From positions 248,001 through 312,000 of the forward strand of contig NZ_JACHXA010000001.1 in the NCBI RefSeq assembly GCF_014191775.1: 64,000 bases of DNA, given 5' to 3'. The notes beneath the pieces were generated by a model, which saw only the letters and a list, made by a program, of their open reading frames with translations, did no database searches and was not told the DNA's origin. The position numbers and the translations under genes were made by a program. Below, one piece after another: positions 1 to 64,000 of this stretch. The number at the start of each line of letters is the position of its first letter. Position 1 is the stretch's first letter. Source of the stretch: Limibacillus halophilus. GTDB taxonomy: Bacteria; Pseudomonadota; Alphaproteobacteria; Kiloniellales; CECT-8803.

Positions 1-135
1 CGACGGAAAGAGGTCTTGTTGCACCTTGTTTGCATCCCTCATCGAAGCTTGCCTCATAGCGTTGGCAAAGCATATCGGGGCCGTAGGGCTTTTGCACCCT
101 TGCAGTGGAGAGGCTATTGGAAAAATCCTGCTTTG

Positions 136-960
136 GTGACAAGACGGCTGCTGACCCTTTTGTTTGTCGTCGCCCTGGCACAGGCTTCCAGTATGAAAAG
201 CGCCGCACAGAACCCTGAGGATGAACTCACACTTCCATCAGACCTGTCTGTCGCTGAATGGGGACGCGTGATCGAGGTGATCGACGGGGATACCCTGGTC
301 CTGGCGACCGGGAAGCAGGTGCGGTTGGTCGGGATTCAGGCCCCCAAGCTGCCACTGGGGCGGGGCGGGTTCACCGCCTGGCCGCTGGCGCCCGAAGCAA
401 AGGTCGCGCTGGAAGTCTTGACCTTGGGACGCGAGGTCGGGCTGGCTGAAGGCGACGGAGCCACACGTGACCGACACGACCGCAGGTTGGCCCATCTGGT
501 AACGCGCGAAGGTCTCTGGATTCAGGGTCGCTTGCTGGAGATGGGATTGGCCCGGGTCTACAGCTTTTCGGACAACCGCGCCGGCGTGGCGCAGATGCTA
601 AGCATCGAGCGGGCGGCGCGGGCCAGCGGCCGGGGTATCTGGAGCCACCCTTTTTACGGGTTGCGCAAGGCCAACGATCACGACGCCCTCTGGCCTCTGA
701 TCGATTCCTTTCAAATCATCGCGGGCCGCGTGGCAGCGGTTCACGAAGCCAAGTCGGCGACCTATATCAATTTTGGTGAGGACTGGCGTAGCGACTTCAG
801 TCTTCGCATCGCCTCGGCCGACCGGCGCGCCTTTCGCGACGCGGGCATCGACTTGACGGCACTGGCGGGCAAGCTGGTGCGTGTACGCGGGTGGTTGAGC
901 GCCTATAATGGCCCGTCATTGAAGGTTGACCACCCTGAACAGCTGGAGATTCTAGATTGA
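136..960 (+). CDS. SNase-fold (thermonuclease-family) exported protein, altered active site
   Basis: The protein has a staphylococcal-nuclease fold: VIDGDTL (residues about 48-54) and VRLVG (62-66) match the family. I chose the GTG at 136 because it begins a good signal peptide (TRR, a hydrophobic run, then AQA); the frame is open back to a TTG at 16. The usual IDAPE segment reads IQAPK (67-71). This changes a calcium-ligand Asp to Gln and the general-base Glu to Lys, while the third active-site Arg is kept in DRRLA (about 116). It probably acts in the periplasm or binds nucleic acid there without efficient cleavage. Its TGA overlaps the ATG of the M48 gene, so the two are translationally coupled. 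The fold is clear; activity is doubtful. Confidence 0.82.
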   Translation: MTRRLLTLLFVVALAQASSMKSAAQNPEDELTLPSDLSVAEWGRVIEVIDGDTLVLATGKQVRLVGIQAPKLPLGRGGFTAWPLAPEAKVALEVLTLGREVGLAEGDGATRDRHDRRLAHLVTREGLWIQGRLLEMGLARVYSFSDNRAGVAQMLSIERAARASGRGIWSHPFYGLRKANDHDALWPLIDSFQIIAGRVAAVHEAKSATYINFGEDWRSDFSLRIASADRRAFRDAGIDLTALAGKLVRVRGWLSAYNGPSLKVDHPEQLEILD

Positions 961-2438
961 TGATGTCCCGTATGAGCCCTTCTTTCTCCAAACTGCTCGC
1001 AACCGGGTTGCTGCTGATAACGCTGGCCGCTTGCAGTACCGCGCCCGGCACGGGTCGCAGCATCTTTACCGGCGGCATGTCCTCGGAAGATGAGCTTAAT
1101 CTGGGGGCGCAGGAACATCCGAAGATGGTCGGCGCATTCGGCGGGCGTTACGACGATCCCGCTCTGCAGGCCTACATCGACAGCATCGGGCAGCTTCTGG
1201 TCAAAACCTCCGAGACACCGAACGCCACCTTCACTTTCACTCTGCTTGATTCGCCGATCGTCAACGCCTTCGCGCTGCCGGGCGGTTATGTCTATGTGAC
1301 GCGAGGGCTCGTCGGGCTGGCGGAAAACGAGGCCCAGCTTGCCGGTGTGCTGGCGCATGAGATCGGTCATGTCACGGCCCGACACAGTGCCGAGCGTTAT
1401 GGCTCGACGGTGCTGGCCAGTGTGGGCGTTGCCGCAGTCGGCATCTTGACCGGCAGCGGCGCCGCCGCCAACGCCGGCGGCACGGCAGCCCAACTCGCGC
1501 TCTCCAGCTATTCGCGCGGGCAGGAATCCGAGGCCGACGAGCTCGGTATCCGCTACATGTCGCGCGCGGTCTACGACCCGGATGCGATGGCGGGATTCTT
1601 GGAGAATTTGCAGGCAAACGACCGATTGGAGGCCGCGCTGTCCGGCAAGCCGGAAGCCGCCGACAATTTCAACCTCTTGCAAACCCATCCGCGCACCGCC
1701 GACCGGATACGCGAGGCGGCAGCCAGGGCTGGCGGCATCAAAGTTCAAGACCCGATCCAAGCCCGCGACATTTATTACGCAAAGATCGACGGTATGGTTT
1801 ACGGCGACAGCCGGGCGCAGGGCCTGGTCAGAGGGCAGCGCTTTATCCACCCGGAGCTACGTTTCGCCTTCGAGGTCCCCGCAGGGTTCCGGCTGACCAA
1901 TACGCCGTCCTCAGTAATTGCAAGGCACCCGGACGGCGCAGCGATCGCCTTTGACAACGCATCAAAGAAGGAAGCGCAGAACACCGAGGTTGGAAATTAC
2001 CTATCCCGGGTGTGGGCCGCCAAACTCAATTTGAAGGATTTTGAGCGCATAACCATAAACGGTCTGGCCGCGGCAACCGCGACCAGCCGGATCAACACGC
2101 GCCAAGGCCCACGGGACCTGCGGCTTCTGGCTGTCCGCTTGGACAGTGATAGCATTTACCGGTTCCTTTTCTTCACGCCCACCGCGCAGACCGCCGCGTT
2201 GGCGAATGACCTAAGAGAAACGACCTACAGCTTCCGCAGGTTGAGCGAAGCCGAAGCCGCGGCAATCCAGCCCTACCGCATCCGTATTCATGAGGTTAGC
2301 AAAGGAGAAACCCTGTCCGGACTGGCCGCAACGCTTCCATTTCCAGACCACAGGGAAGACCGGTTACGCGTGCTAAACGGTCTAGCCGCGGGCGAGCCAC
2401 TTCTCGTCGGGCAAAAGATCAAGCTGATCGCCGAATAA
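960..2438 (+). CDS. M48 family metalloprotease lipoprotein (BepA/YfgC-like)
   Basis: This is a zinc metalloprotease of family M48, probably a periplasmic, membrane-anchored quality-control protease for outer-membrane proteins. The N-terminus is a lipoprotein signal with lipobox LAAC (Cys near residue 25). The zinc motif HEIGH sits at about 133-137, followed by the downstream ESEADELG glutamate ligand region. After the protease domain comes a lipocalin-like stretch, and the last 55 or so residues resemble a LysM module (SKGETLSGLA, then LVGQKIKLI), suggesting peptidoglycan binding. ATG codons at 960, 963 and 972 are all possible; 960 overlaps the stop of the upstream nuclease-fold gene. It ends 10 bp before a convergent gene. 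Confidence 0.9.
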   Translation: MMSRMSPSFSKLLATGLLLITLAACSTAPGTGRSIFTGGMSSEDELNLGAQEHPKMVGAFGGRYDDPALQAYIDSIGQLLVKTSETPNATFTFTLLDSPIVNAFALPGGYVYVTRGLVGLAENEAQLAGVLAHEIGHVTARHSAERYGSTVLASVGVAAVGILTGSGAAANAGGTAAQLALSSYSRGQESEADELGIRYMSRAVYDPDAMAGFLENLQANDRLEAALSGKPEAADNFNLLQTHPRTADRIREAAARAGGIKVQDPIQARDIYYAKIDGMVYGDSRAQGLVRGQRFIHPELRFAFEVPAGFRLTNTPSSVIARHPDGAAIAFDNASKKEAQNTEVGNYLSRVWAAKLNLKDFERITINGLAAATATSRINTRQGPRDLRLLAVRLDSDSIYRFLFFTPTAQTAALANDLRETTYSFRRLSEAEAAAIQPYRIRIHEVSKGETLSGLAATLPFPDHREDRLRVLNGLAAGEPLLVGQKIKLIAE

Positions 2439-2448
2439 TAGACGGCGA

Positions 2449-3342
2449 TCAAACGTCAATGGAATCCTGCAGCGCGCCTTCGCTATCCAGGCAGGCGGCG
2501 ATGAGCGGCCCGCCAAAGCCGCAGCCCGCATCGAGTGTTGCGCGATGGTCTTCCAGCAATAAGCCCGGATGATCGGCGGCGAAACCCCGAACAACCCGAC
2601 GATAATTCCCATAGGGCTCGGAGATGCGCTGAAAACCCTGACCGCCCCACCAGAAGGTGTCCTTCTGGGCGTCCAGCGGACGCTCGGGCGCAATGCCGGC
2701 ATGGACGAATAATAGGGCGCCGTCGTCGGTGAAGGCAGCGCGCCGAAGGGCGGCGAAAAACTGGTAGTGCCCCGGGTGCTTCTGCATTTGCTGGCGAAGC
2801 TGGCCGGACCACCGCGTGATGCTAATGACACCGCCACTGGCGGCGCGTTCGGCTTCGGCGCGCGTGCTTGCGTAAGCCTCAATGGTCGCCCCGACGCCCT
2901 GCTGCAACATCCATGCCAACACCGACCTGGGGTCGGTTGCGAATTGGAGTTGCAACATCTTTTGCCACATCTCCTCCTGACTGCCGCGCAGATAGGCTAG
3001 ATCGCAGACCAAAGCGCCCGGGCGCGAAAGAAAAAGACGGCGAAACGAGATCGCTTCGTCCAAGGTCTCGCTGACTTGCGATCCGCGGCCGATCAGGTTG
3101 CCCAGATAAACCAACTGATCGCCCGGCTGCAGCTTGTCCGCCAGGATGTCGTGGAGTGCCATCAGGCGCGTTGCCTCGCCGTGGACGCTACCGACCGCCC
3201 ACACGCGGCGACCGCCCTTGAGCACGGCAAACTTCTGCCGGTTTGTTGTTACAGCCTTTGTAGGGTTAACTTCGACCAACGAGCGCTCCTGATCGAACGA
3301 AAAGAGCCGGATGGAGTTTTCTCCCATCCGGCCCGAATCCAT
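2449..3342 (-). CDS. PPP-type metallophosphatase homologue with degraded catalytic motifs
   Basis: Overall shape, length (297 aa) and the LFVHAGI motif (211-217) place this in the calcineurin-like Ser/Thr phosphatase family. The metal-binding signature is largely lost. GDxHG reads GSVHG (51-55), GDxxDRG reads GNLIGRG (81-87), GNHE reads GSQE (120-123), and the late GH motif reads GF (253-254). Only His54, Arg86 and His214 of the classic set remain. It is probably a pseudophosphatase or phosphate/ligand-sensing protein. GAGGG lies 7 nt before the ATG. It is the next gene after carD on the same strand, 46 bp apart, so they are likely co-transcribed and may be functionally linked. Confidence 0.78.
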   Translation of the reverse strand: MDSGRMGENSIRLFSFDQERSLVEVNPTKAVTTNRQKFAVLKGGRRVWAVGSVHGEATRLMALHDILADKLQPGDQLVYLGNLIGRGSQVSETLDEAISFRRLFLSRPGALVCDLAYLRGSQEEMWQKMLQLQFATDPRSVLAWMLQQGVGATIEAYASTRAEAERAASGGVISITRWSGQLRQQMQKHPGHYQFFAALRRAAFTDDGALLFVHAGIAPERPLDAQKDTFWWGGQGFQRISEPYGNYRRVVRGFAADHPGLLLEDHRATLDAGCGFGGPLIAACLDSEGALQDSIDV

Positions 3343-3388
3343 CGGGTCCCTCTAGCCTACGGACCCTTGCGCTGCGATCAAGCGCCGT

Positions 3389-3886
3389 TTAGGCGGCTGA
3401 CAGCAGCTTTTCCAGTTTTTCTGCTGCCTTGATCTCGTCGATCTTCTCCAGCGCCGCCAATTCGCGGGCAAGACGCTCGACTGCAGCCTGATACATCTGA
3501 CGTTCGCTATAAGACTGCTCCGGCTGATCGTCGCCACGGTGCAAATCACGCACGACTTCGGCGATGGCCACCGGATCACCCGAGTTGATCTTGGCTTCAT
3601 ACTCCTGCGCGCGACGGCTCCACATGGTCCGCTTCACGCGGCTGCGGCCCTTCAGGGTCTGCAGAGCGGCATCCATCAGCTTGCGGCTGGAAAGCTTACG
3701 CAAGCCAGAGTTCTGCGCCTTCGTTACAGGGACCCGAAGCGTCATCCGGTCCTTGTCGAACTTGATCACGATGAGTTCAAGCGAAACGCCTGAAATTTCT
3801 TGGGTCTGCACGCAGGTAACCCGACCGACGCCGTGAGTCGGGTAAACCACGTAATCACCGGCGGAAAATTCCATTTCATTGCTCAT
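3389..3886 (-). CDS. carD: CarD/CdnL family transcriptional regulator
   Basis: A 165-residue protein of the CarD_CdnL_TRCF family. These bind the RNA polymerase beta subunit and stabilise open promoter complexes, often at rRNA and growth genes. The N-terminal Tudor-like RNA polymerase-interaction domain begins YVVYPTHGVGRV (about 13-24). The C-terminal helical DNA-contacting domain includes KRTMWSRRAQEYEAKI (about 85-100), typical of the alphaproteobacterial form. The start is the ATG after a leader of about 28 nt. Downstream on the same strand is the degenerate phosphatase gene. A convincing -35/-10 pair with an internal inverted repeat lies just upstream. Confidence 0.94.
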   Translation of the reverse strand: MSNEMEFSAGDYVVYPTHGVGRVTCVQTQEISGVSLELIVIKFDKDRMTLRVPVTKAQNSGLRKLSSRKLMDAALQTLKGRSRVKRTMWSRRAQEYEAKINSGDPVAIAEVVRDLHRGDDQPEQSYSERQMYQAAVERLARELAALEKIDEIKAAEKLEKLLSAA

Positions 3887-3913
3887 AATGCGGGGTCTCT
3901 TTCGTCCCTCAGT

Positions 3914-3942
3914 TCTATCCGGACCGAATTGGTTTCGGTCAA
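3914..3942 (-). promoter_or_regulatory. Probable carD promoter with operator-like inverted repeat
   Basis: On the minus strand TTGACC (3942-3937) is followed by exactly 17 nt and GATAGA (3919-3914), about 28 nt before the carD ATG. The spacer and -35 contain a perfect inverted repeat, GACCGAA-TTGGT-TTCGGTC (3922-3940 read on plus). Its position over the -35 and spacer suits a repressor or autoregulatory site. Confidence 0.5.
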
Positions 3943-4011
3943 CCTACAGCGATGACGCAACGGCTTTTGCTGCCGATTAACGCGTCACCAGACCTTTATG
4001 GCGCCCCCCAT

Positions 4012-4140
4012 TTAAGGACGGCGCCGGTCCGAATAAACACGATGAATGATACGCAACCGCTGTTCCTCTATGCGCTTGCGCTGCCCAGGGACCGGTTCGC
4101 CAGCCCGAACGGACGGAGGGCCATACTTCCGGTTTGTCAC
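4012..4140 (-). CDS. Possible 42-aa basic small protein (unrecognised)
   Basis: In the 392-bp gap between carD and fdxA, a minus-strand frame starting at GTG 4140 and ending TAA at 4012 encodes a basic peptide rich in Arg, with the stretch VPGQRKRIEEQRLRII. It has no strong ribosome-binding site and I do not recognise a family. The composition looks more protein-like than random, but this is the only support. It could equally be untranslated spacer. The rest of the gap holds the carD promoter and one hairpin. Confidence 0.2.
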   Translation of the reverse strand: MTNRKYGPPSVRAGEPVPGQRKRIEEQRLRIIHRVYSDRRRP

Positions 4141-4177
4141 TAAACCATCATACCCGTAAACGCGCCGGATTTCAACT

Positions 4178-4196
4178 GATGCTGCGGCGCAGCATC
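4178..4196. repeat. Perfect 8-bp hairpin downstream of fdxA
   Basis: GATGCTGC-GGC-GCAGCATC is a perfect stem-loop about 80 bp beyond the fdxA stop on the minus strand. No T-run follows, so it is not a canonical intrinsic terminator. It may stabilise the fdxA transcript end. Confidence 0.35.
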
Positions 4197-4278
4197 CAAT
4201 GGCGCGACGGCTGGGGCTCCGCACCTGCCGGGACTAATCCCCAGCGCTATGTCGATTGATGCGTGGGGGCTGGCTACT

Positions 4279-4617
4279 TCAACTGCCCTGCCCGGGGTCG
4301 GCGCTGAAAAACTTCTCGAACTTATCCTTGGCGTCCCGATAGTCATCCGCGTCCGTCGGCACTTCGCCTTTACGCGTGATGTTGGGCCAGGACTCGCTGT
4401 AGTCCTTGTTGAGCTCCAACCATTTCTCGGCTTCAGGATCGCTATCCGGCAAGATTGCCTCCGGCGGGCATTCGGGCTCACAGACGCCGCAGTCGATGCA
4501 CTCATCGGGGTGGATCACCAGCATATTGGCTCCCTCATAGAAGCAGTCGACGGGACAAACCTCGACGCAATCCATGTATTTGCACTTAATGCAGGCTTCC
4601 GTGACGATATAGGTCAT
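4279..4617 (-). CDS. fdxA: 7Fe-8S ferredoxin FdxA
   Basis: A 112-residue seven-iron ferredoxin carrying one [3Fe-4S] and one [4Fe-4S] cluster, close in pattern to Azotobacter FdI. Cysteines at 9, 12, 17, 21, 25 and at 40, 43, 46 and 50 ([13 protein letters not shown] and [11 protein letters not shown]) fit the family, followed by the usual long C-terminal tail. The start is MTYIVT at 4617, with GAGGG nearby; a 14-residue upstream extension in the open frame is not family-like. It is a cytoplasmic electron carrier whose partner is not shown here, though a ferredoxin-NADP reductase is encoded at 57.9 kb. The gene follows a TerB gene on the same strand at 99 bp. Confidence 0.95.
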
Positions 4618-4716
4618 TCCCTTACCCTCGGTTTCGGCTGTTGGAGCGTTCGGGATCAACCCTCACGCCGCTGTTTGCATTCCGTAGAACCTGATCCTTC
4701 TAGAACATTGCCTTGG

Positions 4717-5175
4717 CTATTCCAAGATGCCCAATGCGCGCAACGCACGCTTACGCGCCTCACCACTTTCACGGTCAGATACATAAATGAGGCCGGCAAT
4801 GCGGCGCATCAAGTTCGCCTCATAGTCGTGCAACTCACCATCGGCATAAACGACCTGCCAGAGCATTTCCATCAATCCAAGGCGCTCATCATGGGCGAGC
4901 GCATCCTTGATATCGCGGGTGATGCCATACATTTCAACGCTTTGCGCCACATGTCCCCGCGCGGTTTCCAGAAGCGCCTCTGCTTTCACGTTGTCCAGCT
5001 TGAATCGCTGACCCAATAGCCGCGCCATGGCCTCCTGTTCCTGCGGCTCCAAGGTGCCGTCCTGCAGGGCCGCATGGGTCAACAAGCAGGCACAGGCCAG
5101 CTCCGTCGGCTCAAACGCATTCTCCGGCTCACTAACGGGGGCGCTCGCAAAAATCTTCTTCAGCTTCTGGATCAT
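4717..5175 (-). CDS. TerB-family (tellurite resistance TerB-like) protein
   Basis: A roughly 152-residue all-helical protein with the TerB pattern of two repeated acidic helix pairs: a first half around CACLLTHAALQDGTLEPQE and a second around LWQVVYADGELHDYEANLM. The Asp/Glu residues in these loops are candidate metal ligands. Such stand-alone TerB proteins are common in alphaproteobacteria and are not evidence of tellurite resistance by themselves; no other ter gene is nearby. The MIQKLKK start at 5175 is preferred to an upstream codon at 5187. Function is unknown beyond the family. Confidence 0.82.
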   Translation of the reverse strand: MIQKLKKIFASAPVSEPENAFEPTELACACLLTHAALQDGTLEPQEQEAMARLLGQRFKLDNVKAEALLETARGHVAQSVEMYGITRDIKDALAHDERLGLMEMLWQVVYADGELHDYEANLMRRIAGLIYVSDRESGEARKRALRALGILE

Positions 5176-5289
5176 CGTGCATCTCACCTCTTGGCTTACT
5201 CATGCCATGTCTGTTCATGTCATCTCTGACCCAAGAGGTAGCCTCTAGTGTCTTGCACGGCAATAAAGGACCGCCTAGGGTCGGTTTTC

Positions 5290-5928
5290 ATGGCTCGACA
5301 TTTTCAAGATCGATCAGGTGAGGACAGCGGTAACGTGAAGCTGCACGCGCCCGCCACGAGGCGGAACAGGGATGCAATCTTGGAGGTTTTGCGCCAGGTC
5401 CTGCCGCACGAGGGCATTCTGCTGGAAGTGGCCAGCGGCACCGGCGAGCATGCTGCCTGGATGGCGCCTCAACTGCTTCCTCTTGTGTGGCAGCCCAGCG
5501 ACGCCGACCCGGCGATGCGAGCGTCCATTGCAGCCCATAGCGAGGAAGCCAATAGCCCGAACATCATGCCGCCGTTGAACTTGGAGGTTCACAGCGATCT
5601 GTGGCCGCTATCGCGCGCCGATGCGTTGTTCTGCTGCAACCTCCTCCACATCGCACCTTGGACTGCTTGTGAAGCCTTGATGAACGGTGCTGCACGGACG
5701 TTGTCCCCCGGTGGGCTGCTGGTTATCTATGGACCTTTCAAGCGGAGCGGGGAACACACCGCGCCCAGCAATGCCGCCTTCGATCGACAGCTGCGGGAAG
5801 AAAACGCCGCCTGGGGCGTTCGCGATCTGGAGGCCGTGACTTCGAAGGCGAGCCTAGCCGGATTGGAATTGCGTGACGTCATTGAGATGCCGGCAAACAA
5901 CCTCTCGTTGGTTTTCACCAGAACCTGA
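5290..5928 (+). CDS. DUF938 family SAM-methyltransferase-like protein
   Basis: The protein begins with the DUF938 signature HAPATRRNRDAILEVL and a class I methyltransferase motif I, LLEVASGTGEHAAWMA (about 49-64). A later motif, LFCCNLLHIAPW, matches the LLHIAPW core of the family, and GGLLVIYGPFKRSGEHT gives the post-II segment. The substrate is unknown. The ATG at 5290 gives a family-like N-terminus; a GTG at 5248 with AGAGG upstream is an alternative. It stands alone on the plus strand, divergent from terB. Confidence 0.85.
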   Translation: MARHFQDRSGEDSGNVKLHAPATRRNRDAILEVLRQVLPHEGILLEVASGTGEHAAWMAPQLLPLVWQPSDADPAMRASIAAHSEEANSPNIMPPLNLEVHSDLWPLSRADALFCCNLLHIAPWTACEALMNGAARTLSPGGLLVIYGPFKRSGEHTAPSNAAFDRQLREENAAWGVRDLEAVTSKASLAGLELRDVIEMPANNLSLVFTRT

Positions 5929-6044
5929 GCAATCTCGTGGGCGCTCGACCCATTGTCCCTGGCCCCATGCCCCCTGGTCACGCGCGCCCACGCCTCCGAG
6001 ATCACGAAAACGTGAATTAACGGTGCTCGGCCTGCGAGCGACAC

Positions 6045-6059
6045 TCGTTAAATTAACGA
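6045..6059. promoter_or_regulatory. 15-bp palindrome, probable TetR operator
   Basis: TCGTTAAATTAACGA is a perfect palindrome around a central A, 52 bp before the AhpD-like start codon. An extra half-site, AATTAACG, occurs at about 6015-6022. It is the only strong palindrome before a two-gene unit that includes a TetR-family regulator, so autoregulatory binding is the natural reading. Confidence 0.5.
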
Positions 6060-6111
6060 TTGTTCCAAAACTTACGCGTTCAGGTACACTCCGTCGAATC
6101 GCGGGGATCAA

Positions 6112-6669
6112 ATGGTCGAGTTCAAGGTTCATACGCAAGAAACAGCGCCTGACGATGCCAAACCTCTGCTGGAGGGCGCTGCCGGTAGGTTCGGCTTTGT
6201 GCCAAATCTGGTCGGCATGATGGCGGAATCGCCGCTTGTCCTGAAGGGGTACTTCACGCTTGGTCAGATGCTTGCAGACGGCTCCAGCTTTTCGCCCGCC
6301 GAGCAGCAGATTCTGTGGTTGACCATCAGCCGCGCGAACGATTGTCACTACTGTGTGGCGGCACATTCCACCGGCGCGGCAAAAGCAAAGGTCAAAGAAG
6401 ACGTCATTGCTGCGATCCGCAATGAAACCGCGATCGACGACCCCCGCCTGGAGGCATTGAGACAATTTTCCACAAGGATGGTTGCCACGCGCGGGTGGGT
6501 GGGAGATGATGCGGCTGAACGCTTCATTGCAGCTGGTTTTGAGAAATCACAAGTCCTGGAGATCATACTTTTCGTTGCGCACAAGTCCATCTCCAACTAT
6601 GCAAATCATCTAGCCCAAACTCCGGTGGATGCGGCCTTTACACAACGCACCTGGAAAAAGGCTGGTTAG
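6112..6669 (+). CDS. AhpD/carboxymuconolactone decarboxylase-like peroxidase-related protein
   Basis: A 185-residue protein of the AhpD-like fold. The redox motif CHYCVAAHS (about 79-87) has the CxxC pair and the following His typical of peroxidase-related AhpD proteins. N-terminal FGFVPNLVGMM and C-terminal ANHLAQTPVD agree with the peroxidase-related subfamily. It probably reduces peroxides or organic hydroperoxides using thiol donors, in the cytoplasm. It precedes a TetR regulator by 39 bp on the same strand, and the palindrome upstream suggests that regulator controls both. Confidence 0.88.
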   Translation: MVEFKVHTQETAPDDAKPLLEGAAGRFGFVPNLVGMMAESPLVLKGYFTLGQMLADGSSFSPAEQQILWLTISRANDCHYCVAAHSTGAAKAKVKEDVIAAIRNETAIDDPRLEALRQFSTRMVATRGWVGDDAAERFIAAGFEKSQVLEIILFVAHKSISNYANHLAQTPVDAAFTQRTWKKAG

Positions 6670-6708
6670 TAAGCGACACGGAAACCGATTGGGAGAGACG
6701 GTCGTCCG

Positions 6709-7290
6709 ATGGCACGCCCTATGGCCTTCAACAAGGATGAGGCTCTGGACCAGGCCGTAGGTCTGTTCTGGAACCGCGGATTCGAAGCTACGTCGATTCG
6801 AGACCTGACAGCTGAGTTGGGTATCACAGCGACCAGCCTTTACAACGCCTTTGGTGATAAACAGCAGTTGTTCTTGCTAGCCCTTGAACGTTACTGCCAA
6901 CAACGCCAGTCGGCACAACTCGCGCAGCTGGACCTTGAGCCCTCTCCGCGGAAGGCGGTGGAGTTGCTGTTTCAGCACGCAATCGATGCCTACCTCAGCG
7001 ACAAGGACCGCCGTGGATGTTTCCTGGCCAACACGGCGCTTGAACGGGCGCCGCATGACCCGGAGGTTGCCGCCGTGGTCCGGCGGGGGTTTGAAGAGGC
7101 CGAGAAATTTCTGGCTCGGAAAATCTCGGAAGCGCAAGCAAAGAACGAGATTGGAAACAAGCAGAAGCCAGCGATGCTTGCGCGCGGGATGCTTGCCGCG
7201 TTCCTGGGGCTTCGCAGCATGGTGCGGGCTGGCGCCTCCAAGTCCGAACTCCAGTCAGCCCTTTCCGGCGTCCTGAGTGTCCTAGATTAG
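6709..7290 (+). CDS. TetR/AcrR family transcriptional regulator
   Basis: The N-terminal helix-turn-helix is clear: TSIRDLTAELGITATSLYNAF (about 28-48), followed by the KQQLFLLALERY helix. The C-terminal half is a ligand-binding helical domain in which Cys104 is flanked by GCFLANTALE, as in the TetR subgroup near YcdC/AefR. It is the second gene of a unit with the AhpD-like protein and likely represses that unit through the palindrome at 6045. The inducer is unknown, perhaps an electrophile or peroxide. The gene converges with the S4 gene, leaving a 6-bp gap. Confidence 0.9.
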   Translation: MARPMAFNKDEALDQAVGLFWNRGFEATSIRDLTAELGITATSLYNAFGDKQQLFLLALERYCQQRQSAQLAQLDLEPSPRKAVELLFQHAIDAYLSDKDRRGCFLANTALERAPHDPEVAAVVRRGFEEAEKFLARKISEAQAKNEIGNKQKPAMLARGMLAAFLGLRSMVRAGASKSELQSALSGVLSVLD

Positions 7291-7296
7291 GGTCCG

Positions 7297-7683
7297 CTAC
7301 AAATCTTCCTTTAGTTTGCTGATCTGTCGGCGATCTTTCTTTGTGGGCCGCCCGCTGCCACGGTCCCGTGCGCCACTGGCCAAGGCCCTGTCTGCCGGGA
7401 GGCGTGTTTGAGTCTCGGGCGGCGACAAGTCTTCATAAAGCATTTGTGCTTCGCTGGCCGGACCTCGGCGCTCCGCTAAGGCCAGCACCCTAATCACCCG
7501 AATATGGTCGCCCTGACGGAAGGTCAGCACCTCGCCGCCCCTTAACAGGTGATGCGCTTTTAGAGTTAAGGTTCCGTCGACGCGCATCCCGCCAGCATGG
7601 CACTGCTTCGTCGCCAAACTTCTGGTTTTGAAGAAGCGAGCTCCCCAGAGCCATTTATCCAAGCGTTGGCTTTGTATCGTCAT
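7297..7683 (-). CDS. S4-domain RNA-binding protein (HslR/Hsp15-like)
   Basis: A 128-residue basic protein whose first 65 residues are an S4 RNA-binding domain: RLDKWLWGARFFKTRSLATK, then the GGMRVDGTL beta turn. The C-terminal tail is Arg/Lys-rich. Hsp15-type proteins bind free 50S subunits carrying nascent tRNA. It lies 11 bp after the SUV3-like helicase stop, so it is the last gene of that unit and an RNA-related role for the pair is plausible. Confidence 0.9.
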   Translation of the reverse strand: MTIQSQRLDKWLWGARFFKTRSLATKQCHAGGMRVDGTLTLKAHHLLRGGEVLTFRQGDHIRVIRVLALAERRGPASEAQMLYEDLSPPETQTRLPADRALASGARDRGSGRPTKKDRRQISKLKEDL

Positions 7684-7694
7684 TTGATCACGTC

Positions 7695-10337
7695 TCAGCG
7701 TTTGTAGAGTTCTGCCAGCTTCGCAAAGGGAGAGTCCGGATTGATCCCTTGCTGCGACCCCTTGGGCGTTGAATCCCTTTTTCGAAGGCTTTGGCTGCCA
7801 TCGCTTTTTCTGGATCGCTGGGGACTCTTTTCGTTCCCGCCAGCACCGGGCGCGGCGGGTGTTATCTTGCCCGCCTGTCGGGCTTTGCGCTTGACCCCAC
7901 GATGCCCTTTGGGGGCGAAGGCCAGCGTTTCCAAACCCCGTGACGGATCCCCAGACATCTGAAAGGACAATGCAGGAAGCAGGCGGGAAAGCGCCTCTCG
8001 ATCATTGCCGACGATTTCCGTCAACGCTGGTGTTGGACAGAACAAACCTTCCGGCTTCATTCGGTAAAGTGCGGCGCTTAGACGCTCAAGCACGTCCACA
8101 CGCACGGCCAAAGTCCAACGGCGACCGGCAATTCTGCGCCAGCCACAGGCCAAGAGCAGCGATTCGGCCGCCGGCGAGTCGGACAAGATCTCAGAGGGCG
8201 CAGGAAGTGGTGGCAACGGCACTCCCCCCCACAAACTCCAAAGAAGCGCCTTGAGGGATTGCGACTCTGGCTTCAACAGCGCAGGTAGGAACAATGATTC
8301 CGCGCCAATGCGCAATCCAGCGGCTTGCAAGGTCTGGCGCTCGCCTCGAACAAGCTTTCGAACCTGCGACGCGACCGTGCGGCGCGGCAGGCAACCCAGC
8401 GATTCGACAAGCTGGTAGGCGAGGCCGCGCGCGTTCCCCTTCACATCCGCCTCCGCCAGATCAAACAGCGGACCAAGCCGGTTCCGCAGGAACACCCCAA
8501 CCCAGCTTTCCAGCCGCTGTCGCATCCGCTCGCGCATACCCCCATCCAACAGATCGCCTTCGTCGATTTGCACTGCCGGATGCAGCCTGTCCCTGCCTTT
8601 GACCAAACGGCCGACCACATGTCCGCGCCAAGTGAGGCGCGTTTCGCCGTCCAGCAGGAATGAACCATTGTCATCCTGCTCGAGCTGTTGAACACGGCGC
8701 GGCACTTCGTCTGCCAAAACGCGGCGCGCCGCGGATTCAGCAGCCTTACGGTTATCCGGCTCCAGGTCCTCAGCCGGTTGAAAAGTAAAGCCCACAAGAC
8801 GGCCTATCACTTCCCCTTCTAGAACGACCTCGCCATCCTTTCGTACACCTGCGAGTAACGCCGACGCCTTCCTTTGACGCCGCAGCAGAGCCGTCCCCTT
8901 TCGGTCCACAAACCGTTGGGTCAAGCGTTGGTGAAGGGCGTCGGAAAGGCGGTCCTCGACAGCCCGGGCCCGATCCTGCCAACCCTGACTATCATCCAGC
9001 CAGTCGCCCCGGTGTGTAATGAAGGTCCAGACCCGTCCCCGGGCAATGCGTGCCGTTAGGCTATCGATTTCCCCGTCCGTGCGGTCGATCGCCTTGAGCT
9101 GGCCCGCGATCCAGTCCTCCGGCAGGCGCCCCGCGCCCTTCAGCAGCGTCTGAAAGATTCTCGCAAGCAGGCGATTGTGCTGATCCGTCAGGGTTTTCTG
9201 GAAATCCGGAATCTGGCAGACGTCCCACAGCAACACTATGGTCGCCTCATCGGAAAGCAGGCTGACAACCGCCGGGTCCTTGAGCAGGGCGGCGAGGTGC
9301 AATTGATCTTCCGCCTCGCGCGCTCGGTAAAGACCCGCACGACCCGGCAGCGCCTCGAGGCTGCTCAAAAGCCTGGTCACACTGGAAAAATCGAGGCTGC
9401 GATTGCGCCAAGCCAAAGAGCGCAATGGGTCGAAGCGATGGCTCTCGACAGCCTCCACCAGCGCCGGGTCCAAGCCGCCCAGCTCAGCCGTTGTTCCAAA
9501 AGTGCCGTCACTCATGTGGCGGCCGGCGCGGCCGGCAATCTGCCCAATCTCCGCCGGTGTCAAGCGCCGCATTTCGCGACCGTCGAACTTACCAAGCCGG
9601 GCAAAGGCGACGTGGTCAAGGTGCAGATTGAGACCCATGCCTATCGCATCGGTTGCTACCAGATAGTCGACCTCCCCCGCTTCGAAGAGAGCAACCTGCG
9701 CGTTTCGGGTGCGCGGACTAAGGGCGCCGAGCACCACAGCCGCACCACCCCTCTGGCGGCGTATCAGTTCGGCAATCTGGTAAACATCGGCGGCCGAAAA
9801 GGCGACGATCGCCGATCGCGGCGGCAGGCGGGTCAGCTTGCGCTCACCCGCATAGGACAGCGTTGAAAAGCGCGGCCGCGAAACGACTTCGGCTTCAGGA
9901 ACCAAACGCTGAAGCAACGGCTTTATCGTCGATGCGCCCAGAAACATCGTCTCCGCAATACCGCGCGCATGAAGCAGACGTTCGGTGAAGATGTGACCGC
10001 GCTCCGGGTCGCCGCAGAGTTGGATTTCATCGACTGCAAGAAACTCGACCTGCCGATCCGTCGGCATTGATTCGACGGTGCAGAAGAAATACCGGGCGCC
10101 CGGCGGCAAGATCTTCTCCTCACCCGTAATCAACGCCACTTGGTGCGCCCCACGCAACCTGACCGCGCGATCATAGTTCTCCCGCGCCAGCAAACGCAGA
10201 GGAAACCCAATCATTCCGGATCGATGCGCCAGCATGCGTTCGATGGCTAGATGAGTCTTTCCGGTGTTGGTGGGGCCAAGCAATGCGGTAATACCGCGAC
10301 CGCCTGGGGAAAGGTTTGAGGGCTCGGATTCTGTCAT
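7695..10337 (-). CDS. SUV3-like DEAD/DExH RNA helicase
   Basis: An alphaproteobacterial relative of mitochondrial SUV3. Walker A is GPTNTGKTH (near 21-29 from the ATG at 10337), the DExH box is DEIQ (about 103), and motif VI is QIAGRAGR. The C-terminal part is much longer than the helicase core, and the last 60 residues are basic and low-complexity (Lys/Arg/Ser/Pro). SUV3 in mitochondria works with a 3'-5' exoribonuclease in RNA turnover; no such partner lies beside it here. ATG 10337 is preferred to a TTG three codons earlier. The S4 gene follows closely. Confidence 0.9.
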   Translation of the reverse strand: MTESEPSNLSPGGRGITALLGPTNTGKTHLAIERMLAHRSGMIGFPLRLLARENYDRAVRLRGAHQVALITGEEKILPPGARYFFCTVESMPTDRQVEFLAVDEIQLCGDPERGHIFTERLLHARGIAETMFLGASTIKPLLQRLVPEAEVVSRPRFSTLSYAGERKLTRLPPRSAIVAFSAADVYQIAELIRRQRGGAAVVLGALSPRTRNAQVALFEAGEVDYLVATDAIGMGLNLHLDHVAFARLGKFDGREMRRLTPAEIGQIAGRAGRHMSDGTFGTTAELGGLDPALVEAVESHRFDPLRSLAWRNRSLDFSSVTRLLSSLEALPGRAGLYRAREAEDQLHLAALLKDPAVVSLLSDEATIVLLWDVCQIPDFQKTLTDQHNRLLARIFQTLLKGAGRLPEDWIAGQLKAIDRTDGEIDSLTARIARGRVWTFITHRGDWLDDSQGWQDRARAVEDRLSDALHQRLTQRFVDRKGTALLRRQRKASALLAGVRKDGEVVLEGEVIGRLVGFTFQPAEDLEPDNRKAAESAARRVLADEVPRRVQQLEQDDNGSFLLDGETRLTWRGHVVGRLVKGRDRLHPAVQIDEGDLLDGGMRERMRQRLESWVGVFLRNRLGPLFDLAEADVKGNARGLAYQLVESLGCLPRRTVASQVRKLVRGERQTLQAAGLRIGAESLFLPALLKPESQSLKALLWSLWGGVPLPPLPAPSEILSDSPAAESLLLACGWRRIAGRRWTLAVRVDVLERLSAALYRMKPEGLFCPTPALTEIVGNDREALSRLLPALSFQMSGDPSRGLETLAFAPKGHRGVKRKARQAGKITPAAPGAGGNEKSPQRSRKSDGSQSLRKRDSTPKGSQQGINPDSPFAKLAELYKR

Positions 10338-10393
10338 AACGCCCAAAGGATCAAGACTTCTCGCTTAGATCGCAAGCCTTGTCGTAAGGCAGA

Positions 10394-11107
10394 TCAACTT
10401 ATGCGTCCCGGCGCTACGAGAGGAACGAACGCGACCGGAATCAGCTTGCGCGTTCGGAAGCTTCCATCCGATTGCTTGTCTACCGCGCACAGAGTCTGAC
10501 CGCTCGGAAAAGACCGCCGCGGGTAGGCAGGCCCCATCGGAAACACAAGCGTCCCCCCAACAGCCAACTGTTCGCCCAATGCAGACGGCATTCTTTCCGC
10601 CGCGGCGGCGACGAGGATCGCATCGAACGGCGCTGCTTCCGGCCACCCCTGACGACCGTCGCCCTCCCTTAACACAACATCGGGCGATCCATAGCCAAGC
10701 GCTTCGAGCGTTTGCGCGGCAGACCTCGCAAGCGGTGGCACGACCTCAATCGAATAAACGACAGCCCCGGTTTCCGCCAACACGGCTGCCTGATAGCCGC
10801 AGCCCGTGCCAATCTCCAGGATACGCTTGCCGGGCCCCGCGCCGCAGAGCGCTGTCATTACAGCAACAATATAGGGCTGAGAAATGGTTTGACCGTGGTC
10901 GATGGGTAGCGCCCGGTTTTCATAGGCGTGAGCATCATCGCTCGGCCGAACAAAACAGTGCCGCGGCACCCTTGCGATCGCAGTGCGCACAACATCGGGC
11001 AAGCGACTAAGGCCAGTCTGTCGGGCGGTTTCCCGCACATCGCCCTCTATCTCGGCCAGTAGGGCTTCCCGTTCGCCACGACGCTGGGAAAAGGCCACCG
11101 ATCTCAA
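10394..11107 (-). CDS. pcm: Protein-L-isoaspartate O-methyltransferase
   Basis: It repairs isoaspartyl residues in aged proteins with S-adenosylmethionine. PRHCFVRP, the DHGQTISQPYIVAVM region and motif I ILEIGTGCGYQAAVLAE are diagnostic. The reading frame is open to 11182, but a TTG at 11107 has a GGAGGGAG ribosome-binding site 5-8 nt upstream on the minus strand and gives a family-length protein of 237 residues, so I take that as the start. The gene is divergent from htpG; the 98-bp gap carries a sigma-32-like promoter for htpG. It may share a transcript with the SUV3-like helicase 56 bp downstream. Confidence 0.9.
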   Translation of the reverse strand: MRSVAFSQRRGEREALLAEIEGDVRETARQTGLSRLPDVVRTAIARVPRHCFVRPSDDAHAYENRALPIDHGQTISQPYIVAVMTALCGAGPGKRILEIGTGCGYQAAVLAETGAVVYSIEVVPPLARSAAQTLEALGYGSPDVVLREGDGRQGWPEAAPFDAILVAAAAERMPSALGEQLAVGGTLVFPMGPAYPRRSFPSGQTLCAVDKQSDGSFRTRKLIPVAFVPLVAPGRIS

Positions 11108-11116
11108 AACTCCCTC

Positions 11117-11145
11117 CTTGCATGCGCGGCACAGACCGCACATAT
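11117..11145 (+). promoter_or_regulatory. Sigma-32-like promoter of htpG
   Basis: CTTGCAT (11117-11123) and GCACATAT (11138-11145) are separated by 14 nt. They match the RpoH consensus CTTGAAA-N11-16-CCCCATNT at 5 of 7 and 5 of 7 informative positions. The expected start of transcription would leave a leader of about 55 nt before htpG. Confidence 0.45.
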
Positions 11146-11205
11146 CAGCCTCTATCCAACAACCGTATTGCTCGACAACCATAACGCTTTGAGGGAAAGG
11201 AAAAC

Positions 11206-13101
11206 ATGAGCGAGGAAAAGCTTGCCTTTCAGGCTGAAGTTTCCCGACTTCTGGAGATTGTCGCCGGGGCGCTCTACTCGAACAAAGAGATCTTCCTGCG
11301 CGAGTTGATCTCGAACGCCTCCGACGCCTGCGATCGTCTGCGTTACGCAGCGCTGACCCAGCCGGAGTTGACGGCGGGGAGCGATCCGCTGGCTATTGAA
11401 ATACATCCCGACAGTGCGGCCGGCTCGCTCAAGATCTCAGACAACGGCATCGGCATGAATCATGATGACCTGGTTGCCAACCTGGGCACCATCGCGCGTT
11501 CCGGCACCGCAGCCTTCATGGCCGGGCTGGAACAGGCCAAGAAGGAGAACGGCCAGGGAGCCGTCAATCTGATCGGCCAGTTCGGCGTTGGTTTCTATTC
11601 CAGCTTCATGGTAGCGGACCGTGTCGTCGTGGAGAGCCGAAAGGCCGGTGACGCGCAAGGATGGCGCTGGGAATCCGACGGCAAGGGTGGCTTTACCGTT
11701 GCCGAAAGCGACGTGTCTCCCGAACGTGGCACGACCATCACACTGCACCTGAAAGACGAGGAAAAGGAGTATCTCGACCCCTTGCGTCTGGAGCGCATCG
11801 TTCGCGCCTACTCCGATCACATCGCCGTGCCGATCCATTTGCGGGAGCCTGGCAAGGAGGAACCGCGTCAACTAAACAGCGCCTCGGCGCTCTGGACGCG
11901 ACCCAAGAGTGAAATCACGGACGACCAATACCGCGAGTTCTACCACCACACCGCGCACGCCTTCGACGATCCCTGGATGAAGCTGCATTTCCAGGTCGAG
12001 GGGCTGCTGTCGTACGCCGGATTGCTGTTCATTCCCAGCCAACCGCCAATGGATCTTTTCCATCCCGAACGCCGCCAGCACGTCAAACTTTACGTGAAAC
12101 GCGTCTTCATAACAGATGATAACGAGGCTTTGCTGCCACCTTATCTCCGCTTCCTGCGCGGCATAATTGATTGCGAGGACCTGCCTCTCAACATCTCGCG
12201 GGAGATGCTTCAACATTCGCCCGTGCTGTCCAAGATTCGCGGGAGCGTCACCAAGCGTGTGCTCGATGCCCTTGAAGAGAAGGCCGAAAAAGAACCGGAT
12301 AGCTACAGCTCTTTCTGGGAGACCTTCGGCGGCGTCCTGAAGGAAGGACTCTACGAAGATCACGCCAACCGGGAGCGGCTGTTGAACCTCGCCCGCTTCC
12401 GCTCGACCCAGGGCGATGGCTGGACCAGCCTCGCCGAGGTAAAGGCCCGTATGAAGGAAGGCCAGAAAGCCTTTTACTTCATCACAGGAGATTCGGTGGA
12501 GACGCTCCGTCAGAGCCCGCAGCTGGAAGGCTTTGCCGCCAAGGACGTGGAGGTCCTGTTGATGGCTGACCCGGTGGACGAGTTCTGGGTGACCGCCGTC
12601 GGTGAGGTTTTGGGCCTGCCGCTAAAATCCGTCACCCGCGGCGGTGCGGACCTCTCCGGCATCGCCGGTGAGGAGAAAGAGAACGAGGCGGATGAAAAAT
12701 CGGCGACACCCGAGGGCTTCGACGCTCTTCTGGCATTCCTGAAGCTGACCTTGAAGGACGCGGTTAAGGACGTTCGTGCCTCCGAGAGGCTGGAGTCGTC
12801 AGCCGTATGTCTGGTCGCCGACGAAGGCGATATGGATATGCATTTGGAACGCTTGTTGCGCCAGCACAAGCAGTTGGATCAGGTGAGCAAGCGGATTCTG
12901 GAGATCAACGCCAAGCACCCGGTGATTGAGCGTCTGGCCGCTCGTGTGGCCAGCGACAGCGGCGAAGGTGCCGGCGCCGCTGTCGAGGAGGCCGCTTGGC
13001 TGTTGCTCGACCAAGCGCGTATCCTGGAAGGCGAGAGCCTGCCCGATCCGGCGAAGTTCGCCCGTCGACTCTCCGATGCCCTGGCGCGAGGACTGGCCTG
13101 A
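11206..13101 (+). CDS. htpG: Chaperone protein HtpG (Hsp90)
   Basis: A full-length bacterial Hsp90 (631 aa): an N-terminal GHKL ATPase domain with NKEIFLRELISNASDACDR, the SDNGIGM loop and GQFGVGFYSSFM lid region; a middle domain with RVFITDD and LPLNISREMLQ; and a C-terminal dimerisation domain. It is a cytosolic ATP-dependent chaperone. GAGGGAAAGGA precedes the ATG. A sigma-32-like promoter upstream fits heat induction. It ends 17 bp from the convergent GFA gene. Confidence 0.97.
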   Translation: MSEEKLAFQAEVSRLLEIVAGALYSNKEIFLRELISNASDACDRLRYAALTQPELTAGSDPLAIEIHPDSAAGSLKISDNGIGMNHDDLVANLGTIARSGTAAFMAGLEQAKKENGQGAVNLIGQFGVGFYSSFMVADRVVVESRKAGDAQGWRWESDGKGGFTVAESDVSPERGTTITLHLKDEEKEYLDPLRLERIVRAYSDHIAVPIHLREPGKEEPRQLNSASALWTRPKSEITDDQYREFYHHTAHAFDDPWMKLHFQVEGLLSYAGLLFIPSQPPMDLFHPERRQHVKLYVKRVFITDDNEALLPPYLRFLRGIIDCEDLPLNISREMLQHSPVLSKIRGSVTKRVLDALEEKAEKEPDSYSSFWETFGGVLKEGLYEDHANRERLLNLARFRSTQGDGWTSLAEVKARMKEGQKAFYFITGDSVETLRQSPQLEGFAAKDVEVLLMADPVDEFWVTAVGEVLGLPLKSVTRGGADLSGIAGEEKENEADEKSATPEGFDALLAFLKLTLKDAVKDVRASERLESSAVCLVADEGDMDMHLERLLRQHKQLDQVSKRILEINAKHPVIERLAARVASDSGEGAGAAVEEAAWLLLDQARILEGESLPDPAKFARRLSDALARGLA

Positions 13102-13118
13102 AATCCGCTTTCGGAAAC

Positions 13119-13628
13119 CTACTGGCTGCCGGAACCGACTTCCACTTCCAGCCCCAGGCGCCGATGCCAGTCGGCAATTGATTCTTCCGGGTACTCCTGG
13201 AAACAGCGGTCTTGGGGCCGGCTGTCCAGGGGCACCCATTCCGGCTTGGAGCCCAGCATCAAGTGTGTGTGTTCCGGCGCGGCGGGCAGCTCGGTGTCGA
13301 TGGCCGAAGCAAAGGGATGGATCAGGTCCGGCCACCGCGGGTCCCAAAGCCAAAGACCACTTCCACAACGCTTGCAGAAGCGACGCTCGGCAGAACTTAT
13401 CTCGGGTGACCCATCGGCGGCAACGCCGACCTGAGCCTGATAAACCGAGATGAACTCTTCACCCTCGACCCTTAGGCTGGCCGCCTGTCCGGAGAGGTTA
13501 ATCGCATAGCCACCACCCCCCTGGGTTTTGCGGCAGATCGAGCAATAACAGCGATTGAAAGGATAGGGATGCGCAGATCGCAGGCGGAAATGCACCGCGC
13601 CGCAGTGGCAGGACCCTTGTAGCTTCAT
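13119..13628 (-). CDS. GFA family (glutathione-dependent formaldehyde-activating-like) protein
   Basis: A 169-residue zinc-binding protein of the GFA/CENP-V fold. Cysteine motifs GSCHCGAVHF near the start, CYCSICRKTQGG (about 28-39) and RFCKRCGSGLW (about 96-106) give the two zinc sites. Family members were first described as S-hydroxymethyl-glutathione synthases, but most have no proven activity, so the family name should be read as a fold label. It stands between htpG and gltB with no formaldehyde-oxidation genes nearby. Confidence 0.85.
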   Translation of the reverse strand: MKLQGSCHCGAVHFRLRSAHPYPFNRCYCSICRKTQGGGGYAINLSGQAASLRVEGEEFISVYQAQVGVAADGSPEISSAERRFCKRCGSGLWLWDPRWPDLIHPFASAIDTELPAAPEHTHLMLGSKPEWVPLDSRPQDRCFQEYPEESIADWHRRLGLEVEVGSGSQ

Positions 13629-13675
13629 GGCAACACCTCCCTTAGGTCCGGCGGTTCACCACCGGACGCTTTTGT

Positions 13676-16600
13676 TCAGGCGCGCGCTTCGCCAACCTCG
13701 CTGGCCCGCACCGGTTTTTCCAACCGGGACAGCATTTCCTTAGGCACGATCTGCCAGAAATGCCCGACCTCGGCCTCCCAGTCTATCAACAAGCGCTCGG
13801 CATAGCGCGACTGAGTTTCGGTGGCGTGGCGTTCGACCAATCCCTTTAGCACCGCTTCGTAATGCGGAACCTCGATGCGCTGCATGATGACACTCTCATC
13901 GTTTATGCGGACCGGCAGGACGTTGTCGCGGTCATAGACGAAGGCCATACCGCCGGTCATCCCGGCTGCGAAGTTGTAGCCGACCGAACCCAGGATCACG
14001 GCCATACCGCCGGTCATGTATTCGCAGCCGTTGGAGCCGCAACCCTCGATCACCGCCGTCGCGCCGGAGTTGCGGACGCAGAAACGTTCTCCGGCCTGAC
14101 CGGCAGCGAAGAGCTCCCCGGCCGAGGCGCCGTAAAGAACCGTGTTGCCGATGATCGTGTTGCGCTCGGTCTCCAATGGGCTGGAGGCCAACGGTCGCAC
14201 TACGATAGTGCCGCCGGACAACCCCTTGCCCACGTAATCGTTGGCGTCGCCGAGTACTTCCAGCTTCAGGCCCTGAACGGCCCAGGCTCCGAGTGACTGG
14301 CCTGCGGAACCGCGCAGCCGCAGTGTCACGTGGCCGGGTTGCAGTCCGGTCATGCCGAACCTGCGGGTGATGTGGGCGGAAAGCCTGGTCCCGATGGCCC
14401 GCTGAACATTGCGGATGTTGTATTGCAATTGGGTCTTCTCGCCATCCCGGAAGAGTTGCTGCGCATCGTTGAGAATCTGCGCGTCCAGGGTGTCGGGGAC
14501 CTCGTTGCGGCCCTCCATCGTGCAGGTCACCGGCAGATCGTGCGATTCCGCCGTTACCAACAGAGGATTGAGATCCAGATCGTCCAGGTGCTCCGCGCCC
14601 CGGCTCACCTGCTTGAGCAGATCGGTTCGCCCAACAATCTCGTCGAGAGACCGCGCACCCAGGGATGAGAGGATTTCGCGCACTTCCTCGGCGATAAAGG
14701 AGAAGAGGTTCACCACCTTCTCGGGGGAGCCGCTGAAGCGTTCGCGCAAGCGCGGATCCTGAGTGCAGACGCCAACCGGACAGGTGTTGGAATGGCACTG
14801 ACGCACCATGATGCAGCCCATGGCGATCAGGGAAGCCGTGCCGACACCATACTCTTCGGCGCCCAACAAAGCGGCAATAACGACATCGCGCCCGGTCTTG
14901 ATGCCACCGTCCGTACGCAGGCGCACGGTATTGCGCAAACGATTGAGTGTGAGCACCTGGTGTACCTCCGAAAGCCCCATCTCCCAGGGGATTCCGGCGT
15001 ACTTGATCGAGGTTTGCGGGCTGGCACCGGTGCCGCCGTTATGCCCGGAAATGAGGATTACGTCTGCCTTTGCCTTGGCAACGCCGGCCGCAATCGTTCC
15101 GATGCCCGAACGCGCGACCAGTTTTACGCAGACCCGCGCATCCGGATTTATCTGCTTCAGATCGTAAATAAGCTGCGCCAGATCCTCGATCGAATAGATA
15201 TCGTGGTGCGGTGGTGGCGAAATCAGCATGACGCCCGGCGTCGCATGACGGAGTTTGGCGATCATCTCGGTAACCTTGAAACCGGGAAGCTGGCCGCCTT
15301 CACCGGGCTTGGCACCTTGGGCGACCTTGATCTCGATCTCACGGCACTGGTTCAGATACTCGGCAGTTACGCCAAAACGACCTGAGGCTACCTGCTTGAT
15401 CGCAGAGTTTTCGTTGTCACCGTTAGGGTGCGGCTTGAAGCGCGCCGGGTCTTCGCCGCCTTCACCGGAATCGGACTTCGCCCCGATGCGGTTCATCGCA
15501 ATGTTCAAAACACCGTGCGCCTCGGGTGACAGGGCGCCCAGCGACATGCCCGGCGTAACGAAACGCTTGCGAATGGACGTGACGGACTCCACCTCCTCCA
15601 GCGGCACGGGTTGACGACCTTCATTCTTGAAATCAAGCAAGTCGCGTAGCGACGTCGGCGGCAGTTCCCGCAGACCCTCCGAGAAACGCTTGAAGACGGT
15701 GTAGGAATCGCTCGCCACCGCGCTTTGCAGGGTATGCATCAGCTTTCCCTGCCAGCCGTGCGCCTCGCCGCCCCGGCGATAGCGGTAGAAGCCTCCCACC
15801 GGCAACGTGACCACATCCTTGCGGAAGGCCAGGGCGTGCATCTCCGCGACCTTCTGCTGAATGCCCGTCAGGCCGATGCCGGAAATGCGGCTGGTCATAC
15901 CCGGAAAGTATTCGTCCGCCAGGGTACGAGACAGACCAACGGCTTCGAAATTACAGCCGCCGCGATACGATGAAAGAACGGATATTCCCATTTTGGACAT
16001 GATCTTCAGCAGACCTTCGTCCATCGCCTTCTTATAGCGCTGCAGAGCATCGCTCAGAGTCATCTCGCCGAACAGACCGCGGCTCAAACGGTCCGCGATC
16101 GCCTCTTGTGCGAGGTAGGCATTCACCGTTGTGGCGCCGACACCGATCAAGACGGCGACGTAATGCACGTCAAGGCACTCGCCCGAACGCACATTGAGCG
16201 AGGTGAAAGTGCGCAATTGCTGGCGCAGCAGGTGCGTATGCACCGCTCCAGTCGCCAGGATCATCGGCAGGGCTGCGCGCTCGGCATTCATCGTTTTGTC
16301 GGAAAGAATGACATGCTCCTTGCCCGCCCGCACCGCATCCTCGGCTTCCTTGCGGATGCGCGCCAAGGCGTCCGGCAACGCATGTTCGCCCTCTTTCGGG
16401 TCGAAGGTGCAGTCGATCTCAGCGGCGGTTTCGGCCATGTAGCCGCGCATGGCCTCAAACTCGGCATTGGTCAGCACCGGCGTGTCGAGCTGCAGCAGCC
16501 GACACTGGGTTTCGTCCTCGTCCAAGATGTTGCCGAGGTTGCCAAGCCGGGTCTTGAGCGTCATCACCGCCCGCTCGCGCAGAGAATCGATAGGTGGGTT

Positions 16601-18244
16601 GGTCACCTGGCTGAAGTTCTGCCGGAAGAAGTGGTGCAGCCCCCTGTAACGATCCGACAAAACCGCAAGCGGCGTATCGTCGCCCATAGAGCCTACCGCC
16701 TCCTTGGCGTCCTCCACCAAGGGATGAAGAATCAACTCCATGTCCTCCATGGTGAGACCGAAGGATAGTTGGCGGCGGCGCAGCTCTTCGCGACTCAATT
16801 CCGCACTTTCACCCTTTGCGGCGCGGCGCACCAAGTCATCGAGCGCCGTCGTGTTCTTGGTCCACTCGCCGAAGGGTCTTTGCCTCGCGAGATAGGCTTT
16901 GATGTCGCCTTCCCGATAAAGCTTGCCCAGTTTCAAATCAATCGCCAGCATCTCGCCGGGCCCAATACGGCCCTTTTCGATTACCGTCGCCTCGTCAATG
17001 CGAACCATACCGGTTTCAGAGCCCGCAAAAAGCAGCCCATCGCCGGTGAGCGTGTAGCGCAAAGGCCGCAACCCGTTGCGGTCCATTCCGGCTATCGCCC
17101 ACCGTCCGCCATATCCGCAGATCGCCGCCGGGCCGTCCCATGGTTCCATGACCGCATTGCAGTAACTGAGCAAATCCTTGTGCACCTGCGGCATGGAATC
17201 GTCCGGTCGCAGGGCTTCCGGGATCATCATCGTCTTGACCATCGGCAGGTCACGGCCAGCCCTGACCATCAACTCGAAAACGGCATCCAGCGCGGCTGAA
17301 TCGGAACTACCCGGTTGGACGACCGGTTTCAGGTCATCAATGGTATCCGCAAAGGCCGGCGCGGCGATGCGGCATTCGTGGGCCTTCATCCAGTTGACGT
17401 TGCCCTTGAGCGTGTTGATCTCGCCGTTGTGGGCAAGTACGCGGAAGGGCTGCGCCAGCCACCAAGTCGGGAAAGTGTTGGTCGAATAGCGCTGGTGGAA
17501 TATTGCAAAGTTCGATTTGAACCGGGCATCTCGAAGATCGGGATAGAAGGTGTCGAGTTGTTCGGCAAGGAACATGCCCTTGTAGATGATCGAGCGGCAG
17601 GACAGCGAACAGATATAACACTCCTTGATCGATTCATGGCTCATTGCCCGCTCGATCCGGCGCCGAATCACATAGAGGTCGATATCGAACTGACTGTCCA
17701 GTGCCCCCTTGCGGTTCGAGATCATGACCTGCTCGATCTCGGGGCGCGTGGCATTCGCCTTGTCGCCAATCACATCGGTGTTCACCGGCACCTGACGCCA
17801 GCCGTAAATCTTGTAGCCGTAATTGAGAATTTCACGCTCCACGATCACACGGCAGCGCTCCTGCGCAGCCTGATCCGTGCGCGGTAGGAAAACCATGCCC
17901 ACACCGATGGTTTCGCCATGATGCTCGTGTCCTGTCCGGGAAATGTGCTCACGGAAGAAATCTTGCGGAATCTGGATATGAATGCCGGCGCCGTCGCCCG
18001 TCTTGCCGTCCGCATCCACCGCGCCCCGGTGCCAAACGGCCTTCAGCGCATCAATGGCAGCCTGAACGACCTCGCGGCGGGGCTTTCCGTCAATGGCGGC
18101 AACCAGGCCAACGCCACAGGCATCGTGCTCCTCGGCAGGGTCATAAAGGCCCTGCTCGGACAATACCGTGGCATTCTTTTTCCATTGCTGGACAAACTGC
18201 GATCCTTGTTCCATCGGCCGGTTCACTTCCTGGCTCTGTTCCAT
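13676..18244 (-). CDS. gltB: Glutamate synthase [NADPH] large subunit
   Basis: It transfers the amide nitrogen of glutamine to 2-oxoglutarate. Taking ATG 18244, the protein has 1522 residues: a 42-residue propeptide, catalytic Cys43 in EEHDACGVG, a class II glutaminase domain, a central domain, the FMN/synthase domain with [13 protein letters not shown], the [3Fe-4S] cysteines in [17 protein letters not shown], and the C-terminal GXGXG beta-helix. The frame is open to 18331, but that start would overlap the preceding GST gene by 65 bp; 18244 has GAAGAG next to it and GGGAGG further up. The order is gltD, GST, gltB on the minus strand. Confidence 0.97.
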
Positions 18245-18266
18245 CTCTTCTGGTCCCTCCCGGACA

Positions 18267-18908
18267 CTAAGCCGCGGTTCCGGCGGCGGCTGGTACATCT
18301 GTAATGGCGACGTGGTTTGGCTGACGGGCAACTCGTTTCAGCCAGGCGCCAAGCGCCGGATAGACTGAAAGGTCGAACCCGCCCTCTTCGGCGACATGGC
18401 TGTAGGCATAAAGCGCGATATCTGCGATGCCGTATCTGTTCCCCACGAAGTAATCCGCGCCGGCTAGGTGCTTCTCCATTACCGCTAGGGCTTGGTAGCC
18501 CTTTTCCAAACGCTCGGGCAGCATCTTGCGCTGCAACTCGCTCATCTCCGGGAGATGACGCCAGAAGCGGGCAACGGCGATATTCGGCTCGTGGCTGTAT
18601 TGCTCGAAAAACATCCAGCGCAGCGTTTCATATTCTTCATCCGGCGTCGCCGGGCCGAATGACCGGCCGGCTGGATGGGCGCCTGCCAGATACCACAGGA
18701 TCGCGTTAGATTCTGAAAGAAAGCGGCCGTCGGGTGTTTCAAGGACCGGAATTTTGCCGAGCGGGTTCTTGGTCAAAAATGTCGGCTGCCGGGTCTCGCC
18801 CCTTAGGACATCCAGAGCGTGATACCGATAGTCGATGCGCAACTGCGCCAGCGCCAGACGCACCTTGTAACCGTTGCCTGAGATCGGGTCGTCGTAGAGA
18901 CGATACAT
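18267..18908 (-). CDS. Glutathione S-transferase family protein
   Basis: The N-terminal thioredoxin-like domain begins MYRLYDDPISGNGYKVRL and carries NPLGKIPVLE and the glutathione-binding ESNAILWYLA (about 65-74). The C-terminal helical domain has the N-capping segment YGIADIALYAY. The likely catalytic Ser is in PISGNGYK. The open frame extends to 19175, but the first 89 codons are a shadow of gltD; ATG 18908 gives the family length of 213 residues. It sits between gltD and gltB with gaps of 25 and 22 bp, so it is almost certainly co-transcribed with glutamate synthase. Confidence 0.92.
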   Translation of the reverse strand: MYRLYDDPISGNGYKVRLALAQLRIDYRYHALDVLRGETRQPTFLTKNPLGKIPVLETPDGRFLSESNAILWYLAGAHPAGRSFGPATPDEEYETLRWMFFEQYSHEPNIAVARFWRHLPEMSELQRKMLPERLEKGYQALAVMEKHLAGADYFVGNRYGIADIALYAYSHVAEEGGFDLSVYPALGAWLKRVARQPNHVAITDVPAAAGTAA

Positions 18909-18933
18909 TGCTATCCCATCCCTTCCTGGTTCC

Positions 18934-20376
18934 TCACGCCGCAACCACTTCGCGACGGCTGGCCTTCCGTTCCAGGAACTTTTGAATCTGTTCCGCCGCA
19001 TCACGCCCATCACGCACGGCCCAGACCACGAGCGATGCCCCGCGAAGAATATCGCCTGCGGCGAAAACGCCTTCCAGGCTCGTTTCGAAAGTCCTGAAAT
19101 CCGCCTTGAGCGTGCCCCATTTGGTGACCTGCAATTCGGGAACGTCAAACATCTTTGGGAGGTCCTCCGGGTCAAAACCCAACGCCTTGATCACGAGGTC
19201 CGCCTTGATCGTGAACTGTGACCCTTCAACAAGCTGCGGAGTCTGACGTCCGGTCGCGTCGGCCGCGCCCAACCGTACCTTCAGCGCCCGCACGGCGGAA
19301 ACTTCGCTCTCGCCCAGAAAGGCCTCGGGTGCCGACAGCCACTGGAAATCAATACCCTCATCCTCAGCATTGGCGACCTCGCGCTGCGATCCGGGCATGT
19401 TGGCCCGATCACGTCGGTAAAGACAGCTGACCGCTTCGGCGCCTTGACGCACGGCGGTACGCACGCAATCCATCGCCGTATCGCCACCGCCGATAACAAC
19501 AACCCGCTTGCCAGCAGCATTGAGGCTACCGTCATCAAAAGCCTGCACCGCGTCACCCAAACCCTTGCGGTTCGAGGCGATCAGGTAATCCAATGCCGGG
19601 ACGATATTGTCCAGACCAATACCTGGCGCCTTCATGTCCCGCGCCTTGTAAACACCAGTTGCTACCAAAATGGCGTCGTGTTTCTCGCGAAGCTCTTCGA
19701 ACGCGAGCGTCTCCCCGACAGCGCAATCTGTGTGATAGATCACCCCGGCATCGGCGATCAGCTTCGCGCGGCGGGCGACCACATCCTTTTCAAGTTTGAA
19801 GCTTGGAATGCCGTAGACCATCAACCCGCCGATGCGGTCGTAGCGATCATATACTTCTACTTTGTAACCCTGGCGTCGCAACTCCTCGGCAGCAGCCAGC
19901 CCGGCCGGTCCCGCACCGATGATTCCGACGGACTGCGGCTTTTCTGCCAATGGGCGGACTGGTTTGACCCAACCTTCTTCCCAAGCCGTATCGGTAATGT
20001 ACTTCTCGATTGATCCGATGGTGACCGTCCCGTGCCCAGCCTTTTCGATCACGCAATTTCCCTCGCACAAGCGGTCCTGGGGGCATATGCGGCCACAGAT
20101 TTCGGGAAAGTTGTTAGTCTGCTGACTAAGTTCGTAGGCTTCCTGAACCCGGCCTTCCGCCGTCAACTTCAACCAATCGGGAATGTTGTTGTGGAGCGGG
20201 CAATGAACCTGACAATAAGGTACACCGCACTGGGAACAGCGGGCAGCCTGCTCTGCCGCGGCGGCGGGCATGTAATCTTCATAGATTTCATCGAAATCCT
20301 GCCTGCGACTATCGGCCTCGCGCTTGTCGGGCATGGATTTTTCGAGATCAACGAAGCGCAGCATCTTGTTTGCCAT
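18934..20376 (-). CDS. gltD: Glutamate synthase [NADPH] small subunit
   Basis: The small subunit passes electrons from NADPH through FAD and two [4Fe-4S] clusters to GltB. Cysteine clusters CSQCGVPYCQVHC (about 42-54) and CGRICPQDRLCEGNC (about 94-108), the FAD motif GAGPAGLAAAEELRRQG and the NADPH motif VIGGGDTAMDCVRTA are all present in a 480-residue protein. GGGGAAGG lies before the ATG. It is the first gene of the minus-strand unit gltD-GST-gltB, the reverse of the commoner gltB-gltD order. Confidence 0.97.
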   Translation of the reverse strand: MANKMLRFVDLEKSMPDKREADSRRQDFDEIYEDYMPAAAAEQAARCSQCGVPYCQVHCPLHNNIPDWLKLTAEGRVQEAYELSQQTNNFPEICGRICPQDRLCEGNCVIEKAGHGTVTIGSIEKYITDTAWEEGWVKPVRPLAEKPQSVGIIGAGPAGLAAAEELRRQGYKVEVYDRYDRIGGLMVYGIPSFKLEKDVVARRAKLIADAGVIYHTDCAVGETLAFEELREKHDAILVATGVYKARDMKAPGIGLDNIVPALDYLIASNRKGLGDAVQAFDDGSLNAAGKRVVVIGGGDTAMDCVRTAVRQGAEAVSCLYRRDRANMPGSQREVANAEDEGIDFQWLSAPEAFLGESEVSAVRALKVRLGAADATGRQTPQLVEGSQFTIKADLVIKALGFDPEDLPKMFDVPELQVTKWGTLKADFRTFETSLEGVFAAGDILRGASLVVWAVRDGRDAAEQIQKFLERKASRREVVAA

Positions 20377-20814
20377 TCTTGGCCTTCCCCTTTTTGTCGG
20401 CGGTGGTCTACACGCTGTCGGCGCGTCAACGGAGCCATCACGAACTCTGCATCTGAGCCCTTTGCGAGCTTGAGTTCGCCGCCCTCGAGTTATCCGTAAC
20501 TTTGTGGCCTCAAATCAGGCGCTCTGCCTTTCTATAAGGGAAGAAAGTGGTCAAATCCAGGAGAAATCCCTTAATAGGTCATGATTGTTGACTAATTGTT
20601 GTTGGCCGCACCCCGTCATCATCGACTTCAGCGGGTCGACTGACGAAAATTTACCCTATTAGTCCCGCTTTGGTACTTTCTTCCGCCTAGCGAAGCCTTT
20701 GGAGGTGGTGTAATCGAATGACCGAATAGCGACTCGGAGCCCGATCCTGGGGACAGCAAGGGGGCTTCATCCGCGGTCTCGGTATATTTTTACAAGGAAG
20801 CGAAAGGTGATCTT
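20377..20814. other. 438-bp divergent intergenic region between gltD and uppP
   Basis: No gene is supported here. It must hold the gltD promoter (leftward) and the uppP promoter (rightward). GGAGGTG at about 20701 is followed by a three-codon frame (ATG ACC GAA TAG) near 20719; I treat this as chance. TATAGA occurs on the minus strand near 20533 without a well-spaced -35. The stretch is more AT-rich than its neighbours around 20520-20600. Confidence 0.5.
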
Positions 20815-21660
20815 TTGCCTATTCTGCATCTCCTGATCCTGGCGCTCGTTCAAGGAATCACAGAGTTTTTGCCAATATCGTCTTCAGGCCATTTAATCCT
20901 GGCCTGGGCCGTCTTCGATGCCGAAGGCCTTCCCGGACTGTCTCAGAGCGACGCACATCGCCTCGTCATCGACATAGCGGTCCACGTTGGCACCCTGGGT
21001 GCCGTTTGCCTTTACTTCTGGCGCGACCTATCGGGCGCGATAGCGGGGTTCTTCAAGCTGATTGCAGGGGGGCGCGGGCCGATGCCGCGTTTGGCGCTGG
21101 CGCTTATCATAGGCACCCTGCCGGTCGTGGTGGTCGGTTTCGTCGCCAAGGACCTCGTTGCCAATAGCCTACGGAGCATAGAGATCATCGCCTGGACGAC
21201 TTTCGGGTTCGGCCTGCTTTTGTACTTCGCCGACCGCATCGGTCTGACGGTCAGGCGGTTGGAGCACATCACCGTAGTGCAAGCCCTGATCATCGGACTC
21301 GCGCAGGTGTTGGCGCTGGTTCCCGGGACCAGCCGATCTGGAATCACGATGACCGCCGCACGATTTCTGGGCTACGAACGGCAAGAGGCAGCGCGCTTCT
21401 CCCTCTTGCTGTCCATCCCGACAATCTTGGGGGCCGGCACACTCGCAGGCCTGGATCTTGCCAAAGCCGAAGATGCGCAACTAACCGCCGATGCCTTGAT
21501 CGCCGCGGGCCTTTCTTTCGTTATGGCTCTCATTGCAATTGCGGCGATGATGGCTTGGCTGAAGCGCTTCAGCTTTACACCTTTTGTCTGGTATCGCCTT
21601 GGCCTCGCGGGCCTGTTGTTCTGGCTGGTCTATGGCAACAGCGGGCTATTGCCAGTGTAG
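20815..21660 (+). CDS. uppP: Undecaprenyl-diphosphate phosphatase
   Basis: An integral membrane BacA/UppP protein that recycles the lipid carrier for peptidoglycan and LPS O-antigen. GITEFLPISSSGHLIL (about 15-30) and PGTSRSGITMTAARFLG are the two conserved catalytic segments, with about eight hydrophobic helices in 281 residues. The start is TTG at 20815, chosen because AGGTGATC, a strong match to the 16S 3' end, lies 3 nt upstream and there is no better codon. It ends 15 bp from the convergent NDUFA9-like gene. Confidence 0.95.
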   Translation: MPILHLLILALVQGITEFLPISSSGHLILAWAVFDAEGLPGLSQSDAHRLVIDIAVHVGTLGAVCLYFWRDLSGAIAGFFKLIAGGRGPMPRLALALIIGTLPVVVVGFVAKDLVANSLRSIEIIAWTTFGFGLLLYFADRIGLTVRRLEHITVVQALIIGLAQVLALVPGTSRSGITMTAARFLGYERQEAARFSLLLSIPTILGAGTLAGLDLAKAEDAQLTADALIAAGLSFVMALIAIAAMMAWLKRFSFTPFVWYRLGLAGLLFWLVYGNSGLLPV

Positions 21661-21675
21661 TAGAGCACCGCCAGG

Positions 21676-22626
21676 CTAGGCGGCGTCGGCCGTCAGGCGA
21701 CCGCCTTTGCGGTAGCGCAAGAGATACTCGGGAACAATACCTTCTAGCGCCGTCGGCGTGATCCCTAGGTCCGTCAAACCTGCCGCACCTTCGCTGACAA
21801 CATTGTCGTGGTCGAGCAGCTTGACCTGATCCCGGGTCAGCAAGGGAGCGCCCGGAAGCCTCTCAAGCACGCTCGCCTTGAGCAGCGCCATGTTGCGCGG
21901 CAGGGTCACAAGACAACAACGCCGTCCTGTAACCTCCAGAATATAGGCCAACAGCTCCTTGAAGCTGTAGGTTTTCGGCCCCCCTAACTCGTAGAGATTT
22001 CCCCGCGCCGCCGGCAACGTCAGCGCCGTCACGACAGCATCTGCCACATCACAAACATAAACCGGCTGAAAGCGCGTTCTGCCGCCGCCGATTAAGGGTA
22101 GCGCCGGAGACAACCGCGCCATCACAGCGAAGCGGTTGAAAAAATCGTCCTCTGGGCCATAGACGATCGAGGGCCGTAGAATCGTCGCTTCAGGAAAGGC
22201 ATCCCGCACCGCCTGCTCGCCCGCCGCCTTGGTCCGGGCATAAGCGGAGGCCGATTGCGCATCAGCCCCTATCGCGGAAACATGGACGAAAGTGCCCACG
22301 CCCGCCGCCACCGCCGCGTCGGCAATGAGCTTTGCACCTTCAGCCTGCACGGCCGCAAAGGTTTGAGCACCTTGCTGATAGAGAATGCCTGTGAGGTTGA
22401 TGACGGCGTCGGCGCCCTCAACGGCGGCCTGCACGGCATTGCCATCTTGAAGAGGAGCCCGCATCGGGACGATCTGCCCAACATTTCCCAAAGGCTTCAG
22501 GAAATCGGCGCGACGCGGATTGCGTACGGCAACCCGGACAACCCAACCCTGGTCGGCCAAGCGCTCGACGACATAGCGGCCGATGAAGCCCGATCCGCCG
22601 AAGACCGTTACCTGCCGCGTGCCCAT
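21676..22626 (-). CDS. NDUFA9-like complex I-associated NAD(P)-binding epimerase-family protein
   Basis: An atypical short-chain dehydrogenase/epimerase with the Rossmann motif VFGGSGFIGRYVVERLA near the N-terminus, the YARTKAAGEQAV segment of the active-site region, and ILRPSIVYGPEDDFFNRF, which is typical of the NDUFA9 group. Relatives in mitochondria are accessory subunits of complex I; bacterial ones may act in quinone or lipid metabolism. ATG 22626 has GGGAG 7 nt upstream, so the 41 extra codons in the open frame are dropped. No nuo genes lie in this window. Confidence 0.88.
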   Translation of the reverse strand: MGTRQVTVFGGSGFIGRYVVERLADQGWVVRVAVRNPRRADFLKPLGNVGQIVPMRAPLQDGNAVQAAVEGADAVINLTGILYQQGAQTFAAVQAEGAKLIADAAVAAGVGTFVHVSAIGADAQSASAYARTKAAGEQAVRDAFPEATILRPSIVYGPEDDFFNRFAVMARLSPALPLIGGGRTRFQPVYVCDVADAVVTALTLPAARGNLYELGGPKTYSFKELLAYILEVTGRRCCLVTLPRNMALLKASVLERLPGAPLLTRDQVKLLDHDNVVSEGAAGLTDLGITPTALEGIVPEYLLRYRKGGRLTADAA

Positions 22627-22785
22627 TCCTGTACTCCCTGTCCAAACAGTGCCCGGATAACCCTTCGGTTCGCTGTCTCTGGCAAACCAATTCCGTGCGG
22701 TGGGTATACAACAGCCGTTCGGGTTAGGAAAAGGCCCTAGGCGCAGCAACCGGCGAGGCGGCGCGCTTATTTACCGAAACAAGGC

Positions 22786-22814
22786 TTGACAGAAGCGCCG
22801 CCCTTGAACATCTT
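22786..22814 (+). promoter_or_regulatory. Promoter of tRNA-Leu
   Basis: A consensus -35 TTGACA (22786-22791), a 17-nt spacer and CATCTT (22809-22814) place the transcription start about 8-10 nt before the tRNA. The -10 is weak, as often in alphaproteobacteria. Confidence 0.6.
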
Positions 22815-22829
22815 CCTGCCTCGCTAGAT

Positions 22830-22916
22830 GCCCAGGTGGCGGAATTGGTAGACGCGCAGGTTTCAGGTACCTGTGGCCGAAAGGTCGTGGAAGTTCGAGT
22901 CTTCTCCTGGGCACCA
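22830..22916 (+). tRNA. tRNA-Leu (CAG)
   Basis: An 87-nt class II tRNA with the CCA end encoded. The acceptor stem is GCCCAGG (22830-22836) with CCTGGGC (22906-22912), discriminator A, then CCA. The anticodon arm is CAGGT-TTCAGGT-ACCTG, giving anticodon CAG for CUG codons. A variable arm (GGCCGAAAGGTCG region) and a T arm with GTTCGAGTC follow. Confidence 0.96.
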
Positions 22917-22932
22917 ATTACAAGAGTTCGTC

Positions 22933-22968
22933 ACGCCCCTTCAGGATAGCCCGATTGAGGGGCGTTTT
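22933..22968 (+). terminator. Intrinsic terminator after tRNA-Leu
   Basis: ACGCCCCT (22933-22940) pairs with AGGGGCGT (22958-22965) across a 17-nt loop and runs into TTTT. It lies 16 bp after the tRNA CCA. Confidence 0.75.
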
Positions 22969-23039
22969 CATTTCGCTATCTCGCTGCGAATGTTAGTCTC
23001 TTGACCTTGTTGGGGCTTTGTCGAGGGGAAAACCCGCCC

Positions 23040-23654
23040 ATGTCGGTCACTGTTCACAGCTTCGATATCCCGGAAGGGCTAGACTTCGGAAACAGCCTGG
23101 CGGTGGATACGGAAACCCTGGGCTTGAACCTCAATCGTGACAGACTGTGTGTCGTACAGTTGTCTTCGGGCGATGGGACAGCGCACCTTGTGCATTTTCC
23201 CGAGCCACGATACGACGCTCCGAATCTCAAAAAACTGCTGGGCGACCCCGGCGTAACCAAGATTTTCCACTTTGCGCGCTTTGATCTTGCCGTTCTGCGT
23301 CGCGACCTGGGGGTGACCTGCCGACCGGTCTACTGCACCAAAGTTGCCTCTAAGCTCGTGCGTACTTTCACGGACCGTCATGGCCTGCGCGATCTTTGCC
23401 GCGATATTCTTGGCGTGGAGATCTCCAAGCAACAGCAGTCATCTGACTGGGGCGCTGCCGAACTGAATGACGCCCAAGTCGCCTATGCGGCCTCTGACGT
23501 CCTGCATTTGCATGCCTTGCGGGAACACCTGGACGCGATGTTGCGGCGCGACGACCGCGCGGCGCTCGCGCAAGCCTGCTTCGATTTCCTCCCCTGGCGC
23601 GCTGAGCTTGATCTTGCCGGTTGGCCCGACGTGGATGTTTTTGCGCACGCTTGA
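23040..23654 (+). CDS. rnd: Ribonuclease D (3'-5' exonuclease domain only)
   Basis: A short, 204-residue RNase D-type DEDDy exonuclease. ExoI has VDTETLGL (Asp and Glu), ExoII has HFARFDLAVL, and ExoIII has YAASDVLHL (Tyr and Asp). HRDC domains found in E. coli RNase D are absent, as is usual for the alphaproteobacterial short form. It trims tRNA and other RNA 3' ends. The ATG at 23040 follows GAGGGG; the 13 upstream codons in frame are not needed. It lies directly after the tRNA-Leu terminator. Confidence 0.9.
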   Translation: MSVTVHSFDIPEGLDFGNSLAVDTETLGLNLNRDRLCVVQLSSGDGTAHLVHFPEPRYDAPNLKKLLGDPGVTKIFHFARFDLAVLRRDLGVTCRPVYCTKVASKLVRTFTDRHGLRDLCRDILGVEISKQQQSSDWGAAELNDAQVAYAASDVLHLHALREHLDAMLRRDDRAALAQACFDFLPWRAELDLAGWPDVDVFAHA

Positions 23655-23814
23655 ACGGCATTGGATTACCGAGAAACCGACTTCACGACCCCTCGTTTTT
23701 GCAATCAAGCATTGGAATCTACGGCCAACGGCCTAAATCTCGCCTAGTCGCCGTGCTTGGAGTAAGCTGGCGCCAGAACTGCGCAACGGGCAACGTGGCG
23801 TCACGGACATCCGA

Positions 23815-24849
23815 ATGCGCAAAAACAATATGACGAACGGAACCAACATGAACAGTGAGCCGCACAATCAAGCGGACAACGGTGATACGGCCGCACGCGA
23901 GGGCGATCTGGAAGTAGCCCGCCGCGTGTTACACACGGAATGCGACGGACTGCGCGCCCTTGCCGATTCCCTGGATAGTCATTTTTCGGACGCCGTGGAT
24001 CTTCTGCATAAACTGAGCGGTCGCCTGGTGGTGACCGGCATGGGTAAGAGCGGCCATATCGGACGCAAGATTGCCGCCACCCTGGCCTCCACGGGGACAC
24101 CGGCGCTGTTTGTACACCCCGGCGAAGCCAGCCACGGCGATCTTGGCATGATAACCCAGGGTGACGCGGTCCTGGCGCTGTCCAATTCGGGCAACACGGC
24201 GGAGCTCACTGACATTATCGCCTTTACGCGACGGTTCGGCATTCCATTAATCGGCATGACCGCGCGCGCCGATTCCCAGCTTGCCGAACAGTCGGATACC
24301 TGTTTGCTGCTTCCCAAGACAGCCGAAGCCTGCCCGATGGGATTGGCGCCGACGACATCGACAACCTTGATGCTGGCGCTGGGCGATGCCTTGGCGGTCG
24401 CGCTACTTGACCGACGGGGTTTCTCAGCGGATGACTTCCATGTTCTGCATCCGGGCGGAAGCCTGGGCCGTAAGTTGGTGCGTGTCGTCGACATCATGCA
24501 TGGTCCCGAAGAGTTGCCGCTTTGCAACCGCGACACCCCCATGAGCGAGGCGATCGTGACCATGACCACGAAGACTTTTGGCTGTATCGGCGTCGTCGAC
24601 GATGCCGGGCGTCTCACAGGTATCATTACCGACGGCGACCTGCGCCGCCATATGGGCGATGCGCTGTTATCGCAAGCTGCCGGTGCGGTGATGACAGCCG
24701 CACCCAAGACCATCCGCAAGGAGGCGCTAGCCGCAGAGGCGCTGGGCGTGATGAATCGCGGATTGATTACCAGCCTGTTCGTGGTGGGCGACGATCGTCC
24801 CATCGGTATCGTGCGCATGCATGACTGCTTGCGCGCAGGCGTCGCCTGA
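23815..24849 (+). CDS. kdsD: Arabinose-5-phosphate isomerase (KdsD/KpsF)
   Basis: It converts ribulose-5-phosphate to arabinose-5-phosphate, the first step of KDO synthesis for LPS. An N-terminal SIS domain has TGMGKSGHIGRKIAATLAS and PGEASHGDLGMI (about 70-115), with the catalytic LHPGGSLGRKL further on. Two C-terminal CBS domains follow. ATG codons at 23815, 23830 and 23848 are all possible; none has a strong ribosome-binding site. It heads the run into the LPS-transport genes lptC, lptA and lptB. Confidence 0.95.
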   Translation: MRKNNMTNGTNMNSEPHNQADNGDTAAREGDLEVARRVLHTECDGLRALADSLDSHFSDAVDLLHKLSGRLVVTGMGKSGHIGRKIAATLASTGTPALFVHPGEASHGDLGMITQGDAVLALSNSGNTAELTDIIAFTRRFGIPLIGMTARADSQLAEQSDTCLLLPKTAEACPMGLAPTTSTTLMLALGDALAVALLDRRGFSADDFHVLHPGGSLGRKLVRVVDIMHGPEELPLCNRDTPMSEAIVTMTTKTFGCIGVVDDAGRLTGIITDGDLRRHMGDALLSQAAGAVMTAAPKTIRKEALAAEALGVMNRGLITSLFVVGDDRPIGIVRMHDCLRAGVA

Positions 24850-24874
24850 CAGCTAAGCCGCCACTCAAAGCCCG

Positions 24875-25594
24875 GTGGTTCATAGTAAGGAGCATCAGCG
24901 AGACTTGGCCGAAACCGCCAACAGAATTCCTGTTAATAGCCGGATTGGCGCGAACCAGTCGGACGCGCACTCGGCGCCGCGACGCCATGCGCCCGGCAAC
25001 CGTTACAGCTCTTTCGTCATCTTCATGAAGCTGGCCCTGCCGATCGTCGCCGTCGGCCTGGTTTTGCTCATTGTTGTCTGGCCACAGTTCTGGGATTCCG
25101 ATTCTCGCTTTACCCTTCCGTCGATAAGGATAACCGCGGACGATCTCAATAGCCGCCAGATGATCAATCCGCAGTACCAGGGCTTCGACAAGGAAAATCG
25201 ACCCTTCAGTGTCACCGCGGATTTGGCAACCCAGAAGCCGGATAACGACGAGGTTGTCGACCTCGACAATCCCAAAGCGGAGCTGATGCTTGAGAACGGC
25301 AAGTGGGTCACCATTGATGCGCAAAGCGGTGTCTACAACCAAAGCCGGCAAACCATGGATCTCAAAGGCCGGGTAAATCTCAACCACGAAGACGATTTCG
25401 TCATGACGACCGAGGAGGTGTCGGTTGGGATCAAAGCTGGTACAGCTTTTAGTAACTCGCCCGTGGAAGGCCATGGCCCGGATGGTAACTTGACGGGAGA
25501 GGGGTTTAGACTGCTGGATGAGGGCGCGCGCATTTTCCTGCTGGGGAAGAGCCGTGTGATTCTCTATGACACGGGGGAGAGCGAGAAAAAATGA
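24875..25594 (+). CDS. lptC: LPS export system periplasmic protein LptC
   Basis: A single N-terminal membrane helix (MKLALPIVAVGLVLLIVVWP, about 51-70) is followed by a periplasmic jellyroll with the LptC pattern NPQYQGFDKENRPFSVTAD. It bridges the LptBFG transporter to LptA. The start is uncertain: GTG 24875 has no ribosome-binding site, and TTG 24905 has AAGGAG 12 nt upstream. The stop overlaps the lptA start (ATGA), so the pair is coupled. Confidence 0.9.
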   Translation: MVHSKEHQRDLAETANRIPVNSRIGANQSDAHSAPRRHAPGNRYSSFVIFMKLALPIVAVGLVLLIVVWPQFWDSDSRFTLPSIRITADDLNSRQMINPQYQGFDKENRPFSVTADLATQKPDNDEVVDLDNPKAELMLENGKWVTIDAQSGVYNQSRQTMDLKGRVNLNHEDDFVMTTEEVSVGIKAGTAFSNSPVEGHGPDGNLTGEGFRLLDEGARIFLLGKSRVILYDTGESEKK

Positions 25595-26436
25595 CTGGCC
25601 CACTTCGGACTGCCTGGGGACTTTTGATAGGCCTGTTGCTCCTGACAGCCGGCGATGCCGTTGCACAGAGCTTTGGGCTGGGCGGCCAGAGCGGCCCTCT
25701 GGAAATCACCGCCGATCAAGGCATTGAGTGGAATCGCGACCAAAAGCAGTATATCGCCCGCGGCAACGCGCGCGCGGCGCAAGGCAGCACCGAGGTTCGA
25801 GCCGACGAACTGATCGCCTACTATCAAGCGAGCGATGATAAAACGGTTCAGGTCGCGAGCCAGATCTATCGTATCGAGGCGCGCGGCAACGTGCGTATTA
25901 CGACGGACCGCGAACAGGTCAAGGGCGACAGAGCCGTCTACGACCTAAAGAAGGACAGCATCATCATATCCGGGTCGGACGTTTCCCTGAAAACAGAGAG
26001 CGAGTTGATCACGGCCACGAAGAGCCTGGAATACGACGAGGCAAACAAAATTGCCGTTGCTCGTGGCGACGCAACAGTGGTGAGGGGAGATCAGCGGGTC
26101 GCCGCGGACCTGTTACGGGCTTTCCTGGTCGAAGCCAGCGAGCATGGCAAGGAAGGCAAGGATCTGGTGATCGACCGTGTAGAGGCAGAGGGCGACGTCA
26201 GAGTCTCTACACCGAAGGATTTCGCGCGCGGCGATAGCGGCGTATATTACGCGCGCAATGAGCTTGCCACACTCGAGGGGAATGTTCGGATTACCAGCGA
26301 CGGCAACCAGTTGAACGGGGGCTTCGCCGAGGTCAATCTGGCAACCGGGGTAAGCAAACTCAAAGGCTCGGCCAGTGGCTCCGGCCAGGTTCGGGGTCTG
26401 TTGATTCCGGGTTCCGCCCCCAGCGGGACTCAGTAA
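25591..26436 (+). CDS. lptA: LPS transport periplasmic protein LptA (OstA-like)
   Basis: A signal peptide (LLIGLLLLTAGDAVAQ) is followed by repeated beta-jellyroll strands of the OstA family, for example LEITADQGIEWNRDQKQYIA and GNARAAQGSTEVRADELIAYY. LptA forms the periplasmic bridge that carries LPS to the outer membrane. At 281 residues it is longer than E. coli LptA (185), the extra length being further OstA strands. It overlaps lptC by 4 bp and precedes lptB by 92 bp. Confidence 0.92.
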   Translation: MTGPLRTAWGLLIGLLLLTAGDAVAQSFGLGGQSGPLEITADQGIEWNRDQKQYIARGNARAAQGSTEVRADELIAYYQASDDKTVQVASQIYRIEARGNVRITTDREQVKGDRAVYDLKKDSIIISGSDVSLKTESELITATKSLEYDEANKIAVARGDATVVRGDQRVAADLLRAFLVEASEHGKEGKDLVIDRVEAEGDVRVSTPKDFARGDSGVYYARNELATLEGNVRITSDGNQLNGGFAEVNLATGVSKLKGSASGSGQVRGLLIPGSAPSGTQ

Positions 26437-26528
26437 ACTGAGCGCCGGCCGGGCACCCTGTGCTTGCCTGTGCCCTTGAGGTTATAAAATTGGCCCGGCG
26501 GGCCGGGTAAAAAAGAACGGGATAACGA

Positions 26529-27353
26529 ATGACGGACAGGCACGAGAGTCCCGCAGGCAAGGCCGGCAACGGCGCGGAGGCACCAGAAGCGCGCGCCGCA
26601 GAGATTGGATCGCGGGTTGGATCGGAGGTCGGGTCCGGCCTCGAAGCCGTCAACATCGGAAAAAGCTACAAGAAACGCCCCGTTCTACGCGACGTTTCCG
26701 TTTCGCTGCGCCGCGGCGAGGCGGTTGGCCTGCTGGGCCCAAACGGCGCCGGCAAGACAACATGTTTTTACATCATCACCGGATTGATCACGGCGGACAG
26801 TGGCTGGGTGATGTTGGACGGCTTGGATATCAGCACCTTGCCGATGTATCGCCGCGCCCGGCTAGGCGTGGGCTACCTGCCTCAGGAGGCGTCTATTTTC
26901 CGTGGCCTGACGGTAGAGCAGAACATCCGGTCGGTGCTTGAAGTCGTCGAACCCAGCCGCGACCTTCGGGAGGCTAGGTTGGAGGAGTTGCTTGCCGAAT
27001 TCTCGATCACTCATTTGCGTCGGACCTCCGCGCTGGCCCTCTCGGGCGGTGAGCGACGCCGCGTTGAGATCGCTCGCGCGCTGGCGTCCAACCCGGAGTT
27101 CATTCTGCTCGACGAACCCCTTGCGGGCATCGACCCCATCGCGGTCAACGATATACGAGAGCTTGTGCTGCATCTCAAAGACCGCGGTATCGGCGTCCTG
27201 ATTACCGATCATAATGTCCGGGAAACACTCGGCACGGTCGACCGGGCCTACATCATCCACGAAGGGCAGGTCCTGATGGAAGGCGCGCCCGAGGAGATCG
27301 TGGCACACGAGGATGTGCGACGCGTCTACCTGGGTGACCGCTTCAGCCTCTGA
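26529..27353 (+). CDS. lptB: LPS export ABC transporter ATP-binding protein LptB
   Basis: The ATPase of the LptBFG exporter. Walker [10 protein letters not shown], the Q-loop in [18 protein letters not shown], signature LSGGERRR, Walker [10 protein letters not shown] and the switch His in ITDHNVRET are complete. The first 38 or so residues (Gly, Ala and Glu-rich with repeated GS/EV) extend beyond E. coli LptB. The core would begin near [14 protein letters not shown], but no start codon with a good ribosome-binding site is nearer. It is followed after 5 bp by rpoN. Confidence 0.95.
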
Positions 27354-27358
27354 CCGGA

Positions 27359-28699
27359 ATGGCGACGCGCCAATCCCTTTCACTCACCCAAGGCCAGCGT
27401 CAGCAGCTTGCAATGACGCCCCGCATGCGCCAATCGGTCGAGTTGCTGCGCATGAACAACCTCGAGATCGCCGGTTTTGTCGCGGCCCAAGTTGAGGGGA
27501 ACCCCTTTCTCCGCCAGGCTCTGCCAAAACGATCAAGCGGCGGCGGCACACGTCGGGAATCGTGGGGCGGGCAGACGCAAGATACCTCCAACTGGCAAGA
27601 TAATGCTGCCGACACGCCTACGCTCTACGGCCACCTGACCCAACAGATCAGGCTTTCGTTCAGCGAATCACGGGATAGCGCCATAGCGTTTCACCTTATG
27701 ACGCTCCTGGATGAACGCGGGTACCTGATGCCGGACTGGCGAGCCACATCGACCCATCTTTCTTGCACGCCAAAGCACGTAGAAAGTGTATTGAGCCGCC
27801 TGCAAAAACTAGAACCCACCGGTGTTTTCGCGCGCGATCTGGGTGAGTGCCTACGCCTTCAATGGCAGGAGCGAGACGACTGGTCGCCAGCCGCCGATAG
27901 ATTGCTGGATAACCTTTCCCTCCTGGCGAAACGCGATTACGAGGCCCTGGAAAAAACTTGCGGCCTCGATACTTCGGCGCTGAAGCCACTCATCACGGCG
28001 CTTCGGCGCTTGAACCCGAAACCCTTGAGTGATTTTGAGCCGCCGCAGCGCTTTACGCCGCCGCCTGATCTATTGGTCGAACGGCTCAACGGAGTTTGGC
28101 AGATCAGGGTGAATGACGCCGTATTGCCGCGCGTGCTGCTTGACGAAAGCTACGTACGCGAGATCAGAAGCGCGGCGCAGCGACGCCGGGACAAGGACTA
28201 TCTAGCCGAGCGCTTGCGCCATGCCCGATGGCTGACCCGCGCGCTGGATCAGCGAATGCGGACGCTGATGCGCGTCGCGGAAGCTATCTTCCAACGGCAA
28301 GCCCTCTTCCTGGATCAAGGCCCTGAGGTCCTCCAACCCTTGACCTTGAAGGAGATTGCCGGTGTCCTCGCGCTTCACGAATCAACCGTCAGCCGCTCCG
28401 TCGCCGACAAAACCGTTGAGACACCGCAGGGATTGTTCGATCTCCGCTTCTTTTTCTCCGCACGGCTAAAAAGCGAGGGTGAGACGATCTCAGCGACAGC
28501 AGTCCGGGCGCGGCTACGGCGATTGGTCGAGGAAGAACGACCCGATGGCGTTCTTTCTGATGCCGCCATCACCGAGCACTTGTGTGCTGACGGTATCTTG
28601 ATCTCACGGCGTACCGTTGCCAAATATCGAGAGTTACTGCGGATTCCAAGCGCGCCCCAGCGGCGAAGGGAGAAGAGGATGAGAACAACTCAATCGTAA
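27359..28699 (+). CDS. rpoN: RNA polymerase sigma-54 factor
   Basis: A 446-residue sigma-54. Region I is the Gln-rich LSLTQGQRQQLAMTPRMRQS; an abbreviated region II follows, then the core-binding domain, the HTH with HESTVSRSVADKTVETPQG, and the RpoN box at about 416-425, reading SRRTVAKYRE where ARRTVAKYRE is usual. The protein is shorter than the common 480-520 residues. It starts 5 bp after lptB and precedes hpf and ptsN, the classic rpoN neighbourhood, so it should be co-transcribed with the LPS genes. Confidence 0.95.
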   Translation: MATRQSLSLTQGQRQQLAMTPRMRQSVELLRMNNLEIAGFVAAQVEGNPFLRQALPKRSSGGGTRRESWGGQTQDTSNWQDNAADTPTLYGHLTQQIRLSFSESRDSAIAFHLMTLLDERGYLMPDWRATSTHLSCTPKHVESVLSRLQKLEPTGVFARDLGECLRLQWQERDDWSPAADRLLDNLSLLAKRDYEALEKTCGLDTSALKPLITALRRLNPKPLSDFEPPQRFTPPPDLLVERLNGVWQIRVNDAVLPRVLLDESYVREIRSAAQRRRDKDYLAERLRHARWLTRALDQRMRTLMRVAEAIFQRQALFLDQGPEVLQPLTLKEIAGVLALHESTVSRSVADKTVETPQGLFDLRFFFSARLKSEGETISATAVRARLRRLVEEERPDGVLSDAAITEHLCADGILISRRTVAKYRELLRIPSAPQRRREKRMRTTQS

Positions 28700-28849
28700 A
28701 GAATCGAGCACTGTGGCTTGACCAGAGGGGTCAGTCAGCGCTTAGTATTGACTCATCGAAAGGTCGCCCCTATGTTCGCGGCCTCGTTTGGAGGGGGAGC
28801 ATTGGAACCCTCATTTGCTGAGAGCCAAACACCACAATCCGGAAACGTC

Positions 28850-29449
28850 ATGCAAGTCTCTGTACAGGGCCGTCATGTCGATGTGAGCGATGCTTTTCGC
28901 AAGCACGTCGAGGAGGCGCTAGACACTATTCTCGACAAGTACTTCGGTGACGCAATCGAAGCTGCGGTGACCATCTCCCGCGAGGCACACCTCTTCAAGG
29001 TGACCATCTCCGCGCATATTGGTCACGAGGTCGATGCGATCGGTACGGCCGAGGCTGATCAGCCTTACGCCGCCTTCGATGCGGCGGCTGAGCACTTGGC
29101 CAAACGCCTGCGGCGCCACAAACGGCGGCTGCGCGACCATCGTCGAACGGATCGCGAAGCAACGGAAACGCTGCAGGCGCAGCACTACATTCTTCTTGGC
29201 GACGAGGCCGAGGAGTCTATCGGAACGAACGGTAGCGACGAGGTGGCAGAGGATTTGCCGCTGGTTGTCGCCGAAATGACGACGGAAGTTCCGACCTTGA
29301 CCGTGAGTCAGGCGGTAATGCGTTTGGATCTGGGTGATTTGGGCGCTCTTTTATTCCGCAACAGCAGCCATGGGGGTCTGAATATGGTCCACCGCCGTGA
29401 AGACGGAAACATCGGATGGATCGACCCACAGGGAAATGGCTCGAAATAA
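28850..29449 (+). CDS. hpf: Ribosome hibernation-promoting factor, long form
   Basis: The N-terminal S30AE domain starts MQVSVQGRHVDVSDAFRKHV and carries the basic helix AKRLRRHKRRLRDH that enters the 30S subunit. The C-terminal domain, from about residue 140 (VMRLDLGDLGALLFRNSSHG to the end), is the dimerisation domain of the long form that makes 100S ribosomes. ATG 28850 is preferred; the open frame runs back to 28718 without family-like sequence. It lies in the rpoN-hpf-ptsN order. Confidence 0.94.
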   Translation: MQVSVQGRHVDVSDAFRKHVEEALDTILDKYFGDAIEAAVTISREAHLFKVTISAHIGHEVDAIGTAEADQPYAAFDAAAEHLAKRLRRHKRRLRDHRRTDREATETLQAQHYILLGDEAEESIGTNGSDEVAEDLPLVVAEMTTEVPTLTVSQAVMRLDLGDLGALLFRNSSHGGLNMVHRREDGNIGWIDPQGNGSK

Positions 29450-29472
29450 CCTTTATAGCAAAGGCGCGAACC

Positions 29473-29937
29473 ATGGAGCTCACTGAGCTGATTGGCCCCG
29501 ATAGTGTAATCTGCAACCTGCGCGTGAGCAGCAAAAAGCAAGCCCTGCAAGAGCTTGCAAAACGCGCGGCACAGCTTACAGGGCGCCCCGAACGGGCGAT
29601 TTTTGAAGTTTTGACAGAGCGCGAGCGCTTAGGGACAACGGGCGTCGGAAACGGCATTGCCATCCCGCATGGCAAGCTTCCCGATCTCGATCGTCTTTAC
29701 GCTTTGTTCGCCAGATTGGAGCAGCCGATCGACTTTGATTCGATCGATGAACAGCCTGTCGATCTGATCTGTGTGTTGCTCGCACCGGAAACCGCTGGCG
29801 CCGATCACTTGAAGGCCCTCGCCAGGGTCAGCCGGATCTTACGCGACAGGGGCACTTGCGAGAAGATGCGTGGAGCCGATTCCAGTGATGGCCTTTTCGC
29901 GATCCTGTCACAGCCCGAAGGCAGCGAAGCCGCCTAG
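29473..29937 (+). CDS. ptsN: PTS IIA-like nitrogen-regulatory protein PtsN
   Basis: A 154-residue EIIA-Ntr. The phosphorylated His is in GVGNGIAIPHGK (about 56-67), and the N-terminal strand LIGPDSVICNLRVSSKKQAL is typical. It relays phosphate from the PTS-Ntr chain to regulate potassium transport, nitrogen and carbon functions. The ATG 29473 is used; the 19 upstream in-frame codons overlap hpf. No ptsP or npr is in this window. Confidence 0.94.
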   Translation: MELTELIGPDSVICNLRVSSKKQALQELAKRAAQLTGRPERAIFEVLTERERLGTTGVGNGIAIPHGKLPDLDRLYALFARLEQPIDFDSIDEQPVDLICVLLAPETAGADHLKALARVSRILRDRGTCEKMRGADSSDGLFAILSQPEGSEAA

Positions 29938-30015
29938 CTTCGTCAACGCCGGTAGCAGCACGAAAAGATCGCGTCCCGGTTTAGCCATAAGCCGACCTTC
30001 TTGACGACACACACA

Positions 30016-30055
30016 CCTGCCAACCTTGCGCCCTTTCCAAAGGACGCGAGGCAGG
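30016..30055 (+). promoter_or_regulatory. 40-nt hairpin masking the ribosome-binding site of the reductase gene
   Basis: CCTG (30016-30019), CCTTGCG (30024-30030) and CCTT (30032-30035) pair with AAGG (30040-30043), CGCGAGG (30045-30051) and CAGG (30052-30055) around a TCCA loop, with one 4-nt bulge and one mismatch. The 3' arm contains GAGGCAGG, the likely Shine-Dalgarno sequence, 7 nt before ATG 30063. TTTAT after the stem means it could also act as a ptsN terminator. Confidence 0.55.
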
Positions 30056-30062
30056 TTTATCC

Positions 30063-31202
30063 ATGAAAAGACGTCGAGACTATGATGTGATTGTTGTTGG
30101 CGCCAGCTTCGCCGGGCTTTCGGCCGCCCGGGCGTTGGCTCAACGTGGACTGCAGGTAGCCGTTCTCGAAAAGCAGAAAGAACCGGGTGCGCGACCTCAC
30201 ACCACCGGAATTCTGGTGAAGGAGGCCGCTGAACTGCTGTGCCCGCCCGCACAACTGGTTCATAAGATTCACGACGTTCTTCTCTATGCCCCCAACATGA
30301 AGCGACTGGCGCTATCGGCACCGGGCTACTACTTTCTGACCACCGAAACCGGCGCCCTGTTACGCTGGATGGCCCAGCGCACCCGGGACGGCGGGGTTGA
30401 TATTATTCCCGGCCGCGTGTTCGAAACAGCGCGATACCAAGGCGGCGGCCTGCTTGTTGAAGGCGAGATACCGCTCACCTGCCGTTATCTTTTGGGGGCC
30501 GACGGCGCCCGCTCGCAGGTTGCCAAAGCCTTCGGCCTCGCTCGGAACCGCCGCTGGCTCACCGGCATGGAGCTTCATGTTTCTGGCCTGAGCGGCATCG
30601 GTGATGATGCTCTCCATTGCTTTCTGGACCGCCGGCTAGCACCAGGATACATCGCCTGGGCCGTACCTGGTGTAGGCGGCGTCACGCAAGTGGGAATGGC
30701 CTTTCGCGATCCACGGGGGCAACGGCCGCGAGACCGTTGGGGTCTTATCATGAGAAAACTTGAGAGCCTTGCCGATGTTTCACAAGCCAAGACCGTGGGC
30801 CGCCGCGCCGGTATCATTCCAACTGGCGGCCCCATTTCGCCTTTCGCGGCAAAACAAGTCATGCTGATCGGCGACGCGGCGGGCTGGGTGTCGCCGCTCA
30901 CGGGAGGCGGCATACATCTCGCCTTAGACAGCGGGCGGCAAGCCGGAATGGCGGTCGCCGATTACCTCGAAGATGGAGGGCTCGAGCCGTCACGCATAAT
31001 GGCGCGGCGCCTATCCAATTTTACCTTCAAACGCCTTTTGCGTCTCATCGCAGACCGGGCACCGCCTGATCTGGCGCAGAATCTGCTGCTCGAAACGCCG
31101 CCGTTCGTTTGGCTGGCGCGGCAAATCTATTTTCACAAGCGCCTGGGATTGCCGAAGCTTACCGGACTGGGATCCTTTCTCGATCCAGTCAGTGAACGCT
31201 AA
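30063..31202 (+). CDS. FAD-dependent oxidoreductase, geranylgeranyl reductase-like
   Basis: A 379-residue flavoprotein of the GGR/PHBH class. The FAD-binding VVGASFAGLSAARALAQRG (about 11-29), the LLGADGARSQVAKAFG motif and the second FAD motif VMLIGDAAGWVSPLTGGGIHLALDSG (about 261-286) are intact. Members saturate isoprenoid chains or hydroxylate aromatic or lipid substrates; the substrate here is unknown. A stable hairpin covers its ribosome-binding site. The 3' end overlaps the convergent DUF1150 gene by 14 bp. Confidence 0.87.
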   Translation: MKRRRDYDVIVVGASFAGLSAARALAQRGLQVAVLEKQKEPGARPHTTGILVKEAAELLCPPAQLVHKIHDVLLYAPNMKRLALSAPGYYFLTTETGALLRWMAQRTRDGGVDIIPGRVFETARYQGGGLLVEGEIPLTCRYLLGADGARSQVAKAFGLARNRRWLTGMELHVSGLSGIGDDALHCFLDRRLAPGYIAWAVPGVGGVTQVGMAFRDPRGQRPRDRWGLIMRKLESLADVSQAKTVGRRAGIIPTGGPISPFAAKQVMLIGDAAGWVSPLTGGGIHLALDSGRQAGMAVADYLEDGGLEPSRIMARRLSNFTFKRLLRLIADRAPPDLAQNLLLETPPFVWLARQIYFHKRLGLPKLTGLGSFLDPVSER

Positions 31203-31407
31203 CCGGCTCCAGTTCGTTCTCCCGAATTGCCAAGGACGCCGCTTCGCGCGTGGGTACAAGACCAACCATTTCCCCATTGGCGGAGTGAATGGCAACCAAC
31301 GGCTGCCCTTCGACCACCACCGGCTTCATGTAAGCAATAAACTCAAGCCCAAGGGTGGCAAGCTCGTGCTGCGACATGGTTGGCTTGGCTTCCGATTGCA
31401 TTCTCAT
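31189..31407 (-). CDS. DUF1150 family small protein
   Basis: A 72-residue protein with the DUF1150 core LGLEFIAYMKPVVVEG and VAIHSANGEMVGLVPTREAA. The family is almost confined to alphaproteobacteria and typically follows an hsp20 gene, as here (40 bp). AAGGAG lies 8 nt before the ATG. It is probably a heat-shock co-product or adaptor; no biochemical role is established that I know of. Confidence 0.88.
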   Translation of the reverse strand: MRMQSEAKPTMSQHELATLGLEFIAYMKPVVVEGQPLVAIHSANGEMVGLVPTREAASLAIRENELEPVSVH

Positions 31408-31447
31408 ATCTCACGCTCCTTTTTTAGCCGTCTTCGTGAGCGCTCGC

Positions 31448-31900
31448 TCATTCCGCTGCCTTGCCGGTGATCGTCTGCGGCTTGGTCTTCGGATTCGACT
31501 TGATTTCGATGGTTTTGACCTCGGGCTCGCTCAATGGGCGCAACAGTTCTACGTGCAACAACCCGCTATCGAGCGTGGCGCCCGTAACCTCTATCCCCTC
31601 GGCCAGAACAAAATTGCGTTGGAACTGCCTAGCGGCAATTCCGCGATGCAGATAGATGCGCTCCTGGTCATCTGATTGCTTTCCACGGATCACAAGCTGT
31701 TTGTCCTCTATCTGGACTGACAGTTCATCCGGCTGGAATCCGGCAACGGCCAGCGTTATGCGAAGTCGATGTTCGCCAACCTGTTCTACGTTGTAGGGCG
31801 GATACCCGTCCCCGGCCGCCTTGCTGATGCGGTCCAGTGTGCGCTCGAACTCGTCGAATCCCAGCAACAACGGGCTATTAAATAAGGATAAGCGCGACAT
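31448..31900 (-). CDS. Small heat-shock protein Hsp20 (IbpA-like)
   Basis: A 150-residue class A alpha-crystallin-type chaperone. The N-terminal arm LSLFNSPLLLGFDEFERTLDRI and NVEQVGEHRLRITLAVAGF are IbpA-like, the alpha-crystallin domain runs from about 35 to 125, and the tail carries the KIEIK-type strand (TIEIKSNPK). GGAGGAGG precedes the ATG. Upstream lie a ROSE-like RNA thermometer and a sigma-32-like promoter, so control is likely both transcriptional and translational. It is co-transcribed with DUF1150. Confidence 0.95.
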   Translation of the reverse strand: MSRLSLFNSPLLLGFDEFERTLDRISKAAGDGYPPYNVEQVGEHRLRITLAVAGFQPDELSVQIEDKQLVIRGKQSDDQERIYLHRGIAARQFQRNFVLAEGIEVTGATLDSGLLHVELLRPLSEPEVKTIEIKSNPKTKPQTITGKAAE

Positions 31901-32016
31901 AGTCTAAAATCCTCCTCCGCATGAGCAAGGATGTGGGTCCGATCGGCTCTGACGATTATGGCGACGCACCAACGTCCGCTACGCAGCAACCGATTGTCAC
32001 CCCATACCGGCGGTGA
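31901..32016 (-). ncRNA. ROSE-like RNA thermometer in the hsp20 leader
   Basis: Read on the minus strand, AUCCUUGCUC (31932-31923), an AUGC loop and GGAGGAGGAU (31918-31909) form an imperfect stem. Here the UUGCU box faces the Shine-Dalgarno GGAGG with G.G and C.A mismatches, the hallmark of the ROSE family. Upstream, AUCGGUU (31994-31988) pairs with AGCCGAU (31948-31942), enclosing GACG/CGUC (31976-31973 with 31966-31963), which gives the multi-hairpin ROSE layout. Size and position before a small heat-shock gene also fit. Confidence 0.7.
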
Positions 32017-32024
32017 CTAATAAG

Positions 32025-32053
32025 AGATGGTGAAGCCGGTTAAACGGGTCAAG
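32025..32053 (-). promoter_or_regulatory. Sigma-32-like promoter of hsp20
   Basis: CTTGACC (32053-32047), a 14-nt spacer and CACCATCT (32032-32025) on the minus strand match CTTGAAA-N11-16-CCCCATNT at 5 of 7 and 6 of 7 informative positions. Transcription would begin near 32017 and leave a leader of about 117 nt that contains the thermometer. Confidence 0.6.
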
Positions 32054-32163
32054 GTCCGATCCGATTGCCCTCAAATTGGCATTGTTAAGCTTTTGTTAGA
32101 AATCTTGGACTAATTCTATAGATCGGCAAAAACCCATCAGAATTAGGGGGTGGGGGCCGGCAA

Positions 32164-33696
32164 ATGGAGGAGCCAGAACAAGCCGTGATCGTGCTTACTG
32201 GACGTCAGGATAGCCGTAAGCGAGCCCGGATGGCGGAAGTGGCCACCGCGCGACGGCCATTTCTTTACCTGATCGTAGGTATGTTTACGGTAATTGCGGC
32301 CTGGGGTTACGTCGCGTCGCTGCAATCGAGCCTGCAGGCCCCTTGGACCACGGACTTTATGCGCCTTACCCTGGCCAGCACACAGATGCTTGCCGGTCAG
32401 GACCCTTACAGCGCGCCCCTGGCCGAAGCAGAGTACCTCCAACAAATCACCAGCATTTCGCGCACGACAGCCGGTCGGCATGAGACCTTGGAATCTCCAA
32501 CGGTGCTCCTGCTCCTAGCGCCTTTCGTACACCTTGAGGCGGCGACGGCATTCCTGATCTGGGTCGCCATTTCCGTTCTGGCGGGCATAGCGAGCTTATT
32601 GCTGATTGAAGAGCGTCTCGGGGGATTTCATACCGATACCAACCTACAAGCCGGGCCGCACCGCTTTGCGTTGTTGCTCTCGGCGACGATTTTCTTCTAT
32701 CCAACGTGGGTATCCCTGGTCATCGGACAAACTGGTTTCGTCACCCTGCTGTTCTTGACGCTGGGTTGGGGCTGGGCCCGCGATGGCCGCGACGAGCGTG
32801 CTGGATTTGCGCTCGGTCTAGCCGTATCGCTAATGCCCGCACTCATTGTCCTTGCATTCTATCTGCTTTCACTAGGTCGCCTGCGCATCCTGGCAACCGC
32901 GATACTGGCCACGCTTGTTGGGCTGTTTATCCCTGCTGTCATCATCGATATCGCCGTGCTGCAGGGTTATTTTACGGCACTCGGTGCGGTGAATTGGTTT
33001 GGGGCGGGTTGGAACGGGTCCTTGGTGGGCTTTCTAGCACCCCTATTTGGAAACTCCGCCAACGCGCCGCTGATTGAGGTCGCCTGGTTGACGCCATTAC
33101 TGATTCTCGCCGCAACAATCTTTGCCGTTCGGGCCTTGTGGAAGTTCGGTCGCATGGTCACTTCGATCGAACAGAAACTTGGTACGGAGCGCGCGGTACC
33201 TATCTTCGACCAGGGTTTCGCGCTGTGCCTACCTTTGGCGCTTTTGTTGTCGCCGCTCGGATGGCTCCATAATTTCGTTCTCCTGCTACCGGCTTTCTGT
33301 ATCGGTTTGGAGGCCTGCGCCCGCCGACCGCGCGATTGGCGCTGGCGAGAGCGTATCCTGCTTGCCTGGATACTTTGTGCGATGCCTTATCCCGTGCTGC
33401 GCGCTGAAAACAACGACAGCCTGATCCAGTGGTTCGGCTATCCGGCATTCGACACCTACGCCCTGATCATCCTTGCAGTGACGATCGCTGGGCTGTGTCA
33501 ACGCGAAGCCTCGGCTTTGCTTCGTCGCAGCCGGCATCTGTCCAAGAGCAAAGAACTTGAACCGCCCTCGTCACAGGATACTGGCGCCGCAGATCAGAGT
33601 GATGAGCAAAGCAGTGATGACGAAATCATAGAATCCGATGGCCGGGATACGCGAGGTTCGACGCCTCCAACGTCCGGCAAGTTGGCATTGCCATAA
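32164..33696 (+). CDS. GT87-type (DUF2029) membrane glycosyltransferase
   Basis: A 510-residue polytopic membrane protein with about ten hydrophobic helices. A large extracytoplasmic loop follows the first helix with the segment TTDFMRLTLASTQMLAGQDP, where an Asp and the QDPY motif resemble the GT87 polyprenyl-phosphate-mannose-dependent transferases. The C-terminal 55 residues are polar, acidic and probably cytoplasmic. It likely transfers a sugar from a lipid-linked donor at the outer face of the inner membrane. The acceptor is unknown. It is isolated between the hsp20 promoter and a tRNA gene. Confidence 0.72.
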   Translation: MEEPEQAVIVLTGRQDSRKRARMAEVATARRPFLYLIVGMFTVIAAWGYVASLQSSLQAPWTTDFMRLTLASTQMLAGQDPYSAPLAEAEYLQQITSISRTTAGRHETLESPTVLLLLAPFVHLEAATAFLIWVAISVLAGIASLLLIEERLGGFHTDTNLQAGPHRFALLLSATIFFYPTWVSLVIGQTGFVTLLFLTLGWGWARDGRDERAGFALGLAVSLMPALIVLAFYLLSLGRLRILATAILATLVGLFIPAVIIDIAVLQGYFTALGAVNWFGAGWNGSLVGFLAPLFGNSANAPLIEVAWLTPLLILAATIFAVRALWKFGRMVTSIEQKLGTERAVPIFDQGFALCLPLALLLSPLGWLHNFVLLLPAFCIGLEACARRPRDWRWRERILLAWILCAMPYPVLRAENNDSLIQWFGYPAFDTYALIILAVTIAGLCQREASALLRRSRHLSKSKELEPPSSQDTGAADQSDEQSSDDEIIESDGRDTRGSTPPTSGKLALP

Positions 33697-33741
33697 CCCA
33701 CCGAGCAATCCGGCCGTGCGCCCGGAGCGTTTCAGAGACAA

Positions 33742-33772
33742 CAAAACCCCCGGGTTTGGCCCGGGGGTTTTG
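33742..33772. terminator. Bidirectional intrinsic terminator
   Basis: CAAAACCCCCGGG and CCCGGGGGTTTTG form a perfect 13-bp inverted repeat around a 5-nt loop. With T-runs on both strands it can stop the GT87 transcript (plus) and tRNA-Ala (minus), whose CCA ends 2 bp away. Confidence 0.85.
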
Positions 33773-33773
33773 A

Positions 33774-33849
<76 letters not shown>

Positions 33850-33861
33850 CTATGGTTCACG

Positions 33862-33884
33862 CCTGCGAACCGGGGGTCCGCAGG
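33862..33884 (-). repeat. Hairpin between the TIGR02300 gene and tRNA-Ala
   Basis: On the minus strand CCTGCGGACC-CCC-GGTTCGCAGG folds into a 10-bp stem with one G.U pair; the plus-strand version has a mismatch there, so the RNA structure belongs to the minus transcript. No U-run follows. It could end or protect the TIGR02300 mRNA or mark tRNA precursor processing. Confidence 0.4.
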
Positions 33885-33956
33885 TTGGGAGAAACGGAAA
33901 CTAGTGGGCGTGAGGCCGCACTTCAAGCGAAAAAATTCCGGCGAGCGTCTGCGGGC

Positions 33957-34460
33957 TCATCGTTCCTCTTTCTCATCATCCAGATCGATGTCCAGATCAT
34001 CTTCGAGGTCGCCGTCGTCGAGCTCGTCGGCGTCGGCCAAGAGGTCGTCGTCGTCGTCGAGATCGCCATCATCCAGCTCGTCGTCTTCGTCATCGACCGG
34101 ATCTTCGGCGTCCAGGGTCGGTTTCAACTTACCGCCGCCCTCGACATCATCCTCGTCCTCGTCCGCGATATCGTCGTCGAGCTCTTCTTCCGCGAGCTCA
34201 TCCAAAGAAAGGTCGCCTTCGTCCTCGTCATCCTCGAGATCATCGATCTCATCCGATTCTTCGTCGTCGAGATCCTTCACCTTCGGTTTTACCTTCGGTT
34301 TCGGGGGTGTCGACGGCTTGACTCTGCGCGCGCGCAAGAACGCGTCGGGATCAAACTCCGTTTCACATTTGGGGCAGACGATTGGCGTCTTGCTGAAGTC
34401 GTAGTATTTGGTGCCACACGACTGACACACTCGCTTGGTTCCCCAATCTGCTTTCGCCAC
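33957..34460 (-). CDS. TIGR02300 family (FYDLN acid) protein
   Basis: The first 45 residues are a zinc-ribbon-like module: CQSCGTKYYDFSKTP and CPKCETEFDP supply four cysteines, with the YYDF of the family's FYDLN motif. From about residue 55 a Lys/Pro linker leads to roughly 100 residues dominated by Asp and Glu (with runs such as DEDEDD), surely disordered. Function is unknown; the acidic tail suggests a nucleic-acid mimic or a binding platform for basic proteins. The start is GTG with AAGGAGG 8 nt upstream. It stands alone on the minus strand. Confidence 0.92.
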   Translation of the reverse strand: MAKADWGTKRVCQSCGTKYYDFSKTPIVCPKCETEFDPDAFLRARRVKPSTPPKPKVKPKVKDLDDEESDEIDDLEDDEDEGDLSLDELAEEELDDDIADEDEDDVEGGGKLKPTLDAEDPVDDEDDELDDGDLDDDDDLLADADELDDGDLEDDLDIDLDDEKEER

Positions 34461-34760
34461 GAGGATACCCTCCTTAACTCAGTCTCTTTTGAACGCTCCC
34501 GACACGGCTTGGCCGGCAATCGCTGCCAGCGGTTTTACGCCCCGGATAGTTTGGCCAATTGCCATGATCTCCGTCGGCTGTCAAAAGATAAATCCATCCT
34601 TCCGCACAACCTGTCGCGGGCAGCTTGTCGGATTGGCGTTTTCCGGGTACAGCTTGCCGGCCAGAGGTCGGGAGCGTGGTAGCGCTTAAATCAAGGCTTT
34701 AGACGGCCCATCCTTTCCATGAATGCGGCGGGGACGCCTGCCAGGAAGGCTTGACGGGAA
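34461..34760. other. 300-bp divergent intergenic region before aroA
   Basis: It separates the TIGR02300 gene (left) from aroA (right). I see the strong ribosome-binding site of the TIGR02300 gene at the left edge and no convincing promoter pair, hairpin or small gene elsewhere. Confidence 0.4.
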
Positions 34761-36089
34761 ATGACGATGTTGAACGCGGCGCCTGCAGGAGCTTTGAAGG
34801 GTGACGCACGTGTGCCGGGTGACAAATCAATATCACACCGGGCGCTAATGCTGGGTGGCTTGGCTCTGGGGGAAACCACGGTGACAGGCCTGCTCGAAGG
34901 CGAGGACGTCATGGCGACAGCGGCGGCCATGCGTGAACTGGGTGCGATTGTCGAGCGGCAAGCCGATGGTAGCTGGCGCATTCTGGGTAGGGGCGTGGGA
35001 TCCCTGCGTGAGCCTTCGAGTGTGTTGGATCTCGGTAATTCAGGCACGTCGGCGCGGTTGTTATCCGGCATCCTTGCAAGCCATCCACTGACCGCCGTCG
35101 TCACCGGCGACGCTTCTCTTTGCAAGCGGCCCATGGGGCGCGTCATCGAGCCGCTGCGGGCTATGGGCGGCGAATTCCAAACGCGCGAAGGCGGCAGACT
35201 GCCGATGACGGTGATCGGTAGCGACGCCTTGATTCCGGTGGAATACACGCTTCCCGTACCCTCGGCACAAGTCAAATCGGCAATTTTGTTCGCGGGTCTG
35301 AATACTGCAGGTAACACCAGCGTCATCGAAACCACGCCGACGCGCGATCACAGCGAGCGTATGCTGCGCGCCTTCGGCGCCGAGCTTACCGTTGAGCCAG
35401 GTGATAACGGGACCCGAATCACGCTCGTCGGTCAGGCGGAGTTGAAAGGCTGTTCTGTGGCGGTGCCTGCGGATCCTTCCTCCGCCGCCTTTCCTTTGGT
35501 GGCAGCACTTTTACTCCCAGGGTCGGAAGTGCGGCTGCCGAACGTCGGCATGAATCCGCAGCGCATCGGCCTGATCGAGGTTCTTCGTGAAATGGGCGGC
35601 GACATCACTATCGAGAATCTGCGTGATGCGGCTGGAGAGCCGGTGGCCGACCTGCTGGTCCGCGCCTCCAAGCTACAAGGAATTTGCGTTCCTGCCGAAA
35701 GGGCCGCGTCCATGATTGACGAGTACCCTATCCTGGCAGTTGCCGCCGCTGCCGCCGAGGGGCGTACGGAGATGCAGGGGCTGGGCGAACTGCGGGTCAA
35801 GGAAAGCGACCGCCTGGCTGTCATGGCGCGAGGCCTGGAGGCCTGCGGCGTTACGACGGAAGAGGGCGAGGATTGGCTCACGGTCGTCGGGACCGGTGGG
35901 TCCGTGACCGGCGGCGCCCTTATCGAAGCGGAACTCGATCACCGTATCGCCATGAGCTTTCTCGTGCTTGGGTCAATTAGTGAAAAAGGGGTCCGTATCG
36001 ACGATGGATCGCCAATCGACACCTCCTTTCCCGGGTTCGTTGATCTGATGAACAATCTCGGTGCCCGGATCACCACGGGAGCCCCTTGA
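34761..36089 (+). CDS. aroA: 3-phosphoshikimate 1-carboxyvinyltransferase (EPSP synthase)
   Basis: The sixth shikimate-pathway step. [16 protein letters not shown] (about 20-35), the PEP-binding [13 protein letters not shown] (about 93-105), [13 protein letters not shown] and the catalytic [12 protein letters not shown] with RVKESDRL are intact in 442 residues. The segments resemble the class II enzymes found in Rhizobiales and relatives. ATG 34761 or the one at 34767 may be used. It overlaps cmk at TGATG, so the two are coupled. Confidence 0.96.
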
Positions 36090-36748
36090 TGATCGTCGCG
36101 GTTGATGGTCCGTCCGGTGCGGGCAAGGGCACCTTGGCGCGGCGGCTTGCCGAACGATTGAACTTTGCCTATCTCGATACCGGCGCGCTCTATCGCGCCG
36201 TCGCTTCGCGTGTGTTGAGCGAAGGTGGCAATCCAGCAGACGAGAAGACCGCTACGGCCGTCGCTCGTGCTTTGGTTCCCGCGGACATGGCACGCGCGGA
36301 CCTACGCAGCGAAACCACGTCGCAAGGCGCCAGTAAAGTCGCGGCTCTTATTCCCGTGCGCCAAGCTCTGCTCGACTTTCAACGAAGCTTCGCCACCCTG
36401 CCGCCAGGGAATAAGGAAGGTGCGGTTTTAGATGGCCGGGACATTGGCACGGTGGTCTGCCCGGAGGCCGAAGCCAAGCTTTTCCTGACGGCGAGCGCAG
36501 AAGAACGTGCGCGCCGACGCCATAAAGAGTTGCTAGATCGCGGCGAGAAGGCTATATACGCCCGCGTTCTGGAAGAAATGCGTGAACGCGACCGCCGGGA
36601 TAGCGAAAGATCCGCTGCTCCGCTTGTCGCAGCCGAAGATGCCGTTCTTCTCGATACGACCGATCTCAGCATAGAGGCCGTTTTTGAAAAGGCTCTTGCT
36701 GTTGTGCTCTCGCGCATGGAACCCCGCGAGCCGGCACGAAGGACATAG
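36089..36748 (+). CDS. cmk: Cytidylate kinase
   Basis: It phosphorylates CMP and dCMP. P-loop VDGPSGAGKGTLARRLAE (about 5-22), YLDTGALYRAVA and VLDGRDIGTVVCPEAEAK are family hallmarks, with the RRKEL-like lid region RARRRHKELLDRG. The ATG at 36089 shares its A with the aroA stop. aroA-cmk-rpsA is a common bacterial order. Confidence 0.96.
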   Translation: MIVAVDGPSGAGKGTLARRLAERLNFAYLDTGALYRAVASRVLSEGGNPADEKTATAVARALVPADMARADLRSETTSQGASKVAALIPVRQALLDFQRSFATLPPGNKEGAVLDGRDIGTVVCPEAEAKLFLTASAEERARRRHKELLDRGEKAIYARVLEEMRERDRRDSERSAAPLVAAEDAVLLDTTDLSIEAVFEKALAVVLSRMEPREPARRT

Positions 36749-36793
36749 GAAAGGGTTCCGTAACGCGTTAGCTGTTCGATCGACCGCCCGACC

Positions 36794-36822
36794 GTTCCCC
36801 CCGCAAAAGCCTTTGCGGGAAC
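36794..36822 (+). promoter_or_regulatory. Stem-loop in the rpsA leader
   Basis: CCCGCAAA (36800-36807) pairs perfectly with TTTGCGGG (36812-36819) around AGCC, and GTT/AAC can extend the stem beyond a CCC bulge. It lies about 75 nt before the rpsA ATG, in the region where S1 is known to autoregulate its mRNA in E. coli. Confidence 0.4.
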
Positions 36823-36896
36823 GAAGCCGGGAAGACCGCCGGAAAAACCGGTAGGCCCGAATAGTTGCGATTTGTTCCAAAAGGAGCCATTTCACA

Positions 36897-38729
36897 ATGG
36901 CCAACACTGCAAGCGACACCTCCAAAAAAGAAGATTTTGCAGCACTGCTCAACGAGAGCCTCGGTGAGACCGAGCGCCTGGAAGGCAGCGTGCTGCGCGG
37001 GACCGTCATTTCCATTGAAGGCGACGACGTTCTGGTTGACGTCGGCCTGAAATCGGAAGGCCGGGTCGCGCTCAAGGAATTCAGCAGCCCCGGAAAGCAG
37101 GCCGAGTTAAAGCCTGGCGACGAGGTCGAGGTTTATCTCGAACGCATGGAAAACCGCAACGGCGAAGCCATGCTGAGTCGTGAGAAGGCCCGCCGGGAAG
37201 AGTCATGGAACCAACTCGAGAAGGCTTTTGAGGCCGCCGAGCGCGTCACCGGCGCAATCTTTGGCCGGGTCAAGGGCGGTTTCACCGTCGACCTGGGCGG
37301 CGCCGTGGCCTTTTTGCCTGGCAGCCAAGTTGATATCCGCCCGGTGCGCGATGTCGGCCCCCTAATGGGCACGCCGCAACCGTTCCAGATTCTCAAGATG
37401 GACCGCAGCCGCGGCAATATCGTCGTGTCACGCCGCGCCGTGTTGGAAGAGACCCGCGCCGAGCAGCGCGCCGAGGTTGTTTCCAATCTTCAGGAAGGCC
37501 AGGTCCTGCAGGGCGTGGTCAAGAACATCACCGACTACGGCGCCTTCGTTGATCTGGGCGGCGTCGACGGTCTGTTGCACGTCACGGATATTTCCTGGAA
37601 GCGTATCAACCATCCTTCCGAGGTCCTGGCCATCGGCCAGTCCGTCGATGTTCAGGTCATTCGCTTCAATTCCGAAACACAGCGTATCAGCTTGGGCATG
37701 AAGCAGCTTGAGGCTGATCCCTGGGAAGGCGTTGCCGCGAAGTACCCGGTCGGAACGAAGTTCGTCGGCCGCGTCACGAACATCACCGACTACGGTGCCT
37801 TTGTGGAGCTGGAGCCCGGAATCGAAGGTCTTGTGCACGTCTCCGAGATGAGCTGGACCAAGAAGAATATCCACCCAGGCAAGATCGTTTCCACCTCACA
37901 GGAGGTCGAAGTGATGGTGCTTGACGTGGACGAGCAGAAGCGCCGTATCAGCCTTGGCCTGAAGCAAACCATGGACAATCCATGGGAGTCCTTCCAGGAC
38001 AACTTCCCGGTCGGCACGGAACTCGAAGGCGAGATCAAGAACATCACCGAGTTCGGTTTGTTCGTGGGCCTTCCCGGCGACATCGACGGCATGGTGCACC
38101 TTTCCGATCTGTCATGGGAAAAGTCCGGCGAAGACGCCATTCAGGACTTCACCAAGGCAGAAATGGTCAAGGTCAAGATCCTGGACGTCGACGTCACCAA
38201 GGAGCGGATCAGCCTCGGAATCAAGCAGCTTGAGAGCGATCCTTTCGCAAGCGCCGTCGAAGGCGTCAAGAAAGGCGATGTCGTCACCTGCACGGTTACC
38301 GAAGTGAACGACGCCGGTGTCGAGGTTGCCATCGCAGATGGAGCCGTCGGCTTCATCCGTAAGGCCGACCTGGCACGCGACCGTAGCGATCAGCGCCCCG
38401 ACCGCTTCGCCGTTGGCGAGAAGGTCGATGCCAAGATCACCAACGTGGACCGCAAGAGCCGCAAGCTCTCGCTGTCGATCAAAGCGCGTGAGATTGAGGA
38501 AGAGAAGGAAGCGATGGACACCTACGGGTCCAGCGATTCCGGCGCTTCCCTGGGCGAAATCCTCGGGGCCGCTCTGTCACAGGCCAAGCAGGGTGCCGAA
38601 GAAAAGGCAGAGCCGAAGAAGGCCGCCGCAAAGCCGAAGAAAGCCGCAACGAAGGCCAAGAAGGCCGATGACGCAGCTGACGATAAGGCTGATGAGAAAG
38701 CCGAAGGCGAGGACGAGAACGACGCCTAA
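36897..38729 (+). CDS. rpsA: 30S ribosomal protein S1
   Basis: Six S1 (OB-fold) repeats are visible, for example VKNITDYGAFVDLGGVDGLLHVTDISWKR broken across 37518-37605 and the fourth repeat with NITDYGAFVELEPGIEGLVH. S1 binds mRNA leaders and helps start translation. The protein is 610 residues; the last 50 or so are a Lys/Ala tail turning to an Asp/Glu end, beyond the E. coli S1 length of 557. AAGGAG precedes the ATG. Confidence 0.97.
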   Translation: MANTASDTSKKEDFAALLNESLGETERLEGSVLRGTVISIEGDDVLVDVGLKSEGRVALKEFSSPGKQAELKPGDEVEVYLERMENRNGEAMLSREKARREESWNQLEKAFEAAERVTGAIFGRVKGGFTVDLGGAVAFLPGSQVDIRPVRDVGPLMGTPQPFQILKMDRSRGNIVVSRRAVLEETRAEQRAEVVSNLQEGQVLQGVVKNITDYGAFVDLGGVDGLLHVTDISWKRINHPSEVLAIGQSVDVQVIRFNSETQRISLGMKQLEADPWEGVAAKYPVGTKFVGRVTNITDYGAFVELEPGIEGLVHVSEMSWTKKNIHPGKIVSTSQEVEVMVLDVDEQKRRISLGLKQTMDNPWESFQDNFPVGTELEGEIKNITEFGLFVGLPGDIDGMVHLSDLSWEKSGEDAIQDFTKAEMVKVKILDVDVTKERISLGIKQLESDPFASAVEGVKKGDVVTCTVTEVNDAGVEVAIADGAVGFIRKADLARDRSDQRPDRFAVGEKVDAKITNVDRKSRKLSLSIKAREIEEEKEAMDTYGSSDSGASLGEILGAALSQAKQGAEEKAEPKKAAAKPKKAATKAKKADDAADDKADEKAEGEDENDA

Positions 38730-38780
38730 GGCATACGGCGACCGGGTTACATCCGGCGCTGTGATGTACCGTTGAAGATC

Positions 38781-38817
38781 AGGCCCCCTTCCAGCGATGG
38801 AACGGGGCCTTTTCTTT
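38781..38817 (+). terminator. Intrinsic terminator after rpsA
   Basis: AGGCCCC plus TTCCA (38781-38793) pair with TGGAA plus GGGGCCT (38798-38810), one mismatch, GCGA loop, followed by TTTCTTT. This separates rpsA from ihfB. Confidence 0.9.
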
Positions 38818-39000
38818 ACCTGTTCCATAGGAGCCACGATATCGGAGAAACAACGTTGTATTTTGGGAAAATCCTTCCAAAAGAAGTACTTAGGGTTGAC
38901 TGTGCGGCTCCGCTCTGGCAGCGTCGCTGAATAAGCTTTGTTGGAGCGGATTTTGGGGGCCGTTCCAGATAAGCCGATAATAAGGGAATCAAGGGAGGCA

Positions 39001-39040
39001 CGCCCGTCATCGGGCGGCACCTGGCAGGGGAGACGCCAGC
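39001..39040 (+). promoter_or_regulatory. Two-hairpin ihfB leader with the ribosome-binding site in a loop
   Basis: CGCCCG-TCAT-CGGGCG (39001-39016) is a perfect 6-bp hairpin. CTGGC (39021-39025) and GCCAG (39035-39039) then enclose AGGGGAGAC, which carries the Shine-Dalgarno sequence, and the ATG follows one nucleotide later. Confidence 0.5.
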
Positions 39041-39319
39041 ATGACGAAATCGGAACTGATTCAGCGTATCGCGGAAATGAACCCGCATTTGTACCACCGC
39101 GACGTTGAGCGCATCGTCAATACTATTTTCGAGGAAATCACCCAAGCTTTGACACGCGGCGACCGCGTCGAATTGCGAGGATTCGGGGCGTTCTCGATCA
39201 AGCAACGTGACTCACGTATTGGCCGCAACCCGCGCACCGGAGACAAGGTTAAGGTCGATGCCAAGGCCGTGCCCTACTTCAAGACAGGCAAACAGCTCCG
39301 CGAACTTTTGAACGATTAG
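39041..39319 (+). CDS. ihfB: Integration host factor subunit beta
   Basis: A 92-residue DNA-bending protein of the HU/IHF family. The helical start [20 protein letters not shown] and the signature [20 protein letters not shown] with the DNA-inserting Pro in the beta arm identify IhfB. It heterodimerises with IhfA, not encoded here. It follows rpsA, as in E. coli, but behind its own terminator and structured leader. Confidence 0.96.
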
Positions 39320-39407
39320 TAAAAGCGGTTTCTGGTAAGGGCTCTACCCAAGACGCTGCTCGCCTGCTAGCTTTGGGCGTCATTGAGTTGAAGCGGGAAA
39401 GCCTAGG

Positions 39408-39767
39408 GTGAAGCGGATATCCTGGATCATAACCATTCCGGTCACGATACTTATCGTGGTCTTTGTGCTATCGAACCGTCAGGTCGTAGAGATCGATGTC
39501 TGGCCGCTTGAGTTATCGTTATCCGGTCCACTGTATCTGGTCATGATACTGGCGCTTATTCTTGGGTTTGTGGTTGGCGCAGGGGCGATGTGGGTTTCGT
39601 CAGGCGCCAGCCGTAAAAGGGCGCGCCAAGCAGAGCGGCAAGTCCGGTCACTGAATGCCGAGGTCGCCCGCCTGAAGCGGGAACAAGAGCAAGATACGAC
39701 CGGCCCCGCAGCTGCCACGGCGACGGCTGCCCTTCCCAAAGCCCAAGCTACGAGCCTGCGCGCCTGA
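39408..39767 (+). CDS. lapA: LapA-domain membrane protein
   Basis: A 119-residue protein with two N-terminal transmembrane helices (IITIPVTILIVVFVLSN and LVMILALILGFVVGAGAMW) separated by the short VVEIDVWPLELS strand, then a coiled coil with ARQAERQVRSLNAEVARLKR. This is the LapA/YciS layout. LapA with LapB regulates LpxC turnover in E. coli. The start is GTG with AGG upstream. LapB is not adjacent; the next gene is a TPR protein, but of the sulfotransferase type. Confidence 0.85.
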   Translation: MKRISWIITIPVTILIVVFVLSNRQVVEIDVWPLELSLSGPLYLVMILALILGFVVGAGAMWVSSGASRKRARQAERQVRSLNAEVARLKREQEQDTTGPAAATATAALPKAQATSLRA

Positions 39768-39836
39768 TCGAAGGCGCTTCCCCGCAACGCCCGAACAGAA
39801 CCCGCCATTCGTGATCCGGAGCCTAAAACTGCGCCC

Positions 39837-41591
39837 ATGATGAACCAGAGCAAGATTGGAACCCTCTTACAAAAGGGCGCGGCTCTACAGCGTGCCGGCG
39901 ATTTGAAGAAAGCCGAAGGGTTCTATCGTCAGGTGCTCAAGCTGGACCGCCGAAATCCAGACGCGCTGCATCTTCTGGGGACCGTTCTGCATCTGACCGG
40001 GCGCAGTAAACAGGGCCTGAAAGTTCTGGAGGAAGCCGTTGCCGTACAGGCGAGCAACGCTGCCTTTCGCCGTTCCCTGGCGCAAATTCTGCTGGCTCTT
40101 GACCAAACGGGGAAGGCCCGCGTTCAGCTTGAAAAAGCAATTGCCCTTGACCCAAACTTTGTGGCCGCGCGCGCAAATCTAGGCGAGCTTCTGGGCAAGA
40201 GCGGCGAACATGAAGAGGCCGTCCGCCAGTTCAGGTCGGCCCTCGAGCATTTCCCGGCCCACCCGGCTCTCAACAACAATCTCGGCAACAGCCTGCTAAA
40301 GCTCCAGAAGTTCCAGGAGGCCCGCGATGCCTTCACCACCGCGCTGCAGGGCGACCCGTCACTGGCAACGGCTTGGGAGGGCCTGGCAGACGTGCTGGTC
40401 GAACTTGATCAGGATGAAGCCGCCTGGAGGCTGCTCAAGGAAGCCGTCGCCCGGTTCGGCGACAACCCCCGCCTCCTGACCAAATGCGGCGGCCTTGCCC
40501 AGCAGTTCGGAGCCTTTGAAGAAGCCGGGACATTGCTGCGCAAAGCGCTGGCGATTAATCCTCACACCTATCCGGCGATCAATCGGATTGCTCACATACA
40601 GAAATTTAAGGCCGATGATCCTCTGCTAAAGGAAATGCATCGCCTTTGGCAGGATGCGCGTCCCGAGGGAGACGACAGACATGCCCTGGCCTTTGCGCTC
40701 GGTAAAGCAGAAGCCGATTGTGGCAACCATGATTCCGCCTTTGCGTTCTATGCGGAGGGCAATCGTCTCCGGCGGCCGGAGTATCAGTACGACCGAAATG
40801 AGGCGCGCGCCGAGAACGAAGAACTGATAGCACGCTACGATGCCGCCCTTTTCAAGGCGAAGCAGGGTATCGGCGCAATGGACCGCAGACCGGTCTTCGT
40901 GGTCGGAATGCCGCGTTCGGGAACGACCTTGGCGGAGCAGATTCTGGCGGCCCATCCGTCCGTTGTCGGTGTCGGGGAAGCCCGGGCCATGAGCCGGATC
41001 GCCAAACATGCTCCCCAGGACCCCTTGACGCTCGTGGCGCAGGAGGCCGAAGCGCTTGGCGCCGCTTATCTGGATCATGTCGTCGCCATGGCCGGACCTG
41101 AGGCCGAGAGAATCATCGATAAGATGCCACACAACTTCCAAAGGTTGGGGTTGATTGCGCTGGCGCTACCGGGCGCGCGCATCATACATTGCCGCCGGGA
41201 CCCAGCCGACACTTGCCTGTCGATCTTTTTCCAGTCGTTCGGTGGCTACTTACCCTTCGCCTATGACCTTGAAGAATTAGGCGCGGCTTATCAGGATTAC
41301 CGGCGCCTCATGGCACACTGGAAGAACGTGCTGCCCCTGCCGATGTTCGACCTCGATTACGAAGCATTGGTGGAGGACACCGAACGCGAAGCCAGACGCT
41401 TGCTCACTTTCCTAGATCTGCCCTGGGATCCGGCCGTTTTGAGCCACCACGAGGCGTCGCACGAGGTAAAGACCGCCAGCCATTGGCAGGTCCGCCAACC
41501 CGTCTATCAATCAAGCCGCGGTCGGTGGAAGCGTTACGAAAAGCACCTCGGCCCGCTGCTGCCTTATCTGGAGACACTCGAGGAGGCTTGA
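39837..41591 (+). CDS. TPR-repeat sulfotransferase family protein
   Basis: Residues 1-270 are about seven tetratricopeptide repeats (for example AIALDPNFVAARANLGELLG). A sulfotransferase domain follows: the PAPS 5'-phosphosulfate loop VVGMPRSGTTLAEQIL near 354 and the 3'-phosphate motif IIHCRRDPADTCLSIFF near 442. The ending RWKRYEKHLGPLLPYLE matches the family's C-terminal PAPS-binding segment. No signal peptide is seen, so it is likely cytoplasmic. The sulfated substrate is unknown. ATG codons at 39837 and 39840 are equivalent. Its place between lapA and pyrF is discussed in the findings. Confidence 0.88.
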   Translation: MMNQSKIGTLLQKGAALQRAGDLKKAEGFYRQVLKLDRRNPDALHLLGTVLHLTGRSKQGLKVLEEAVAVQASNAAFRRSLAQILLALDQTGKARVQLEKAIALDPNFVAARANLGELLGKSGEHEEAVRQFRSALEHFPAHPALNNNLGNSLLKLQKFQEARDAFTTALQGDPSLATAWEGLADVLVELDQDEAAWRLLKEAVARFGDNPRLLTKCGGLAQQFGAFEEAGTLLRKALAINPHTYPAINRIAHIQKFKADDPLLKEMHRLWQDARPEGDDRHALAFALGKAEADCGNHDSAFAFYAEGNRLRRPEYQYDRNEARAENEELIARYDAALFKAKQGIGAMDRRPVFVVGMPRSGTTLAEQILAAHPSVVGVGEARAMSRIAKHAPQDPLTLVAQEAEALGAAYLDHVVAMAGPEAERIIDKMPHNFQRLGLIALALPGARIIHCRRDPADTCLSIFFQSFGGYLPFAYDLEELGAAYQDYRRLMAHWKNVLPLPMFDLDYEALVEDTEREARRLLTFLDLPWDPAVLSHHEASHEVKTASHWQVRQPVYQSSRGRWKRYEKHLGPLLPYLETLEEA

Positions 41592-41666
41592 CAGCAATTC
41601 CCCTGACGGGCATGCCAGGGTCCCAAGCGCCATCATTGAGTTCTGCAACCGGCCTGGAGAAGTAGC

Positions 41667-42389
41667 ATGAGCCGTCTCACGCCCCATGAGCGCGTATTGG
41701 TCGCACTCGACACCCAAGACCTTGAACGCGCTGCGGCGCTAGTCAGCGATCTTCGCGGGAGCGTTGGCGGTTTCAAGATTGGCAAGGAATTCTTCACCAG
41801 CCACGGACCTGACGGCGTGCGCGCTTGCGTTGGCAGCCATCCCTTGTTTCTGGACCTGAAATACCATGACATCCCGAACACGGTTGCCAGCGCCGTACGG
41901 GCAGCCTTGCACCTCCATCCGCAAATGCTGAACGTCCATGCCTCGGGGGGCCGCGCGATGATGGAGGCGGCCGCGGAAGCGGCCCGAGAAGCGGCAGAGG
42001 ATTTGGAGATGGATCGACCGCTGGTGCTGGGCGTGACGGTCCTGACCAGCCTGGACGATGCCGATCTGGCGGAGATCGGTCAGCAAGGCAACACCGCGGA
42101 GGTGGTCGTCCGCTTGGCCAAGTTGGCCAAGGCAAGTGGTCTTGACGGCGTGGTTTGCAGCCCCAAGGAGATCGCAATCCTGCGCAAGGCATGCGGTCCG
42201 GATTTCGCATTGGTCGTCCCTGGAATAAGGCCCTCCTGGACCGCGAGCGGTGATCAAAAGAGGGTCATGACACCGGCGGAAGCCGTCGCAGCGGGTGCCG
42301 ATTATCTGGTCATAGGGCGTCCCATTACCGGTGACCCCGACCCCGCCAGCGCGGCCAAACGTATTCGCGCAGAACTGGAAGCGGTATGA
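41667..42389 (+). CDS. pyrF: Orotidine 5'-phosphate decarboxylase
   Basis: The last step of UMP synthesis. VALDTQDLERA (about 12-22), the catalytic FLDLKYHDIPNTV (about 67-79) with the Asp-Lys-Asp array, and VPGIRPSW with IGRPITGDPDPA near the C-terminus are intact in 240 residues. It overlaps the next membrane-protein gene by 4 bp (ATGA). Confidence 0.96.
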   Translation: MSRLTPHERVLVALDTQDLERAAALVSDLRGSVGGFKIGKEFFTSHGPDGVRACVGSHPLFLDLKYHDIPNTVASAVRAALHLHPQMLNVHASGGRAMMEAAAEAAREAAEDLEMDRPLVLGVTVLTSLDDADLAEIGQQGNTAEVVVRLAKLAKASGLDGVVCSPKEIAILRKACGPDFALVVPGIRPSWTASGDQKRVMTPAEAVAAGADYLVIGRPITGDPDPASAAKRIRAELEAV

Positions 42390-43210
42390 GTTTGTCACCC
42401 GGCGCTCCCTCAAGTCGTTCCTCAGGTCATGCCGGACCGCCGCCCGGCCCCGTTGCAAACCTGGATATCGGCGCAGCCGTTCGGGCCGTCTTCGCATCGA
42501 TCTTCAAGCATCCCGGCGCGGTCTTGCGGACGCTTTTTCTGCCCGCGCTACTGACCAGCTTCCTGGCTGTGCTGCAGAAAGACCTGCCACTCGACGATCC
42601 CGCGCGGTTTTTTGCACTACCCTTGGCCGTTCTGCCGATGACGTTGGCCGCCGTGACTTGGCACCGATTCCAGTTGCTGGGCGAGGCGCCGGGATCGCTT
42701 CCGCGCGTCGGGCGGCCCTACTTGGCGTTTTATATATGGTTCTGGGTCGTCTGGCTTATCGTCTTTCTGTCCGTACTCCTGGTGACGACGCCGCTATCCT
42801 TGCTGATCGCAGCGCTGGGCGATTCCGGGCTGGCCGACGCCGCCTTCCCGATCATTCTGGCATTGGCATTCGCAGCCTCGGCGGCCGTCTATTTGAGGCT
42901 TTGCTTCGTCTTTCCAGCCAGCGCATTGGGCGAGCGTTACGGTCTGGGCGATTCCTGGCGCCAGACCAAAGGCCAGACACTCCGCATTTTCATCGTGGCG
43001 CTGATGACCAGTGTTCCCGTCGTTCTAGTCACCTTGATGGTAGCGGCCATGTTGGCCGATACCCTGGGGCACGATCCGGCCAAGCCTTATGGCTTGCCGC
43101 TTTCGGTCATCCTACTTTTTTCATTTGCCCAGCTCTTGATGGTGCTGCCCTTCATCTCCACGCTCTCCGTCGCCTTCCGCCAGATCAGTGGCTGGGTCTC
43201 GCCAGAGTAG
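42386..43210 (+). CDS. Unrecognised polytopic membrane protein
   Basis: I do not recognise a family. The 274-residue protein has a Pro/Ser/Gly-rich N-terminus of about 30 residues and then about six hydrophobic helices in pairs, with basic or amphipathic linkers such as LGERYGLGDSWRQTKGQTLR between helices 4 and 5. The GDSWRQTKG pattern resembles membrane proteins in which a charged loop precedes helix pairs, but I cannot name a function. It overlaps pyrF by 4 bp and precedes trpF by 78 bp, so it is expressed with biosynthetic genes. Confidence 0.8.
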   Translation: MSLSPGAPSSRSSGHAGPPPGPVANLDIGAAVRAVFASIFKHPGAVLRTLFLPALLTSFLAVLQKDLPLDDPARFFALPLAVLPMTLAAVTWHRFQLLGEAPGSLPRVGRPYLAFYIWFWVVWLIVFLSVLLVTTPLSLLIAALGDSGLADAAFPIILALAFAASAAVYLRLCFVFPASALGERYGLGDSWRQTKGQTLRIFIVALMTSVPVVLVTLMVAAMLADTLGHDPAKPYGLPLSVILLFSFAQLLMVLPFISTLSVAFRQISGWVSPE

Positions 43211-43288
43211 GGCCATGCTTGGGTCGATCAGCCTGTGAACCCCTCTCTACCACTGGACGGATGGGGTTTGCTGCATTACCTATGCGCC

Positions 43289-43936
43289 ATGGCTATAGAG
43301 GCAAAAATTTGCGGTCTTAGGGATGCGGCTTCCGTGAACGCGGCGCTGAAGGGCGGCGCGCGTTACATCGGCTTCGTCTTCTATCCACCCAGCCCCCGCT
43401 CGATCACACCGGCAACGGCTGCCGAATTGGCCCGCCATGCTGCGGGTCGGGCGGGCTGCGTAGGGCTGTTTGTGGATCCGGACGATGATACTCTCGCCAG
43501 CATTACCCGCGCCGTTCCGCTGGATATGATTCAATTGCATGGCGATGAATCGCCGGCCCGCGTCGCCGACATTCGTGAGCGTTACGGCCGGCCCGTCATG
43601 AAGGCCCTGAAGATCTCAGTTCCCGAAGACCTCGCGGGCGTCGAGGCATACCTGCCGGTGGCCGACAGGCTGCTCTTCGATGCTAAGGCGCCAAAAGGCA
43701 AGGCCGATGCGCTTCCGGGAGGCAATGCCGTCGCCTTTGACTGGCGTATCCTGGCGGGTAAAAGCTGGTCGCGCCCCTGGATGCTGGCAGGCGGCATCAA
43801 TCCGGAGAACCTAGCCGAGGCAGTTGAGGTTTCCGGCGCAAGGTCGGTTGATGTGTCGTCAGGGGTTGAAGTAAAACCCGGGCAGAAGGATCCGGAGCGC
43901 ATCGCCCTCTTCCTACAAAAGGCCCGATCGCTTTGA
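43289..43936 (+). CDS. trpF: Phosphoribosylanthranilate isomerase
   Basis: Third step of tryptophan synthesis after anthranilate. KICGLRDAASVNAAL (about 6-20; catalytic Cys), GFVFYPPSPRSI, QLHGDES and LAGGINPENLAEAV, with DVSSGVE near the C-terminus (catalytic Asp), are diagnostic. The ATG at 43289 begins a family-like N-terminus (MAIEAKICG); the frame is open 18 codons further up. It leads the trpF-trpB-trpA block; trpC, trpD and trpE are not here. Confidence 0.96.
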   Translation: MAIEAKICGLRDAASVNAALKGGARYIGFVFYPPSPRSITPATAAELARHAAGRAGCVGLFVDPDDDTLASITRAVPLDMIQLHGDESPARVADIRERYGRPVMKALKISVPEDLAGVEAYLPVADRLLFDAKAPKGKADALPGGNAVAFDWRILAGKSWSRPWMLAGGINPENLAEAVEVSGARSVDVSSGVEVKPGQKDPERIALFLQKARSL

Positions 43937-44036
43937 ATCCGGCCGTTTGATCGGCAACCGGCGGTAGCCTGCGTCTTGCAGCGGTCACCGTCTTGCGGCA
44001 GAGTGCGCCCGCGTGATCTAGGAAAGTTCGAGAACC

Positions 44037-45257
44037 ATGTCTCATTCACCCAATACATTCCGCGCCGGCCCCGATGAACAGGGGCGCTTTGGCATCTTCG
44101 GCGGGCGTTTCGTCGCCGAAACTTTGATGCCGTTGATCTTGGAGGTCGAAAAGGCCTATCAGGCCGCCAAGGACGACGCCGGGTTCTGGGCCGAGTTCGA
44201 GTACTTCCTCAAGCATTATGTCGGGCGGCCCAGTCCTTTGTATTTCGCCGAGCGACTGACCGACCATCTGGGCGGCGCCAAGGTCTACTTCAAGCGCGAT
44301 GAGCTCAATCACACCGGCGCGCACAAGATCAACAACTGCCTGGGCCAAATGCTGCTCGCCAAGCGCATGGGCAAAAAGCGCATTATTGCTGAAACCGGTG
44401 CCGGGCAGCATGGCGTGGCCACGGCCACCGTTTGCGCGCGCTTCGATCTGCCCTGCGTCGTCTACATGGGCGAGGAAGACATCAAGCGTCAGGCGCCCAA
44501 CGTCTTTCGCATGAAGTTGCTAGGGGCCGAAGTCGTTCCTGTGAAATCGGGAACCCGGACCCTCAAGGATGCCATGAACGAAGCGCTGCGGGATTGGGTC
44601 GCAAACGTCGAGGACACATTCTACATCATCGGCACCGTGGCCGGTCCGCATCCCTATCCCGCGATGGTCCGTGATTTCCAGTCCGTGATCGGGCAGGAGG
44701 TACGCTGGCAGTTGGAAGAACAGGAAGGTGAGGGCCGCTTGCCTGATAGTCTGGTCGCAGCGATCGGCGGCGGATCCAATGCCATGGGCCTGTTTCATCC
44801 CTTCCTTGACGACCCGAGTGTTCAGATGTTCGGCGTGGAAGCGGCGGGCCTTGGATTGGAGACGCACAAGCACGCCGCGTCGCTGACGGGTGGACGGCCC
44901 GGGGTTCTGCACGGCAACCGAACCTATTTGCTGCAAAGCGAAGACGGACAGATCCTCGACGCACATTCGATCTCCGCCGGGCTCGACTATCCGGGCATCG
45001 GGCCCGAGCATTCCTGGTTGCATGAACAAGGGCGCGTCAAATACCTCGCCGTCACCGATCAGGAAGCGCTGGAGGCTTTCAAGCTATGTTCTGCGTTGGA
45101 GGGCATTCTGCCTGCTCTCGAGCCGGCACACGCCCTAGCCGTGGTTTCGAAGCTCGCCCCCGACCTAAGCAACGACCACATCATGGTGATGAATCTCTGC
45201 GGTCGCGGCGACAAGGATATCTTCAGTGTCGCAGAACACCTTGGCGTTAAGCTCTAG
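44037..45257 (+). CDS. trpB: Tryptophan synthase beta chain
   Basis: It makes tryptophan from indole and serine with [18 protein letters not shown] holds the PLP-binding Lys, [13 protein letters not shown] contains the catalytic Glu region, and [13 protein letters not shown] binds the cofactor phosphate. Length is 406 residues. It is 100 bp after trpF and 25 bp before trpA. Confidence 0.97.
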
Positions 45258-45282
45258 AGCGCAGGAAAGGGGCCAGACAGCT

Positions 45283-46128
45283 ATGATCGAAAGCCATGCC
45301 GATTCCGGACGCCTGACCAAACGTTTCGCCAGCCTGGCGGCGGAGAATCGAGGCGGACTCGTGACGTTCATGACGGCCGGCGACCCGGACCTGCACACCG
45401 CGTCTGCCATTCTTGCAGGCCTGCCTGCGGCAGGCGCCGACGTCATTGAAATAGGCATGCCCTTTTCGGATCCTATGGCAGATGGCCCCGCCATTCAGGC
45501 TGCCGGCCTGCGTGCGCTCAAGGGCGGCATGACGCTTGCCAAGACCCTGGAAATGGTTCGCGGGTTTCGCAAGCAAGATCAGGAAACGCCTTTGGTCCTG
45601 ATGGGCTACTACAATCCGATTTACGCCTACGGCAACGAACGCTTCTTGAAGGAAGCCAGAGAAAGCGGCGTGGACGGTCTTATTATTGTCGACCTTCCTC
45701 CTGAAGAGGATGCCGAGCTTTGTATTCCGGCGCTAAAAGCCGGTTTGAATTTTATCCGGCTGGCAACGCCGACAACCGACGAGAAGCGCCTGCCAAAGGT
45801 GATGCAGAACACCAGCGGGTTTGTTTACTATGTCTCGATCCTTGGGATTACCGGAACACACTCCGCCGCCGCCACGGATGTGGCCGAAGCGGTCGCCAGG
45901 TTGAAGCGGCATAGCGACCTGCCGGTCGCGGTTGGTTTTGGAATCAAAACCGCCGAGCAGGCGCGGGAGATAGCCCGCGTTGCCGATGCTGCGGTTGTCG
46001 GTTCCGCGTTGGTGGACTGCCTCAAGGCCACGCTCGACGAAGACGGCAAGGCACAGCCAGCTACGATCAATACTGTGCTAGACTTCGTCAAAGGTTTGGC
46101 CGCAGGCGTTCGGTCCGGCCGTTCGTAG
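45283..46128 (+). CDS. trpA: Tryptophan synthase alpha chain
   Basis: It cleaves indole-3-glycerol phosphate to indole for Trp[29 protein letters not shown] (catalytic Glu and Asp), [13 protein letters not shown] and the phosphate-binding GFGIKTAEQ are present. The ATG at 45283 follows AGGAAAGGGG; the longer frame to 45226 would overlap trpB. Confidence 0.97.
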
Positions 46129-46173
46129 ACAAAAAGCGCAAAGCCGGGTGTCGGAAAGGCTTTAAGGGGTAGC

Positions 46174-47151
46174 ATGAACTGGATCAACAACTACGTTCGC
46201 CCAAAGATTCGCGCGCTGGTGAAAAGCCGCGAGGTTCCTGACAATCTTTGGGATAAATGTCCAAGTTGCGGACAGATGATCTTCCATAAGGAACTGGAAA
46301 AGAACCTTCGCGTCTGCACCCATTGCAATCATCATTTGCGGCTCGCGGCAAAAGACCGCTTGGCGATGTTGTTTGATGACGGCGACTACACCCGGGTTGA
46401 TCTGCCTAAGATAAATATAGATCCGTTGAAGTTCCGTGATCGTAAGAAATATAGCGACCGCCTGAAGGAATCGCAGAGCAAGACGGGTGAGCAGGATGCG
46501 ATCCTCGTTGCACACGGCGAGGTCGCGGGCTTGCCGACCGTCATAGCTTGTTTCGACTTTTCCTTCATGGGTGGTTCGATGGGTATGGCCGTTGGCGAGG
46601 GATTGCTGACCGCGGCGCGCACGGCCGTTTCGCGAAAAGCCGCTTTGCTGGTGATACCGGCATCGGGCGGCGCGCGCATGCAGGAGGGAATTTTATCCCT
46701 GATGCAGATGCCAAGAAGCATCATCGCACTGGATCAGGTGAAAGAGGCGGGGCTTCCCTATATCGTGCTGTTGACCGACCCAACGACTGGCGGTGTTTCC
46801 GCTTCCTTTGCGATGCTGGGCGACATTACGCTTTCGGAACCAGGCGCCATTATCGGCTTTGCCGGTCGGCGCGTCATTGAAGAGACCATCCGCGAGCAGC
46901 TGCCTCCCGATTTCCAGACTGCCGAGTATCTTTTGGAACACGGGATGGTTGATCGGGTCGTGGATCGCCGTGAGCTCAAGGAAGATTTGGGCCGCGTCCT
47001 CTCTTTGTTGATGAAGCCGGAAAAGGCGTCACGTGCCGGGTCAGGTCAGAAAACTGCGAGCAAGTCGTCTTCTGAGGAAAAGAAGACGAAGGATTCCAAT
47101 AAAGCGGCGCGCAGCGAGGCAGATCTTGAAGACGACGACGATTCCAAGTGA
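46174..47151 (+). CDS. accD: Acetyl-CoA carboxylase carboxyltransferase subunit beta
   Basis: It commits acetyl-CoA to fatty acid synthesis with AccA. An N-terminal zinc ribbon (CPSCGQM and CTHCNHH, about 29-51) and the crotonase-like carboxyltransferase domain ([35 protein letters not shown]) are complete. The last 50 residues are a Lys/Ser tail ending acidic. AAGGGG precedes the ATG. It overlaps folC by 26 bp from the preferred folC start. Confidence 0.96.
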
Positions 47152-48457
47152 CGTCATCCTTGAGCGGCTGCTCCATCTACATCCGAAGATAATCGATCTA
47201 TCGCTTGGCAGATTGGAGCGCTTACTTACGCTTCTGGGGAATCCTGAGCGGTCGCTTCCTCCCGTCGTACATGTCGCCGGCACGAACGGTAAGGGCTCCT
47301 GCATCGCCTACCTACGCGCCATGGCGGAGACGGCGGGGCTGAGTGTCCATGTTTATAGCTCTCCGCATCTCGTTCGATTTCATGAGCGTATTCGCCTGGC
47401 CGGAAAGCTGATCGACGAGACACGGCTGTCGGACCTTTTGGAGCGTTGCGAGCAAGCCAATGGCGGTGAGCCGATTACGTTCTTTGAAATCACGACCGCA
47501 GCCGCCTTTCTCGCATTCTCGGAGGAGCCCGCAGACATCCTCCTGCTGGAAGTCGGCTTGGGTGGTCGGTTGGATGCGACCAACGTTGTGTCTCAGCCAG
47601 CGCTCTCCATCATTACCCCGGTATCCTTGGACCATATGCAATACCTGGGTACGACACTGGAAAGCATCGCCTTCGAGAAGGCCGGTATCCTAAAGCCGGG
47701 CATTCCCGCCGTGATTGGGCCACAGCCCGCGTTGGCGATGGAGACCATCGCGCGCCACGCAAAGACTATCGCCGCCCCACTGCATGCTTACGGTACCGAT
47801 TGGAAGATCGAGTCTCACGGCGAAGGCTTGGTTTTTACCTGCAATGGCACTGAGGAGGTCGTACCGCGGCCCAACCTCTACGGTACACATCAGGCGGAGA
47901 ATGCGGGTGTCGCGCTCATGGCTGCCCGGTTGCTGGAAAAGCAGGGATTTGAGATTTCAGCTTCAGCACGGGGACTTGGGCTGGTTTCAGCGGAGTGGCC
48001 CGCAAGGCTGCAGCATATAACGGCTGGGACCTTGGCTTCGCTGTTGCCTCACGGCTGGGAGCTATGGCTTGACGGTGGACACAATGAAAGCGCCGGGAAA
48101 GCTTTGGCCGCAACACTGGGCGCCTGGTCGGACAAGCCGCTTCACCTGATTTATGGAATGCTGAACACCAAGGCCGCCGGGGCCTTCCTAGCGCCTTTGG
48201 CAAAAAGCGCCCATAACCTGCAAGCAGTCGCGATTCCCGGCGAACCAAACTCGTTGAGCGCTGAAGAAGCGGCCACCTTCGCTAGGGAAGCGGGATTTGA
48301 CGCCACGGCCTTCCCATCGGTCCCGGACGCGCTTCGGGCCCTCACCAAGGCCGCAGCAAACCGCTCCGAGCCGCCCGGCCGGGTTCTTATCTGCGGATCC
48401 CTATATCTGGCCGGACGTGTTCTGGCCCTGAACGAATTGCCGGACCTTTCGGCCTAA
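47126..48457 (+). CDS. folC: Bifunctional dihydrofolate/folylpolyglutamate synthase
   Basis: It adds glutamate to dihydropteroate and then to folates. The P-loop [19 protein letters not shown] (about 48-66), the [13 protein letters not shown] segment and the [14 protein letters not shown] motif are typical of FolC. The frame is open to 47033 but the upstream part is a shadow of accD; TTG 47126 gives an N-terminus close to homologues and avoids a long overlap. Its TAA overlaps the stop of the convergent gene. Confidence 0.94.
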
Positions 48458-49083
48458 AAGTGATAACGCACCCCGGCGGTCCAGAAGGTAGAGCCGCTGT
48501 CGGTTCCGTTGTAGAGACCGAATACGCCCGACCGGTGGTGTAGGCGGAGGACCAGCTCGAGGTCCTTCTGGTCGGGCGGAGCGAAAGTGACTTCGGGCGA
48601 GAACATGTTCATCCAATGGGTTTTCTTGCCGCTGTTGCGGCTCTGCTCGTGATCCGAAATCTTGGTCGAATAGTTCGGGCCCCAGAAGGCAACGCCCAGC
48701 GTCGTATAAACGTAGTCGTTCCACGGAAAGCGGTCCCAGCGTGCAACGGCGGCCGCCCAGATTTCGGTCAGGTCCTCGTCCCCAAACCGCTGCGCAACGC
48801 CCGCCTCGACTTCAAACGAGAGGCCGAAGTCAAAACGATGAACTCGGTAGGATCCTGTTATTGCGACCAACCCCGTGTTCAACGCATCCGCACTGAAAGG
48901 GTCGTAGAACAACCGGGAGAAATTACCGTTCAAAAGCCGCCCCCCATAAACGGTAACGGCCATGGGCTTACTGATTGCGGGCGGCGTCGGCTTTTCCGGA
49001 GGAACCTGCGCGTGGACGGGTGCGCTTAGAAGCAACACCGCGAACATAACGAAAAAGCCTGTAAGGAGGACGCTAGGTCGCAC
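48454..49083 (-). CDS. Small outer-membrane beta-barrel, perhaps PagL-like
   Basis: A signal peptide (RPSVLLTGFFVMFAVLLL then VHA) is followed by alternating hydrophobic strands and a terminal Phe (RYHF), the mark of BAM-assembled barrels. LRLHHRSGVFG near the C-terminus carries the His-x-Ser of PagL-type lipid A 3-O-deacylases, though the catalytic acid is not obvious. The start is uncertain: GTG 49083 gives the best signal peptide, TTG 49098 and ATG 49047 are alternatives, and the frame is open to 49254. Function is inferred only weakly. Confidence 0.68.
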   Translation of the reverse strand: MRPSVLLTGFFVMFAVLLLSAPVHAQVPPEKPTPPAISKPMAVTVYGGRLLNGNFSRLFYDPFSADALNTGLVAITGSYRVHRFDFGLSFEVEAGVAQRFGDEDLTEIWAAAVARWDRFPWNDYVYTTLGVAFWGPNYSTKISDHEQSRNSGKKTHWMNMFSPEVTFAPPDQKDLELVLRLHHRSGVFGLYNGTDSGSTFWTAGVRYHF

Positions 49084-49290
49084 TCCCCCACAACTCAAAC
49101 TCTTAAAAAAAGACAAAATACAAAACCTCTCCCGGGAACACACTTCTTGGCCGCTGGTCCCAGATAATAAGGGAGCGGTTCTAAGCGGCCAATCCAGCCT
49201 AGTGCTAGAAAAGCTACCGAATAGAAACCCGAAAAGAGACGCTGCGTAAAGCAAATAGAGAGAAAGTAAGAACTGCTCCGACTAGTGCGC

Positions 49291-49326
49291 CCCCGGAGCA
49301 ACAGATTGCACACAATTGCTCCGGGG
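49291..49326. repeat. 11-bp perfect inverted repeat upstream of the barrel gene
   Basis: CCCCGGAGCAA (49291-49301) and TTGCTCCGGGG (49316-49326) flank 14 nt, and a third partial copy, TGCTCCG, is at 49274. It lies between trxA and the barrel gene on the minus strand. No T-run follows, so it may be a protein-binding site or an mRNA stabiliser instead of a terminator. Confidence 0.5.
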
Positions 49327-49357
49327 ATCTCGTCGAATGGTTAAAGACTAGGTTCGA

Positions 49358-49678
49358 TCAGATGTTTTCCTCGACCCAAGCCAGCAACTGTTGTTTGGGA
49401 AGCGCGCCGACTTTGGTGGCGGCAACCTGACCATTCTTGAAAAGCATCAAGGTTGGAATCCCACGGACTCCGTACTTCTGCGGAGTTTGCGGATTGTCAT
49501 CAATATTCAGCTTGGCAATCGTCACGGCGCCCTGCTTCTCTGCAGCGATCTCTTCGAGGGCCGGACCAATCGATTTGCAAGGCCCGCACCATTCGGCCCA
49601 GAAATCAACGATCACCGGACCTTCTGCTTTCAGAACGTCCTGATCGAAACTGGTATCGCTAATCTTCGTGGTGCTCAT
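49358..49678 (-). CDS. trxA: Thioredoxin
   Basis: A 106-residue thioredoxin 1. The active site WCGPC (30-34) sits in [16 protein letters not shown], with the conserved cis-Pro in [19 protein letters not shown] precedes the ATG by 6 nt. It follows addA by 93 bp, the frequent alphaproteobacterial order addB-addA-trxA. Confidence 0.97.
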
Positions 49679-49771
49679 CTGGCACTCCTTTCTGGTGGGT
49701 CGTTCTTCTTATTGTCGGGCCTTGTTAGCGACCCGCCTCGCCTTCCATATAGAAATCCATACCCACGAGCG

Positions 49772-52700
49772 TCAAGGAGCGTGCTCGAGAAGTCTGGCTT
49801 GCGTTAATTGCATCAGACGCGGTCCTTCCGTCCAAAGCAACGCGCAGCGAACATCCTTGCTCGGGTAAATTTTTAGCAGCAATGCGCGGTAGCTCGCCAT
49901 CTGGTGCAGGTAAACTCCCGGCACGTCGGCCTCGGTCTTGGCGGCGGGCCGGTTGGATTTATAGTCGATGATCAAGACTTCGCTATCCGTCACCACCAGC
50001 CTATCGATCCGCGCGGAAATGACATCATGCGTGCCATCCGATTTTTCGATACAGCCTGTGACCGGCACCTCCGCACGACTGCCAGGTCCAAAAACCGCCG
50101 CAAACGCCGGCGCGGCGATGACCGCCAGCGTCTCCGCCAGCAGCGCTTCGGCGTCTTCCGTCGACAGCCCGTGAAGCGGTTGTTGAAGGAAGGCCAGTCC
50201 ACGCACCCGGCGTTGCTCTTCTGGCAAGTCGGGCAAGGTCTGCAACAGCCTATGCACCAGCAATCCGCGCTTGAAGCGACTTGTTTCGTCTGTGCCAAGC
50301 GGGGAGATTACCGCCGGTTCGATCTCGCTTGGACGCGAGGGCGCCAAAGGCCGTGACGGACTCGATTCCTTCTGAGGCTTCCGCAGCGCCCAATCTGGTA
50401 AAGCAACAGGACGACTTCTAACAGTGGTACCGGCGTCTGTCTTTGGCGCGCCCTGCTGGTCCGACGAGATCACAAGCCCGGGACCACGCCACCCATTCTC
50501 TCCCAGAAATTCAGAGAAATCGAACTCCTGTTGGACTGCGGGCGGGTCCATCGCCTCCAGGCCCGCTTTTACAAGATCATACCAGGGCTCTCGGCGATTG
50601 TTCTGCTTGCCCTTGTAGCCGCAAACGATAAGCCTGTCCTCGGCGCGGGTCATTGCCACGTAAAGCAAGCGACGACGCTCCTCCAGGGATTCGGTCTCTT
50701 TCTCCGCCAGGAGTGCAGCGCTGAGGGCGCTGCGTTGCTTGCTAGCGCCCGGCAATAGACAAAGTGGCGGTTCATTACCGCCCTTGGTCGCTCCCTCCAA
50801 CCAAAGCAGGCTGCGATCATGCTTGTCGGACCCGAAGGTGTCCGGCAGGAAGACCACTGGCGCCTGCAGCCCCTTGGCCGCATGCACGGTCATGATTCTG
50901 ACGACGCCTTGGGACTGTTCCAGATCGCGCTTGATTTCGCGCCCGTCGGCGTTCAGCCAGTGCAGCAGTCCCTGTAAGCTGGGAGCGTGTTGGCGACTGT
51001 ACTCCAAAGCCAGCGCAAGAAACTCGTCCAGCGGGTCATTAGCCTCTGGCCCAAGGCGCGCAAGAATCTGTCGGCGCCCCTGATTCGCGCTCAAGAGGCC
51101 TTGATAGAGTTCGTAGGGATCGAGATGATCGACCTTTCCTAATTGCTCGGACAAAAACTCGAACGCGACCGCAAAGGCCGGATCGTCATCCTTGCGGGCC
51201 GCCAGCGCGCGCCATAGGCTGCCCTTACGCGCCCAACAAAGCTCGGCAAGCTGTTGCTCGTCAAAGTTCACTAACGGGCCTTTCAAGACCGTCGCCAGTG
51301 TCAAATCGTCCTCCGGCAACAGGAGGAAGTTGCCGAAAGCGACGAGATCCATGATCGGCAGCTGTTCCATGAGGCGCATTCGATCAACACCGGCCACCGG
51401 CACATCACGGGATTTCAGGGCGCGAACCAACTCTGAAACAAAAGCGTTGCGCCGCTGGACCAGAACCATGAAGTCGCCGGGGCGTAGTCGGCGATCGCGC
51501 GCTGCCAACCGACAAGCCGGATCCGATTTTCCAGCGGGGTCGCGGGTCCAATAGTGGATCTTCGCCGCGATCAGTTCGGCCAAGCGGGTACGGGGCAGTC
51601 TGCGCTCCTGCGGCACCAGAGGCGGAGCCCAGGGATCCAGGGGGGTTTCCTCTTCGGGTTCGACAGGTGGCCAGAGCTCGACGCTTCCCGCTTGACCCGC
51701 GCGATAGGCCTTATGAGGCCGCCATGTTTCGTCGAAACTGACGCCTTGTTCCATACCGTCCCGGTCGAACACGGCGTCAACCGCATCAAGGATCGGTTGG
51801 GTTGAGCGAAAGGACATATCCAACGTCAGGCTCGCAAACGGTCGCTCCGCCTCACGGGCACGCTGCTCGTAAGTTCGGTTCTTCTCGGAGAACAATCTGG
51901 GCGCAGCCCCCTGAAAGCCGAAGATCGATTGCTTCGGATCGCCGACGACAAATAGGCTGCGCGGCGGGAGCTCACCCGAGCTGCGATCTTCCGAAGCACC
52001 CATGCCCGTGAAGAACTCTTCGATCAATCCCTCAATTACCTGCCACTGCGGCGGGCTGGTATCCTGCGCTTCATCGACCAAGACATGATCAATGCCGCCG
52101 TCCAGCTTGTAATGAACCCAGGAAGAGACACCAGGGCGATCAAGCAGGTCGCGCACCAGCAGGATCATGTCGTCATAGTCCAGCGCAACGGCTGCGCGTT
52201 TGGCGCGCTGATAGGCTTCCGTCATGTGCCAGCCGAGCCTCAACAAAGCCGCTGTCTGCACGGCTTCTCCCAACGCTGCCGCCCGCTGTCGGACTGCTAT
52301 CAGCCGAGCCGCTTCGGTCTGCGCCACCTCCAACAGCTCCGGATGAGCTTCATGGAGCGCCTTGGTCAGGAGACTCTTCCTGGGTTCTCCGTCCTTGGTG
52401 AGAAAAAGAGCGCAGTACCCGGCAAATGATTGCGGATCGAGATGCCCGCCGGCCAACCAGTCGGCAAGGGCAGCTCCCCGAGTCTGCTCCGATGGAGTGC
52501 CGCTGCCATAGGCTTCGGCGAGCCGGGTCAAGCCCGCCCGGTTAAAGTTACCCTCGGCGCCCGCCTCGGCCACCAACGCCTCTTGCGTGAGATCAGGCGT
52601 GAGGTCGAGACGCCGATAGATTTCGACCACGGCATGCTCCAGGCCGCCGAAGCCTTCCACCATTAAGCGGAGCCGGTCCTTATGGGATGTCACCCCCGAC

Positions 52701-53329
52701 AACAGCTTGGCAAAATCCTCCTCACCCAACCCGCCCGCCAGGTAATGCAGCGCTTGGTGGAGGTCAAAAGCCCAGGGTTCAGACGCGGGCGCGGCGCGAT
52801 AAACGGCCTCCAGCACCTCCTCGCGCGCACGCGCCAGCAGTTCCTGGGCGCTGCGTTCATCAAGCGCCTCGAAGTTCGGCGTAATCCCCGCCTCCAACGG
52901 AAAACGGCTCAGGATCGACTGGCAAAAGCTATGGATGGTCTGAATTTTAAGGCCGCCTGGGGCATCCAGCATCTGCGCAAAAAGACTGCGCGCCCTGGTC
53001 GTTTCCTCCGGGTGCGGAAACCGGCCCAGAAGCTTCTCCAATGACAGCTCAAGATCACCCAGCGATGCTGCCGTCCAGGAGGAAAGCCGACCCGCGATGC
53101 GCTTTTCCATTTCCGCTGCGGCGGCCTTGGTGAAGGTTAGACAAAGCAAGCGGGTCGGCGACGATCCAGCCAGCAATAGCCGTAAGACCCGATCACTCAG
53201 AACTTGGGTCTTGCCACTGCCGGCGGAGGCACCAACCCATACCGACAAACTTGGGTCAGCGCCCACTTTCTGGTTCGCGCTGGTCTTGTCGTAGGCTGCT
53301 TTCGTCGCGCCTTGGAGTGACTGGCTCAT
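49772..53329 (-). CDS. addA: Double-strand break repair helicase-nuclease AddA
   Basis: The UvrD-like helicase and nuclease subunit of AddAB, which resects double-strand breaks for RecA. Walker A is GASAGSGKT (33-41), the DExx box is VDEAQDTSPPQW, motif IV-VI include GDPKQSIFGFQGA and VAMTRAEDRLIVCG, and the C-terminal RecB-type nuclease has IIDYKSNRPA. The ATG at 53329 has GGAGAAGG 5 nt upstream and lies 1 bp after the addB stop; the GTG at 53344 is less likely. Confidence 0.96.
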   Translation of the reverse strand: MSQSLQGATKAAYDKTSANQKVGADPSLSVWVGASAGSGKTQVLSDRVLRLLLAGSSPTRLLCLTFTKAAAAEMEKRIAGRLSSWTAASLGDLELSLEKLLGRFPHPEETTRARSLFAQMLDAPGGLKIQTIHSFCQSILSRFPLEAGITPNFEALDERSAQELLARAREEVLEAVYRAAPASEPWAFDLHQALHYLAGGLGEEDFAKLLSGVTSHKDRLRLMVEGFGGLEHAVVEIYRRLDLTPDLTQEALVAEAGAEGNFNRAGLTRLAEAYGSGTPSEQTRGAALADWLAGGHLDPQSFAGYCALFLTKDGEPRKSLLTKALHEAHPELLEVAQTEAARLIAVRQRAAALGEAVQTAALLRLGWHMTEAYQRAKRAAVALDYDDMILLVRDLLDRPGVSSWVHYKLDGGIDHVLVDEAQDTSPPQWQVIEGLIEEFFTGMGASEDRSSGELPPRSLFVVGDPKQSIFGFQGAAPRLFSEKNRTYEQRAREAERPFASLTLDMSFRSTQPILDAVDAVFDRDGMEQGVSFDETWRPHKAYRAGQAGSVELWPPVEPEEETPLDPWAPPLVPQERRLPRTRLAELIAAKIHYWTRDPAGKSDPACRLAARDRRLRPGDFMVLVQRRNAFVSELVRALKSRDVPVAGVDRMRLMEQLPIMDLVAFGNFLLLPEDDLTLATVLKGPLVNFDEQQLAELCWARKGSLWRALAARKDDDPAFAVAFEFLSEQLGKVDHLDPYELYQGLLSANQGRRQILARLGPEANDPLDEFLALALEYSRQHAPSLQGLLHWLNADGREIKRDLEQSQGVVRIMTVHAAKGLQAPVVFLPDTFGSDKHDRSLLWLEGATKGGNEPPLCLLPGASKQRSALSAALLAEKETESLEERRRLLYVAMTRAEDRLIVCGYKGKQNNRREPWYDLVKAGLEAMDPPAVQQEFDFSEFLGENGWRGPGLVISSDQQGAPKTDAGTTVRSRPVALPDWALRKPQKESSPSRPLAPSRPSEIEPAVISPLGTDETSRFKRGLLVHRLLQTLPDLPEEQRRVRGLAFLQQPLHGLSTEDAEALLAETLAVIAAPAFAAVFGPGSRAEVPVTGCIEKSDGTHDVISARIDRLVVTDSEVLIIDYKSNRPAAKTEADVPGVYLHQMASYRALLLKIYPSKDVRCALLWTEGPRLMQLTQARLLEHAP

Positions 53330-53330
53330 G

Positions 53331-56300
53331 CTAGCCTTCTCCACCGTCCGCGGCCCACTCTTTGATGCGGGCTAGATGGGCATAATCGTTGAAGCGCAGA
53401 TCAAAGCCCGGCCGCGGTCGGGCCAGAAAAGGGCTGTCCGGATCAGCATATGCAAGCACAAATGAGGCCAGGCGCTGGCGCGTTTCGGCCACCAGGGCTT
53501 CGTCTATAGGGATCGATGTCTCGCTTCCCTTCGTCGCGCCGCCCGACAGATGCCAATAGGCCAGTTCTTCGACCTTTTGGCCCTGCAAGCCCGCGAAACC
53601 GTCGGCCTCTGCCATAATCGCCTCCAACAGAAGCTGCGGTGCACGTCCCTCCAAGACCTCTTTCTTGTTCGGTGGCGTCCCAGTCTTGTAGTCGAGAATC
53701 GCCAGGGAACCGTTTTTCAACGTCTCGATGCGGTCGGCCTTGCCGTACAACGAGAAACCGTCTGCTTCCTTGAGTTCAAGGCTCCCTCGCAGCTCTGCAT
53801 GAATCCCCAGGGTTGCGGACCGCCGTTGCTTTTCCTGCTCAACAACCCATTCGAGGATGCGTTGCAATCGCGGTTCCCAGTAGGCCGCCAAAGCCGGCCT
53901 GCGCTGCAACTTGTCGAGGAGCAATCCCATCCGCTGCTCCAATTCCGCTTCCACATTCTCCGGAAGGGCCTTCGGATAATCTCTGGTGAAGCCTTCAAGA
54001 AGTTCGTGAATCAAGGTGCCGCGTTCTGCGGCGCCCGGCTCCGCATCAAGGTCGTCGAGCTTGCGCAATCCCAGCACAGAGCCCGCATAGAAGGCGTAAG
54101 GGTCGCGCAACCATCGTTCGATGGCCGTAACGGAAGCCTTGCGGGGTCTGCGCTCGGCGGGTGGTCTCGGCGCCGGCGGCGGCGCTGGCGTGACGCTTTC
54201 TGGGGCGTCCAACGCCTCGGCCCAGTTCAGCCATTGGGCAGCATCCCTGGTCAATAGGTCCGCAGGTACGTCCAAAGCCGCCAGCAAGGTATCCAACCGC
54301 AGCAGCCAGCGCGAGGGAACCGTCGGCGTCCCCCCGACGCGCTCGGAGCGGGTCAAAAAAACTTCCGAGGCGTTCATCGCCTGGGCGAAATCGTGCGCGG
54401 ATAGCCCGATCGACTGGTCGGCGGACGGTAACCCGAAGGCTGCGCGCATGGGCCGGCTCATCCAGGGGCCCGGATCGGCATCCCCCGGCCAGGTCCCCTC
54501 GTTCAGGCCGCCCAGGATCAACCGATCCGCCCTTTGCAGGCGCGCTTCCATCGGGCCCCAGATAAACAATCGCGGGTGCAGGCCGTAACGCGGACGAACA
54601 GTCTGCCCCTGCAGCAGTGTATCGAAGACCTCCGCATAGTCCCTGACGCGCACCTCGCCGTAGAGGTGCGCGGCCTCCAGCATCTGGCGCAAGAAGGTCG
54701 CGGCGACCTCACCGTCATCGCCCTTCCAAAGTTGATCCGGCCCGCTTAGGTCGTCGCTGCGTGCCAAAGCCTCTGCCAAGGCCGTGTGATCCTTCAACAG
54801 GAGTTCAAGCGGCTGCTTGGCGGGGCGGACCCGTTGAATCGGCTCCAGAAGTTTGCAGAGCCCGGCAAACCAAGTCTCTAGCTTGCGAAGCTCGGCAATC
54901 TCCTTTTCGCCGCCCTCGGCAATCGCCAGAGCGAGAGCATCATCGAGCAAACCCTTTAGCTGCGGCAGGCTGGCCGCTGGGAGCGGTCCGCGCAACACCA
55001 GCCTCTCGAAGCTGCGAACGCGTTTGCGAAATCCAGCCGGTGCCATGCCCGCCGCGGCCCTGGGGTGCTTCAGCACCGCCAGAAGCAAAAGCGGCGACGG
55101 CCCCTCTGCCAGCAGACGTCCGACCAACCGCAGGTAAGCGCCGACTGGTGTGCCGCCGAGCGGCCGTCCTGCGGAATCATCGATCTTGATACCCCAACGA
55201 TCCAGCTCCACCGCCACCCGCCGTGCCAGATCACGATCCGGCGTCACGAGCGCAGCCGTACGGCCCTCTTCCTCCAACACTTGACGCAAAGCCAATGCTG
55301 CCACTATCGCTTCTTCCCGAAGGCCGGGACAGTCGATGCGCTGGACGCGCGTGAAGGCGCGTCCGACATTCTCGGCTTCAAAGCGGACTCCCTTGTCAAT
55401 CCAGCGGTGGGTCAGTTCCGCAGGGGAGAGGCTCAGGTTTACGACTTGGCTTCGCCCGTAAGGCTCACCACCCACGGAAGCACCGTTCCATACCTGTACG
55501 TCCGTACGTGCAACACCCAGCCCTTTCAAAAGCTTGGCCATTCCAAACTGCGGATGGCTTGGATCCTTGGATATGGTCTCCCATGTCTCGGCCTCACAAT
55601 CGATGTCCAGACCCGGCAGCACGACCTCACCTTCCGGCAAGCCCTGGATCACTGACAGCAAATCGGCCGTCGCGGGAATGCTTCCCGTGGAACCCGCTGC
55701 GATGACGGGGTGCCGGGGTGGATTGCGGCGCCATGTTTTGGCTTGCCACTCAAGAAGGCGCCGTCTTCTTGCCGCCGCCCCGATGGAACCAGCTTCCTTT
55801 TCGATTTCCGGCCAGAACTGGGTTACGATCTCCAGGAACCGCAAGGTCGCCTGCCAATGATCCGCATGCTCCTCCGGCACCAATTGAGACAACCTCGAAA
55901 AATCGAGCCCTTCGGTCTCAACCTGATCCAGCAGGCGGCCAAGTTCTGCGGCCAACATTAGGTCTTGCGCGTCACTTCCACCGCTTTGGCCCCCACCAGC
56001 GATACCAGCACGCCAACGCGCAACAAGCCGCGCCAAATGGAACTGTCTAGCCAACGGCGACATGGCCGGTGGTAAAGTCGTTTCCGCCTCTGGATCAAGA
56101 CCCAACGGGTCTGTCAGGGTCAACTCCTCCTCATCGAGATCGCCCAGCGGCAAAAGGCGGGGAAGTAAGCGTGGCCGGTTTTCGGAAACCCGGAGAAAGG
56201 CTTCCTGCAAGCTTCGACAGGCTCTGCGTGTCGGCAGCAGCAGCAAGACATCGGCAAGCCTTTCGGGGTGCTTCGCAAAGCGCGCGCTCAGCCCCAATGC

Positions 56301-56369
56301 CAGCGTGTCCGCAAAGGGCCGTTCTGGCGGCAGCGTGAAGACATTGGGGCGCGTTTTTTCGTCGCTCAT
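53331..56369 (-). CDS. addB: Double-strand break repair protein AddB
   Basis: The partner of AddA, a 1012-residue protein with a degenerate N-terminal helicase domain and a C-terminal PD-(D/E)XK nuclease (LAILDYKTGTPP). The alphaproteobacterial type lacks the iron-sulfur cysteines of Bacillus AddB, as here. The ATG at 56369 follows AGGGACG; an upstream start in frame would overlap the nucleotidyltransferase gene. It lies between that gene (7 bp) and addA (1 bp). Confidence 0.95.
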   Translation of the reverse strand: MSDEKTRPNVFTLPPERPFADTLALGLSARFAKHPERLADVLLLLPTRRACRSLQEAFLRVSENRPRLLPRLLPLGDLDEEELTLTDPLGLDPEAETTLPPAMSPLARQFHLARLVARWRAGIAGGGQSGGSDAQDLMLAAELGRLLDQVETEGLDFSRLSQLVPEEHADHWQATLRFLEIVTQFWPEIEKEAGSIGAAARRRRLLEWQAKTWRRNPPRHPVIAAGSTGSIPATADLLSVIQGLPEGEVVLPGLDIDCEAETWETISKDPSHPQFGMAKLLKGLGVARTDVQVWNGASVGGEPYGRSQVVNLSLSPAELTHRWIDKGVRFEAENVGRAFTRVQRIDCPGLREEAIVAALALRQVLEEEGRTAALVTPDRDLARRVAVELDRWGIKIDDSAGRPLGGTPVGAYLRLVGRLLAEGPSPLLLLAVLKHPRAAAGMAPAGFRKRVRSFERLVLRGPLPAASLPQLKGLLDDALALAIAEGGEKEIAELRKLETWFAGLCKLLEPIQRVRPAKQPLELLLKDHTALAEALARSDDLSGPDQLWKGDDGEVAATFLRQMLEAAHLYGEVRVRDYAEVFDTLLQGQTVRPRYGLHPRLFIWGPMEARLQRADRLILGGLNEGTWPGDADPGPWMSRPMRAAFGLPSADQSIGLSAHDFAQAMNASEVFLTRSERVGGTPTVPSRWLLRLDTLLAALDVPADLLTRDAAQWLNWAEALDAPESVTPAPPPAPRPPAERRPRKASVTAIERWLRDPYAFYAGSVLGLRKLDDLDAEPGAAERGTLIHELLEGFTRDYPKALPENVEAELEQRMGLLLDKLQRRPALAAYWEPRLQRILEWVVEQEKQRRSATLGIHAELRGSLELKEADGFSLYGKADRIETLKNGSLAILDYKTGTPPNKKEVLEGRAPQLLLEAIMAEADGFAGLQGQKVEELAYWHLSGGATKGSETSIPIDEALVAETRQRLASFVLAYADPDSPFLARPRPGFDLRFNDYAHLARIKEWAADGGEG

Positions 56370-56376
56370 GTCGTCC

Positions 56377-57108
56377 CTATCTGAGAACGATGGGAAAGTC
56401 TCGGGAATCAAACAGCTCCTCGGTTTCCTTCAGACTTCCAGGTGTGCCGATATGGAACCACTCGCCATCGTGACGCAGCCCAAACAGCGTCTCGGACTCC
56501 GCCGCACGATCATAGATTCGATTGAGCGAGAAGGGTCCTTCAGGAGCACCTTCGAACAGGCGCGGGTGTAGAATTTGAATGCCTGCAAAAACAAACGGCG
56601 CCACCTCCTCGGGCGAGCGGCGCAAAAGACGTCCGTCAGCCGCAAGAAAGAAATCACCCTTACCCTCATACCCGACCGCATAAGGTGTCGAGTGGACAAG
56701 CAGCAGCGCGTCCATTTGCCGAGCGTCCCAGGCATCGGCCAACCGGTGCAGCGCTTGCTGATAACCATTCAGCCACAGCACGTCGCCATTGATCACAAAA
56801 AACGGCTCGTCGCCCAATAGCGGCAGGGCCTTAGCGACACCGCCACCGGTTTCCAGGACTTCTTCACGCTCCCAAGAGAATCGAATCTTGGGTTTCTTGC
56901 GATCGCTTAGACGTTGCTCGATTTGCTCTCCGAGGTGGTGGAGGTTGATGACGGCCTCTTCGACACCGGCTTCGGCAAGGCGGTCGAGGATGCGTTCCAA
57001 AAGACTGCGACCTTGAACCGGCAGCAACGGTTTGGGAGTTTTGTCGGTCAAAGGGCGCATGCGTAGGCCGTACCCGGCCGCCAGAACCATTGCGCGCTTA
57101 GGCCTCAT
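56377..57108 (-). CDS. MurU-like nucleotidyltransferase
   Basis: A 244-residue sugar-1-phosphate nucleotidyltransferase. MVLAAGYGLRMRPLTDKTPKPLLPV (positions 7-31, split here for length: LAAGYGLRMRPLT then KPLLPV) binds the nucleotide, and VINGDVLWLNGY holds the metal Asp. Its place before addB matches MurU, which makes UDP-MurNAc in cell-wall recycling. The ATG at 57108 has AAGGAG 8 nt upstream; the open frame to 57597 is a shadow of tsaE. The AmgK kinase gene usually found just before it is absent. Confidence 0.88.
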   Translation of the reverse strand: MRPKRAMVLAAGYGLRMRPLTDKTPKPLLPVQGRSLLERILDRLAEAGVEEAVINLHHLGEQIEQRLSDRKKPKIRFSWEREEVLETGGGVAKALPLLGDEPFFVINGDVLWLNGYQQALHRLADAWDARQMDALLLVHSTPYAVGYEGKGDFFLAADGRLLRRSPEEVAPFVFAGIQILHPRLFEGAPEGPFSLNRIYDRAAESETLFGLRHDGEWFHIGTPGSLKETEELFDSRDFPIVLR

Positions 57109-57145
57109 AGTCTCAATCTCCTTCGTGTTTTCTATCATTATCGGT

Positions 57146-57658
57146 TCATGCGCCTTCATCGAGGGAGGCCCAGCGATCCTTCCAGGTGTTGGCCCCATAG
57201 AGGCTGATCCGCCGACCGGCGGGAGCGCTCGTGGACGGCGCAACCTCCAGCAGAATCCGAAGGGCCGTCGTTGGCAACAATCCTGCCAACCGTTCAGGCC
57301 ATTCGATGAGGCTGATACCGCTGGCCAACGCATCCTCAAAATCAAGCTCCCAGACCTCTTCCGCCTCCTCGATCCGATAAAGGTCAAAGTGCCATACAAG
57401 TCCGGGCTTGCGCTGATACTGCTGGACAAGGGTAAAGGTCGGGCTCGGCACCTCCTCTGCGCAGGGTTGCCCGGACTCGTCGGGCAATGCATTGATAAAG
57501 GCACGCGCCAGGGCCGTTTTCCCCGCACCCAGATCGCCGAAGAGCGCAAAGACATCACCAGGCGCCGCCAGGCGCGCCAACCGCTTTGCAAAGGCAACCG
57601 TCGCCGCTTCGTCGGGTAGCTGCTCTTGATGGATTGCGGTGTCGCTCGGATCGATCAT
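57146..57658 (-). CDS. tsaE: tRNA threonylcarbamoyladenosine biosynthesis ATPase TsaE
   Basis: It powers the TsaBDE complex that makes t6A37 on ANN-decoding tRNAs. Walker A GDLGAGKTALARAF (41-54), the SPTFTLVQQY strand and the WHFDLYRIEEAEEV Walker B-like region are conserved; LIEWPERL is typical. At 170 residues it is slightly long because of a C-terminal extension (APAGRRISLYGANTW). It heads the minus-strand tsaE, nucleotidyltransferase, addB, addA, trxA series. Confidence 0.95.
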   Translation of the reverse strand: MIDPSDTAIHQEQLPDEAATVAFAKRLARLAAPGDVFALFGDLGAGKTALARAFINALPDESGQPCAEEVPSPTFTLVQQYQRKPGLVWHFDLYRIEEAEEVWELDFEDALASGISLIEWPERLAGLLPTTALRILLEVAPSTSAPAGRRISLYGANTWKDRWASLDEGA

Positions 57659-57723
57659 AGCCTCTTTTATCCCTTGATCGGTGGCCCCTGCAATGAATAG
57701 GGAAGAAAGCCCAGGGCGACAGA

Positions 57724-57746
57724 GTCACGGTTGATGCCGCCGTGAC
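57724..57746. repeat. 7-bp inverted repeat before the ferredoxin reductase gene
   Basis: GTCACGG and CCGTGAC flank 9 nt in the 196-bp divergent gap between tsaE and the reductase gene. It could be an operator for either promoter. Nothing else in the gap is distinctive. Confidence 0.3.
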
Positions 57747-57854
57747 AGCGCGACCTGTCGCCGCAAGACTTGCAAAGCCCTGAATCGCTCCGCATCCTAG
57801 CCTATCGCCTATCACCAGCATCGACTTTCGACCAGAAACAAAGGAACAGCCAGG

Positions 57855-58886
57855 ATGAGCAACGTCCAGGAAGGTGAAGTCGCTATCATCGGCGCAGGAC
57901 CGGTGGGCCTCTTCGCAGTGTTTGAACTGGGAATGCTCAAGATCACGGCGCATGTGATCGATGCTTTGGACGGTCCTGGCGGCCAATGCTCCGCTCTGTA
58001 TCCGGAAAAACCGATCTACGATATTCCTGCCCACCCGGAGATCATGGCTGCCGATCTGATCGGAAAGCTAACCGAGCAGGCCACACCCTTCGCCCCCGTT
58101 TATCATTATGGGCAGCAAGTTGTGGGCCTGGAGCAGCAGACTGATGGTCGCTGGCTCCTGGAAACTTCCAAAGGGACTCGGCTTCTTGTCAAAGCCGTCA
58201 TGATCGCTGGTGGCGTCGGGGCTTTCGGGCCGAATCGCCCCCCACTGGCGGGGATCGAGTGTTACGAGAACGCGGGGCCCGGACTGGGTGTGCGCTACAT
58301 GGTCACCCAGCGCGAAAACTATCGCGGTAAGCGCATCGTGATTGCCGGCGGCGGCGATTCGGCCGTCGACTGGGCACTTTCCTTGGCCGAACTGGCCGAG
58401 AAGGTATATGTCGTCCACCGCCGCCCAAAGTTCCGGGCCGCGCCTGAGAGCGTTGCCCGTTTGAACCAACTCGCCGAACAAGGGTCAGTGGTTGAGATGG
58501 TCATCCCCTATCAGCTCCGAGGGCTCCAGGGCGATGGCAGTCTACTGGAAGCCGTGATCGTCGCGGATTTGGCGGGCAACGAACGCCGCTTGGATGCGGA
58601 TGTCCTGCTGCCTTTCTTTGGTCTCTCGATGAACCTGGGCCCAATCGCCGACTGGGGCCTGGCGCTGGAGCACGGCCACATCACTGTGACGCCCGAAACC
58701 TGCCAGACCAACTTGCAGGGCGTCTACGCCATCGGCGATATCGCCGACTATCCTGGCAAGCTAAAATTGATCCTGTGCGGATTCTCAGAAGCCGCTATGG
58801 CCGCTCACGCAATCCGCAGCCAACTTCATCCAGATGAAGAGCTGCATTGGGAGTATTCAACGACCAAGGGCGTACCGGGCGAGTAA
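57855..58886 (+). CDS. Ferredoxin--NADP reductase, thioredoxin reductase-like type
   Basis: A 343-residue flavoenzyme of the TrxR-like FNR class. The FAD site is IIGAGPVGLFAVFELG (about 10-25), the NADP site is VIAGGGDSAVDWALSLAE (about 160-177), and the end has YAIGDIADYPGKLKLI. No CxxC redox pair is visible between these, so it is not a thioredoxin reductase. It probably reduces ferredoxins such as FdxA with NADPH. AGGAACAGCCAGG precedes the ATG. Confidence 0.93.
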   Translation: MSNVQEGEVAIIGAGPVGLFAVFELGMLKITAHVIDALDGPGGQCSALYPEKPIYDIPAHPEIMAADLIGKLTEQATPFAPVYHYGQQVVGLEQQTDGRWLLETSKGTRLLVKAVMIAGGVGAFGPNRPPLAGIECYENAGPGLGVRYMVTQRENYRGKRIVIAGGGDSAVDWALSLAELAEKVYVVHRRPKFRAAPESVARLNQLAEQGSVVEMVIPYQLRGLQGDGSLLEAVIVADLAGNERRLDADVLLPFFGLSMNLGPIADWGLALEHGHITVTPETCQTNLQGVYAIGDIADYPGKLKLILCGFSEAAMAAHAIRSQLHPDEELHWEYSTTKGVPGE

Positions 58887-58915
58887 CGCACGACAACCGG
58901 CGCAATCTCTTGCCT

Positions 58916-59635
58916 TTACTCCTGTGTTGCTTTCCAGGCCTCGTAACGCTTGCGGGTTTCCTCGTTCGGCGGATAAAGCCCGGGAAGTTTGGCGCCAGCC
59001 TTAACCTCGGAAAGCAACCAGGCTTCCAAGAGTTCCTGCTCCGCTCCGGCCTCGATAACCTGGGCAACCATTGCTTTGGGGATCAGCACGGCGCCATCGC
59101 CATCAGCCACGATCACATCGCCCGGAAAGATCGCAACACCGCCACAGGCTATCGGCTCCTGCCATCCAACAAAGGTCAGGCCCGCTATGGAAGGCGGCGC
59201 CGCAATGCCACGGCACCAGACAGCCAAACCGCTGCTGACCACGCCCTCGCCGTCGCGAAGTACACCGTCTGTCACAAGCGCGGCGACGCCGCGCACGGCC
59301 ATGCGCGCGCAGAGGATATCGCCAAACACGCCCGCATCGTCGACGCCCATGGCATCGATCACCACGACGGCGCCGTCCGGCATCTCTTCGATCGCGGCGC
59401 GGGTCGAACGCGGGGACGACCAGCTTTCCGGCGTCGCCAAGTCCTCGCGCATCGGCACGAATCGCATCGTGAAGGCCTCACCGACAATGCGTCCTTGATC
59501 TTCCATCAAGGGCAACGGGCCGCGCAGGTAATTATTCCGCAAACCTTTTTTGAGCAGAACCGTCGTCAGGGTCGCTGTTGAAATGCGCGTCAACTGATCG
59601 CGCTGATCGGCTGTTAAGGTCACGGTCTCAGCCAT
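58916..59635 (-). CDS. RraA-family protein
   Basis: A 239-residue protein of the RraA fold, with a central GDILCARMAVRGVAALVTDG loop and VLRDGEGV carrying the Arg-Asp pair used by HMG/CHA aldolases. The label could be RNase E inhibitor RraA or an oxaloacetate decarboxylase/aldolase; the sequence does not decide. The ATG at 59635 has GGGAG 7 nt upstream; a GTG two codons earlier is less likely. It converges with the reductase gene and stands alone. Confidence 0.85.
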   Translation of the reverse strand: MAETVTLTADQRDQLTRISTATLTTVLLKKGLRNNYLRGPLPLMEDQGRIVGEAFTMRFVPMREDLATPESWSSPRSTRAAIEEMPDGAVVVIDAMGVDDAGVFGDILCARMAVRGVAALVTDGVLRDGEGVVSSGLAVWCRGIAAPPSIAGLTFVGWQEPIACGGVAIFPGDVIVADGDGAVLIPKAMVAQVIEAGAEQELLEAWLLSEVKAGAKLPGLYPPNEETRKRYEAWKATQE

Positions 59636-59775
59636 TGCCACTCTCCCTGTGGTCCATGAAATTCAATGGCGCGACTTTGCAACAAAAGACCGCCGGTTGA
59701 AAGGCCGAGGATTCCCTCTGTCGTCTTATTCTTGCCCCTGGCCTGTTGGCCCCCTTTCCGCTAGACCTTGATGGC

Positions 59776-61890
59776 ATGGCAAGACGTGATGATGATAAGA
59801 GCAAGGGCCGCCAAACGCGACGAACGACCGGGACTAAACGGCCCGGCGGCGGACGTTCCACGTCGCGTCGAGCGCCCCGAGCCTCTGAGCGCGGTCAGCC
59901 GCGAAAGAAGAGCAAACAAAAGCGCGGCTTGACGCTTGGCCGGGCGCTGCGCTGGCTGGTTGTGCTGGGCGTTTGGTGCGCTGTCGGCCTGGGTGGGTTG
60001 CTGGCTTACTATGCTTACGATCTTCCCGACGTGTCGCGGATGGCCGTGCTTGAGCGCCAGCCCGCCGTCACTCTGCTGGCAAGGGACGGCTCCATCCTGG
60101 CGGCCTCCGGCCAATTGACCGGCGAGGCTTTACGGGTCGAGGAACTCCCTCCGCACCTGCCTCAGGCCGTACTGGCGATCGAAGACCGGCGATTTTACGA
60201 ACATCCAGGCCTGGATCTTCTGGGGCTGGCGCGCGCAATGTTGACGAACCTGCAGGCAGGGCGGCTTGTTCAAGGCGGCTCCACTATCTCCCAGCAGCTT
60301 GCCAAGAATCTGTTTCTCTCACCTGAGCGCTCCCTGAAGCGAAAGGTACAGGAGCTTATGCTCGCGTTCTGGCTGGAACGAAAGTTTTCCAAGGACCAGA
60401 TTCTGACGCTTTATCTGAACCGCGTGTACCTGGGCGCAAGCGCATATGGCGTCGACGCTGCCGCACGCCGCTATTTCGGAAAATCCGCTACCGAGGTGAC
60501 GCTTTATGAGTCGGCAATGTTGGCGGGACTACTCAAAGCGCCCTCTCGATTGTCGCCGACCAGCGATGCCGGCGCGGCGGATGCTCGGACAAAAGTCGTT
60601 CTGAATGCGATGGTCGAGGCCGGGTTCATCACCCAGGCCGAAGCGGTCGAAGCCCACAAGAACAAAAGCCGCAAACTTTCACGCCAAAGTCTGCGCGCAC
60701 GCTATTTCACCGATTGGGTCATTGGCGAGGTGCGTAATTTTGTTGGTTTCCCCGACCGCGACCTGATCGTGCAAACGACGCTGGACCCACGGCTACAGGG
60801 CCTGGCGGAACGCGCTGTGGAGAGTGCTTTAAAGGGAGTTGGTGGTGATCGCGGGGTCCAGCAGGCCGCATTGGTTTCGCTGACGCCAGATGGCGCCGTC
60901 AGGGCAATGGTTGGCGGCCGCGATTATCAGGAAAGTCAGTTCAACCGAGCGACCCAAGCCCTGCGTCAGCCAGGGTCTGCCTTTAAGACCTTTGTGTTTC
61001 TTGCCGCCTTCGAGAAGGGGTGGCACCCGGACGCGCAGATCCTCGACGCGCCGGTGACCATCGGCAAATGGTCGCCGGAGAACTACGACGAGCGGTATCG
61101 CGGCGAAATCACCTTGAGAGAGGCCTATGCCTTGTCGCTGAATACGGCAACCGTCCGCCTTTCCCAGGCCGTTGGCGTGCGCAATGTGGCTGCCCAGGCC
61201 CAGAAAATGGGCATAACCACACCCTTGACCAGCGACGCGTCACTGGCGCTTGGAACGTCAGAGGTAACACTTATCGAGTTGACAGGCGCCTATGCTGCGC
61301 TGGCAAACAATGGGTTTGGAGCGTGGGCGTACGGTATTGTCGAGGTGCGTGACACAAACGGCCACGTTCTTTTCAGGCATGATGAGCAACCAACCGAGCG
61401 CTTGATCGACGAGCAAGCCTTAGCCAAAGCGGCCGATGTCATGCGGGCAACCGTCGAATGGGGTACGGGCAAGGCCGCACGGATAGACCGACCGGTCGCC
61501 GGAAAAACTGGGACCAGTCAGGATTTCCGTGACGCTTGGTTCATCGGCTATACGCGCGATCTCGTGACCGGTGTTTGGTTCGGCAACGACGACGGCAAGC
61601 CGATGAAGCGGGTTTCAGGGGGCAGCCTGCCTGCGACAACCTGGGCAGCCTTTATGAGGCCCGCATCCGAGGGGGCGCCGGGCGGCGCACTGCCGGGCAG
61701 CGAAATCGCTATTGCGCCTTCTGCGCCAAGCGCCCGGGACGACCAATCCGACGACTCAAGCGTCGGCGGTTTCATCGGCCGTTTGCTACAGGATCTGAGA
61801 GGCGGGTCCGCGGGAGCCAAGAGCAGCAACAACTCAGGATCCAGTGTTTCGCGGGAGAACAAGACTTTCGGCAAGACGCCGGATCGCTAA
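59776..61890 (+). CDS. Penicillin-binding protein 1A family, bifunctional
   Basis: A class A PBP that polymerises and cross-links peptidoglycan. The first 50 residues are very basic (Arg/Lys), then one membrane helix (about 57-80). The glycosyltransferase domain has catalytic Glu136 in [11 protein letters not shown] and [15 protein letters not shown]; the transpeptidase has Ser401 in GSAFK, SLN in ALSLNTA, and Lys577 in KTGTS. The C-terminal tail is Ser/Gly/Asp-rich. At 705 residues it lacks the long insertion of E. coli PBP1a. The ATG at 59776 is used; an earlier frame start at 59746 is open. Confidence 0.94.
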
Positions 61891-62072
61891 AGAATCCGGC
61901 ACAACCTCTTGAATGCTGCAGCGCGGCAACTGGACTTGCGCGCGCTTTTAAGTATGTTATCGAGCAGATGAACCGACGCGCCACCCTGGCGTGCGTGTGC
62001 TGTCCCTCTCTTTACAAGAGCCCGTGGCACTCTCACGTCTTGGAACGCAGCCAAGAGAAGGGAGTTTCCTCC

Positions 62073-64000
62073 GTGAAGTTAGGTCAGGATAGCCTCAAAA
62101 CCCGCCGCAATCTTTCGGTCGAGGGACAGTCGTACGAATATTACAGCCTTCCGGCGGCCGCCGAGGCTGGACTTGGCGACCTATCCCGTTTGCCGTATTC
62201 GCTCAAGGTATTGCTTGAGAACCTTTTGAGGTTCGAGGATGGCGATAGTGTCAGTGTCGATGACATCAAGGCGCTGGCTGCCCGTGTACAGGGCGGCAGC
62301 CCGGATGATCGCGAAATCGCCTACCGACCGGCGCGCGTGTTGATGCAGGACTTCACCGGCGTCCCCGCCGTGGTGGACTTGGCGGCAATGCGCGAAGCGA
62401 TGGTGGGCCTGGGTGGCGACCCCCGAAAAATCAACCCGCTTTCGCCGGTCGATCTGGTCATCGACCACTCTGTGATGGTTGATTATTTCGGCGGTGCGGG
62501 CGCTTTTGAAAAGAACGTCGAACGCGAGTTCGAGCGAAACCAGGAACGGTATGCGTTCCTGCGCTGGGGCCAGAAAGCTTTCGATAACTTCTCGGTTGTT
62601 CCCCCAGGCACCGGTATTTGCCACCAGGTGAACCTCGAATACATCGCGCAAGCCGTCTGGACGAGTAAGATTGACGGCAAGAATATCGCCTATCCCGATA
62701 CTCTGGTGGGCACGGACAGCCACACGACCATGGTTAACGGGCTGGGTGTCTTGGGCTGGGGCGTCGGTGGTATCGAGGCAGAAGCCGCCATGCTCGGACA
62801 GCCGGTAACCATGCTGATCCCCGACGTCGTTGGTTTCAAGCTGTCCGGCGAGTTGAAGGAAGGCACAACGGCCACCGATCTAGTGCTCACCTGCACGGAG
62901 ATGCTGCGCAAAAAGGGCGTCGTCGGTAAGTTCGTCGAGTTCTACGGTCCCGGCCTCAAGCATTTGACCCTGGCCGACCGCGCCACGCTTGGCAACATGT
63001 CGCCGGAGTTTGGTTCAACCTGCGCTATCTTCCCGATCGACGCCGAGACGCTTCGGTATCTTGATTTCACCGGCCGCGACAAGGCGCGGGTAAAGTTGGT
63101 TGAGGCCTATGCCAAAGCGCAGGGAATGTGGCACGACGAAAGCACGCCCGACCCTGTCTTTAGCGATAGCCTAAGCTTGGATATCTCGACCGTGGAGCCC
63201 GCGCTGGCGGGACCGAAGCGGCCACAAGACCGGATAGCGCTCTCGGCCGCCTCCGGGGCCTTTTCCCGGTATGTGGCGAAGGATCGCGGCGTTGATCCCG
63301 TCGGCGCGCAAGGAACTTTCGCGGCTGAAAGCCCGTCGGCGGCCGAGCATTCCGCTGACGGTTTCTGGCGAAGCTCAGCGGTCGCGGACGAAGCCTACAC
63401 TCTGGACGACGGCGCCGTGGTCATCGCCGCCATCACCTCCTGCACGAATACATCCAATCCAAGCGTCATGGTCGGTGCGGGTCTATTGGCACGCAAGGCC
63501 TTGGCCAAGGGCCTCCAGGTTAAGCCTTGGGTGAAGACCTCGTTGGCGCCCGGATCTCAGGTGGTCAGCGACTACTTGGAGAAAGCCGGTTTGCAGACCG
63601 ATCTCGATGGGTTGGGATTCAACCTGGTCGGCTATGGCTGCACCACCTGCATCGGCAACTCCGGGCCCTTGCCGGAGAAGATTTCCGCCGCTGTCGAGGC
63701 GGGCGATTTGACGGTTTGTTCGGTTCTGTCGGGCAACCGGAACTTCGAAGGGCGCATCAACCCGCACTGCCGGGCAAACTATTTGGCGTCGCCGCCCCTG
63801 GTCGTGGCCTATGCCCTCGCGGGTTCAATGAAGGCGGACCTTCTGAATGATCCGCTGGGTACGGACAAGGAGGGCAACCCCGTCTTCCTGAAGGATATTT
63901 GGCCGTCAAATAAGGAAATTCACGAGACGATGGAAAAATCCTTGTCTCGCGAGATGTTCGAATCCCGCTATGCCAACGTTTATGAGGGGCCCGAACAGTG
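62073..64000 (+). CDS. acnA: Aconitate hydratase AcnA, truncated by the window edge
   Basis: Citrate to isocitrate in the TCA cycle. From GTG 62073 the frame stays open to the last base (642 codons, about 70 percent of a typical AcnA of 890). [13 protein letters not shown], and the [4Fe-4S] ligands Cys457 in SCTNTSNP and Cys523 and Cys526 in GCTTCIGN, are present. GGGAG lies about 10 nt before the GTG. The C-terminal swivel domain is off the window. The 182-bp gap after the PBP gene must hold its promoter; no clear pair is seen. Confidence 0.96.

Follow-up and report, generated by a model that had tools for sequence, protein, structure and literature searches.

The leader of the small heat-shock gene hsp20 described here is very probably a ROSE-like RNA thermometer carried on a sigma-32-type transcript of an hsp20-larA operon. 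The DNA analysed, hereafter the window, is a stretch of 64,000 nucleotides from Limibacillus halophilus, and the features of the operon and its leader are listed in Table 1. The original prediction had proposed a ROSE-like design together with a sigma-32-type promoter, and this is supported by the conservation of the leader, by compensatory pairing, by two shared hairpin designs, and by position, the leader being placed 5' of a small heat-shock gene as are the ROSE-like thermometers of PMC3669281. A PDB sequence search with hsp20 confirmed its sHSP relatives and yielded nothing beyond that.

Table 1. Positions in the window of the hsp20-larA genes, the leader and its predicted elements
Feature	Position	Strand	Details
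-35 element CTTGACC	32047-32053	(-)	read from sequence; begins 153 nt before the start codon
-10 element CACCATCT	32025-32032	(-)	read from sequence; 14-base spacer after CTTGACC
hsp20 leader	31901-32017	(-)	three predicted hairpins; sigma-32-like promoter upstream
Hairpin I, GUCACC-G-CC-GGUAU-GG-GGUGAC	31996-32017	(-)	bulged G; predicted fold; putative mRNA 5' end
Middle hairpin	31942-31994	(-)	predicted fold; outer 7-bp stem AUCGGUU 31994-31988 / AGCCGAU 31948-31942, with inner hairpin
Terminal ROSE-like hairpin AUCCUU-G-CUC-AUGCG-GAG-GAGGAU	31909-31932	(-)	UUGCUC anti-SD with bulged G, against GAGGAGG
Shine-Dalgarno region GGAGGAGG	31911-31918	(-)	read from sequence; within the terminal hairpin
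hsp20, small heat-shock protein	31448-31900	(-)	PF00011, E 4e-17; start at 31900
hsp20-larA intergenic stretch, 40 nt	31408-31447	(-)	GCGCUC able to pair with the larA ribosome-binding site GGAGCG
DUF1150 / LarA-like protein, 72 aa	31189-31407	(-)	PF06620, E 1.9e-12; C terminus EPVSVH

When the leader was folded together with the AUG, three hairpins were predicted (32017-31996, 31994-31942 and 31932-31909), a number that lies within the two to four hairpins of PMC3669281, the middle one being a prediction alone. The 3'-proximal hairpin pairs a U(U/C)GCU box, imperfectly, with the Shine-Dalgarno region, again as in PMC3669281. It had been claimed that a UUGCU box lies opposite the ribosome-binding site with G.G and C.A mismatches; the pairing is indeed present and the mismatches are unnecessary, as both the minimum-energy and the comparative pairing leave one bulged G (UU-G-CUC against GAG-GA) and otherwise standard pairs. 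This terminal stem has 9 pairs and the AUG is 8 nt outside it. The loop-closing pair was C-G in 110, U-A in 15 and U-G in 11 of 136 cases. The outer 7-bp stem with an inner hairpin, also part of the original prediction, is found both in the sequence and in the predicted fold, and hairpin I, which that prediction had missed, has six pairs, a bulged G and then CC/GG. As for the leader of 117 nt, its sequence elements are all there and its length rests on a putative transcription start near 32017.

The leader would then work in the following way. When heat or unfolded proteins stress the cell, the heat-shock sigma factor would make the hsp20-larA mRNA, as the promoter match suggests, and at low temperature the terminal hairpin would keep the ribosome-binding site of hsp20 paired with the UUGCUC box. 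Going by ROSE elements studied elsewhere, warming may loosen the terminal hairpin and let ribosomes enter, and the pairing would loosen because the bulged G interrupts it. The other two hairpins probably contribute to folding or to the stability of the mRNA. LarA, by analogy, may then activate Lon.

Taken alone the window makes a weak case. Its terminal hairpin gave a z-score of -1.45 with 15 of 200 shuffles folding equally well, the middle hairpin gave -1.07, and the whole leader, with a z-score of -0.47 and 54 of 200 shuffles equally stable, is not above shuffles. It is therefore the conservation in related leaders that raises this leader above chance. Related leaders were taken from a single genome-contig scan for the same kind of hsp20, and the best 80 of 332 loci plus the window make up the 81 best-match leaders referred to below. 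The strict box [CU]U[CU]GCUC was found no more than 60 nt from the start in 60 of these 81 best-match leaders; 200 dinucleotide shuffles averaged 1.5 such leaders and never exceeded 6. A looser box-plus-SD pattern was found in 78 of the 81. In control genes with a Shine-Dalgarno site (n=54) the loosest box pattern occurred in 7, a stricter one in 2, and the hairpin as we define it in none. Since the looser pattern is also present in 7/54 control genes we relied on the hairpin, which is defined by the bulged G, three inner pairs and at least three of four outer pairs. It was present in 75 of the 81 best-match leaders, whereas dinucleotide shuffles gave a mean of 2.2 and a maximum of 6. A second collection came from a draw over the whole class: of 190 genomes 97 had DUF1150, and the 96 loci taken (the window's own was left out) came down to 83 after 12 without hsp20 in the stretch and 1 at a contig end. 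Class-wide, the hairpin was present in 71 of these 83 hsp20-larA leaders compared to 2.9 in shuffles (maximum 9). It was lacking in 6 of the 81 best-match leaders and in 12 of the 83 class-wide ones. Five of the 83 overlap the 81-leader set, and in the other 78, which lie outside it, the terminal hairpin was found in 66. When the ribosome-binding-site half was kept intact in the shuffles, the hairpin arose in 6.4 (maximum 12) for the set of 81 and in 7.0 (maximum 14) for the set of 83.

A pairing register could be drawn in 60 of 63 non-redundant leaders. The anchored register used in the scripts was chosen to favour pairing, and the fair test is therefore one in which 3' halves are swapped among the leaders and the swapped sequences are re-registered. 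The outer pairs per row were 5.18 as observed, compared to 4.25 after swapping among the 60 leaders (sd 0.12, maximum 4.70 of 1000, z 7.8). Swapped 3' halves thus pair less than the native ones, which means that the two arms change together. RNAalifold on a MAFFT alignment of the leaders predicted zero pairs, probably because the loops and outer arms misalign. These results bear on whether the box-SD pairing simply follows from the high G content of the Shine-Dalgarno site and the GC-richness of the genome, without any role in regulation. The weak single-sequence z-scores and the occurrence of the loosest and the stricter box patterns in a few control genes would agree with that explanation, but the absence of the hairpin from all 54 controls against its presence in 75 of the 81 best-match leaders, and a swap test with z 7.8, make it extremely improbable.

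Upstream of the leader the sequence CTTGACC-N14-CACCATCT is present as originally proposed (32053-32047 and 32032-32025), and it is conserved among related leaders. The sigma-32 (RpoH) consensus used for scoring was CTTGAA-N13-16-CCCCATNT, and against it the window promoter scored 11 of 13. By sequence, the putative promoter of the window matches the sigma-32 consensus at the conserved distance. A score of at least 10 of 13 was reached in 68 of the 81 best-match leaders compared to 3.2 in base shuffles, and in only 4 of their reverse complements and 2 of their coding sequences. Class-wide, at least 10 was reached in 68 of 83 hsp20-larA leaders where 3.8 were expected, and in 63 of the 78 class leaders outside the 81-leader set. 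The design of hairpin I (stem-G-CC-loop-GG-stem, with a stem of at least 4) was found in 72 of the 81 best-match leaders compared to 5.8 in shuffles (maximum 12), in 63 of the 83 class-wide leaders compared to 4.7 (maximum 10), and in 61 of the 78 outside the 81-leader set; in both collections the stem sequences vary. Among distinct leaders, 128 of 155 had a promoter score of at least 10 and 111 of these 128 then had hairpin I after the promoter. In 69 of the 111 hairpin I begins 7-11 nt past the -10 box, and in the window this distance is 7 nt. Because hairpin I begins just after the -10 box, the mRNA probably starts with it.

In silico melting, which had been suggested as a check of the thermometer, gave no clear opening of the ribosome-binding site. 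For the leader plus AUG, the unpaired fraction of the site in the Vienna model rose only from 0.16 at 20 C to 0.28 at 55 C. Adding 30 nt of coding sequence removed the terminal hairpin from the minimum-energy fold and left the unpaired fraction nearly constant (0.22 to 0.25), and adding 60 nt reversed the trend, from 0.55 at 20 C down to 0.20 at 42 C. Nearest-neighbour folding leaves out non-canonical pairs, and we hold both this absence of melting in silico and the Rfam miss described below to be weak tests of the thermometer reading. An alternative explanation is that the hairpins are real and conserved, that the terminal one fixes a low rate of translation or protects the mRNA, and that temperature control comes from sigma-32 alone. 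A predicted structure that barely melts from 20 to 55 C and reverses its trend with 60 nt of coding sequence is what one would expect then, the promoter is conserved to about the same extent as the terminal hairpin, and hairpin I of the Pseudomonas ibpA leaders might, according to the part of PMC3669281 consulted, shield the transcript from degradation. However, the same source describes temperature-dependent translation for Pseudomonas ibpA leaders with the U(U/C)GCU box, which is the kind of design seen here, and the terminal hairpin keeps its bulge although a perfect stem would grip the site more firmly. We therefore regard this alternative as improbable and the ROSE-like thermometer as the better reading.

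A match to the Rfam ROSE covariance model, the other check that had been suggested, was not obtained: there was none in the window at the gathering threshold and none in the leader at E up to 10. Rfam at gathering on 20 loci (18 related ones and 2 from the window's genome) returned tRNAs only. The cut-off of RF00435 (ROSE), 45 bits, was passed in none of 61 genomes of the window's order, and in one of the 61 there was a match below it, of 38.5 bits, upstream of a paralogue. RF02523 (ROSE_3) had no match in 58 order genomes or in the window and likewise none in 14 named control genomes. As RF00435 was also silent in these 14, plasmid sHSP leaders were used as the positive control, and all 5 named ones reached the RF00435 cut-off, the weakest with 45.1 of 45 bits. 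In paralogous sHSP leaders of the order (13 and the window genome's own) RF00435 gave 31.0-38.5 bits in 6 of 14 and, at E up to 1, nothing in the remaining 8. Several of these leaders bear the terminal hairpin of the ROSE consensus and yet score 38.5 bits at best. RF00435 is thus a narrow model, and a missing match at the window says little. The Rfam ROSE consensus has the same two unpaired Gs as the window leader, including the bulged G of hairpin I followed by CC/GG, and the likeness extends to the position in an sHSP leader, to a middle hairpin and to a terminal hairpin UUGCUC-loop-GGAGGA with its G unpaired. The two differ in that the model does not score the window and in that its terminal stem extends over the AUG, whereas the 9-pair stem of the window does not. 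A covariance model built on just the terminal hairpin (R1), with the window among its training sequences, was also tried and rejected as too weak for searching. The window was its top match in its own genome, with E 0.065, and of eight further stretches of that genome matched by R1, a start codon lay close to the match in only two.

An hsp20 match was found in 57 of 59 genomes drawn over the order. The looser box was present in 53 of 56 orthologous leaders from order genomes other than the window's and in 37 of 40 order leaders outside the 80-locus set. The three order leaders without an anti-SD box (G002, G003 and G004, or L102, L133 and L113) are all of one genus; larA still follows hsp20 in them, and the loss of the box is possibly natural. 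The paralogous IbpA-like sHSPs were sampled as 25 of 60 rows down to E 5.5e-24 (24 and the window genome's own). In their leaders the looser box was found in 20 of 25 by script and was absent in 2, and the 3 that were left unscored, as their start was not located, contain it by eye. Hairpin I was seen in 22 of the 24 sampled paralogous leaders and in the window genome's own paralogue, these being observed counts without shuffles. The bulged-G hairpin I design is common to both sHSP paralogue groups and to Rfam ROSE. The paralogous leaders of the order share both hairpin designs with the window and several of them read CAUGUUGCUCA..GGAGGAUAUGG like the Rfam consensus, but in several the terminal stem is closer to the start codon. 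The paralogue in the window's genome (L085, G000:C2:488175-488603) has a UCGCU box and hairpin I, and its own sigma-32-like promoter can be made out by eye. The DUF1150 of the window is the only DUF1150 match in this genome, and the paralogue there is thus without one.

Of 120 non-identical loci, 108 have DUF1150 after hsp20, and of these 108 proteins 100 end in H and 93 in [VLIA]x[VLIA]H. In Caulobacter, LarA (DUF1150) is an allosteric activator of Lon whose last residues V86, V88 and H89 matter, and larA is predicted to lie in an operon with sHSP2 that is reported to be sigma-32 regulated (PMC10665427, as far as consulted). The window DUF1150 ends in V-S-V-H, like the V-x-V-H of LarA, and is downstream of an sHSP gene; NCBIfam NF052376 matches it below the cut-off (30 of 80 bits). 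From its sequence it appears to correspond to LarA, and from the operon context hsp20 of the window would be the counterpart of Caulobacter sHSP2. The window thus resembles the Caulobacter shsp2-larA operon of PMC10665427 in gene order, in a sigma-32 type of control (predicted, for the window) and in the V-x-V-H end.

Control of DUF1150 by the thermometer, which had been anticipated for the case that the two genes are coupled, is plausible. Among 108 loci, hsp20 and larA are separated by at most 10 nt in 29, with several overlaps, and by more than 60 nt in 56; the gap in the window measures 40 nt. The small or negative gap in 29 loci favours coupling, and in relatives with overlapping or nearly touching genes translation of larA is likely to be coupled to that of hsp20. 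Pairing of GCGCUC with the ribosome-binding site of larA is possible in the window, though not significant (z -0.93). The thermometer might instead act on hsp20 alone, with larA co-transcribed and translated from its own site whatever the temperature, an explanation that competes with the larA part only and that we consider evenly balanced. It agrees with larA having its own ribosome-binding site and with the gaps of 40 nt in the window and of more than 60 nt in about half of the loci, and a ROSE terminal design ahead of larA itself was rejected as not beyond chance (3 of 108 compared to 0.97 expected, maximum 4). The loci with gaps of at most 10 nt speak against it, as does the GCGCUC pairing in the window with the reservation just given. 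Apart from this, a bulged-G hairpin design occurs in 13 of 63 hsp20-larA stretches of at least 40 nt compared to 1.4 in shuffles (maximum 6), examples being L030, L053, L059, L061 and L069; in the first three the hairpin includes, by eye, the larA ribosome-binding site.

More tentatively, and with somewhat less than even confidence, we suggest that across Alphaproteobacteria the ROSE thermometer may be the front end of a chaperone-plus-protease circuit, in which warming would free the sHSP message for translation and, through coupling, that of LarA as well; an RNA switch would then gate Lon activation directly, in addition to sigma-32. The ROSE-type switch is of a known kind; what is modestly new is its connection with Lon activation. 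In 71 of the 83 class-wide loci tested, a probable RNA thermometer now precedes the gene for LarA, described in 2023 in a sigma-32 operon, and direct temperature gating of Lon activation becomes testable. A known thermometer class is also extended to a clade and a gene group where the public ROSE model misses its cut-off, and the conserved bulged-G hairpin I and bulged-G terminal hairpin offer enough structure for a better covariance model.

A ROSE element ahead of an alphaproteobacterial sHSP gene was to be expected, as PMC3669281, in the part consulted, deals with short ROSE-like thermometers that combine sigma-32 control with the U(U/C)GCU box, states that over 40 candidates had been predicted in alpha- and gammaproteobacteria, and counts Caulobacter among the bearers of classical ROSE; this Caulobacter element may be that of the hsp20-larA operon. 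The Pseudomonas ibpA thermometers of the same source are like the window leader in combining sigma-32 with a translational thermometer (predicted, for the window), in the U(U/C)GCU box, in a short terminal hairpin and in an unpaired AUG, and they differ in having two hairpins where three are predicted here and in belonging to another bacterial class and to an IbpA gene. ROSE elements also lie upstream of rhizobial sHSP operons, and the genes are RpoH-dependent in S. meliloti (PMC3989490, in part). Five terms covering RNA thermometers, leaders and translational control are absent from the main text of PMC10665427, and PMC8119881, which deals with protein quality control in Caulobacter, mentions sHSP2 but, in the part consulted, no thermometer. 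No thermometer on a larA operon was found in the literature, which was covered in part and through open-licence papers only, so that novelty is unproven.

Elsewhere in the window, a FYDLN_acid family protein (TIGR02300) with a long acidic tail is encoded at 33957-34460 (-) and adjoins a tRNA-Ala gene at 33774-33849. A ribosome hibernation-promoting factor (TIGR00741) is encoded at 28718-29449 (+), directly after 27359-28699, which we take to be rpoN.
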